Positions 1-38,737 of a stretch of DNA of 38,737 nucleotides are shown piece after piece. The translations under genes were made by a program, and so were the position numbers. Origin of the DNA: Treponema sp. (GTDB taxonomy: Bacteria > Spirochaetota > Spirochaetia > Treponematales > Breznakiellaceae); NCBI GenBank assembly GCA_031265435.1, contig JAISCR010000064.1, positions 1 to 38,737 of the forward strand, given 5' to 3'. The notes beneath the pieces were generated by a model, which saw only the letters and a list, made by a program, of their open reading frames with translations, was not told the DNA's origin and ran no database searches. Positions within the stretch are counted from its first letter, which is position 1; every line of letters starts with the position of its first letter.

Positions 1-114
1 TAATGCCAGATAAAAAATTATATCAAATCTTCTAAAAACACCATGTGTTGAATTAAATTTATGATATTGAATAAAATCATCTTGACTAACTTTCCCGTAT
101 AAATTATATTCCAT
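1..114 (-). CDS. N-terminus of a possible YcxB-like membrane protein (cut by window edge)
   Basis: The first 38 codons of a minus-strand gene run off the left edge. The start is well supported: an AGGAGG ribosome site lies a few bases upstream of the ATG at 114, and a promoter lies just before that. The visible protein begins MEYNLYGKVSQDDFIQYHKF and then has basic residues and a hydrophobic turn (FRRFDIIFYLAL), as in the N-terminus of YcxB-like proteins, which place an acidic/aromatic segment before two membrane helices. That assignment is an inference from a short segment. That a gene starts here is much more certain than which family it belongs to. Confidence 0.55.
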   Translation of the reverse strand, partial: MEYNLYGKVSQDDFIQYHKFNSTHGVFRRFDIIFYLAL

Positions 115-135
115 TACAAGCCTCCTGTGAATTAT

Positions 136-164
136 AGGATAGTTTATTCTTAGGATTTTGTCAA
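136..164 (-). promoter_or_regulatory. Sigma70-type promoter for the gene leaving the left edge
   Basis: On the minus strand TTGACA (164-159) is followed after 17 bases by TATCCT (141-136). The ribosome site and ATG of the edge gene follow closely. The -35 box is a perfect consensus match. Confidence 0.65.
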
Positions 165-312
165 TCCATTGTTATTTCTACGAAAAATTTGTGCGTACAT
201 TTCGCACAACTCCTTTTTAATGTCCTTCCTACTGTTGACATCGTCAAAATTAACATTCGATTATTTTCCAGTCCATGCCGCTATTTCATTTATTTCTGAT
301 ATAATAATGCCT

Positions 313-692
313 TTACCACCTCAATTCTGTCGGTCCAAATTCTTTTTTCTCGTACACTATTTCCGGCGAGTAATAGACGGTGTCAGATGGCTTTGTATGT
401 GAGAAAGCCGCTAATGTGGTTCCAATATAACGCGCCCCTATAAATCAAGTGTTCCGTCTTTGTTTACTTTCAGAACATATATGTCCTCCGTTCCTGTTCG
501 TGTTTGGTCCGCAATGTCGGGAGATGTAGTGCCGCCGGCAATAATAAAACCATCGCTTGCTTCCATAACAGCTTCCGCATAATCATCTCCCGAACCGCCA
601 TAAGTGTACTGCCAGATAATTGAAGTCATGGCCGCGTTTGTTTTTGCTATAGGATAAAAACAATTTGTGCTTGAACCATATTCATCCTTATT
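313..692 (-). pseudogene. Decayed fragments of a GGSGDD-type repeat protein and an unidentified C-terminal tail
   Basis: Two minus-strand readings survive here without a credible ribosome site. The first (692-438, with an ATG at 629) contains IIWQYTYGGSGDDYAEAV and DGFIIAGGTTS, then IYVLKVNKDG. This is one unit of the repeat found in large secreted beta-propeller-like proteins, normally present in many copies, so a single unit is a remnant. It is in frame with, and directly follows, the stop of the upstream lipoprotein. The second (444-313) is in another frame, has no start codon, and reads GARYIGTTLAAFSHTKPSD and then VYYSPEIVYEKKEFGPTELRW before a stop. It looks protein-like, but I do not recognise it. 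The two may be one frameshifted gene or pieces of two. Confidence 0.45.
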
Positions 693-1532
693 TTACTCGG
701 TATAGACCACCCAAATGTTGTCTAGGGATAAATAAGTGTAACCTGAAGAGAAACCATCTTTGGTCCATTCAATTTCATGGAAACCCGCATCAAGGGTATA
801 TTCCTGGTAAGACCAGTTGTAATCATCCGTCCATGCCATCTGCCAGGTGCCGTCAATGGAGAGTGTAGCCGCGCCCCCCCTGTTGGCATACCAGAACGAA
901 AATTTTGCTTTCCGTTCCAGGGTAAGAGTTAAGCGCAGTCTGGCATCACTAACACCGCCGAGGGCAATTGATCTGCCTACACCGGTATAGGGCGGAGCGT
1001 AAAGAGTGTATCGAGTATAGTCAGCATTCAGGTAGGAGTAGGGTAAATCCCTTAAGTCGGAGTAATAGGCGGAACCTTTTCGTTCCGTATAGTTCTGTAT
1101 TTCCCCCTCAGCGTTATCAAAGAATACTACTGTGGTCGGCATATCCTTGAGAGTACCAGTATTGTCCGGGTTATTCGCTTCCACAATCAGGGTATTATCA
1201 ATAAAAACAAATTCTTCCGTCCCATGTTCTCCAAGGGTAAGCGCCTCTTTGGTACGAGCGAAGGCGGGATTCGATTTTCGTTTAAAGAAGATATAAGCGG
1301 AACCAGGTTTTACCTTTCTTTCTACACTATTCCCGACTGGAACGGAATTTTCGATACTATTCGCCCTAAAAGTAACCCCCTGCCATTGTACGTCCATGAG
1401 ATCGCTAAAGGACTGGTTTTTGATGATTAAGGTGGCTGTATCCGCCCCTGTATCCGCTTCGACTTCATTCGGGCATCCATCAAGGGACAGGGACAACAGA
1501 GTTACAATCACAAGCCAAAATGCTTTTTTCAC
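693..1532 (-). CDS. Lipoprotein with a carbohydrate-binding-like C-terminal domain
   Basis: A short signal peptide ends in the lipobox LDGC, so the product is probably a membrane-anchored lipoprotein. After the cysteine comes an Asp/Glu-rich linker, then TLIIKNQSFSDLMDVQWQG, a module shared with the three lipoproteins upstream. The C-terminal ~90 residues (KFSFWYANRGGAATLSIDG, then HEIEWTKDG and LDNIWV) have the pattern of a jelly-roll galactose-binding-like domain, in which a short 'HxIxW.kD' strand precedes a final 'LDNI' strand. I place the start at GTG 1532, eight bases after AAAGGGG. A TTG at 1538 overlaps the stop of the upstream gene but is too close to that site. Translation is probably coupled to the upstream gene. 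Function unknown. Confidence 0.75.
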   Translation of the reverse strand: MKKAFWLVIVTLLSLSLDGCPNEVEADTGADTATLIIKNQSFSDLMDVQWQGVTFRANSIENSVPVGNSVERKVKPGSAYIFFKRKSNPAFARTKEALTLGEHGTEEFVFIDNTLIVEANNPDNTGTLKDMPTTVVFFDNAEGEIQNYTERKGSAYYSDLRDLPYSYLNADYTRYTLYAPPYTGVGRSIALGGVSDARLRLTLTLERKAKFSFWYANRGGAATLSIDGTWQMAWTDDYNWSYQEYTLDAGFHEIEWTKDGFSSGYTYLSLDNIWVVYTE

Positions 1533-1534
1533 GA

Positions 1535-1966
1535 TCAATACCCCTTTGGGATGGGCCTAATGGCCTGCAATGATGCGGTATTCCATGATACGCCGGCGTC
1601 TATTACTTTGGTATCGTTGGTAAGGGTAAACCTGATGCTGCTAGGATTGTACTCAAAGGGTTTCACCGTTATGGAATCTGCGGTACGCAGATTCATCACC
1701 GCCTCTCCTTCCCGGGTAAAATAAAGAGGGCCGGAATCACCTTCCTGTACATCGGCATTCCCCTGCCCAGTGGAAGATGGGTCAATCTTCGATTTTCCAT
1801 TGACGCCGATAACATTACCATTCCAGTGTACATTACTAATGGTAAAGGAAGAAGTATTATCTATATATATCCTCATATCTCCATGCGGCTCATCTTCGCA
1901 AGCCACAAAGATAAGCCCAAAACACAGGACCACCGCCATTTTTATCAGGGCCGGCAGTTTTTTCAT
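1535..1966 (-). CDS. Small lipoprotein of the clustered family
   Basis: MKKLPALIKM begins a signal peptide ending in lipobox FVAC, so the mature protein is a lipoprotein of about 120 residues. The start at 1966 follows GGAGGTAATTAC; an in-frame ATG 24 bases upstream has no such site. After the cysteine comes MRIYIDNTSSFTISNVHWNG, the same strand-turn-strand module as in its neighbours. The rest is beta-rich (SIRFTLTNDTKVIDAGVSW) and matches nothing I know. Its stop overlaps the next gene's region, and it lies 72 bases after the upstream gene, so the genes at 2749, 1966 and 1532 are likely one transcript. Confidence 0.75.
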   Translation of the reverse strand: MKKLPALIKMAVVLCFGLIFVACEDEPHGDMRIYIDNTSSFTISNVHWNGNVIGVNGKSKIDPSSTGQGNADVQEGDSGPLYFTREGEAVMNLRTADSITVKPFEYNPSSIRFTLTNDTKVIDAGVSWNTASLQAIRPIPKGY

Positions 1967-2038
1967 GTAATTACCTCCATACTCGCTCAATCAACAACCT
2001 CAGGGCAGAGCCGCAGGGTATGAAACTCTCAATACGAA

Positions 2039-2749
2039 TCAAAATACAATTTTCTGTTCTCCGGTTTTAACTGTCGATGTACCATCATAGCTAAAGCTGT
2101 AGACATAGCTGTTCTTTGCGGTAAAATCCGGTATATTGACCTGGTTAAACGTGGTATGTACCGAGTATCCGCTGTGGGTTATTCCTGCCGCAGTGGAGGG
2201 AATCTCGTACACCCCGGTCTTTCCCGGAGGAACCGGAAGATTGCCGTTCCCTGCCTGTTTATACGCCGTTCCCTGTTTGCGTAATTCAAACTGCATGCTT
2301 GAAACATTAAGAATTTTTATAAAAGCCGCCGGAAATTCAAGTTCCGCGGGCTGGGGAATCTGTTTGGTGTAGGATTTGTTTTCTTCTACCACAAAATTTA
2401 TCTGAATATTGGGATCAATGCCTTTGGCCCACACTTCGCCGCTTGCCAAATCCAGACCGTCTACAACCCGGTAGGAATATTCGGCGCAAAAAGTGGAACC
2501 TACGCCATAATTATCGCTGGTTCTGACGTTGACCAATCTTGACTGACCGGCGCCAAGAGATTCAATCAGCACGGGGCCTGAAAAGGCGTCCAGATGAACC
2601 GTTACCGTATAACTGGACTCGTTAAAAAAAGTTACTTTACCGGTTTTTACTTCCACCTCGTTATTACCCGGATCGCCATCCATAGAACAGGCCGATAAAA
2701 CCAGTGTCATAATCACGAAAATCAAATCAATCGTACATGACTTTTGCAT
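2039..2749 (-). CDS. Lipoprotein of the clustered family
   Basis: A 236-residue protein with a signal peptide and lipobox LSAC at about residue 21, followed by an acidic linker. It then has KVTFFNESSYTVTVHLDAF, the shared module of this cluster, with an extended beta-rich body. A second similar stretch follows later (AFIKILNVSSMQFELRKQG), suggesting an internal duplication of the module. The site AAGGAA lies just upstream of the ATG. A hairpin (2792-2820) separates it from the upstream gene, so it may have its own promoter. Surface or periplasmic role inferred from the lipobox only; no enzymatic motif seen. Confidence 0.75.
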   Translation of the reverse strand: MQKSCTIDLIFVIMTLVLSACSMDGDPGNNEVEVKTGKVTFFNESSYTVTVHLDAFSGPVLIESLGAGQSRLVNVRTSDNYGVGSTFCAEYSYRVVDGLDLASGEVWAKGIDPNIQINFVVEENKSYTKQIPQPAELEFPAAFIKILNVSSMQFELRKQGTAYKQAGNGNLPVPPGKTGVYEIPSTAAGITHSGYSVHTTFNQVNIPDFTAKNSYVYSFSYDGTSTVKTGEQKIVF

Positions 2750-2791
2750 TTTTATTCCTTATCAGGTTTTATCAAACCTCGCGTCAAACAA

Positions 2792-2820
2792 GTCCGGCGC
2801 TTCGTTATGAAACGCCGGAC
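2792..2820 (-). terminator. Hairpin after the first lipoprotein gene
   Basis: GTCCGGCG (2792-2799) pairs with CGCCGGAC (2813-2820), and TTC/GAA inside extend the stem to about 12 pairs with one mismatch around a five-base loop. On the minus strand it is followed by TTGTTTG, a modest U-rich tail. It probably ends the transcript of the gene at 3974-2847. Confidence 0.6.
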
Positions 2821-2846
2821 AACAGGGACCGTTAACGGCAAGGTAA

Positions 2847-3974
2847 TTACAAAGACTCTATTTCGTTGCTAAGATCACGGGCTGTGGCGCTCTCTGTTAT
2901 AACAGCGGTATATCCCGATGCATCCTCTCCGGAGCCACTCAACGTAATAGTATAATCATATCCGTTTTTTATGACCGGCGAAGTACTTTCGCTCTCAAAT
3001 CTAACCGGTACCTGTATAGCACCCTGGTAGAGAGTACACACAAGGTTTTGCGCTGTTCCACCAGCAGTGCTTTCCAACTCAAAGGTAAGGGTTTCGCCGG
3101 ATGCTACGCCGTCGGCAGCGCCATAACCATTCTGAGCCACCAAATTCCTGGAAGCGGCAATGGTAAAACGGGCTCCCTGATTAGTGACGTTGTTGGTTAT
3201 GGTCATATAAGCAACCGGCGAAGTAAGTGAATTCTTAATATTGTTCCATGGATCCTGACTTGGGAAATAATAGGTTTGAATGGAACTTGGATTGCCAATT
3301 GATCGGGGATCGACAGTAACTCCGGCAAATACCGATGTCGCCTGCAGGGTTGTTACCTGACCGTTGCTTTTGTTGTAGTAGACAAACACAGGGAATACCA
3401 CCATTTGGGTCTGCGAATCGGCGTAGAGCAGGTAATTTGCCGCCAGTCTTGGCAGATACCCGATTTTTTCTCCGTCCGGGCTGTTTTTCCTCAGTTCCAT
3501 TCCGATAAGCCCGGTATTGTTCACCTTGTAACCAAAATCCCCTGTCCAATTGGGGCTGATCTCCGTCCTGAATTTTTTGCCTTGCCCATAGGTTGCCATA
3601 GCCGAATAATCGATCTTCGCCAATGAAAGGTTGTTTTTATTTGCATCGTACTCATCTTTCGTCATACCACGCAGGATAAGATAGCCGCCAATCCCGAAAT
3701 CGTCTACATCGTCGGATATGTCAAAGGTTTTCGTAGACAGGGCCTGAACACCGCCAATTATGTTTGATGTCGAGGGGGTCTGACCCTGGAAGATGACCAT
3801 ATCCTTTGACGTGTTGTTGATGATAGTCAGGGTTCCGTTGCTTTCGTTCTGCCAGATAATGCCATCGCCATTGCCGCCGCCCCCAGTATCATCATCCCCC
3901 GCCGGATTCGAGCAAGCCATCAAGACCAAGGCCGCCGCCAAAAGAAGCAAAAAAAACGTGTTTCTTGTCTTCAT
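2847..3974 (-). CDS. Large lipoprotein behind a poly-G leader
   Basis: A 375-residue protein starting MKTRNTFFLLLLAAALVLMAC, a signal peptide with lipobox LMAC, then a DDDTGGGGNG linker typical of spirochaetal surface lipoproteins. The module GTLTIINNTSKDMVIFQG follows, matching those in the three downstream lipoproteins. The remainder is beta-rich with repeated short 'TITNN' and 'FELES' strands; I recognise no catalytic motif. The start at 3974 follows AAGGAGAATGAG. An in-frame ATG seven codons upstream would lie before this site and is rejected. The gene is preceded by a small hairpin, a terminator-like hairpin and a 20-G tract, suggesting regulated or phase-variable expression. Confidence 0.8.
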   Translation of the reverse strand: MKTRNTFFLLLLAAALVLMACSNPAGDDDTGGGGNGDGIIWQNESNGTLTIINNTSKDMVIFQGQTPSTSNIIGGVQALSTKTFDISDDVDDFGIGGYLILRGMTKDEYDANKNNLSLAKIDYSAMATYGQGKKFRTEISPNWTGDFGYKVNNTGLIGMELRKNSPDGEKIGYLPRLAANYLLYADSQTQMVVFPVFVYYNKSNGQVTTLQATSVFAGVTVDPRSIGNPSSIQTYYFPSQDPWNNIKNSLTSPVAYMTITNNVTNQGARFTIAASRNLVAQNGYGAADGVASGETLTFELESTAGGTAQNLVCTLYQGAIQVPVRFESESTSPVIKNGYDYTITLSGSGEDASGYTAVITESATARDLSNEIESL

Positions 3975-4037
3975 CTCATTCTCCTTCTTGTACATAAAAA
4001 AATATTTTTACAGAGATACCCCTGTAATGAACGGTGG

Positions 4038-4082
4038 AAAATAAAAAAGGCCGGGATGTTCCTGTAACGGAATATCCCGGCC
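4038..4082 (-). terminator. Intrinsic terminator-like hairpin in the lipoprotein leader
   Basis: A 14-pair stem (4049-4062 with 4069-4082, one mismatch on the minus-strand RNA) has a six-base loop and is followed on the minus strand by TTTTTTATTTT. The plus-strand side has no U-tract, so it acts in the minus direction only. The upstream gene is divergent, so no minus-strand gene lies upstream for it to end. Confidence 0.7.
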
Positions 4083-4195
4083 TAAATTAGACAATATAAT
4101 AATAAAAGCTACATTTTCAGCAAGATTTTCACAGGGGGGATACGCTATATATGGTGTGGTATAGGCTGTATCAGGAAAAACTACGCTATATGTAT

Positions 4196-4215
4196 GGGGG
4201 GGGGGGGGGGGGGGG
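4196..4215. repeat. Homopolymer of 20 G
   Basis: An uninterrupted run of 20 G on the plus strand in a gene-free region. Runs of this length change length easily during replication. The matching tract at 38609-38627 has 19 G. Confidence 0.95.
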
Positions 4216-4494
4216 TAAAATAAACTGATGCAAAAAACCCAATTTAAAGGCCGGAAGGCAGAGATGAATCGAAACAGTGTCAGGTAAAAGCCTAAACGCA
4301 AGGGCTCCGGACACCACTTTTACAACCCCCAGTCATATCTGTTGTATTCAATATATCACCTTCTCCCCAAAAAAATCAAGGGTAATTTACACTCCCATCT
4401 TCGTTTTCTCTTCCGTTCGTGGTGTTTGAGTGGTTCGTGGTTAAATTTCTTCGGAATCCGCGGGTCAAGTATAGCCGCCCTGCCCCAGGGGATG
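4216..4494. other. Gene-free stretch between the poly-G tract and the next promoter
   Basis: I see no credible gene here. The short open frames on either strand lack ribosome sites, and one is just the translation of the homopolymer as a proline run. Confidence 0.6.
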
Positions 4495-4522
4495 TTGATT
4501 TTTAAGAAAATCAGCGTATAAT
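4495..4522 (+). promoter_or_regulatory. Promoter placing the start point at the ATG (leaderless mRNA)
   Basis: TTGATT (4495-4500), a 16-base spacer, and a perfect TATAAT (4517-4522). The ATG of the next gene begins seven bases later, where transcription should start. No ribosome site is present between them. Confidence 0.7.
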
Positions 4523-4529
4523 AACATCC

Positions 4530-7274
4530 ATGGCTAACAAACCCGGAAAAAAAAGCAAGAAACCATGGATTATACTCAGTATCATCCTTTTCATTATCAT
4601 CGGCATACCGCTCATCGTGCTGGGCCTGTCCTTTATCGGGCGAATCGATCCCGACTCGGTTATCCCCGATTCCTTTGATCTTTATGCCAGTGTCCCCAAC
4701 CCGGTGGATCTGACGGAGAAGGTCCTGAGCCATGAATCCCTGCCCGAGATCCTGGCGGTTCAGGAGCTTGCCCCCCTTGTTCCCGTTCTGGCGGATTTTG
4801 AAAGTTCCGGGGTTCTGGGGAACCGCTTCGTCCGTTTTGCCGCCAAGGGCAGGCTCGACGCGGCCTCCTATGAGGAAGGGAGGCTCCTCGCTTCCTGGAA
4901 CATGGGGATTTGTTCCCCCCTCCTCCGCTTCCTCCCCGCCATTGCCGGACGCCTGACCATCCCGAACCTCTACTACGTCCAGGCGGGGAAGAATTCACGC
5001 TTTGAATACCGCATGGATAATGGGACGGTTTTTTACATCGGCCCCTACAAAAATCTGCTGATCCTGTCAAATAATTCCGCCCTCTTTGAGTCGGTTCTCC
5101 AGGGTACTTCCCGGGACCGGGACATACGGAAGTCTTCGGCCAAGGATTTCTTTGCCAGGGATTACGACGTTGCCTTTCTTCTCTCCTCCTCCGCCCTCTC
5201 GTCTCTCGTAGGAACCGCGGACCCCAATATCGCCTCTACCGTCAACCTGCTCCGGTTTCCGGGCGCTGTGGAGGCCAGCCTCAGAGTGCTGCCCAAGCAG
5301 TTGGAACTCAGCATAGTTACCCCTCTCGATTCCGGTTCCCCGGCGCTCAAAACCATCATCGAAAGGAATTCCGCCGCCGCCGGCCTTACCGCTATCATCC
5401 CGGAGAACACCCAGTACCTCACCCTCCTTTCGGCCGGCCCTTTGCGGGAGATCCTCGACGCCGGATCGGCGGTGTCGGGAGCCGAATTTGACCGGACCTA
5501 TAGCCAGGCCGATTCGGCGGCAAAGTCCCTTTTCGGCCTCAGCCTGGATGACATACTCTGTTCCTGGACCGGGTCCGAATTTGCCGTCTTTGGCCTCGAA
5601 GGCCGTCCCAATCCGGTCATCGCCGTCGAAATCAGGGACGAGGCAAAGCGGCGGGAGATATTCAACAAGATCTTTCAGTCTATTTTTATAGAAGAAAACA
5701 TCAATTTGAATCTGGACGGCAACCGCATCCCCAGAATCCAGGTGCCGGGTTTTCTTGCTGTCTTCCTGAAATGGCTGAACGTGGAGGTTCCTTCCCCTTA
5801 TTATACAGTGCACGATAACTACCTCCTGGTCTCGGAATCCGCCGAAACTCTGCTGGCGGCGGTCAACGCCATCCGCGGGAATGCCGTGCTCCCCAAGACA
5901 GAACTCTGGCGGACCCTGGCCGGAAATTCCGCCGGAAGGCCCGCCTCCTCCCGCGGCAGCGGGGATCTCAATTCCTTCAGCCTCTATTATTCTTTGGACC
6001 GTTCTCTCCCCTTTTTTCTTAGGGGAAACTCCATGGCCGCCTCGGTCTTGAAGCTCTACCGCCAGGGACTGGTCAGGCTTTCCCTGGAACAGCGGACCGC
6101 CAGGATCAGCCTCTCGGTTATTCCCGGCGCGGGGAAGGGGATCATGCCGGTTCCCGGCTTCCCGGTCGAAACCGGTGGCAGGACGGATAACCGGCTCTAC
6201 GGCGTGCGCTCGGGCCAGGAAAGCCGCCTTCTCCTGGTCAGGGACAACGCGGCCCTTGCCCTCAACCCGGCGGACAGGACTTTCTCGGAAATGCCCAATC
6301 CGGGAGGTCCGGGAAGCCCAGGCAGGGAGGGAAGCCTCCTCTACCTGATCCCGGCGGAAGACGAAAATTTTCCGGTCAGGAACGCCGGGGGAGACGATGG
6401 TATTGCCTGGGTGGTGAATTCCCAGGGGAGGGTCAGCCTGGTAAACAAAAACATGGAAAGCCTCCGGGGTTTCCCCGTCATAACCGGAGTACGGCTCTCC
6501 TCGGCTCCGGCGGTTCAGGGCGGAAAGCTGTATCTCTCCGGTGAAGACGGCTATGTGCATATCGTGGACAAACAGGGGGCGGTTTCCCGCTGGGAAACGA
6601 GGTTCACACCCCCCCTCCTCTCTCCCCCTTCGTTCCTGGAATGGCACAATTCAGTCTACGCCGCCAGCTACCCAAAGAGCTTCCTGGGGGAACTCTGGCT
6701 TCAGGATCTTGCGGGGAAGGCCCTGCCCGGCTGGCCTGTCTTTGCGTCCGGCATAGCCTTCGGCTCTCCCCTGCTTTTCGGCTCCAACGGTTCCGGCGTT
6801 TCTAACAATTCTAACGCCAGGCTCCTCATGGCCTTTATTACCCAGGCGGGAGAGCTGACGGTGTACGCGGAAGACGCCGTCCCGCTGCCGACATTCCCTT
6901 TAAGCCTGGAAGGGGTGTTTTATGTTCAGCCTGTTTTTGACGGTGAATTTTTATGGCTCCTTAACGACAGGGGGATGCTGTATCAAATCAGCCTGGAAGG
7001 GGAGATACTCAGCCAGGAAATACCCCGCCTCTCGGTAAAGGAAAGCGGGTTTATCACCACGGCCGATGTGGATGGAGACGGGATTGGGGAGATTTTCTTT
7101 TCCGGCGAAGGGAATGTTCTCTACGGTTATAAGCGGAATTTTATGTCCCTCGACGGCTTCCCCCTCCCTGTCCGGGGAAGGCCGGTCATCGCCGATATTA
7201 ACGGCGACGGGAAGATCGAATTCGCCGGCGCGGGGATGGACAACCGGATCTATATGTGGCAGTTCAGGAAATAG
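4530..7274 (+). CDS. Membrane-anchored protein with a C-terminal beta-propeller-like domain
   Basis: A 914-residue protein. Lysine-rich residues 1-14 precede a transmembrane helix (about 15-37, IILSIILFIIIGIPLIVLGL), so most of the chain should lie outside the membrane. Residues about 45-520 have alternating hydrophobic strands and resemble DUF3352-type sequences (a weak guess). Residues from about 570 to 914 form short repeats of 'GKLYLSGEDGYVHIVD' type, as in PQQ/FG-GAP propellers. The last two carry DVDGDGIGEI and DINGDGKIEF, the calcium-binding FG-GAP pattern. A strong promoter ends seven bases before the ATG and no ribosome site is visible, so the mRNA is probably leaderless. Function unknown; a scaffold or binding role is an inference. 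Confidence 0.75.
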   Translation: MANKPGKKSKKPWIILSIILFIIIGIPLIVLGLSFIGRIDPDSVIPDSFDLYASVPNPVDLTEKVLSHESLPEILAVQELAPLVPVLADFESSGVLGNRFVRFAAKGRLDAASYEEGRLLASWNMGICSPLLRFLPAIAGRLTIPNLYYVQAGKNSRFEYRMDNGTVFYIGPYKNLLILSNNSALFESVLQGTSRDRDIRKSSAKDFFARDYDVAFLLSSSALSSLVGTADPNIASTVNLLRFPGAVEASLRVLPKQLELSIVTPLDSGSPALKTIIERNSAAAGLTAIIPENTQYLTLLSAGPLREILDAGSAVSGAEFDRTYSQADSAAKSLFGLSLDDILCSWTGSEFAVFGLEGRPNPVIAVEIRDEAKRREIFNKIFQSIFIEENINLNLDGNRIPRIQVPGFLAVFLKWLNVEVPSPYYTVHDNYLLVSESAETLLAAVNAIRGNAVLPKTELWRTLAGNSAGRPASSRGSGDLNSFSLYYSLDRSLPFFLRGNSMAASVLKLYRQGLVRLSLEQRTARISLSVIPGAGKGIMPVPGFPVETGGRTDNRLYGVRSGQESRLLLVRDNAALALNPADRTFSEMPNPGGPGSPGREGSLLYLIPAEDENFPVRNAGGDDGIAWVVNSQGRVSLVNKNMESLRGFPVITGVRLSSAPAVQGGKLYLSGEDGYVHIVDKQGAVSRWETRFTPPLLSPPSFLEWHNSVYAASYPKSFLGELWLQDLAGKALPGWPVFASGIAFGSPLLFGSNGSGVSNNSNARLLMAFITQAGELTVYAEDAVPLPTFPLSLEGVFYVQPVFDGEFLWLLNDRGMLYQISLEGEILSQEIPRLSVKESGFITTADVDGDGIGEIFFSGEGNVLYGYKRNFMSLDGFPLPVRGRPVIADINGDGKIEFAGAGMDNRIYMWQFRK

Positions 7275-7324
7275 GAAAAGAGAACCGCAACGAACCAAAG
7301 GTTCGCAGCCAAAGGTTCGATTCC

Positions 7325-7353
7325 TTGACCTGTTAAGGGGAATTCTATACTAT
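7325..7353 (+). promoter_or_regulatory. Promoter for putP
   Basis: TTGACC (7325-7330) with TACTAT (7348-7353) at 17 bases, or TATACT (7346-7351) at 15 bases. It lies about 25 bases before the putP start and 50 bases after the previous stop. Confidence 0.55.
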
Positions 7354-7376
7354 TCCACTAATTGAAGGAGGAAACA

Positions 7377-8942
7377 ATGTCATCAATGAATACGCAGACC
7401 CTCATCGGTATGGCCGCCTATCTCCTGGCGATGATCGTTATCGGGCTTTGGTATGCCCGGCGGAGTAACAGCAACCCCGAGGAGTATTTCCTGGGGAAAC
7501 GGGGGCTTGGGCCCTGGGTCGCCGCTATGAGCGCCGAGGCTTCGGATATGTCCGGCTGGCTTCTTATGGGTCTGCCCGGCGTTGCCTATTTTACCGGTGT
7601 AGGAGAGGCCTTCTGGACCGCTCTGGGGCTCTTTATCGGAACCTGGGTCAACTGGGCTATAGTGGCCAAACGGTTGCGTACCTATTCGCAGGTTGCCGAC
7701 AACGCCATTACCCTGCCCGATTTTTTCAGCAAGCGGTTCCATGACAAGCGCCGTGTGCTTACGGCCATTGCCGCCCTGATTATCATTATATTTTTCTCTA
7801 TTTATGCCAGTTCGCAGTTTGTCGCATTCGGCAAACTCTTTGGCTATGTCTTCGGCGCGGAGGACTACTTTACCGCCATGGTTATCCTGGGGGCGGCGCT
7901 TGTCACTATCTACACCCTCCTGGGAGGCTTCCTGGCCGAAAGCGCCCTGGACCTCATCCAGGGTTTCGTCATGATTGGAGCCCTGATTCTGGTTCTGGTT
8001 TTCGGCTTTGTCCATGCCGGCGGTCTTGCCGCGATAACGGAAAATCTTGAGAATTTCCCCCGGTTTCTGGACATCTTCGGTATCGCCACCCCCGATACCT
8101 CAGGCGGTGTCCAAAAGGCGGTAAACGGTGTTCCCCTCTTCGGGCCCGGGGCCAATTACGGCTTTCTTACCATTATTTCGACCATGGCCTGGGGGCTGGG
8201 GTACTTCGGTATGCCCCAGGTGCTGCTCCGGTTCATGGCCGTCAACAAGACTTCCAATATCCGTAAATCCCGGAATATCGCGGTGATATGGTGTTTCCTC
8301 TCCATGTTCGCGGCCATTGCCATCGGCCTTATTGGCCGGGCCTATCTGCCCGGTCTTCTCACCAGCGCGGGGACATCGGAGACCATCTTCATCCACATGA
8401 GTACCCGTTTCTTCCCGCCTCTTATCGCGGGTGTTGTAATTTCGGGCATCCTGGCGGCGTCCATGAGTTCTTCCGATTCCTATATGCTCATCGCGTCTTC
8501 CGCGGTATCCAACGATCTGGTAAAGGGAATTATCAAAAAGGATGCCGATGAGGCCCTGGTCATGTGGATCGCCCGGGCCGCCATGCTGGGGGTAACGGTT
8601 TTCGGCGTGATCATGGCCCTTTCGGGGAATGAGTCTATCTTCCGCATCGTTTCCTACGCATGGGCAGGACTTGGCGCCGCGTTCGGGCCTCTGGTGCTTT
8701 TCAGTCTCTTCTGGAAACGTACTACATTCCCCGCCGCGGTGGCAGGCATGCTTTCGGGCGGCATCATGGTCATCGTCTGGAAAAACCTGATCGCCAAAGC
8801 CGGCGGCGTCTTTGCCATCTACGAACTGCTCCCCGCGTTTATCATCTCCTGTCTGGTAATCTGGATTGTAAGCCTCTGCACAAGGCAGGATGACAAGACC
8901 ATTGACGAGGAATTCGAGAAGGCGAGGACAGCGGAGTTTTAG
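7377..8942 (+). CDS. putP: Sodium/proline symporter PutP
   Basis: A 521-residue inner-membrane protein of the solute:sodium symporter family, close to the usual length of PutP (about 500), with a dozen or more hydrophobic segments. Residues 52-70 read SAEASDMSGWLLMGLPGVA, the hallmark of PutP; Asp57 corresponds to the Na+-site aspartate (Asp55) of the E. coli protein. Later, SGILAASMSSSDSYMLIASS matches the TM9 Ser/Thr-rich sodium-site helix. It should import proline with Na+. The start is ATG 7377, eight bases after AAGGAGG; an in-frame TTG at 7362 overlaps that site. It is probably monocistronic, as the next gene is on the other strand. Confidence 0.92.
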   Translation: MSSMNTQTLIGMAAYLLAMIVIGLWYARRSNSNPEEYFLGKRGLGPWVAAMSAEASDMSGWLLMGLPGVAYFTGVGEAFWTALGLFIGTWVNWAIVAKRLRTYSQVADNAITLPDFFSKRFHDKRRVLTAIAALIIIIFFSIYASSQFVAFGKLFGYVFGAEDYFTAMVILGAALVTIYTLLGGFLAESALDLIQGFVMIGALILVLVFGFVHAGGLAAITENLENFPRFLDIFGIATPDTSGGVQKAVNGVPLFGPGANYGFLTIISTMAWGLGYFGMPQVLLRFMAVNKTSNIRKSRNIAVIWCFLSMFAAIAIGLIGRAYLPGLLTSAGTSETIFIHMSTRFFPPLIAGVVISGILAASMSSSDSYMLIASSAVSNDLVKGIIKKDADEALVMWIARAAMLGVTVFGVIMALSGNESIFRIVSYAWAGLGAAFGPLVLFSLFWKRTTFPAAVAGMLSGGIMVIVWKNLIAKAGGVFAIYELLPAFIISCLVIWIVSLCTRQDDKTIDEEFEKARTAEF

Positions 8943-8948
8943 TATCTA

Positions 8949-8974
8949 GAGTCTGTCTATAATGCAGACACATT
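8949..8974 (+). repeat. Dispersed intergenic repeat, family 1, copy A
   Basis: Begins GAGTCTGTCTATAATGCAGA, with TGTCT and AGACA able to pair around TATAATGC. It matches copy B (30853-30878) at 21 of 26 positions and shares GTCTGTCTATAA with copy C (37519-37554, minus). Confidence 0.6.
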
Positions 8975-9013
8975 TCGGAACAGGTTCGGTAAAGAAGTAT
9001 GATTTTTGTGCGT

Positions 9014-9038
9014 GAACCAGGTTATATCTTCCTGGTTC
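9014..9038 (-). terminator. Hairpin spanning the stop of the DRTGG gene
   Basis: GAACCAGG (9014-9021) pairs with CCTGGTTC (9031-9038), leaving a nine-base loop that contains the stop codon. The tail after it is not U-rich, so termination efficiency is uncertain. Confidence 0.4.
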
Positions 9039-9378
9039 CGCCGGTTTTGAGTCCTGCTTCGTAGAGTTTGCCGCAGGCAAGAAACATGGGGAGTTTGGTG
9101 CCCCCCAGAATGATGTCCGATTCTTCCGCCATGTCGATCATATCACGGCTGGGGTTTTTGCCCCGGACAAAGATGATGCAGTGAATATCCAGCAATTCCG
9201 CAGTCCTGATCACCTGGGGGTTTACGAGGCCGGTAAGGAGAAGTACTCTTTCTTTTACAAAGGCCATAACATCACTCATCAGGTCGGCTCCGCAGGCGGA
9301 AGCTACTTCAATATGTGCCTTTTCCTCTCCGGAAAAAAATTGCCCTTCCACTACCTGTATTGCTTCGGCTACGGTCAT
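9022..9378 (-). CDS. Stand-alone DRTGG-domain protein
   Basis: A 118-residue soluble protein made of one domain: a start MTVAEAIQVVEG, a central ADLMSDVMAFVKERVLLLTG, then IIFVRGKNPSRDMIDMAEES and a C-terminal 'LAxGKLYEAGL' helix. This is the layout of the DRTGG domain, found alone or fused to CBS or phosphotransacetylase domains, and next to hydrogenase and redox genes in anaerobes. Its ligand is not known. The start at 9378 follows GGGGGA; the longer frame to 9408 lacks a site. It has its own promoter (9399-9427) and no hydrogenase neighbour here. A hairpin (9014-9038) spans the stop codon. Confidence 0.75.
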   Translation of the reverse strand: MTVAEAIQVVEGQFFSGEEKAHIEVASACGADLMSDVMAFVKERVLLLTGLVNPQVIRTAELLDIHCIIFVRGKNPSRDMIDMAEESDIILGGTKLPMFLACGKLYEAGLKTGGTRKI

Positions 9379-9398
9379 ACATATCCCCCAATAGTTTA

Positions 9399-9427
9399 AG
9401 CATAGCATAGTACGGCTTCTGTTTCAA
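9399..9427 (-). promoter_or_regulatory. Promoter of the DRTGG gene
   Basis: On the minus strand TTGAAA (9427-9422), 17 bases, TATGCT (9404-9399), about 20 bases before the start codon. Confidence 0.6.
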
Positions 9428-9448
9428 GGCGACAACGGCAGGCTTTTT

Positions 9449-9473
9449 GTCAAAACCTGCGGAGCTTTGGGGC
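9449..9473 (+). repeat. Dispersed hairpin repeat, family 2, copy D
   Basis: The stretch has CAAAACCTGCGG then CTTTGGGGC. It resembles copy C (33242-33261, minus), sharing AAAAC, CGG and CTTTGGGGC in order. Part of it also pairs with GCAGG upstream (9440) to form a hairpin after recG. Confidence 0.4.
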
Positions 9474-11611
9474 TACAGGCTCACCTCTTCAAAGGGGGGC
9501 GCTTCTTCCATGAGGCGGGAAATGACCCGGTGATCGGAGAGAAGGAGGCCGGGGTCTTGCTGCAGGATGGCGAAGGCGTCTTCACGGGCTTTGATAAGTT
9601 CCCTGATGTCCCGCACGGGATCGGCGAGTCCCAGTTTGAGGTAGCCTGACTGTTCTATTCCGGCGATTTGCCCCGGCCCGCGGAGTTTCAGGTCTTCTTC
9701 CGCAATGACAAAGCCGTCCGAATTTTCCAGCATCACCTTGAGCCGCTGTTTGCCCTCTTCGGTAAGAGAGCCGCGGAAGTCCAACTGGTCGTCTTTTTCG
9801 TGTTTTGCCTGCTCTGAATACACGAGGAAACAGTATGCCTGATCGGTGCCCCGGCCCACCCTGCCGCGGAGCTGGTGCAGGGCGGAAAGTCCGAAACGTT
9901 CGGCGTGTTCAATTACCATGCAGCTTGCGTTGGGTACATCCACACCCACTTCCACCACGCTGGTGGCAACGAGTATTCTGGTTTCCCCTCCGCGGAAGCT
10001 CTCCATGATGCGCCGTTTCTCTTCTTCATCAACTCTGGAATGGAGCAGGGTGGTGGAAAATCCGGGAAAAATCTCCACGGCAAGTCTTTCCGCCATGGAA
10101 ACGGCGTTTTTGAGGCCGCTCTCTCCGGGACTTTCATCATCCCCGATGAGAGGATAGACAAAGTACGCCTGCCTGCCCGCGTCCAGTTCCCGGCGGACAA
10201 AATCGTAGACACGTTTTTCGCTGGACTGGCTTGCCAGGTGGGTCTTTACCGGTTTCCGGCCGGGGGGCATGTTCCGGATGCTGGAGACTTCAAGGTCGCC
10301 GAACACGGTAAACGCAAGGCTCCGGGGTATCGGGGTGGCGCTCATCATGAGGAGGTCCGGCATGGATCCCTTTGCCATGATCTGTGAACGCTGGGTAACC
10401 CCAAAGCGGTGCTGTTCATCCACCACGACAAGCTTCAATGCCCTGTACTCCACACCGGCGGAAAAAAGCGCGTGCGTGCCCACGGCCAGATCCACCTCTC
10501 CACCGGCAAGGCGTTTCAGGAGTTCCCGCCTGCCCTGGGACGACACGTTTCCCGTGAGGAAGGCGGGCCGTACACCCAGGGGTTCCAGAAGCCGGGCCGC
10601 GTTTTCCGCATGCTGCCGTGCCAGCAGTTCCGTGGGAGCCATGAGCGTCGCCTGCCCTCCCTCTTCTATGGTTTTAAGGCACGCGAGAAAGGCGACAAGG
10701 GTTTTGCCGGAACCCACATCCCCCTGCAAAAGCCGGGCCATCGGGTAAGGACTGTTCATGTCGGCGTTGATCTCCGCAATGGCTTCCCCCTGTCCGCGCG
10801 TCAGCTCAAAGGGCAGCCGCCCGATAAGACGCCGCTGCAGGGCGGAAAGAGATCCGCCCATACCGGACGAAGGCCGTACATCCGCGGCGGCACTTTTCCG
10901 ATCCAGGGCCCGCTTTCCTATCATTATTTCAAGGTAGAAGAGTTCGGTGTATATCAGGCTGCGGCGGGCCTTTTCCAGCTCTTCCATGGAGAGGGGGAAG
11001 TGAATCGCGCGGATCGTATCTTTTTTTGAAAGGAGACCTTCACGCGCGGCAATGCCGCGGGGGATCTCGTCTTCCACATTTTCGTGTGCAAACTGTTCCA
11101 GCGCGTTCTTTACCAGTTTGCGGAGCGTTTTTTGCGTCAGATCCCCGCTGAGGGGATACACCGGAAGAATTTTGCCGAAACTTTTGCTTCCCCCTTCATT
11201 GCCGTCCGGGGCTTCGTAGTCAAAGGCGCCGCTTTGGATTTCACCATACTTGTAATTGAATTTTCCGGTGATGAACCAGCGGCTGCCGGGAACAAACTGT
11301 TTTTCCAGAAAATTCCGGTTAAAGCAGAGCAGGGCCGCCTGAGCCGTTTCGTCCCTGACGATCAGCTTGAGGGTGCGCATCCTGCCGAAGCCAATCCACT
11401 GCTGATCGATAACCGTTACGGTGGTACAGACCCTGGAATTGGTTCTGAAACCGGCCAGGGGAACATAGTGATTCCTGTCTTCCCAGTCCCGGGGATAGTA
11501 GCGGAGGAGATCAACAACCCTTGTAACGCCGGCCTTCTTCAGCATCGCCTCAGTCTTGCTTCCCACCCCCTGGATCGAAGTGATGGGCCGGGAGATGGAA
11601 CCGAGGAACAT
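9473..11611 (-). CDS. recG: ATP-dependent DNA helicase RecG
   Basis: A 712-residue protein of normal RecG length. It begins with the wedge/OB region (about 1-240; SIQGVGSKTEAMLKKAGV at 12-29 is the usual RecG opening). The helicase core follows: Walker A GDVGSGKT at 297-304, motif Ia PTELLARQHA, the DEQH box at 398-401 followed by RFGVTQR, motif III MSATPIPRSLA, and motif VI HQLRGRVGRG. It remodels stalled replication forks and branched DNA, moving on double-stranded DNA. It starts ten bases after the yggT stop with a weak ribosome site, so it is likely co-transcribed with dnaE and yggT. Confidence 0.96.
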   Translation of the reverse strand: MFLGSISRPITSIQGVGSKTEAMLKKAGVTRVVDLLRYYPRDWEDRNHYVPLAGFRTNSRVCTTVTVIDQQWIGFGRMRTLKLIVRDETAQAALLCFNRNFLEKQFVPGSRWFITGKFNYKYGEIQSGAFDYEAPDGNEGGSKSFGKILPVYPLSGDLTQKTLRKLVKNALEQFAHENVEDEIPRGIAAREGLLSKKDTIRAIHFPLSMEELEKARRSLIYTELFYLEIMIGKRALDRKSAAADVRPSSGMGGSLSALQRRLIGRLPFELTRGQGEAIAEINADMNSPYPMARLLQGDVGSGKTLVAFLACLKTIEEGGQATLMAPTELLARQHAENAARLLEPLGVRPAFLTGNVSSQGRRELLKRLAGGEVDLAVGTHALFSAGVEYRALKLVVVDEQHRFGVTQRSQIMAKGSMPDLLMMSATPIPRSLAFTVFGDLEVSSIRNMPPGRKPVKTHLASQSSEKRVYDFVRRELDAGRQAYFVYPLIGDDESPGESGLKNAVSMAERLAVEIFPGFSTTLLHSRVDEEEKRRIMESFRGGETRILVATSVVEVGVDVPNASCMVIEHAERFGLSALHQLRGRVGRGTDQAYCFLVYSEQAKHEKDDQLDFRGSLTEEGKQRLKVMLENSDGFVIAEEDLKLRGPGQIAGIEQSGYLKLGLADPVRDIRELIKAREDAFAILQQDPGLLLSDHRVISRLMEEAPPFEEVSL

Positions 11612-11620
11612 TGCCGGCGG

Positions 11621-12211
11621 CTAGAACGGGAGACGGATGAGGAGACTGGAAACAATACGGATCACTATCCCGCCTCCGATTAAGAGTGCCAGAAAGAAGG
11701 CGATGGAAATGAGAAGCCTTCTCACGTAGGAGTCTACCCTGCCCGGCGAAAAAATTCCCCCGATTTTGTAGAGTATCGGCTGGGAGATGCCGTCGATCAC
11801 CTGCCAGAAGGGGTGGCGGACATTGAGGTTTGCCAGGAATGCGATGAACCTCAGCGCCAGGATCACCGTAAAGAAGCCCAGGAGAAACGAAAGGGCCGAC
11901 CAGAGGGAGGAAAGGGCGATGGCAAGTATTATTCCCAGGCTCAGCCTGCCGTAAAAGGCAATAGCGGAGAAGACGTTCCGGGCCAGGGAGAGAAGGGCTA
12001 TACCGGCAATGGGGGAAAAGTCGAGAAAACCCGTTCTGAGGATCGGGAAACGGCGGAACCAGTTGAGATAGGGATCGGTGATCGATGCCAAAACTTCCCC
12101 GGTTCTTCCATAGCCGCCGCCTGAAAACCAGGTGATCATGATCCGCACGAAGATGATCAGGGAATAGAGCCCGGCCGCTCCCGCAAGAATATTAAAAATA
12201 ACCCGTATCAT
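11621..12211 (-). CDS. yggT: YggT-family membrane protein
   Basis: A 196-residue integral membrane protein with two copies of the YggT unit. The first unit is a helix (IFNILAGAAGLYSLIIFVRI), the segment ITWFSGGG, then DPYLNWFRRFPIL. The second has FITVxLALRFIAFL-like sequence, then PFWQVIDGISQPILYKI. The 'I(T/S)-DPYLNxFRR' sequence after the first helix is the family signature. YggT proteins are linked to cell division, osmotic tolerance and membrane organisation, but the biochemical role is unknown. It sits four bases after dnaE and ten before recG, so it is translated as part of that operon; GAGGAG at the dnaE stop serves as its ribosome site. Confidence 0.88.
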   Translation of the reverse strand: MIRVIFNILAGAAGLYSLIIFVRIMITWFSGGGYGRTGEVLASITDPYLNWFRRFPILRTGFLDFSPIAGIALLSLARNVFSAIAFYGRLSLGIILAIALSSLWSALSFLLGFFTVILALRFIAFLANLNVRHPFWQVIDGISQPILYKIGGIFSPGRVDSYVRRLLISIAFFLALLIGGGIVIRIVSSLLIRLPF

Positions 12212-12214
12212 AAC

Positions 12215-15200
12215 TCACTCCTCAATCCATTCCGCCTCTTCCACGGCGGCACATTCTTTCAGTCTTCCCGCATCTCCGCTTCCGGCTCCATAGCGGCTTG
12301 CAGTGCGGATCACAATCTCCCCGTTCGAGACGGGAACATGAATGAAAACCGGGGAAGAACCCGCATCCGAAAGGAGTTCCTGCAGGGGGTAGAGGCTGTC
12401 TTCCCTGTCCGCCGCTCCGTTCCGCAGTTTTATATGGAGGCTTTTCGCCTCTCCGGCGAATTCAGACGCCTCTTTCACCGGCTCTTCGGCGGCCTGCGCA
12501 TCCAGTTCGGCCTTTCGTTTTGCCTGCCGGGCAAGTTTGTCAATATCCACGACGCTGGATACCTTGAAGCCCGGTTTTTCCGGGTTTTTGTCCTTTTCGG
12601 GATCTATGTTTCCCTTGAACGCCATAATCGTGTCCGGAATCACCCTGGCCTTGCAATCCTGCCAGACCGAGGAAAAGAATACCAGATCTATCTCTCCCCG
12701 GTAGTCCTGCAGGACGCCGAAAGCCATTTCCTTTCCGTTACGATCCCTGATCTCCCGCAGGGACTTGAAAATTCCTACGATAGTGTAGGAACCTTTCTGG
12801 CTGGTCTTGAGATTCGCCAGATTGAGGCCCGAAAAATACTTCCAGACATCCTTTTGCTCATCCATGGGGTGTCCCGAGGCATAGTAACCCAGGAGGGCCA
12901 TTTCCCGTTCAAGCCACTCCTCCCTGCTCTTTACCGGAGCGTCTTTGTAGATAAAGTCAGGATATTCCTTTTCCCCCGCCTCTCCGAAGAGGCTCTGTCC
13001 CGATTTCCTGTCCTCCTTGATGCTCTGCACATAATCTACAGCCCCTTCCAGATTGGCAAGGAGAATATCCCGGTTCTTTCCCATCCTGTCGAAGGCGCCT
13101 GTTTCGATAAGGAGTTCAATCACCTTCTTGCCCACGGTTTTTATATCCACCTTGTTGAGGAAGTCTATAAAGTCCCGGTAGGGTTCGGCCTTCCTGCATG
13201 CGATGATCTCCTCCGCAGACCTGTCCCCTATGCCCTTGATGGCCTTGAGCCCATAGACAACTCTGCCTTCCGAAACGGAGAAGAGCCTTTCGGAGCGGTT
13301 TACATCCGGAGGATCGATGGTAAGGCCCATACGCCGCGCCTCTTCGATGTATTCGGGGAGTTTTTCCTTGTCCGCGGCTCCTATTTCGTTGGAGAGGTTG
13401 GCCGCCATGAATTCCGCGGGGAAGTTGGCCTTGCAGTACGCGGTACGATAGGAGAGTACCGAATAGGCTGCCGCGTGGCTCTTGTTGAAACCGTATTCGG
13501 CAAAGGGAATCAACAGTTCGAAGATCCTGTCCGCAACGTCTTCCCTGTAGCCCTGTTCCCGCGCCCCGGCAATGAATTTTGCCTTTTCGGCAACCATTAC
13601 CTCCATCTTCTTCTTTCCCATGGCCCGGCGCAGAAGGTCGGCCTGTCCCAGACTGTAGCCCGCGATGATCCGGGCCACCATCATCACCTGTTCCTGATAG
13701 GTGATAACCCCGTAGGTCTCCTTGAGCAGGGTCTCCAGGCTCGGGTCGGGGTATTCGATGGTCTGCCGGCCGTTTTTGGAATCGGCAAACTGATCGATGA
13801 ACTTCATGGGCCCCGGACGGTACAGGCTTGTGATGGCGGTCAGATCCCCTATGGAAGTGGGCTTAATCTTCTTGAGGGTATTCTGCATACCCTCCCTGTC
13901 AAACTGGAAAACACCGGCGCTTTTCCCTTCTCCCAGCATCCTGAAGGTTTTTTCATCGTTCTCATTGATGCTTTTGATGTCGAAGCCGGCATATTCGCCG
14001 CCCCTGGCCCGGACGAGATCCACGGTATGTTTGATAAGGTCAAGGGTCTTGAGGCCCAGAAAGTCCATCTTTACAAGGCCGCGGTCTTCCAGAAAATTCA
14101 TCGTGTACTGGGTGGCTATTCCTCCGCCTTTTTTTTCGGTTTCCTTGTAGAGGGGGACATAGTCGGTAAGTTCCGTTTTTCCAATCACCACACCCGCGGC
14201 GTGGAGACTGGAATGCCGGTTAAGCCCCTCCAGCCTGCGGGCAAGGCTGAAGAGTTCCGTATAGCGGGGATCTTCTTCAAGTTCCTGCAGCTGCCGGGCC
14301 GCCGCCTGGGCTTCCGGGTTTTTCGCTTCCTTGCCTTCCGGGTGGAATGCCTTCTTCAGGGTGATCTTGGGCTCCTTGGGGATCAGTTTTGTGATGCGTT
14401 CCGAATCGCTTATGCTTATGTTGAGCACCCGGGCCACATCTTTGATCACCTGTTTGGCGCCCAGGGTTCCAAAGGTGATGATCTGGCCTACCCGTTCCTT
14501 GCCGTACTTTTCGGTCACATACTGAATCACCTCATCCCGGCGTTCGTTGCAGAAATCCACGTCAAAGTCCGGCATGCTGATCCGTTCCGGGTTAAGGAAA
14601 CGTTCAAAGAGCAGATCGTATTTGAGGGGATCGATATCGGTGATCCGCAGCGAATAAGCCACGATGGAACCCGCTCCGGAACCCCGGCCCGGACCCACCT
14701 CAATGCCGCATTCCTTGGCCCAGTTGATAAAATCCGCCACAATGAGGAAGTAACCGGTAAAACCCATCTTGATGATAACACCGAGTTCATACTCCGCCCG
14801 CTCGAGGATCTCTGTGCCGACAAGCGGGTACCGTTTCCGGAGGCCTTCCAGGGCAAGGTGCCTGAGATACGCATCGGCGTTTTCAAAACCCCGGGGAATC
14901 TCGAATTCGGGGAACATGGGCCCCGGTTTGGGAATGTCCGTATTACAGCGTTCCGCGATGCGGATCGTGTTGCTGACTGCCTCCGGGTAATCCGGAAAGA
15001 GGGCCGCCATTTCATCCCCGGTCTTGAAGTAAAACTGGTCTCCATGGTAACGCTTCCGCCTTTCGTCGGTTCTCAGCCTCCCTTCGCCGATACAGAGAAG
15101 CACATCGTGGGCAGCATTATCCTCCCTGTTGAGGTAGTGGATGTCGTTGGTGGCAACAAGTGGAATGCCGGTCTTCCGGGCGAGTTCCACAATTCCTGAG

Positions 15201-15817
15201 TTTACCTGCTTTTGCAGGGGGATACCGTGATCCTGGAGTTCCAGATAGAAGTTGGGCATCCCCTTTTCGTCACGTCCGAAGATCTCCGCCAGACGCCGGG
15301 CCCGTTTTTCCGCTTCCTGAAGCCTTCCCTTGGCGATAAGCCGGGGGATCTCCCCCTTGAGGCAGGCGGAAAGGCAGATAAGCCCCCCATGGTACTGAAG
15401 GAGGAGTTCTTCGTCGATCCGGGGCCTGAAGTAGAAACCTTCGGTATACGCAAAGGAGCAGAGTTTGATAAGGTTGAGATAGCCTTCCCGGTTTGCCGCC
15501 AGCAGGATCAGGTGGAAGTAATCGTCTTCGCCCTTTGGAGCCTTTTTTTTGTCTTTTCTGGAAGCGGGGGCAACATAGGCTTCGCAGCCGATGATGGGCC
15601 GCACCGGGTTTTTCCGTTTCTCGTGTTTTCCGTCCCCGGTGAGCCTTTCCTTACATGCCGCAAGAAATTCCATGGCCCCGAACATGTTGCCATGGTCGGT
15701 AAGGGCCAGATACCGCATTCCCAGCTCTTCGGCTCGATCCGCGAGGCTGTGTACAGAAACCGCCGCGTCCTGGAGGGAAAAATCCGAGTGGACATGGAGG
15801 TGAACAAAATCAGTCAT
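12215..15817 (-). CDS. dnaE: DNA polymerase III alpha subunit DnaE
   Basis: A 1200-residue replicative polymerase. The PHP domain comes first (HLHVHS at residues 6-11, DHGN at 41-44). The polymerase core carries the invariant GPGRGSGAGS and PDFDVDF; the latter's aspartates (417 and 419) are catalytic. A helix-hairpin-helix region and an OB-fold (YTIVGIFKSLREI) follow. It works with the sliding clamp and loader in chromosome replication. I chose the start at 15817 because DnaE normally opens M-x2-FVHLHVHS; GGAG lies only two bases upstream. An in-frame ATG at 15868 and the frame to 15895 stay open, so an N-terminal extension is possible. First gene of the dnaE-yggT-recG run. Confidence 0.96.
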   Translation of the reverse strand: MTDFVHLHVHSDFSLQDAAVSVHSLADRAEELGMRYLALTDHGNMFGAMEFLAACKERLTGDGKHEKRKNPVRPIIGCEAYVAPASRKDKKKAPKGEDDYFHLILLAANREGYLNLIKLCSFAYTEGFYFRPRIDEELLLQYHGGLICLSACLKGEIPRLIAKGRLQEAEKRARRLAEIFGRDEKGMPNFYLELQDHGIPLQKQVNSGIVELARKTGIPLVATNDIHYLNREDNAAHDVLLCIGEGRLRTDERRKRYHGDQFYFKTGDEMAALFPDYPEAVSNTIRIAERCNTDIPKPGPMFPEFEIPRGFENADAYLRHLALEGLRKRYPLVGTEILERAEYELGVIIKMGFTGYFLIVADFINWAKECGIEVGPGRGSGAGSIVAYSLRITDIDPLKYDLLFERFLNPERISMPDFDVDFCNERRDEVIQYVTEKYGKERVGQIITFGTLGAKQVIKDVARVLNISISDSERITKLIPKEPKITLKKAFHPEGKEAKNPEAQAAARQLQELEEDPRYTELFSLARRLEGLNRHSSLHAAGVVIGKTELTDYVPLYKETEKKGGGIATQYTMNFLEDRGLVKMDFLGLKTLDLIKHTVDLVRARGGEYAGFDIKSINENDEKTFRMLGEGKSAGVFQFDREGMQNTLKKIKPTSIGDLTAITSLYRPGPMKFIDQFADSKNGRQTIEYPDPSLETLLKETYGVITYQEQVMMVARIIAGYSLGQADLLRRAMGKKKMEVMVAEKAKFIAGAREQGYREDVADRIFELLIPFAEYGFNKSHAAAYSVLSYRTAYCKANFPAEFMAANLSNEIGAADKEKLPEYIEEARRMGLTIDPPDVNRSERLFSVSEGRVVYGLKAIKGIGDRSAEEIIACRKAEPYRDFIDFLNKVDIKTVGKKVIELLIETGAFDRMGKNRDILLANLEGAVDYVQSIKEDRKSGQSLFGEAGEKEYPDFIYKDAPVKSREEWLEREMALLGYYASGHPMDEQKDVWKYFSGLNLANLKTSQKGSYTIVGIFKSLREIRDRNGKEMAFGVLQDYRGEIDLVFFSSVWQDCKARVIPDTIMAFKGNIDPEKDKNPEKPGFKVSSVVDIDKLARQAKRKAELDAQAAEEPVKEASEFAGEAKSLHIKLRNGAADREDSLYPLQELLSDAGSSPVFIHVPVSNGEIVIRTASRYGAGSGDAGRLKECAAVEEAEWIEE

Positions 15818-15938
15818 TTCTCCATGATACCCCGATGAGGGGATGGGCACAAGATTCGGATCCGGCATAACCTGTTGCTCCAATACTACCGGCAATCATG
15901 GAATAACCTCATAAAACTAAAAAATGAACAAGAAAAAG

Positions 15939-15958
15939 ACGGTATCTTAAATTACCGT
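15939..15958. promoter_or_regulatory. Inverted repeat between dnaE and the Fn3 lipoprotein
   Basis: ACGGTA (15939-15944) and TACCGT (15953-15958) are perfect arms around an eight-base centre with TTAA in the middle. It lies between the divergent dnaE and lipoprotein genes and could be an operator. No protein can be assigned. Confidence 0.3.
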
Positions 15959-16081
15959 ATAAATGATTTGAGAATAGATCTAACGGAGGCGGGAAGCAGC
16001 ATACGAATAATTAATCATCATAGCGTTATTCTTTCATAAGTATGAATTTTCGTCAACAGGACGCAGGAGGGAGAAAAACCG

Positions 16082-18241
16082 ATGAAAAACGCATTGTTGA
16101 AACCGGCGATTCCGGCGGCGCTTATGGCGCTGGCCGCGTGTGTGATGCCGGGCTGCTCCAACCCGGCGGGGATCGGCATCGTGGGCCCCGATCCGGTCAC
16201 GCTTCCTCCGGTCATTCCGCTCACAATACCACCTGACACAACATCTCCGGATACAACGCCTCCGGGGGTCATTACAAATCTTGCCGCCCATATCGATGCC
16301 AATTCGGTACTCTTCACCTGGACGGATCCCATCGATCCCGATTTTGCCTATGTGGATGTATGGTTCGGAACCAACGATACAGACAAGAGCGGCGCTGTCG
16401 TTTCTTCGGTCGCCAGGGGAGAGGAAACCTACACGGGGACCGGTACGCTGAGCGAGGTACGGTACTACCACTTTATAGCCGTGGATACCGGCGGCAACCG
16501 GAGCGCCGTGGTAAACTACGAGGTTATCTTCTCGGTCCCGCCGGCCAAGGCGGACGTTACAAATCTGGCGGTGATCATCGGGGACGGTTCGGCAAAGCTC
16601 ACCTGGACGGACCCCGTCGATCCCGCTTTTACCCATGTGAAGATTGGCTGGAGTCCTTCCCCTCCGGACGGCGGAACAGAGATCATATCCAGAGGAGAGG
16701 GAACCTGCACCTTGACCGGCCTGGGCGGTGATGTAGCGTATACGTTTACCGTCACAGCCTGCTACACCGGCGGCTCAAGCTCGGGCCTAGACGTCGCGCT
16801 GACACTTGCCCCCGACTCGATAGCTCCGGGGTCTGTTACAGGCCTCGGCGCGGGCAGCGGGGACTTCGGTTCGGTTACGCTCAACTGGACCAACCCCAAC
16901 GGTCCCAATGACACGGACTTTCAGTATGTGGAAATCACCTGTGATCCCTTTACCGGGCCGCCCCGGACAGTACAAGGTTCAGCCGGAGCCGGCGGAAGCT
17001 ACACCTGGAATGGCCTGGCCGGCGGGGTAACGTATACCTTTACCGTCAAAGCCGTGGATCACAGCGGCAACCGGAGCGCGGGAGTAAGCGTTACCGGGAC
17101 GCCTTACGATACGACGCCTCCCGGGCCGGTGACGAACCTGGCGGCCAGATTCGACAATAAGAGTGTCGTCCTTACCTGGACGGACCCCGGCGACGACGAT
17201 GTGGAGGGGGTGCAAATCGGGTGCGCGGAGTTTGGCGGGAAGGATGAAAATGTATACAAGGGAGTCCAAACCTACACCTGGAAAAACATGGACAACGGCA
17301 CGGCGTATACCTTTACCGTCAAAGCCTTCGATTTCAACAGTAACCGGGGCGCGACCGTTACCATCAACCTCGTTACCCCCCTTCCGGATCCCCTTGCCAC
17401 GGGCGGGACAATAAGCTTTGTGAAGGTGGAGGGTAGTTCCCCACTGGAATGGTGGGAAATCCACACCTTCACCGCATCCGGCGCGCTCACCTTTCCTTCC
17501 GGTTACAACTCCGTTACCGCCGATTACCTTATCGTGGCGGGGTGCGGGGGCGCGGGGGGTGGAAGCTGGTGGGCCGGCGGGGGCGGCGGCGGCGCGGGTG
17601 GGCTGCTGTATAAAACCGTGGAAACGCTGTCCCTGACGGACAACGCCGTAACGGTAACCGTCGGCGGGGGCGGCGGGGGCGGCGCTAAAAACAACACCGG
17701 CGCTAACGGAGGAAAATCCGCTATCGGGAGCGTCGAGGTTCCCGGCGGCGGGGGTGGCGGGGGCACCAGGGACACTAATGCCGCCTCTCCCGGCCTTGCC
17801 GGCGGATCCGGCGGGGGCGGCGGCTGTGGATACCGTGTAGGCGCCGGCGGCGGCGCGGGCTCGGCATACGGACACGCCGGCGGCGCGAGCGGCTCGGGTA
17901 CCAGCAATAAGAACTCCTATTCCGGCGGCGGCGGGGGCGGCGGTAAGGGCGGGGCCGGTAAGCCCGGATACTCTGTCACTCAAATGTCTGTCGTCGGCGG
18001 GGGCGGCGCCGGCGGCGCGGCCTGGAACGCAACCACCGAGGGCGCCGCCTGGCTCGCTGCCGCTACGGGAACAAACTCGTTTTCGGGCGGCGGTAAGGGC
18101 GGCAACTTCGGGGGCGGTAATACTCATGCCGGCGGCGCGGCCGGCCCGAACTACGGTGACGGCGGATCGGGCGGCACCGGGCAGCCCGCCGGCGCCGCCG
18201 GGCACAGCGGCGTCGTGGTGATCCGCTTCCAGCGGGACTAA
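16082..18241 (+). CDS. Lipoprotein with four Fn3-like repeats and a Gly-rich C-terminal domain
   Basis: A 719-residue protein. The signal peptide ends at a lipobox (LAAC, residue 20, or MPGC, residue 25), followed by a Pro/Thr-rich linker. Four fibronectin-III-like repeats start at about residues 58, 155, 247 and 345. Each opens with 'VTNLAA', then a '[VL][LT]x[TN]W[TN][DN]P' strand, and ends 'TYTFTVKAVDHSGNRS'. From about residue 440 a short strand-rich start (HTFTASGALTFPSG, ADYLIVAG) leads into long GGGGGG blocks and a final HSGVVVIRF. That layout belongs to the Gly-rich domain common in phage tail-fibre proteins. AGGAGGG lies 10 bases before the ATG. A surface adhesion or binding role is an inference. 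Confidence 0.85.
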   Translation: MKNALLKPAIPAALMALAACVMPGCSNPAGIGIVGPDPVTLPPVIPLTIPPDTTSPDTTPPGVITNLAAHIDANSVLFTWTDPIDPDFAYVDVWFGTNDTDKSGAVVSSVARGEETYTGTGTLSEVRYYHFIAVDTGGNRSAVVNYEVIFSVPPAKADVTNLAVIIGDGSAKLTWTDPVDPAFTHVKIGWSPSPPDGGTEIISRGEGTCTLTGLGGDVAYTFTVTACYTGGSSSGLDVALTLAPDSIAPGSVTGLGAGSGDFGSVTLNWTNPNGPNDTDFQYVEITCDPFTGPPRTVQGSAGAGGSYTWNGLAGGVTYTFTVKAVDHSGNRSAGVSVTGTPYDTTPPGPVTNLAARFDNKSVVLTWTDPGDDDVEGVQIGCAEFGGKDENVYKGVQTYTWKNMDNGTAYTFTVKAFDFNSNRGATVTINLVTPLPDPLATGGTISFVKVEGSSPLEWWEIHTFTASGALTFPSGYNSVTADYLIVAGCGGAGGGSWWAGGGGGGAGGLLYKTVETLSLTDNAVTVTVGGGGGGGAKNNTGANGGKSAIGSVEVPGGGGGGGTRDTNAASPGLAGGSGGGGGCGYRVGAGGGAGSAYGHAGGASGSGTSNKNSYSGGGGGGGKGGAGKPGYSVTQMSVVGGGGAGGAAWNATTEGAAWLAAATGTNSFSGGGKGGNFGGGNTHAGGAAGPNYGDGGSGGTGQPAGAAGHSGVVVIRFQRD

Positions 18242-18280
18242 TTACCGGCGGGGAGCAGAGGAAGAAGAATATGTAAACTT

Positions 18281-18306
18281 GTTTCAAAACTGAAATTTTC
18301 GAACCT
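18281..18306 (-). repeat. Dispersed hairpin repeat, family 2, copy A
   Basis: On the minus strand the element reads GGTTCGAAAATTTCAGTTTT and continues GAAAC. It matches copy B (30820-30846) at about 22 of 26 positions, in the opposite orientation. Confidence 0.5.
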
Positions 18307-18312
18307 CCTCAC

Positions 18313-18341
18313 TTGTTATCCATAAAAGATACTGCTAGAAT
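18313..18341 (+). promoter_or_regulatory. Promoter of the CheY-CheX-kinase operon
   Basis: TTGTTA (18313-18318), 17 bases, TAGAAT (18336-18341). The start codon of the receiver gene lies 30 bases further on, after GGAGG. Confidence 0.65.
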
Positions 18342-18370
18342 AGGAACAATGTATAAAATGGAGGCGTTTT

Positions 18371-18739
18371 ATGAAGACAGTTCTGGTGGTCGATGATTCC
18401 CGAATCATGCGGAATATCGTAAAGAATATTTTCATGGAATTGAAGATTCCCTGCCAGTTTTTGGAGGCGGCAAACGGCGTCGAGGCGCTGCAGCAACTGC
18501 AGCTTAATTCCATCAACCTGATCCTGCTGGACTGGAACATGCCGGAACTTTCAGGTATAGACTTTCTCAAGCAAGTGCGGGCCATCGGGCAGTACAAGGA
18601 TCTCCCTATCATCATGGTTACCAGCGAGTCTGCCAAGTACAACGTAATTGAGGCTTTGAAGAATGGCGCTACCGATTATATCATCAAACCGATAAACGAA
18701 AAGATCTTCAGGGAAAAACTGTCAAGGATAACAATTTAG
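18371..18739 (+). CDS. CheY-like single-domain response regulator
   Basis: A 122-residue receiver domain with all key residues: Asp8 and Asp9 in the acidic pocket, the phospho-acceptor Asp54 in LLDWNMP, Thr84 in MVTSES, and Lys106 in IIKP. There is no output domain, so it must act by binding a partner such as the flagellar switch or another enzyme. GGAGG precedes the ATG. It is first in an operon with a CheX phosphatase and a CheA-like kinase, which very likely phosphorylate and dephosphorylate it. A short inverted repeat (AAACGG at 18743, CCGTTT at 18762) follows the stop. Confidence 0.9.
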   Translation: MKTVLVVDDSRIMRNIVKNIFMELKIPCQFLEAANGVEALQQLQLNSINLILLDWNMPELSGIDFLKQVRAIGQYKDLPIIMVTSESAKYNVIEALKNGATDYIIKPINEKIFREKLSRITI

Positions 18740-18791
18740 TCTCAAACGGGCTGAATAAAAGTCCGTTTAAAAAACGTGAAAAGGAAACAGA

Positions 18792-19277
18792 ATGGAAAAG
18801 TATATTCAACCTTTTATTGATACGACACGTACCGTGTTCAAGGATTTTATCGGAACCGATGTTGTTGTAGACCGGCCTTTTTTTGTGGACATGGACAAGG
18901 CGGCGGATTGGGACATTTCCGCGGTTATAGGACTCACGGGAGAAGCCAGGGGCGCGGTGGTAATCTCGATGAAGAACAGTCTGGCGATCAGGATCACCGA
19001 TCTTCTCACCGGCTCCAGCCATACGAATCTTGACAATGATGTGGTGGATGCGGTCGGGGAGGTCGTCAACATCATAGCGGGCAATGTAAAGAAGGGTCTT
19101 GAGGAAGCTTTTCGGCTGGTCATTTCTCTGCCGACGATTGTTACCGGGAAAGAACATGCCGTCAAGTGGCCCAATAATTCGGCCCGGATCATCTGTATAC
19201 CCTTTACGGCTTTTGGAAATGAGGCTTTTGCCCTTTCTGTAGCCATAGAGGCGGTTATAGGCGCCCGGCATGGCTAA
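18792..19277 (+). CDS. cheX: CheX-type chemotaxis phosphatase
   Basis: A 161-residue protein of the CheC/CheX/FliY family. The active-site motif is ExxN: Glu90 and Asn93 within DAVGEVVNIIAGN. CheX normally has one such motif per subunit and works as a dimer that removes the phosphate from CheY-P. The N-terminal half (GLTGEARGAVVISM) has the expected beta pattern. AAGGAAACAG lies before the ATG. Its end overlaps the kinase start by eight bases, implying coupled translation and a shared pathway with the receiver upstream. Confidence 0.9.
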   Translation: MEKYIQPFIDTTRTVFKDFIGTDVVVDRPFFVDMDKAADWDISAVIGLTGEARGAVVISMKNSLAIRITDLLTGSSHTNLDNDVVDAVGEVVNIIAGNVKKGLEEAFRLVISLPTIVTGKEHAVKWPNNSARIICIPFTAFGNEAFALSVAIEAVIGARHG

Positions 19278-21255
19278 AGGCACGAGCGTCCTTCTGCGCT
19301 TTCTCTCCAGCAATAAATTTGAAGATTTCCGTGACAGGACAGTCGCCGAGTCTCTCGTACAATATGTTCTTTTTAATGTAGCCCTCATCATCGGCGGCGG
19401 TTTCCTTGTCGGCTTCGGCAGCACGGTTATTCTGGAAGGCAATGCAATCCGGGGCATGGCGGATATAGGTGTAGGCTTCCTCTGTTTTATCGCTATAGGG
19501 CTTCTGCGTACAAAACTGCCCTTTGCCGGTATCGCCATTGTTCCCATTTCGTTTTTTGCGGTCCTCTGTGTCGCGCTGGTTATGTCGGGCGGAGAGAAGG
19601 GTCTTGCGGGGCTGTGGATCTATTCATTCCCCCTTATCTCGATCTTCGTACTGGGACTCAACATAGGTATTGTTCTTTCGGGTCTTGTGCTGGCGGGAAC
19701 CATGCTGGTTGTCTTTGTTCCGGGTCTTGCGAATTTTGATTATACGCTGGCCATTACGCTGCGGATCATCGCCGTTTATATTCTGGTTTTTGCCCTTACC
19801 ATCGTGTATGAACAGGTGAGGCTCCTCAAAGACCGCTGGGTAAAACAGCTCACCAGCGCCCTGGAATCGGAACGGGATCAGATCGCGGCGATGAAGGACA
19901 GCCTCAGGGTAGGTATCTTCCTGCTTGACAAGGATTATGTCATTCAGCCTGCCTTTTCCCGGACACTGGGCGATATTATGGGAACCGGTGAACTTGAAGG
20001 GAAACGTTTTACCGCGCTTCTGGACTCTTCATTAAAACAGAAGGAGCGGGAAACCCTGGAAGACTATTTCGGCATGGTGCTGAACCGCTCCTTTGACGCG
20101 AAGATGCTGGACGATATCAATCCTATTGCCGAATTTGAATACATCGATCCCCTGTCCCTGGAGATAAAAATCCTGCGTTCAAATTTTACCACCGTTGACC
20201 GCGGCTATGGCGATTATCAGATTCTGGGCAACATTGAAGACATTACCGAAGCAAAGAAGCTGCAGCAGCAGCTCGCCGAAGAGGGAGGCAGGCGGGAAGA
20301 GGAGATGAAGGCCCTCTTCCAGGTAATCCAGGTAGAGCCGCGGGTTTTCGGTGATTTCCTTGAGGACACGGATTATGAATTTGACAGAGTCAATACGATC
20401 CTCAAAGATCAGAAATTGTCCGGGAAAGACGCCATGGTGATGATTTACCAGTCTGTCCACGCGATCAAATCAAACGCCCTGATTCTGGGGCTTGAAAATT
20501 TCAGCGGCAAGCTTCATGAACTGGAAAACAAGATCCGCAAACTCAGGGAGAAGGATGATGTTTCCTTTGAAGATGTTCTCCATATTACCGTAGAGCTGGA
20601 AAACATCATGCGGGAGAGGGACAAGTTCCGGGATATAATCGGAAAGATCGAAAGCTTTAAGGGCACAGGAGGCCGGCGGCAGGATCGCTTCGTGCTGATA
20701 GAAACCCTCACCAGGGCATGCGAAAAGGCTTCACAGGCCCTGCATAAAAAGGCAAAATTCATTGTTGACGATCTGGACGGCGAGATCCTGGAGCACGGCC
20801 CCCGCCGGGTAATCAAGGAGATATTGACCCAGCTGGTTCGCAACTCGGTGTACCACGGCATTGAAGCGCCCGAAGACAGAAAGGCCGCGGGAAAAGAAAG
20901 CGAAGGCTCAATCAGGCTTGTTATCAAGCATGTGGGAGACAAGATCTCTATCAGGCTTTCCGACGACGGCAGGGGGCTGGACTTTGAAAAGATCCGCAAG
21001 AAGGCCCTTTCGGCAAAGATCCTGAAAAATGAAGAAGAGGCCGGGGATAAGTCCAGGCTTCTAAGCGCAATTTTTGCGCCGGGTTTCAGCACCGCGGAGA
21101 CTGCGGATCTCAACGCGGGCCGGGGCATAGGGCTTAACCTGGTGCGTGAACGGGTAAAGGATCTTAAGGGTTCCATAAAAGTGCAGACCGAACCGGGGAA
21201 GGGAACCAGTTTTATAATGAGTATTCCCTATGAACCGGCTCAGGATCTGCACTGA
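19270..21255 (+). CDS. Membrane-bound CheA-like histidine kinase (Hpt plus ATPase domain)
   Basis: A 661-residue kinase. About five transmembrane helices occupy residues 33-182, followed by a coiled linker and a PAS-like region (about 205-330), an Hpt-type domain with His397 in VHAIKSNA, and a C-terminal GHKL ATPase domain. The ATPase domain is of the CheA kind: N box QLVRNSVYHGIE (Asn525), then DDGRGLD (565-571) and GRGIGLNLV. The CheW-like regulatory domain of CheA is absent; the chain ends just after the G2 region (GKGTSFIMSIPY). Instead of sensing through receptors and CheW it probably senses through its own membrane part. It most likely phosphorylates the receiver at 18371. Confidence 0.88.
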   Translation: MAKGTSVLLRFLSSNKFEDFRDRTVAESLVQYVLFNVALIIGGGFLVGFGSTVILEGNAIRGMADIGVGFLCFIAIGLLRTKLPFAGIAIVPISFFAVLCVALVMSGGEKGLAGLWIYSFPLISIFVLGLNIGIVLSGLVLAGTMLVVFVPGLANFDYTLAITLRIIAVYILVFALTIVYEQVRLLKDRWVKQLTSALESERDQIAAMKDSLRVGIFLLDKDYVIQPAFSRTLGDIMGTGELEGKRFTALLDSSLKQKERETLEDYFGMVLNRSFDAKMLDDINPIAEFEYIDPLSLEIKILRSNFTTVDRGYGDYQILGNIEDITEAKKLQQQLAEEGGRREEEMKALFQVIQVEPRVFGDFLEDTDYEFDRVNTILKDQKLSGKDAMVMIYQSVHAIKSNALILGLENFSGKLHELENKIRKLREKDDVSFEDVLHITVELENIMRERDKFRDIIGKIESFKGTGGRRQDRFVLIETLTRACEKASQALHKKAKFIVDDLDGEILEHGPRRVIKEILTQLVRNSVYHGIEAPEDRKAAGKESEGSIRLVIKHVGDKISIRLSDDGRGLDFEKIRKKALSAKILKNEEEAGDKSRLLSAIFAPGFSTAETADLNAGRGIGLNLVRERVKDLKGSIKVQTEPGKGTSFIMSIPYEPAQDLH

Positions 21256-21302
21256 TTCTGCGGGTTTTTAAAAGGCACGCAAGGGTAAAACGGAGAATAG
21301 CA

Positions 21303-22052
21303 ATGGCAATGGAATTTAGCGCAAGTATAAAGCTCAACGACAATATGGCCCGGACTTCTTCCTTCATGAAGTTCCGCCTTACCCTCTTCTTTGGTTTTTT
21401 CTTTGTGGCAATATTCGGAGTCTTCATCATCACTTCGGTACTTCAGGTCAACTCGGTTACCCGTTATGTCTGTTCCCAGTTGGCCATGCCCCCCGTAAAT
21501 CGCGTAGAAGAATTGATCGGAAGAGATGATCTTGATGATTTTCTGGAACTTACCATGACCCTTGACGATAATTCCGATTATTATATTAAAACCCAGAAAC
21601 GAATGCTGGAGATAAAAAACGATTTCGGAGTGCAGTATCTGTACACAATGACTCTCATATCCGATACGGTTTACCGCTACATCATAGACGGAAGTTCTAC
21701 CCCGGACGATGAAGAAGATTTTTCGCCCATAGGCACCGACGAGGATGTTTCCGATTATGAGGAAGCTTTCTTTGAGACGGTACGAACCGGAACCCCCCAA
21801 CTGGGAGGCATCGATCACACGGAACTGTGGGGAAATGTTATTTCGGCCTACGCACCCATCCGGAACCATAGCGGAGAGGTGATAGGAATCATCGGATGCG
21901 ACCTTGACGCCGACCCCATCATTGAATGGATCAGGCTTCAGGTACTCTGGCAGCTGGGGGTGGTTGCCGTGTTCATAATCGCCGGGGCGCTGGTATATAT
22001 CGGCCTCCTGCGGAGAATCAACGGCCTTGTAATGTACGAGAAGGAAAGTTGA
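21303..22052 (+). CDS. Membrane sensor protein without an output domain
   Basis: A 249-residue protein with one transmembrane helix near residues 23-47 (FRLTLFFGFFFVAIFGVFII), an extracytoplasmic segment of about 165 residues, and a second helix near 218-240 followed by only a few residues. The outer part has the strand pattern of a Cache-type sensor (FGVQYLYTMTLISDTVYRYI, then ISAYAPIRNHSGEVIGIIG), as in methyl-accepting chemotaxis proteins. But HAMP and signalling domains are absent, and the stop is clean. GGAGAATAGCA precedes the ATG. It lies 47 bases after the kinase and may be its input partner. A truncated receptor is the alternative. Confidence 0.75.
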   Translation: MAMEFSASIKLNDNMARTSSFMKFRLTLFFGFFFVAIFGVFIITSVLQVNSVTRYVCSQLAMPPVNRVEELIGRDDLDDFLELTMTLDDNSDYYIKTQKRMLEIKNDFGVQYLYTMTLISDTVYRYIIDGSSTPDDEEDFSPIGTDEDVSDYEEAFFETVRTGTPQLGGIDHTELWGNVISAYAPIRNHSGEVIGIIGCDLDADPIIEWIRLQVLWQLGVVAVFIIAGALVYIGLLRRINGLVMYEKES

Positions 22053-22065
22053 TCGCCGGACATAT

Positions 22066-22452
22066 ATGAAAATAGAACTTTTTACCTTTTGCGATTTTGC
22101 TCAGGAAAACGGCGGCAAACTTACCGTTGTGGGTACCTTCGACACCATCGTTTCCCGGAACTTCCCCTGCGTGCATCCCCAGCTTTCCGTGGTTATCCGT
22201 ATACGCTTCGATCTCTGGGAATTCTCAAGCCACAGTTTCCGTATCGAAACCACGGATCTTGACGGGGAAATGACCATGGAAAACATCTCCGGTAATGTGG
22301 ATGTCAAGGGTGTGGGGAACGCAACCGCGGTGAGCCACCTTGTGTTTACCATTACCAATCTCCGCTTCAAGCAGAGCGGGGTAATAAACTTTGTCCTCTA
22401 CATAGACGACAAGGAACTCTCCTCCATACCTTTGTACGTAAGGAAAGGATAA
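22066..22452 (+). CDS. DUF6941-like small protein
   Basis: A 128-residue soluble protein beginning KIELFTFCDFAQENGGKLTV, then VGTFDTIVSRNFPCVHPQLSV. This resembles the uncharacterised DUF6941 family, which starts with a 'CDxA...GKLxixGxFD' stretch and folds as a small beta-sandwich. No catalytic residues are evident. It is 13 bases after the sensor gene with no clear ribosome site, so it probably depends on translation of that gene. Whether it belongs to the signalling pathway cannot be told from the sequence. Confidence 0.7.
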   Translation: MKIELFTFCDFAQENGGKLTVVGTFDTIVSRNFPCVHPQLSVVIRIRFDLWEFSSHSFRIETTDLDGEMTMENISGNVDVKGVGNATAVSHLVFTITNLRFKQSGVINFVLYIDDKELSSIPLYVRKG

Positions 22453-22542
22453 AAATGAAGATACCCTAAGCCGGGCTTTAAACTTGACCTGTAGATTTTT
22501 TTAACCACTTTTTCATTTTTCATTGAAGCGCCTTGCAGGATA

Positions 22543-22560
22543 ATGCCCTATATAGGGCAT
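22543..22560. promoter_or_regulatory. Perfect 18-base palindrome over the start of the Rpn-like gene
   Basis: ATGCCCTATATAGGGCAT is a perfect palindrome whose last two bases are the first two of the ATG at 22559. TTGAAG at 22523 with CTATAT inside the palindrome would make a promoter with a long (19-base) spacer whose RNA begins near the ATG. No ribosome site is visible. It looks like an operator covering a promoter. Confidence 0.45.
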
Positions 22561-23500
22561 GGAATATCTTCAATCTCAAGAACATGAACAATACCCCCCG
22601 GGTGAACCCCGTATCTCATGGCATGCCGCCTTCATCGAGGCTATCCAGCTGGAATTACACCAGTACCGCGATGTACTGGAATTTAAGCCGGAATATCAAC
22701 TCACTTCAGAACCCCTCAAAATTGATGTCGTCATCATTAAAAAACCTAACTCCCTCCCTATTTCCAAAAATATCGCCGCCATATTCCGTACTCACAATAT
22801 CCTGGAGTTCAAGAGCCCTTCCGATTACCTCTCCCTCGCCGATTTTTACAAGGTCTATGGCTACGCATGTCTCTATGTCTCCCTGGAACACATCCCCATC
22901 ACGGATCTTACCATCACCCTTATCGAAAGCCGCCACCCTCGGGAACTGCTGCGTCATCTACGGGAAATCCGCTCGTATACGGTTGAAGAACGGAGTGGGG
23001 GGATCTATACTGTGACAGGAGACATCATGCCGATCCAGGTTATCGACAGCCGGAAATTATCGGAAGGAGAGAATCTGTGGCTGAGGAATCTGGACAATGA
23101 ACTTAACGTGGAGGGGATACGGCGGATAACGGGAGAGATAGCACGGGCGGGGAAAGGGGCGAGGATACAGGCATATCTGGATGCGGTAGTGAGAGCGAAC
23201 GCGGGAGCATTAGAGGAGGCGATACGGATGAGTGATTTGACGCTGGAACAGGTACTTGAACGGACAGGGCTTATTGCCAAATGGGAGGCCCGGCTTAAAG
23301 CCCGGGCCAAGGCGGAAGGCGAAGCGCGAGAGGCTATGGCTGAAGAGCGGGTCAAGCGTGAAGTAGCCGGGAAACTTATAAACATAGGCTTGCCCCTTGA
23401 ACAAGTTGTCCAGGTTACCGGGCTGGGCATTGAAACCCTTGCGCAAAAACAGGGAATTGACCACGGACTCACACCCTGTTCGCACGGCGGAGGAGGATAA
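22559..23500 (+). CDS. PD-(D/E)XK nuclease-like protein, Rpn-type, copy 1
   Basis: A 313-residue protein with the PD-(D/E)XK pattern: Asp56 in KIDVVIIKK, then Glu83 and Lys85 in ILEFKSP, followed by YLSLADFYKVYGYACLY. This is the core of Rpn-like transposase-related nucleases. The C-terminal third is helical and charged (VLERTGLIAKW, then REAMAEERVKREVAGKLINI) and ends in a helix like those of Rpn tails. A paralog lies at 26440-27258, and a decayed copy of this tail at 27298-27519. The last 32 bases overlap the 3' end of aroC on the other strand, and the final residues (HGLTPCSHGGGG) look like read-through past an original stop. Start codon supported by alignment with the paralog; no ribosome site. 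Confidence 0.7.
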   Translation: MEYLQSQEHEQYPPGEPRISWHAAFIEAIQLELHQYRDVLEFKPEYQLTSEPLKIDVVIIKKPNSLPISKNIAAIFRTHNILEFKSPSDYLSLADFYKVYGYACLYVSLEHIPITDLTITLIESRHPRELLRHLREIRSYTVEERSGGIYTVTGDIMPIQVIDSRKLSEGENLWLRNLDNELNVEGIRRITGEIARAGKGARIQAYLDAVVRANAGALEEAIRMSDLTLEQVLERTGLIAKWEARLKARAKAEGEAREAMAEERVKREVAGKLINIGLPLEQVVQVTGLGIETLAQKQGIDHGLTPCSHGGGG

Positions 23501-24599
23501 GGTCGGCCAGCACCAGCGCCGTCATGGCCTCGAGTACCGGGGCCGCACGGGGAGCAATGCAGATGTCGTGGCGGCCTTTTACGGAAAGCTCTCTTGGGCT
23601 GCCTGAAGTATCCACGGTTTTCTGGATTTTCCCGATGGAGGCAACGGGTTTGAAGGCCGCCCTGAACAGAATCTCCTCTCCGGTAGAGATGCCGCCCAGG
23701 CTTCCCCCCGCGTTGTTTGTATTAAAGGCAGAAAACTTTGTTTTCTGTTCGATTGAATTTTTTAGATTGGCTCCCGCATCCTCAGGCCTTGCCGTGATCG
23801 CGTCGTTGTTTTGCGAACCTGTCAGGGAAGCCGCCGCAAAGCCGTTCCCGAATTCCACGCCCTTGCATCCGCCCAGGGAGAGGGCGGCCTGGGCAAGCCG
23901 TGCGGAGACTTTATCGAAGACAGGCTCCCCCAGCCCCGGCGGAAGGCCCGTAACGCTGACGGTAACAATGCTCCCCGCACTGTCGCCCGAAGCGCGCAGC
24001 GATTCTATTTTTTTCCCTATCTCTTTGACATAATCGCTGCGGGGTACACGGAAGGGATTTTTTTCGGTTTCTTCAATATCAAAGCCCGGTTTTTCCGGGC
24101 CCGGAATATCGATGCCCGCAATGGAAGAGACCCATGAACGGATGCCGGTATGTGAAGCTTTCAGGAAAACTTTTGCCACGGCGCCTGCCGCTACCCGCCC
24201 CGCGGTTTCCCGCCCGGAACTGCGGCCGCCCCCCCGGTGATCCCGCCGCCCGAATTTGGCTTCCCATGTCCAGTCCGCATGCCCCGGACGGTAGACTTCT
24301 CTCAATTCATCATAGTCCCCTGAACGCTGATCCCGGTTTCGTATGATGATGGCGATGGGAGTTCCCAGGCTTCGGCCCTCGAAGACGCCCGAGAGGATCT
24401 CCGGTTCGTCTTCTTCGGTCCGCGCGGTAGAGGCCCCCTCCCCTCCCAGAGGCCTCCTCCGCCTGAGTTCCGCGGCAATGTCTTCAGTCTCCAGGAGAAG
24501 CCCCGCGGGACAGCCGTCGATAATGCAGCCCAGGGCCGGGCCGTGTGATTCACCAAAGGTCATGACTGTGAACAGAGTACCAAAACTGTTTCCGCTCAT
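23469..24599 (-). CDS. aroC: Chorismate synthase AroC
   Basis: A 376-residue protein of normal length. Signatures are all present: FGESHG near residue 16, GGGRSSGRETAGRVAAGA, NAGGSLGGISTGEE, and the C-terminal GRHDICIAPRAAPVLEAM. It makes chorismate from EPSP using reduced FMN, the last common step toward aromatic amino acids, and acts in the cytoplasm. AAGGAAG precedes the ATG. No other shikimate gene is nearby. Its last 32 bases overlap the tail of the Rpn-like gene converging on it. Confidence 0.96.
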   Translation of the reverse strand: MSGNSFGTLFTVMTFGESHGPALGCIIDGCPAGLLLETEDIAAELRRRRPLGGEGASTARTEEDEPEILSGVFEGRSLGTPIAIIIRNRDQRSGDYDELREVYRPGHADWTWEAKFGRRDHRGGGRSSGRETAGRVAAGAVAKVFLKASHTGIRSWVSSIAGIDIPGPEKPGFDIEETEKNPFRVPRSDYVKEIGKKIESLRASGDSAGSIVTVSVTGLPPGLGEPVFDKVSARLAQAALSLGGCKGVEFGNGFAAASLTGSQNNDAITARPEDAGANLKNSIEQKTKFSAFNTNNAGGSLGGISTGEEILFRAAFKPVASIGKIQKTVDTSGSPRELSVKGRHDICIAPRAAPVLEAMTALVLADLILLRRANRV

Positions 24600-24622
24600 G
24601 CTTCTTCCTTATTTCGACTTTA

Positions 24623-24651
24623 TTGTAGACAGGAGAATAATAGGATACTAT
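24623..24651 (+). promoter_or_regulatory. Promoter of the zinc dehydrogenase gene
   Basis: TTGTAG (24623-24628), 17 bases, TACTAT (24646-24651). It lies about 40 bases before the start codon at 24690, in the gap next to aroC. Confidence 0.55.
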
Positions 24652-24689
24652 GATGAACTGGACAAGCGAACCTACCAATGGAGGATTAT

Positions 24690-25736
24690 ATGCAGGGAAA
24701 AATGAAAGTAGCTATACAGACAGGACTGGGGAAGCTGGAATTTACCGAAAGGGAGATCCCTCAGCCCAAAAGCGATGAGGTTCTGGTAAAGCTTGAGTAC
24801 GTAGGGGTCTGTGGTTCGGATCTGCACTACTATGAAAACGGACGCATCGGCAACTTTATTGTGCAGTATCCTTTTGTATTGGGCCACGAGGCCGGAGGGG
24901 TAGTGGTGGAAACCGGTTCCGCGGTAAAGCATCTCAAGGCCGGGGACAAGGTTGCGCTGGAGCCGGGAAAAACCTGCGGACACTGCGAATTCTGCCGCAG
25001 CGGGCGCTATAATCTCTGCCCGGATGTGATCTTCTTTGCGACTCCCCCGGTAGACGGGGTTTTCTGCGAGTATGTGGCCCACGAGGCGGATCTCTGTTTC
25101 CGTCTGCCCGACAATATGGATACCATGGAAGGAGCCTTGATCGAGCCGCTTGCCGTCGGTTTCCATGCGGCAAAAACCGGAGGCGCGGAGTTGGGGCAGA
25201 CAGCGCTTGTAACAGGTTCAGGCTGCATCGGACTTGTGTCCATGCTGGCGATGAAGGCATTGGGCGTTTCCACCGTATATGTTACCGATGTAGTCGGGAA
25301 GCGCCTGGAGAAGGCAAAGGCGCTTGGGGCGAATGTAGTCATCAATTCCAAAGAAAAAGATCCGCTTGAGGCGGTAAAGGATCTGACAGGCGGCAAGGGT
25401 GTCGATCTGGTCATTGAAACCACCGGCAATGAGATCGCCGCTTCCCAGGGCATCGGCTTCCTCAAGAAAGGAGGAACGCTGGTGTTTGTCGGTTACAGCC
25501 CTTCCGGACAGATGAGCCTGCCCATCGGCATGGCCCTGGACAAGGAGATAGGCATGAAGACGATCTTCCGCTACCGCCACATCTATCCTCTGGCCATTGA
25601 CGCGGTGAGCAGCGGAAAAACCAGGGTGAAGGATATTGTTACCAACGTGTTCGATTTCAAGGATATTCAAAACGCCATGGATCAGAGCGTCCATAACAAG
25701 GCCGATATTGTAAAGTCGGTCATAAAGATGATATAA
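24690..25736 (+). CDS. Zinc-dependent polyol (sorbitol/xylitol-type) dehydrogenase
   Basis: A 348-residue medium-chain dehydrogenase. The catalytic zinc ligands are Cys in [10 protein letters not shown], His in GHEAGG and Glu in the same stretch. The structural zinc site is [15 protein letters not shown], with four cysteines. The Rossmann domain carries [17 protein letters not shown]. '[14 protein letters not shown]' and the following '[14 protein letters not shown]' are typical of sorbitol and xylitol dehydrogenases, which oxidise a polyol to a ketose with NAD+. The exact substrate cannot be told. GGAGG lies five bases before the ATG at 24690; an earlier in-frame ATG (24678) overlaps that site. 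Confidence 0.9.
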
Positions 25737-25746
25737 GAGGAATAAG

Positions 25747-25767
25747 AATTAACACTGCGTGTTAATT
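25747..25767 (+). promoter_or_regulatory. Perfect 9-bp inverted repeat downstream of the dehydrogenase
   Basis: AATTAACAC (25747-25755), a three-base centre TGC, and GTGTTAATT (25759-25767). It is either an operator for the following VOC gene or part of a tandem terminator with the hairpin at 25780. Confidence 0.45.
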
Positions 25768-25779
25768 TTCGATTTACAT

Positions 25780-25804
25780 AAGCGGCGATACCGCCGCTTT
25801 TTAT
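25780..25804 (+). terminator. Intrinsic terminator between the dehydrogenase and the VOC gene
   Basis: AAGCGGCG (25780-25787) pairs with CGCCGCTT (25792-25799) around a four-base loop, followed by a short T run. It precedes the ribosome site of the next gene, so it could also act as an attenuator for it. Confidence 0.75.
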
Positions 25805-25815
25805 AGGAGTTAATA

Positions 25816-26274
25816 ATGAAAACGCCGGTAAATAGTAACGGATTTATTCAGGTTGCGCTGGTTGTGCGGGATGTGGAAAAAGCGGCACAGGAATGGGCCG
25901 AACTCTTTAATATCCCGGTTCCCGAAATTCAAATCCATGACGCGGGAGCCGGCACGGATATTACCTACCGTGGTAAAAAGGCGGCCTACGGCATGAGGAT
26001 GGCGGTAATTGATGTAAAAGACAGAGGCTTTGTCATCGAACTCAGCCAGCCCACCGGAGGAGAGAGCACCTTCCAGGAATTTCTGGACAAGCACGGCGAA
26101 GGGGTTCACCATCTGGGCTTTGAAGTGGGAGATAAACGGGACGCGATCATCGAAGAACTTGAACAGAAAGGCTACCAAATGCGTACCATCGGCATATACC
26201 CCGGTTCAAGCTGGACTATCGTGGACAGCGAATCAAGGCTTGGGGTGAATCTCAATATCAAACCGAAACGATGA
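25816..26274 (+). CDS. VOC-superfamily protein (glyoxalase / methylmalonyl-CoA epimerase-like)
   Basis: A 152-residue protein of the vicinal-oxygen-chelate fold, with two beta-alpha-beta-beta-beta units. Unit one is FIQVALVVRDVEKAAQEWAE, unit two HHLGFEVGDKRDAIIEELEQ. The metal-binding positions fit: a Gln/His early in unit one, Glu in FVIEL, and HH in GVHHLGFEV. 'VEKAAQEWAELFNI' and 'GEGVHHLGFEV' resemble methylmalonyl-CoA epimerase, but glyoxalase-like and other VOC enzymes share the pattern. The substrate is not assignable. GGAGT lies before the ATG. It may be co-regulated with the dehydrogenase, though a terminator-like hairpin lies between. Confidence 0.78.
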   Translation: MKTPVNSNGFIQVALVVRDVEKAAQEWAELFNIPVPEIQIHDAGAGTDITYRGKKAAYGMRMAVIDVKDRGFVIELSQPTGGESTFQEFLDKHGEGVHHLGFEVGDKRDAIIEELEQKGYQMRTIGIYPGSSWTIVDSESRLGVNLNIKPKR

Positions 26275-26439
26275 ACGCGGGGAATTTGAAGAAAAAATTT
26301 ACCGCGAAGAAGTAGAAGAGGGAACAGGGCAGGAATGCGGGAGTCTAATGCTTTATTTCTGCGGGTCCATTTTTTGTTCATTGATTCCATGTAGTGTGAG
26401 CAGGCCCATTAAGTGGTAACTGCGGCTATTTTTACCCGG

Positions 26440-27258
26440 TCAGGGCACATCGGAGGCCATCTGTTCCAGTTGATCCACCGTGTAGCCCTGTTTTAACAGC
26501 TCTATAGCCTTTTGCCAGCCTATCTTTTCACCCCTTTCTTCCCACTTGGCGGTCAGACCGGCTTCTTCCAGCACTTCATCCAGGGTTATCGCTCCTTCAT
26601 CTGCCATCTGTAATACCTCCCGTATGGTTTTCGCATTTGCCTTTAGTACCGCATATATATACGCCTGAATCCGGGCCCGACCGCCTTTCTTCCGGCTCTC
26701 TTTCAGTATCGCACCGGCAGTCTCAGCTTTCAAGTCCTTGTTCAGGCCCCGAATCCACAGATTTTCTCCGGGAGACAGCTTTCTGCTCTCTATCACCTGA
26801 ATACTCATGCTGTACCCGGAAATTTGATATATTCCGGGAGAGCTTTCTTTCACCGTCCCCTGTTCTTCCTCCTGAATATACTTGAACAAGTCCCGGGGAT
26901 ACCGGCTTTCTATTACGGTAATAGTCAACTCCTGCATGACCACCCGGTTCAGTACGGCATAGAGGTATGCGTAGCTAAGCACCTTGTAAAAGTCATAAAC
27001 CGAAAAATAATCCTCGGGGCTTTTAAATTCCACGATGTTGACGGCCTTGAAGATCCGGGCAATGTTTTTCTCAATTCTGATCTCCGGGGCTTTTTTGATG
27101 ATAACCATGTCAATTTCCAGAGGTTCAGCGGTAAGCCGATATTCGGTCTGAAATTCGAGATACTCCGCATAGGGTTCCAATTCCAGTTGAATAGCCTGGA
27201 CAAAAGCGGGATGCCAGGGGATATGCTGGGCGCCTGTTTCTGTTTTATCCTGAGCCAT
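26440..27258 (-). CDS. PD-(D/E)XK nuclease-like protein, Rpn-type, copy 2
   Basis: A 272-residue paralog of the gene at 22559. The core is the same: Asp in EIDMVIIKK, Glu and Lys in IVEFKSPEDYFSVYDFYKVL, then LTITVIESRYPRDLFKYI and QVIESRKLSPGENLWIRG. The C-terminal part differs and is shorter (AITLDEVLEEAGLTAKWEER, then IGWQKAIELLKQGYTVDQLE). Family knowledge: Rpn-like proteins are RecA-independent recombination-promoting nucleases. AGGAGG lies eight bases before ATG 27258. The gene starts 40 bases from a decayed tail fragment of a copy-1-like gene on the other strand. Confidence 0.7.
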   Translation of the reverse strand: MAQDKTETGAQHIPWHPAFVQAIQLELEPYAEYLEFQTEYRLTAEPLEIDMVIIKKAPEIRIEKNIARIFKAVNIVEFKSPEDYFSVYDFYKVLSYAYLYAVLNRVVMQELTITVIESRYPRDLFKYIQEEEQGTVKESSPGIYQISGYSMSIQVIESRKLSPGENLWIRGLNKDLKAETAGAILKESRKKGGRARIQAYIYAVLKANAKTIREVLQMADEGAITLDEVLEEAGLTAKWEERGEKIGWQKAIELLKQGYTVDQLEQMASDVP

Positions 27259-27297
27259 CACCGGAACCTCCTGGTTCTTACCATAAGGGGAGGCGAT

Positions 27298-27519
27298 GAG
27301 GAGGTGATACGGATGAGTGATTTAACGCTGGAACAGGTGCTTGAACGGACAGGGCTTATTGCCAAATAGGAGGCCAGAGGCGAAGCGCGAGAGGCTATGG
27401 CTGAAGAGCGGGTCAAGCGTGAAGTAGCCAAAAAACTTATAAACATAGGCTTGCCCCTTGAACAAATTACCCAAGTTACCGGGCTGGACATTGAAACCCT
27501 TACACAATATAGAGAATAG
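27298..27519 (+). pseudogene. Decayed C-terminal fragment of an Rpn-like gene
   Basis: This stretch is close to 23217-23460, the tail of copy 1, over about 220 bases. Compared with copy 1 it has TAG where copy 1 has TGG (27367), and it lacks 24 bases encoding part of a charged helix. The rest reads REAMAEERVKREVAKKLINI and IGLPLEQITQVTGLDIETL, ending TQYRE and a stop. It has no N-terminal domain, so it is a remnant. Confidence 0.8.
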
Positions 27520-27555
27520 TTCAACCGGTATCAGACGACTTATTCGACTCCGGGG

Positions 27556-27894
27556 TTAAACCGGGGGAATCTTCGATTTTAGTGTATCAATAACAATATC
27601 AAATTCAGATGCCATTCTTTCCAGAAATTTCGTTTTTATTGATTCGATACGATCCGATTGGAGAATTTTATCAGGCGGCATTGCCGTTTCATCATAAAAC
27701 AATTGATACGGTTCAATATTCAATGCGTTTGCAAGTTTTCCAATAAAAGCAAAAGAAGGATGCCCGCTTCCGCTTTCGATCTGTCTGATATAGGAATGAG
27801 CCGCGTTGCACCGTTCCGCTAATGCTTTTTGGGAAAGTCCCATATTTTTACGCCATTTTTTGAGATTAAAGACGAAAAGCTGGTCTAAATCCAT
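27556..27894 (-). CDS. XRE-family helix-turn-helix regulator
   Basis: A 112-residue DNA-binding protein. Residues 10-65 form the Cro/C1-type HTH: LKKWRKNMGLSQKALAERC, then AAHSYIRQIESGSGHPSFAF and IGKLANALNIEPYQLF. The remaining 45 residues (SIKTKFLERMASEFDIVIDT) look helical and may dimerise. No ribosome site is visible; TAGCAT sits 8-13 bases before the ATG and could be a -10 box of a leaderless mRNA. It is divergent from the small lipoprotein gene, so it probably controls that promoter or its own. Confidence 0.88.
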   Translation of the reverse strand: MDLDQLFVFNLKKWRKNMGLSQKALAERCNAAHSYIRQIESGSGHPSFAFIGKLANALNIEPYQLFYDETAMPPDKILQSDRIESIKTKFLERMASEFDIVIDTLKSKIPPV

Positions 27895-27937
27895 ATTTTG
27901 TATGCTATGGGCGTCTCTTTTTTTCAGATAGAGACAC

Positions 27938-27967
27938 TTGACACATACATTTTAATTGGTATATGAT
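27938..27967 (+). promoter_or_regulatory. Strong promoter for the small lipoprotein
   Basis: TTGACA (27938-27943), 18 bases, TATGAT (27962-27967). The leader to the ATG at 28158 is about 185 bases long and contains several small hairpins. TGACACA, overlapping the -35 box, recurs in the palindrome at 28053. Confidence 0.7.
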
Positions 27968-28052
27968 CGTCTTAACCGAACATTATTGTAAAAAATGCAA
28001 GAATTTTACGAAATCCGGCATTTAGTAGCAATATGGGCGGGAAACTTCCTTA

Positions 28053-28075
28053 TACTGTGTCATTATGACACAGTA
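28053..28075. promoter_or_regulatory. Perfect palindrome, possible operator
   Basis: Two perfect 11-base arms (TACTGTGTCAT and its complement) meet at a single central T. An RNA hairpin could not close without opening the centre, which favours a protein-binding site. It lies 160 bases from the start of the divergent XRE regulator, the obvious candidate binder. Confidence 0.5.
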
Positions 28076-28157
28076 GGGGACAAGCTGTCTCTAAGGACAG
28101 GTCATCTTATTTAGGGGTTCCGGGCTATCCGCCGGATACTCCCAAGGAGTTCTTCAA

Positions 28158-28382
28158 ATGAAGAAAAACACTTTTTTTATGACGGGGATACTGGTAATTC
28201 TGCTGGTATTCGGATTGGTTCTGGCAGGATGTAACAATAGTAGTGGCGGCGGCGGGGGTGGCGGCTGCCCAAACCCAAACGGTACTTGCTGGTACAAATC
28301 AGATAGCGACAAAAGTTTTTGCAGCGAAACAAGCTGTGGGCTTGCGTATGATTACAATGCCAGTTGCCAGTGCGGGAAGTAA
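28158..28382 (+). CDS. Small Cys-rich lipoprotein
   Basis: A 74-residue protein. The signal peptide ends in lipobox VLAGC (Cys25), followed by a poly-Gly linker and about 37 residues with six further cysteines (37, 44, 55, 60, 70, 72): CPNPNGTCWYKSDSDKSF, then CSETSCGLAYDYNASCQCGK. Six cysteines in so short a domain suggest three disulfides, as in toxin-, defensin- or protease-inhibitor-like folds, but I recognise no specific family. AAGGAG lies before the ATG. It is expressed from the promoter at 27938 and is followed by a double hairpin. Confidence 0.72.
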   Translation: MKKNTFFMTGILVILLVFGLVLAGCNNSSGGGGGGGCPNPNGTCWYKSDSDKSFCSETSCGLAYDYNASCQCGK

Positions 28383-28389
28383 ATGAAAA

Positions 28390-28446
28390 GAGGGGGTTCA
28401 AACCCCCTCGTTCAACCGGATAGCGCAAAGTCTTTTCAAGACTTTT
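28390..28446 (+). terminator. Double hairpin after the small lipoprotein
   Basis: GAGGGGGT (28390-28397) pairs with ACCCCCTC (28402-28409). AAAGTCTT (28427-28434) pairs with AAGACTTT (28438-28445), followed by TT. The second has the better terminator form. Confidence 0.65.
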
Positions 28447-28515
28447 TGCGGAGTGGGAGCTTTAGCCCCCCGACTGAATAGTTACGGAGAAACCGCGTAC
28501 CATCGCTTTTTCCTC

Positions 28516-28544
28516 TTGCATTTTATCCTATACGGTTGTATAGT
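28516..28544 (+). promoter_or_regulatory. Promoter of the radical-SAM gene (leaderless)
   Basis: TTGCAT (28516-28521), 17 bases, TATAGT (28539-28544). The ATG at 28551 begins six bases after the -10 box, at the expected start point. No ribosome site is present. Confidence 0.65.
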
Positions 28545-28550
28545 ATCTAT

Positions 28551-29840
28551 ATGGCTGGAATGCTGGAACTGGGTGAAAAAATTTCCCTCCTTGCCGGGGC
28601 GGCAAAGTATGACGCTTCCTGCGCCTCTTCGGGCAGTGAGGGGCGGCACGGGAAGACGGGAGAAAAGGGCTTTGGTTCCAGTTTCGCGGCGGGGGTTTGC
28701 CACTCCTGGACTGAGGACGGCAGGTGTGTCAGCCTGCTCAAGGTTCTCTTTTCCAATGTCTGCCGTTTTGACTGCGCATACTGTGTAAACCGCTCTTCCG
28801 CGGATGTTAAACGCAGCAGCTTTACCGTCCGGGAGCTGGTGGATCTGACAAGCGAATTCTATAAGCGCAATTATATCGAAGGGTTGTTCCTCTCTTCCGG
28901 GATCTTTGCGGATCCGGATATTGTGATGGAAAAACTCATTGAGGTTGCAAAAACCCTGCGCACCGAGGCGGGTTTCGGGGCCTATATCCATCTCAAGATA
29001 ATTCCCGGTGCGGGAGAGCGCCTTATCAGGGAGGCGGGGATCTGGGCGGACAGGCTCAGCGTCAACATAGAGCTTCCTACCGATAAAAGTCTGCAGCATC
29101 TGGCGCCCCAAAAGTCAGGCAGGGTGATTCTTGGGGCCATGGGGGATTTTTCGGCCCTGCACGATCAGTTTGAAGAAGACCGCCGCGGGAGCCGTTTTTC
29201 TCCTTCCGGCAAAAATTCCGCGCCTGTCTTTGCCCCGGCAGGGCAGAGTACCCAGCTTATTGTCGGGGCAAGCGCGGAGGATGACAGAACCATTGTCAAT
29301 CTTTCAAGTTCCCTCTACCGGAAATTCGCCCTCCGCAGGGTCTACTATTCGGCCTTTACCCCTGTCGGGAGGGGTTATGGGAAGAGTGACTCCAGGCTTC
29401 CCGACATTGCGGGTCCGCCCCTGGTTCGGGAACACAGGCTCTACCAGGCGGACTGGCTGCTCCGGTTTTACCATTTTTCCGCGGGGGAAATTCTTGATGA
29501 AGATTCCGCCTTTCTTGATCCCCACATCGACCCAAAAACCGCCTGGGCTCTCAAGCATCTGGACTGGTTTCCCATAGAGATCAACCGGGCTTCCTACGAG
29601 GAACTCCTTAGGGTACCCGGTATCGGCGCAAAAAGCGCCCGCAGGATCATTGAAAGCCGGCGTTCCCGTTCCATAGATCTGGACAGCCTCCGCCGCCTTG
29701 GGGCCGTGATGAAACGCGCCCGTTATTTTGTCAGCGCGGGAGGCCGTTTCTTTGAACGCCCGGAAGATCCGGCCCGTATCCGCAGAATCCTTGCGGATCA
29801 GGACGGGGCAGGTCTGCAACTGCCTCTCTTTGAATTTTAG
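28551..29840 (+). CDS. Radical-SAM protein of the putative DNA modification/repair family
   Basis: A 429-residue protein. The iron-sulfur site is CRFDCAYC (Cys71, Cys75, Cys78), the radical-SAM CxxxCxxC motif. The N-terminus (KISLLAGAAKYDASCASSGS) and the C-terminal helix-hairpin-helix (LLRVPGIGAKSARRIIESRR) are typical of the TIGR03916 family, which is nearly always encoded beside a TIGR03915/DUF4130 protein, as here. The HhH region binds DNA, so a DNA repair or modification role is inferred; the reaction is not known. The start is ATG 28551, consistent with a leaderless mRNA. An in-frame TTG at 28536 lies inside the promoter and is rejected. Confidence 0.9.
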   Translation: MAGMLELGEKISLLAGAAKYDASCASSGSEGRHGKTGEKGFGSSFAAGVCHSWTEDGRCVSLLKVLFSNVCRFDCAYCVNRSSADVKRSSFTVRELVDLTSEFYKRNYIEGLFLSSGIFADPDIVMEKLIEVAKTLRTEAGFGAYIHLKIIPGAGERLIREAGIWADRLSVNIELPTDKSLQHLAPQKSGRVILGAMGDFSALHDQFEEDRRGSRFSPSGKNSAPVFAPAGQSTQLIVGASAEDDRTIVNLSSSLYRKFALRRVYYSAFTPVGRGYGKSDSRLPDIAGPPLVREHRLYQADWLLRFYHFSAGEILDEDSAFLDPHIDPKTAWALKHLDWFPIEINRASYEELLRVPGIGAKSARRIIESRRSRSIDLDSLRRLGAVMKRARYFVSAGGRFFERPEDPARIRRILADQDGAGLQLPLFEF

Positions 29841-29860
29841 CCGGGTTTGGTTGAGTATTC

Positions 29861-30742
29861 ATGAATGAGTTTTCAGGGCCGGTATTCTACGACGGAACTC
29901 TCGAAGGGCTTTTTTCGGTTCTGGGCAGGGCATGGAAACACGGCAGAGCGCCTGCCGCAGTGTTTCCCCGGTACAGGCGGAACGAAGCCATGCGGGACTC
30001 TCCTGTGGAAGGTTCCCTCTTCGAGTCCCTGATGGATGAAGTTCCCGCGGAAGAAACGGAAAGCGGCGGGGAAAGTTGTACCATTGGAGAGGCGCTCTTT
30101 GAACTTTCATGTACGGCTCATGAAGCTTTTGTCTGCGGCTGGATGAGCGAACTGTCCATAGAGACGGAGATTATACGCTATGCCTTTGGGGTACTCTCCG
30201 CGGCCAGGGCGGCCGATCCGTATCACCGGACAGGGTCACAGCAGGCCAGGGAAGGGGCCGAAAGGGCCTCCCGGAACCGTCTCGATCCCGGCACGCGAAC
30301 CGTGCTGGAAACCGCATTCAAGGTGGGGCTGGAAATAGACCGGCTCAAGGGACTCCTGCGTTTCACTCCCGGTAACAAAGGTATCTATACCGCCCGCTGT
30401 TCACCGGATTATTTTGTACTGCCCGCGCTGGCGGATCACTTCTGCCGCCGCTTCGCCGGAAGCCCCTGGGCACTTATCGACGAAAAGCGGCGCCTTGTCC
30501 TTCTCCGGCCCGCGGGTGAGGAAGCCTGTCTTCTGCCCCTGGATGAAGGGCAGGCCCGCCTTCATTCGCCTGAATCTTCGCCTTGTTTGGCGCCTGTGAG
30601 CCAGATTGGGGAAAGCGATCCCTGGGAACATCTGTGGAAGCACTACTTCAAAACCATCAACAATCCCGCACGGGACAACCCCGGGCTTCAACGTCGCTTC
30701 ATGCCCCGGCGCTACTGGAAATACCTTCCCGAAAAACAGTAG
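29861..30742 (+). CDS. DUF4130 / TIGR03915 DNA-metabolism protein
   Basis: A 293-residue protein starting near PVFYDGTLEGLFSVLGRAW, the usual opening of this family, and ending with SDPWEHLWKHYFKTINNPAR, then NPGLQRRFMPRRYWKYLPE, its conserved C-terminus. The family forms a two-gene unit with the radical-SAM protein and in other bacteria is often fused to a uracil-DNA glycosylase. There is no glycosylase domain here. It starts 20 bases after its partner, so they share a transcript. Function in DNA repair is inferred from the family. Confidence 0.88.
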   Translation: MNEFSGPVFYDGTLEGLFSVLGRAWKHGRAPAAVFPRYRRNEAMRDSPVEGSLFESLMDEVPAEETESGGESCTIGEALFELSCTAHEAFVCGWMSELSIETEIIRYAFGVLSAARAADPYHRTGSQQAREGAERASRNRLDPGTRTVLETAFKVGLEIDRLKGLLRFTPGNKGIYTARCSPDYFVLPALADHFCRRFAGSPWALIDEKRRLVLLRPAGEEACLLPLDEGQARLHSPESSPCLAPVSQIGESDPWEHLWKHYFKTINNPARDNPGLQRRFMPRRYWKYLPEKQ

Positions 30743-30819
30743 GCAGGCCGTGTAACCCTGCTCAACTGTGTATTTTTTACTGAATAGTATAAGCAAACTG
30801 TTTTTTGTATAGTTGAGTC

Positions 30820-30846
30820 GGTTCCAAAACTTCAGTTTTGAAGACA
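30820..30846 (+). repeat. Dispersed hairpin repeat, family 2, copy B
   Basis: The element GGTTCCAAAACTTCAGTTTT lies before the efflux operon. Inside it CAAAAC and GTTTTG pair around TTCA (30825-30840). Other copies are at 9449, 18281 and 33242. Confidence 0.5.
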
Positions 30847-30852
30847 CTATCG

Positions 30853-30878
30853 AGTCCGTCCGTAATATAGACACATTA
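30853..30878 (+). repeat. Dispersed intergenic repeat, family 1, copy B
   Basis: Begins GAGTCCGTCCGTAATATAGA. It matches copy A (8949-8974) at 21 of 26 positions. It contains TAATAT, which with TTGAAG (30839) at 19 bases could act as a weak promoter for the efflux operon. Confidence 0.6.
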
Positions 30879-30905
30879 TGGGCAGACACTAATTCGGAGG
30901 CATGC

Positions 30906-32261
30906 ATGAGGTTTTTTCCCCGCAGGGGGATGTGTTTGTTTTTCCTTTTCATCCTCTCTATGGCTCTTTTTGGGCAGGAAGAGGAGCCTCTGGTCATCAC
31001 GCTGGAGGAGGCTGTCCGCATGGCTCTGGATACGAGTCTCAATCTGCAAAAATCCAGGCTGGATCTCTCCGATGCCGAATATTCGTCAAAGCATCTGTGG
31101 GCTCAGGTTTTTCCTTCCCTCAGCGCGGGCGGGGGCATCAATTACGGAACCGGTCTTTTTGTTGATCCCGGTTTTAAGGCCGATGCCGCCAATTTTGGCT
31201 ACAGCCTCTCCGCCGGTATCTCACTGGGTCTCAATGCGGGGATTCCTTACCGGATGAAGGGTATCAGGCTTGCCTATGAGGGGGCTCTTCTCTCCTACGA
31301 TGATGCACGCAGGCAGCTTGAAATTCAGGTAGCCAAGGCTTTCTATACCCTGATTGCGGAGCGGGAAAATGTTTCACACAAGCAGGATGCCCTGAATCTT
31401 GCGGAACGGCAGCTTGAAAAAACCGGGATCAGCTATGAAAACGGTTTCACCGGGGAACTCAGCCTTCTCAACAGCCGGCTGGCCGTGGAGGTTGCCCGTT
31501 CCGATCTGAGCGGCGCCCGTTCTTCGGTTCAGCAGAACCTTGCCTCGTTTCTCGACCTTATCGGTCTTGAGCGGCAGACGATTCATCTTGAAGGAGAAAT
31601 TGAAGTAAGTCCCGTAAAGGCGGACAGCGAATTCCTCATTGCCCGGTATCTTTCCGGGCGGCCGGATATTGCGGAGAAGCGGCTTGCCCTTGAATCCGCG
31701 GAGAATACCCGGAAGCAGGACAGCATTGGGGACAGGGCGCCTTCCCTGAGGCTCGCCGCCGATTGGGGTGGCCGGGGAAGCGGGGGAGAGGACGGCAAAT
31801 TCACCGATTCGGTGTCGGGTTCCGTATCGCTGAGTATCCCCATCAATCCCTGGATTCCGGGGACTACGGAAAACCAGGCTCTGCGCAAGGCAGAATCCGC
31901 CGTTGAAAAAGCCCGGCTGGATCTGAAAAGCGCCGAAACCAGCGCGGCGCAGGAGATTCGCACCCTGACGATGATGCTGGAAAGTTCCCTGGAGGCCCTG
32001 GAGATCAACAGACTCAGGCTTGAAATTGCCCGGCGGAACCATGAATTATCGGAACAGGGTTTTCAAAACGGTACGGTAGAGTCCCTGTCTCTGGAGGATG
32101 CCCGGAAGAGCCTCAACGAGGCCCGGTATTCCCTGCTTCAAAGTGAACTTTCCTGTCTTACAACGGTGCTGGATCTCGCCGCGGCGGTGAATATGGACTG
32201 GCGGGAGTTGATGAAGAGTAAAAATGGGGCCGCGGAAGCTCGTCCCGGGAGTGAAGAGTGA
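30906..32261 (+). CDS. TolC-family outer membrane efflux protein
   Basis: A 451-residue protein. The signal peptide (RRGMCLFFLFILSMALFGQ) is followed by ITLEEAVRMALDTSLNLQK, the standard TolC-family opening. Two long coiled-coil stretches occur, each with 'LSDAEYS' or 'LARRNHEL' heptads, and the repeat unit appears twice (e.g. AERQLEKTGISYENGFTGEL and ISLARRNHELSEQGFQNGTV-like). It forms the outer-membrane channel of a tripartite pump. GGAGG precedes ATG 30906; an in-frame upstream extension lacks a site. Its TGA overlaps the GTG start of the next gene by four bases. Confidence 0.9.
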   Translation: MRFFPRRGMCLFFLFILSMALFGQEEEPLVITLEEAVRMALDTSLNLQKSRLDLSDAEYSSKHLWAQVFPSLSAGGGINYGTGLFVDPGFKADAANFGYSLSAGISLGLNAGIPYRMKGIRLAYEGALLSYDDARRQLEIQVAKAFYTLIAERENVSHKQDALNLAERQLEKTGISYENGFTGELSLLNSRLAVEVARSDLSGARSSVQQNLASFLDLIGLERQTIHLEGEIEVSPVKADSEFLIARYLSGRPDIAEKRLALESAENTRKQDSIGDRAPSLRLAADWGGRGSGGEDGKFTDSVSGSVSLSIPINPWIPGTTENQALRKAESAVEKARLDLKSAETSAAQEIRTLTMMLESSLEALEINRLRLEIARRNHELSEQGFQNGTVESLSLEDARKSLNEARYSLLQSELSCLTTVLDLAAAVNMDWRELMKSKNGAAEARPGSEE

Positions 32262-33232
32262 AAAAAAAGTCAGGCGTCTCCATCGCGGTAACGGTTGTTA
32301 TTGTTCTGTTGATTCTTCTCTTTGCGGGGCTCAGTGTCCGCATGGTTCTGGCCCGAAGGGCCGGCGGGGAAACTCTTCCGGCAGGAGGCCTTCAACAGGA
32401 CGCCGCCGGGGGGGAAGGACGGCCCGCACAGGACTCAACGCAGCGTACCCTTTCCGTGGTGAGGGTGCATGAAGTCGGCTTGGGAACCATCGAGAACAGT
32501 GTGGTGCTCAACGGGGATGTGCTGGCCCGGAATCAGGTGTCCATATACCCGGCGGTCGGGGGCAAGCTTACCGAAATCGGGCTGGGCATAGGGGACATGG
32601 TATCCAGGGGGGATGTGGCCGCCATGGTCGATCCTTCCCGTCCCGGCGAGAGTTACTCCTTAAGTCCCGTCATTTCTACGGTGAACGGCACCGTCCTGCA
32701 GGTGAACTACAGCGCAGGAGATACGGTAAGTACCGGATCGGCCCTCTATGTGGTTGGGGATCTCTCTACACTGGTGGTGGAAACCTTTGTACCGGAACGC
32801 TTTGCCAATGCCGCCCGCCGGGGACTTTCCGCCGAGGTGACGCTGGAGGCTCTGCCCGGTGAGGTTTTTACCGCCCTTGTAGATGAGCTGTCTCCGGTAC
32901 TCGATCCCGCAAGCAGAACTCTCAAGATACGGCTCCGCTTTACCGGGAGGGATTCGCGGATAAAGGCCGGCATGTTCGCCACGATAAGCCTTGTCACCAA
33001 TACCCGATCCGGTGTGCCGGTTGTTCCCCGGCAGGCCCTGATCAACACCTACGGCAGGTGGATCGTTTTTATTACGGATGAAGGGAACACGGCCCGCCGC
33101 CGGGAAGTGCAGCCCGGACTTGAGAATGAGGAATTGGTTGAGATTCTGGAAGGAATTGATACCGGGGAGAAGGTTGTTATCGCGGGCCAGAATTTTTTGA
33201 GCGACGGGGATCCTGTCAGGCTGGTTGAATGA
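32258..33232 (+). CDS. RND efflux periplasmic adaptor (membrane fusion protein)
   Basis: A 324-residue adaptor. A transmembrane anchor (IAVTVVIVLLILLFAGLSV) precedes a Gly/Gln-rich linker. A barrel-sandwich hybrid fold follows: ARNQVSIYPAVGGKLTEIGL on one side and VISTVNGTVLQVNYSAGDTV on the other (lipoyl-like halves), then a beta-barrel with VETFVPERFANAARRGLSAE and DPASRTLKIRLRF. This is the AcrA-type layout, though the coiled-coil hairpin between the lipoyl halves is short. It links the RND pump to the outer-membrane channel. The start is GTG 32258, overlapping the previous stop (GTGA). Confidence 0.9.
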   Translation: MKKKSGVSIAVTVVIVLLILLFAGLSVRMVLARRAGGETLPAGGLQQDAAGGEGRPAQDSTQRTLSVVRVHEVGLGTIENSVVLNGDVLARNQVSIYPAVGGKLTEIGLGIGDMVSRGDVAAMVDPSRPGESYSLSPVISTVNGTVLQVNYSAGDTVSTGSALYVVGDLSTLVVETFVPERFANAARRGLSAEVTLEALPGEVFTALVDELSPVLDPASRTLKIRLRFTGRDSRIKAGMFATISLVTNTRSGVPVVPRQALINTYGRWIVFITDEGNTARRREVQPGLENEELVEILEGIDTGEKVVIAGQNFLSDGDPVRLVE

Positions 33233-33241
33233 TGAGCATGC

Positions 33242-33261
33242 CCCAAAGCCGAAGTTTTGGG
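33242..33261 (-). repeat. Dispersed hairpin repeat, family 2, copy C
   Basis: On the minus strand CCCAAAACTTCGGCTTTGGG, with arms CCCAAA/TTTGGG. It lies within the efflux operon between the adaptor and pump genes. A nested inverted repeat (GAAACGC at 33284, GCGTTTC at 33313) follows before the next ribosome site. Confidence 0.5.
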
Positions 33262-33332
33262 ACAGCCTCTGAATCTTTACACGGGAAACGCCGATTGGCG
33301 TCATTCAATCAGCGTTTCTCAGGGAGTAGTGT

Positions 33333-36300
33333 TTGAACATTTCCGATTATTCAGTCAAACGGCCTGTTACCATCGTGGTACTCTACGCCCTGGCTATGGG
33401 GGTAGCCCTTACCATGGTGCCCAACCTGGCGGTGGATCTCTACCCCTCGGCAAACCCGCCGGTACTTTCGGTGTACACCCGTTTCCCCGGCGCGGGGCCC
33501 GCGGATGTGGAGGCCAACGTTACCGAAAGACTGGAACGTTCACTCGCTTCTTCCAGGGGACTGGTCAACATAACCAGCAATTCCCAGTTTGAAGCCAGCT
33601 TCATCAATCTGGAGTTTGCCTACGGCACGGACATGGACAAGGCGGTAACCGATGCCCAGACCCTGCTCAACCGTCTGGCAAACTCCCTGCCCGACGGGAC
33701 GGAATCCCCCATAGTCCGCCGCTTTGACATGAGCGCCATGCCCATCATGCGGCTTGTTGTTCGGGGCAACTATCCGCCGGATCAGCTGCGTATCTTTGCC
33801 GAGGACGAGATCCAGGCCAACATCGAGCGGATCGACGGGGTTGCCTCCGCCGAAGTTACCGGCGGCACCACCCAGATAGTCAAGGTTGCCGTTTCCCTGA
33901 ACCGTCTTGCCGCGTTCAAGCTCACCCTGAATGACGTTACCAATGCCCTTAACGGCCAGAGCATCCTCTCCTCCGGGGGAAACCTGAGGCGGGGAACGCG
34001 GGAATACCAGATCATGACCGAGGAACAACTTACCAGCGTGGATCAGGTAAAGCGCCTTGTGGTCAAGGTTACCAATATTCCTGCGGGGCAGGGAGGGATC
34101 AACGTAAACCGTTCCATGGTGCTCCGTCTTGAAGACATTGCCGAGGTGAGCCTTGACTACAACGACAATGCGGCCCGCGTCTATGTGAACGGCATGAGCG
34201 GGGTCTACATTCAGGTTACCAGCGAAAGCGATTCCAACCAGGTTCAGGTAGCCGGCCGGGTCAAGGAAGCTCTGGAAGAGATCAATACGCAGCTTCCCCG
34301 CGGCATTTCCCTTGAGGTGCTTTCCGACAACACCACTATGATCAGCGCTACCCTGGATCAGGTCTACTCCAATGCCATACAGGGCGCCCTGCTTTCCATG
34401 CTGATCCTCTTCATATTCCTGCGAAACATAAAGGGAACCATTATTATAGGATTGTCGATCCCCGTTTCCATACTCCTCACGATCATGTTTATGGCGATCT
34501 TCGGCTTTACCCTCAATCTCCTTACCATGACGGGCCTCATCATGGGACTGGGCATGGCCGTGGACGGCTCCATCGTAATTCTGGAGAATGTTCACACGTA
34601 CCGGGGACGGGGGGCGAAGCCTGCCATTGCCGCAATTCTGGGCAGCAGGGAGATGCTCCGGGCGATCTTCACATCTACTACTACCACCCTCTGCGTCTTC
34701 ATTCCCCTTATCATCTGGAAGAACGATCTTGAACAGATGGGGCAGCTCTTCAGCGATCTGATCTTTACCGTGTGTATCTCGCTGATATGTTCCCTGATAG
34801 TGGCGGTTACCCTGGTGCCGAGCCTCTGCGGTTCGATCCTCAAGCTGAATACCCGCAAGCAGCGGCCCCTCAAATTCGCTCCCCTGCGCTTTCTTGACGA
34901 CCGTATGGAAGGCCTTTTTACCGGGCTTGATTCGGCCTACAAAAAGGGGCTGGAGTACTGCCTCTCACACCGGGCCGCGGTGATACTGCTGGTGCTTGCC
35001 ATCCTTTGTTTTTCCCTGCTCCAGTTCCAGGGTATCGGTATGAACATGTACATGCGTACCAGAACAGACGACAATGTAACAATGAATGTGTCCATGCCGC
35101 AGGGAACCACCATCGAAACAACCGAACAGATGCTCCTCGACCTTGAGGAGATTGTTAAAAAAGAAGTACAGGGTTACATAAATCTTATCCTCACCGCCCG
35201 GCGGAGCGGAACCAATCAGGGGACTTTCCAGATCACCCTGCCCGAACCGGCTCTGCAGATCGATACCCCGGCGACTATTCAGCAGAAACTGGCTTCCTAC
35301 TTCCGGGGACTGCCCGGAGCGCGGCTTTCCTTCCGTGCGGGCCGCGGCATGGGCAACACGTCGGCAATAGAGATTACCGTAAGCTCACGGGATTATACGG
35401 CGATTATGGAGAGCGCGAACGAGATCCTGGGGATCATAACCCGGTATCTCCCGGAGATTGAAAACGCCGCGGTGAATATTGATGAAGGGGCGCCCCAGCT
35501 CCGGGTAGAGATTGACCGGGACAGGGCCAGCGCCATGGGTGTTTCTCTTGCTACCATCGCCGCCGAGATCCGTACCGCCATGGACGGTACTACCGCTACC
35601 ACCATAACCCAGGGGGAAAGACTTGTTGATGTGGATGTGATGCTCCGGGATGAAGACCGCCGGGGGCTGCCCAACCTTGATGCCGTTTTTGTCATGAGCC
35701 GCAACGGAGACCGCATCGCCCTTTCAAATCTTGCCCGGATATCCGAAAGCCGTTCTCCCTCTTCCATCCGCCGGGAAAACCGGGAACGCGTGATCCGCAT
35801 CACGGGGGACCTGCCGCCGGGAATCGCCGCAACGGACATGCAGCAGCGGCTTGAGGCAACGGTAAAAGAGTACCTGGTACCCCGCGAGGGGGTAACAGTC
35901 CGTTATCTGGGGGAAGCCGCACAGATCCGCAGCTACTACGGACGTTTCATCTTTATCATTATCGCGGCAGTGTTCCTGGTCTTCGGGCTCATGGCAAGTC
36001 AGTTTGAATCCTTTGTGGATCCTTTGATCATCTTCTTTTCCATTCCGCTCCTTTTGATTGGGGTGATATGGATCTACAAACTCTCGGATCAGGCAATGTC
36101 CATGTTCAGCGCGGTAGGTATCGTCGCCCTGGTAGGCGTGGTGGTGAATAACGGCATCGTCCTTGTGGATTATACCAACACCCTGCGGGCCCGCGGCCTT
36201 AAAGTCCGGGAGGCCTGTATCGAAGCGGGACGGAACCGCCTGCGCCCCATCCTGATGACCAGCCTCACCACTATTCTGGGCATGGTTCCCATTGCCTTCT

Positions 36301-36458
36301 TCCCCGGCGCCGGAGCCGATACCATTCAGCCCATCGGCAAGACCTTTGTCGGCGGACTTTCCGTTTGTTCGGTCATGACCCTCTTTGTAACTCCGGTGAT
36401 GTACTCGCTCCTCAATTCCAGGCATGATAAAAAAACGGATAAAAATACCAGGGGATGA
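33333..36458 (+). CDS. RND efflux transporter, AcrB/HAE1 type
   Basis: A 1041-residue inner-membrane pump of typical length. It starts at TTG 33333 after GGGAG. The N-terminal helix (PVTIVVLYALAMGVALTMVP) and docking loop (NPPVLSVYTRFPGAGPADVE) are family-typical. TM4 reads MGLGMAVDGSIVILENV, with Asp411 at the first proton-relay aspartate of AcrB; the second position is Gly412. The C-terminal half repeats the fold (TM10 MFSAVGIVALVGVVVNNGIV). The pump uses the proton gradient to export substrates through the adaptor and TolC-like protein. Substrate range cannot be inferred. It lies 100 bases after the adaptor gene. Confidence 0.93.
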   Translation: MNISDYSVKRPVTIVVLYALAMGVALTMVPNLAVDLYPSANPPVLSVYTRFPGAGPADVEANVTERLERSLASSRGLVNITSNSQFEASFINLEFAYGTDMDKAVTDAQTLLNRLANSLPDGTESPIVRRFDMSAMPIMRLVVRGNYPPDQLRIFAEDEIQANIERIDGVASAEVTGGTTQIVKVAVSLNRLAAFKLTLNDVTNALNGQSILSSGGNLRRGTREYQIMTEEQLTSVDQVKRLVVKVTNIPAGQGGINVNRSMVLRLEDIAEVSLDYNDNAARVYVNGMSGVYIQVTSESDSNQVQVAGRVKEALEEINTQLPRGISLEVLSDNTTMISATLDQVYSNAIQGALLSMLILFIFLRNIKGTIIIGLSIPVSILLTIMFMAIFGFTLNLLTMTGLIMGLGMAVDGSIVILENVHTYRGRGAKPAIAAILGSREMLRAIFTSTTTTLCVFIPLIIWKNDLEQMGQLFSDLIFTVCISLICSLIVAVTLVPSLCGSILKLNTRKQRPLKFAPLRFLDDRMEGLFTGLDSAYKKGLEYCLSHRAAVILLVLAILCFSLLQFQGIGMNMYMRTRTDDNVTMNVSMPQGTTIETTEQMLLDLEEIVKKEVQGYINLILTARRSGTNQGTFQITLPEPALQIDTPATIQQKLASYFRGLPGARLSFRAGRGMGNTSAIEITVSSRDYTAIMESANEILGIITRYLPEIENAAVNIDEGAPQLRVEIDRDRASAMGVSLATIAAEIRTAMDGTTATTITQGERLVDVDVMLRDEDRRGLPNLDAVFVMSRNGDRIALSNLARISESRSPSSIRRENRERVIRITGDLPPGIAATDMQQRLEATVKEYLVPREGVTVRYLGEAAQIRSYYGRFIFIIIAAVFLVFGLMASQFESFVDPLIIFFSIPLLLIGVIWIYKLSDQAMSMFSAVGIVALVGVVVNNGIVLVDYTNTLRARGLKVREACIEAGRNRLRPILMTSLTTILGMVPIAFFPGAGADTIQPIGKTFVGGLSVCSVMTLFVTPVMYSLLNSRHDKKTDKNTRG

Positions 36459-36461
36459 CGA

Positions 36462-37511
36462 GTGGCTGATCCCGGGAACAGAATCGACAATGAAACGAAG
36501 TGTCACACCGAAAAGATAAAGGCTGCCATAGTAGGCCTGGGCCGAATCGCCAGCCTTCTTGAGGATGACAGCCTCCGGGAAAAACCGGCAACCCATGCGG
36601 GGGCTATTGCCGCAAACCCGGACTGCCGCCTTGTTGCGGGCTGCGATATTGATGAAGAGCGGCGGCAGCTTTTTGCCGGGCGCTGGCAGGTTCCCGTTTA
36701 TGCCGACGCGGAATCCATGCTTGCGGAACACAGACCGGAAATCCTCCATATAGCAACCCACCCGGACAGCCACCTCTTCTACTGCCGTCTTGCCGCCTCC
36801 TGCGGTGTTCCGCTTGTTGTCTGCGAGAAACCTCTCGCGGACAGCCTCAAGGCCGCCCGATCCATTGCGGCCCTCCATCAATCCGGAAAGATCAAAATTG
36901 TAACCAACCACGAACGCCGCTATTCCGCGGACTATATCAGGATGAAGGAGATTCTCGACAGCGGCAGCCTGGGCGCCCTCCTCAGCGTAAAGGCCTGCCT
37001 CTGCTTCGGGAAGAACCGCCGTTTGGATGAGATGCTCTGGCATGACGGCACACACCTGGCCGACGCCCTCATGTTCCTGAGCGGAGGGCTTCTGAAACAC
37101 GAAAAATGCCGGGGCGCCCGCCTCCGCGGTAAAACGGGAACTTCCTGGCTTATGGGCAGCATAAGCGGTATCGGCGGCGGAAACTCAAAACGTTCCGTAC
37201 CCTTTATCATTGAGCTTGGGGCCGGGAGGGATCACCTTATTTTCGAGATGGAGTTTTCCTGCGAACGGGGCAGACTCAGGATAGGGAACGGAATTTTTGA
37301 AGTCTGGGAGAGCGATACAAGTCCCTATGCGGAAAAGTTCCGATCCCTCAAGAAAACAGACGAAACCTTCCCCGGGCCCTCAGGCTACTTTGCCAACATG
37401 GCAGCCGATGCCGCAGCCTGCGTCCGGGACAGAAACCGCCGCCCTCGTTCCGGCGCCCCGGACGGCCTTGCGGCAGTAGAGTACCTCCAGTCGGTTACCG
37501 GCAGAATCTGA
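36462..37511 (+). CDS. Gfo/Idh/MocA-family oxidoreductase
   Basis: A 349-residue NAD(P)-dependent dehydrogenase. The Rossmann motif is KAAIVGLGRIASLLEDD (about 20-36), followed by VAGCDIDEERRQLF. The conserved CEKPLADSL follows at about residue 125, then HERRYSADY and WHDGTHLADAL, whose His and Asp are in the catalytic neighbourhood. Substrates of this family are sugars and related compounds; the specific one is unknown. It starts at GTG 36462, three bases after the pump stop, with GGGG a few bases upstream, so it is in the same transcript as the efflux genes. A functional link to efflux is not evident. Confidence 0.85.
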   Translation: MADPGNRIDNETKCHTEKIKAAIVGLGRIASLLEDDSLREKPATHAGAIAANPDCRLVAGCDIDEERRQLFAGRWQVPVYADAESMLAEHRPEILHIATHPDSHLFYCRLAASCGVPLVVCEKPLADSLKAARSIAALHQSGKIKIVTNHERRYSADYIRMKEILDSGSLGALLSVKACLCFGKNRRLDEMLWHDGTHLADALMFLSGGLLKHEKCRGARLRGKTGTSWLMGSISGIGGGNSKRSVPFIIELGAGRDHLIFEMEFSCERGRLRIGNGIFEVWESDTSPYAEKFRSLKKTDETFPGPSGYFANMAADAAACVRDRNRRPRSGAPDGLAAVEYLQSVTGRI

Positions 37512-37882
37512 ATTACCGCCTGTTTATAATGTAACCGACTTTATAGACAGACATGAATTACCGTTTTTAAGCACGTGTCCATCAGCCCAACAGGGGTAGC
37601 CGGTGGAAGTGGAATATTAGTGTGCTGTAAGGAATGGGTTGTATAGCATCTCCATTCGGAGATGGGCGCATCTGCCCGGCTTACGCCGGACAGACCGGGC
37701 TATCCGCTCCAATAAAAACGCCGGCCTCCATACCGACCGGTCCTCGCTGTACGATAAGGTTTTGCGCCGGGGAAAGGCTGTATCAGACCGAAAACATACA
37801 GCCGTCGCCCAAGGACGGCGGCTGTTGCGCTATGCCATTGAGGACAGATAAGTCCTTGGGCGAAGGGTTATTGAAACAGGTT
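37512..37882. other. Gene-free stretch with clustered small hairpins
   Basis: It lies between two convergent genes. Hairpins are CATCTCC/GGAGATG (37647-37664), GGGC/GCCC (37664-37677), CCGGC/GCCGG (37676-37689) and GGCTGTAT/ATACAGCC (37776-37803). A longer-range pair CGCCCAAGGAC/GTCCTTGGGCG (37806-37816 with 37852-37862) is also present. CCGGGCTATCCGC (37695-37707) also occurs at 28120-28132. The short open frames show no ribosome site. Confidence 0.55.
37519..37554 (-). repeat. Dispersed intergenic repeat, family 1, copy C
   Basis: On the minus strand GTCTGTCTATAA (37552-37541), and AACAGG (37524-37519) at the spacing found in copy A (8949). It lies just after the efflux operon. Confidence 0.4.
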
Positions 37883-38386
37883 TCACACTTTCTTCCCATT
37901 CATCCAGTCATTGTACATGAAAGACCACCAGGGATTATTCAAACGCCACACAGTGTTAGAGGCGGCAAATATCGATATTTCCGCGCCGTAATTTATGTTG
38001 TACGGATGACTATTGAACCAGCTTGCCCATTGGCTCTCGGTCCAAGTTGTGGAAAATTCGTAGCTGCCGCCATCGTAGTCACCCCCTGTTCCGGTTCCAC
38101 CGTCACCTCCTCCGGTACTCCAATTAGAATACATAGTACCCCACCAGGAATGCTGGGCAATCCAAGTACCGTTTGCGGTTATAAATGTTGCTAAGTCGGA
38201 AAGAGCAGATTCGTCGGTGGGAGAGTGAGTATCGAACCAGTTTTGCCACTGGCTTTCGCTCCAACTTGTGGAAAGACTATCGCCTCCTCCTCCATCGTCT
38301 CCTCCAGTGGGGCAGCCTGTGAAAACAAGACCGCAGCCAAGTACCACTACCAGCATCCCGATAAAAAACAATCCGCCTTTTTTCAT
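37883..38386 (-). CDS. Lipoprotein with a duplicated Trp-rich 52-residue unit, behind a poly-G leader
   Basis: A 167-residue protein. The signal peptide ends in lipobox VFTGC (Cys25), followed by an Asp/Gly linker. The mature part has two copies of a 52-residue unit (38-89 and 110-161). They begin SLSTSWSESQWQNWFDTH and EFSTTWTESQWASWFNSH and end with WWGTMYSNW and WWSFMYNDW, and are joined by a Gly-rich linker. Trp residues are conserved between copies, suggesting a small helical module that may bind a ligand or membrane. I recognise no family. GGAGGAATATCGCA lies before the ATG. The leader carries a small hairpin, a terminator-like hairpin and a 19-G tract. Confidence 0.78.
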   Translation of the reverse strand: MKKGGLFFIGMLVVVLGCGLVFTGCPTGGDDGGGGDSLSTSWSESQWQNWFDTHSPTDESALSDLATFITANGTWIAQHSWWGTMYSNWSTGGGDGGTGTGGDYDGGSYEFSTTWTESQWASWFNSHPYNINYGAEISIFAASNTVWRLNNPWWSFMYNDWMNGKKV

Positions 38387-38450
38387 TGCGATATTCCTCC
38401 GCGTTTATGGTCCGCCTGACCATGAGTTATGGGCTTTGCGCGTACGGCGC

Positions 38451-38493
38451 AAAAAATAAAAGCCGGTTTCTCCGTCGTGACGAAGAAACCGGC
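38451..38493 (-). terminator. Intrinsic terminator-like hairpin in the second lipoprotein leader
   Basis: GCCGGTTTCT (38462-38471) pairs with AGAAACCGGC (38484-38493), and CGTC/GACG extend it inside after one mismatch. On the minus strand it is followed by TTTTATTTTTT. Its near edge is 76 bases from the ATG. Confidence 0.65.
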
Positions 38494-38608
38494 CTTTGTT
38501 TCAAAGGAAAAGAGAACGTAGAGCGGCCGGCAGGTCTTGCCGGCGGTATTGCCTATAGATGAAGGGGAATCCGCCGCTGGCGGAAGGCTATATCCTACTA
38601 TTCCTATC

Positions 38609-38627
38609 GGGGGGGGGGGGGGGGGGG
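38609..38627. repeat. Homopolymer of 19 G
   Basis: An uninterrupted run of 19 G on the plus strand. It is in the same position relative to a lipoprotein start as the 20-G tract at 4196. Confidence 0.95.
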
Positions 38628-38737
38628 TAGTGGTAATAATTGCGAAAAATTGATACAACAAACCATATTCACCACAACCAAATGCCAAAAAAAAAGTTTT
38701 TAAAGCGCCAAAGTTTCCTGCGGGTTACAACGGGAGA

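Follow-up and report, generated by a model that had tools for sequence, protein, structure and literature searches.

The window, a stretch of 38,737 nucleotides, is one contig (C54) of a Treponema sp. assembly of 3.67 Mb, 206 contigs and 84% completeness. On its minus strand, at 2847..3974, lies a lipoprotein gene whose start is likely ATG 3974 (MKTRNTFFLLLLAAALVLMACSN, with a lipobox) and not 3995, behind the ribosome site AAGGAG (3981-3986, minus strand). Orthologues of this gene occur mainly in Treponema or spirochaete MAGs, including one that is 82% identical in Treponema sp. MAG Roe453_bin134; the style of their isolate names suggests that these MAGs derive from termite-gut surveys, and Breznakiellaceae is the probable family. 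A relative with 61% identity, preceded by a C15 leader (L107), sits on a contig labelled Candidatus Fibrimonadaceae, reflecting either a mis-binned contig or gene transfer. Pfam assigns no family to the window lipoprotein or its downstream neighbours. Three further genes (693-2749) follow on the same strand and encode signal peptides or lipoboxes; together with the lipoprotein gene they perhaps form one switched operon.

Organization of the tract loci in the window

Upstream of the lipoprotein gene, the plus strand carries a run of 20 G (4196..4215), read as C20 on the gene strand, with unique sequence on each flank and an exact length that is the assembly consensus value. The tract lies within a putative leader ORF of 97 codons (4008..4301, minus strand). 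This ORF would begin at TTG 4301, a weak start with GGAG set close to it, 3 nt ahead, and it ends at TAA (4008-4010), 33 nt ahead of ATG 3974 and without an ATGA overlap. Past C20, the three reading frames end at +10, +15 and +188, and an intrinsic terminator hairpin spans +112 to +148. Exactly one frame crosses the hairpin, giving a frame-dependent leader stop of the type described at the streptococcal pil1 locus. The terminator (4048..4083, minus strand; -26.2 kcal/mol, z -6.5) has 14 pairs with one internal mismatch, UUUUUUAUUUU directly after it and a U-rich tail at 4047-4038. Its position between repeat and gene is likewise a pil1-type feature, and it is kept with paired changes in loci L106 and L165. 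A small hairpin, TTACAGGG-GTAT-CTCTGTAA (4008..4027, minus strand; loop GUAU, -8.4 kcal/mol, z -4.1), forms the end of the leader ORF and encodes GVSL*. A preliminary description had listed C20 on the gene strand, a 14-bp hairpin with a U-tract about 110 bases past it, a 6-bp hairpin, a ribosome site and ATG, in this order. Every main point of that layout holds, the terminator beginning 112 nt after the tract; only the small hairpin differs, with 8 pairs in place of 6.

A shorter run, G6 on the plus strand (4134..4139; C6 on the gene strand), corresponds by its flanks to the tracts of L106 (C12) and L165 (C8), and the window C20 lies about 60 nt farther upstream than this counterpart. Hairpins resembling the small one, with a GTAT loop, precede ribosome sites in L106, L109, L156, L158, L165 and L079. 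In the last five of these, the hairpin and then T(A/G)AAAATA stand directly before the ribosome site; the genes behind encode lipoproteins or solute-binding proteins, and some of the hairpins show paired changes, such as GGC-GTAT-GCC in L158. The GTAT hairpin was considered as a genome-wide element and rejected, with one good match in the source genome and a few in relatives. An Rfam search of the region gave nothing near the gathering score.

A sigma-70 promoter is predicted on the minus strand at 4350..4379, composed of TTGATT (4379-4374), N18 and TATATT (4355-4350), with a transcription start expected near 4343. It ends 134 nt before the tract, and its score is equalled in 4% of shuffles of the region. 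Its position agrees with that at other loci: where the sequence extends far enough, most have a near-consensus sigma-70 promoter on the gene strand, 42-180 nt ahead of the tract. An exact TTGACA within 220 nt is found upstream of the tract at 10/16 loci, downstream at 1 and on the opposite strand at 0. These predictions suggest that the tract is probably part of a transcribed leader, unlike the poly-G promoters of T. pallidum, whose layout, with poly-G between the -35 and -10 elements or at the transcription start, does not match the predicted one here, no fitting spacer being present at the tract. A role of the tract as a promoter spacer was dropped once the upstream promoters were located. 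On the plus strand, a further promoter-like sequence (4495-4530; TTGATT-N16-TATAAT) ends 7 nt before the ATG of a divergent gene (4530), the mRNA of which would be leaderless unless its start is misplaced.

With the assembled C20, a leader begun at TTG 4301 would put the window locus in the ON state. If translation instead began at GTG 4314/4317 or TTG 4242/4233, in another frame, C20 would correspond to OFF. Clearer leader starts are found at sister loci, with GGAGG-ATG in L165 and ATG in L188. Because of its weak TTG start, the missing ATGA and the 8% of shuffles that yield an open frame as long as its own when this single locus is taken alone, the window locus is not the cleanest case, and it is assigned on the strength of the pattern seen at many loci.

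A second locus, at the opposite end of the window (38383-38661), repeats this architecture more completely and is paralogous to L097. By alignment with L083 and L097, its leader ORF would start at a TTG (38659..38661, minus strand). A G19 tract follows (38609..38627, plus strand; C19 on the gene strand), then a terminator hairpin within the leader ORF (38458..38497, minus strand; -26.9 kcal/mol) and an ATGA in which the leader stop overlaps the lipoprotein start (38383..38386, minus strand). The lipoprotein gene itself (MKKGGLFFIGMLVVVLGCGLVFTGC) occupies 37883..38386 on the minus strand. One frame runs for 222 nt, through the terminator, to the TGA inside ATGA, and the remaining two end at +5 and +21. 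L097, L073 and L085 show the same pattern. A comparison of the leaders of the second locus and L097 revealed no third-position excess of changes. With the post-tract peptide not conserved by codon position, it appears that openness of the frame is kept there, and not the peptide.

Recurrence across the genome and the family

The source genome contains 57 runs of at least 12 G/C, compared with about 0.6-1 expected from base composition; for runs of at least 20 G/C, the expectation is about 1e-5 per 3.67-Mb genome. Runs of at least 12 G are carried by 108/120 genomes of the family. In the source genome, where 2-5 kb around each tract was read, C falls on the gene strand in most tract-gene pairs (30 intergenic C, 5 G). 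At contig ends, long G runs (48-73 nt, broken by single C, as in G48-CG11 and G73) look like sequencing artefacts and were left out. An assembly artefact is unlikely as the source of the tract loci, since equivalents exist in the finished, single-contig genome G066 and also in G077. In G066, L186 has C16, a terminator of -18.2 kcal/mol, a 73-codon read-through frame, ATGA and a lipoprotein gene, and L188 has C12, ATGA and a lipoprotein gene; L252 of G077 combines C14, two terminators and an 85-codon frame with a lipoprotein gene. L106, the leader of the orthologue in MAG Roe453_bin134, has C12, a terminator with paired stem changes and the small hairpin, and its open frame ends in GVSL*, the same as the window leader. 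A second, degenerate copy of this leader in the same genome carries C8.

When leaders were randomised with their dinucleotide content retained, a leader stop coupled to the gene start (ATGA or a one-base overlap) was found at 7/18 C-tract loci of the source genome against 1.1 expected (P=1.6e-5), and at 9/32 loci of other family genomes against 2.9 expected (P=6e-4). An earlier, slightly different version of the test gave 8/20 against 1.4 expected (P=7.6e-6). In addition, at least one frame crosses the terminator at all 10 terminator-bearing tract loci, with 4.7 expected (P=8e-5), and at most of the 10 it is a single frame. These P values are somewhat optimistic, as not all loci are independent (the second locus and L097; the window locus and L106). 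Several tests were shaped during exploration of the source genome, and the other genomes constitute a partial replication. Terminators are confined to about one in three tract leaders, and ATGA endings also occur at loci without a terminator call (L060, L061, L064, L071, L084, L089 and L105). Enrichment of lipoprotein genes after tracts is weak (12/28 versus 26/109, p=0.06).

Directly ahead of the tract, about 20 loci across the family encode the peptide [NG]SLY[YS][KN]EL, as in MLRNSLYYKEL (L165), MSVNTRNYLYYNELS (L188), MKLLGSLYSKNL (L060) and ANSLYYNEL (L252). Over 20 copies of the motif, mean entropy by codon position is 0.56, 0.59 and 1.03, with synonymous changes that include TCC/TCT, TTG/TTA, TAT/TAC and GAA/GAG. 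Variation is thus highest at the third position, and the pre-tract motif behaves as expected of coding sequence.

Other kinds of tract occur in the family as well. Genome G078 (L112-L141) has 265 G runs, and about 30 that were sampled are nearly all 13-14 nt long and scattered in or after genes; they apparently reflect a different, genome-wide process and were kept out of the pooled counts. Some tracts fall among the earliest codons of a transporter or lipoprotein gene (L067, 2467-2504; L095, 2573-2586; L077, 1705-1719), as in MKTRNGFMPPPPPTLIM, and represent classical frame-switching contingency genes. Loss of mismatch repair was rejected as the cause of the many tracts, with MutS in all ten genomes checked, tract-rich and tract-poor.

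A candidate frame switch and its alternatives

The anatomy of the window locus and its recurrence make it reasonably likely that this is a phase-variable leader-ORF attenuator in which the C tract acts as a frame switch. Transcription would begin upstream of the tract, and ribosomes would start on the short leader ORF that contains it. Gain or loss of one base by slipped-strand mispairing would then shift the frame downstream. In the ON frame, the ribosome would trail RNA polymerase over the terminator, which could not fold, and the lipoprotein gene would be transcribed; at sister loci, where the leader stop overlaps the gene start in ATGA, translation would be handed over by coupling. In the OFF frames, the ribosome would halt no more than about 15 nt past the tract, with some 100 nt still separating it from the hairpin, so that the terminator could form and expression would fall. 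The preliminary description had proposed that the gene is phase-variable or that its transcript is attenuated at the hairpin. This proposal is partly supported and takes a more specific form, in which the tract sets the frame of a leader ORF running over the hairpin.

A broader reading can be offered only tentatively. In termite-gut treponemes, a short leader ORF whose conserved N-terminal peptide has the consensus NSLYYNEL, together with a homopolymer tract and a frame for read-through, may constitute a dispersed, portable switch module placed before varied surface genes, to which the frame would be tied by ATGA or by an internal terminator. If true, each genome would have dozens of copies that switch independently of one another, and the combinatorial surface diversity would be very large.

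Three other explanations make different use of the same elements. Phase variation of the promoter type, in which the tract alters the spacing or the -35 element of an overlapping promoter, as at T. pallidum tpr and tp0126 or Neisseria porA and opc, is established in a related genus (PMC7864442), and AT-rich words resembling -10 elements flank several tracts, CATATAG just past the window C20 among them. However, better promoters lie 42-180 nt upstream at most loci and no spacer of 16-18 nt fits with C20; this explanation predicts neither the one open frame nor the ATGA overlaps, and it is unlikely here. Those same frame and ATGA patterns are also not predicted if the leader acts at the RNA level only, with the C run recognised by a small RNA or a protein under graded control by tract length, or changing the terminator by base-pairing inside the leader. 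The tract does lie within the predicted leader transcript, and the G repeat of H. pylori tlpB, read by RepG, offers a precedent (PMC8295292), but an exclusively RNA-level leader seems very improbable.

The terminator might, alternatively, do no more than insulate the lipoprotein gene, with the real promoter between terminator and gene, the small hairpin as an operator and the tract incidental. Conservation of the GTAT-loop hairpin before ribosome sites, also at loci free of tract and terminator (L109, L158), is in keeping with such an arrangement. Yet the interval from 4048 to 3974 contains no good promoter, the upstream neighbour gene is divergent and hence supplies no read-through to block, and each of the 10 loci has a frame that runs across its terminator. 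Insulation is a rather improbable account.

Relation to known systems

In classical attenuators of the trp and tna type, the position of the ribosome on a leader peptide decides whether a terminator forms, and the leader serves to sense amino acids. The attenuator proposed here would instead be set by DNA slippage. A closer parallel is found at the pil1 locus of S. gallolyticus, where repeat changes in a leader peptide shift its stop so that it reaches or passes a premature terminator, whose folding is then prevented by ribosomes, as supported by mutants and RT-PCR (PMC3894217). Like pil1/pil3, the loci described here combine a predicted promoter, a putative leader ORF with a slippage-prone repeat whose number decides the stop, and a terminator before a surface gene, and read-through is predicted only if the leader frame reaches the hairpin. 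Unlike pil1/pil3, which use GCAGA repeats at two loci, they have a homopolymer C tract, belong to a spirochaete and are numerous in each genome; ATGA overlaps of leader stop and gene start are frequent among them, and many lack a terminator. In S. gallolyticus, 28 nt or more separate the stop of an OFF leader from the terminator (PMC3894217), compared with about 100 nt for the OFF frames here. The proposed switch thus resembles pil1 in its working but, having no GCAGA pentanucleotide repeat, is not its homologue.

Among the papers that could be searched, none was found on leader-peptide/premature-terminator phase variation with a homopolymer or in a spirochaete, and none combined phase variation with translational coupling or an upstream ORF with homopolymer tracts. 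Such phase variation is on record for two pilus loci in a single Streptococcus, and the loci reported here would be a homopolymer version at many spirochaete loci. If this is right, frame-switching leaders are in use at many surface loci throughout a whole family of gut symbionts, and long-read metagenomes could reveal on/off states directly through the length of each tract.

The variable G repeat in the leader of H. pylori tlpB, whose length is read gradually by the small RNA RepG (PMC8295292), has a parallel in the window tract, a presumably variable homopolymer within a predicted leader transcript; in contrast, the window anatomy points to a frame switch. The precedent first suggested for this locus was that of T. 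pallidum tprE/G/J/L and tp0126, where poly-G in the promoter alters initiation (PMC7864442). Here, too, a treponeme has poly-G/C tracts ahead of genes for the outer surface, and phase variation is likely. Nevertheless, with near-consensus promoters upstream of the tract, this precedent is not the closest one: the tract lies downstream of its predicted promoter, within a putative leader ORF, and it is the gene strand that carries the C run. If right, the proposed reading also cautions that a poly-G tract close to a treponemal gene is not necessarily a promoter element and that leader ORFs can be concealed at intergenic tracts.
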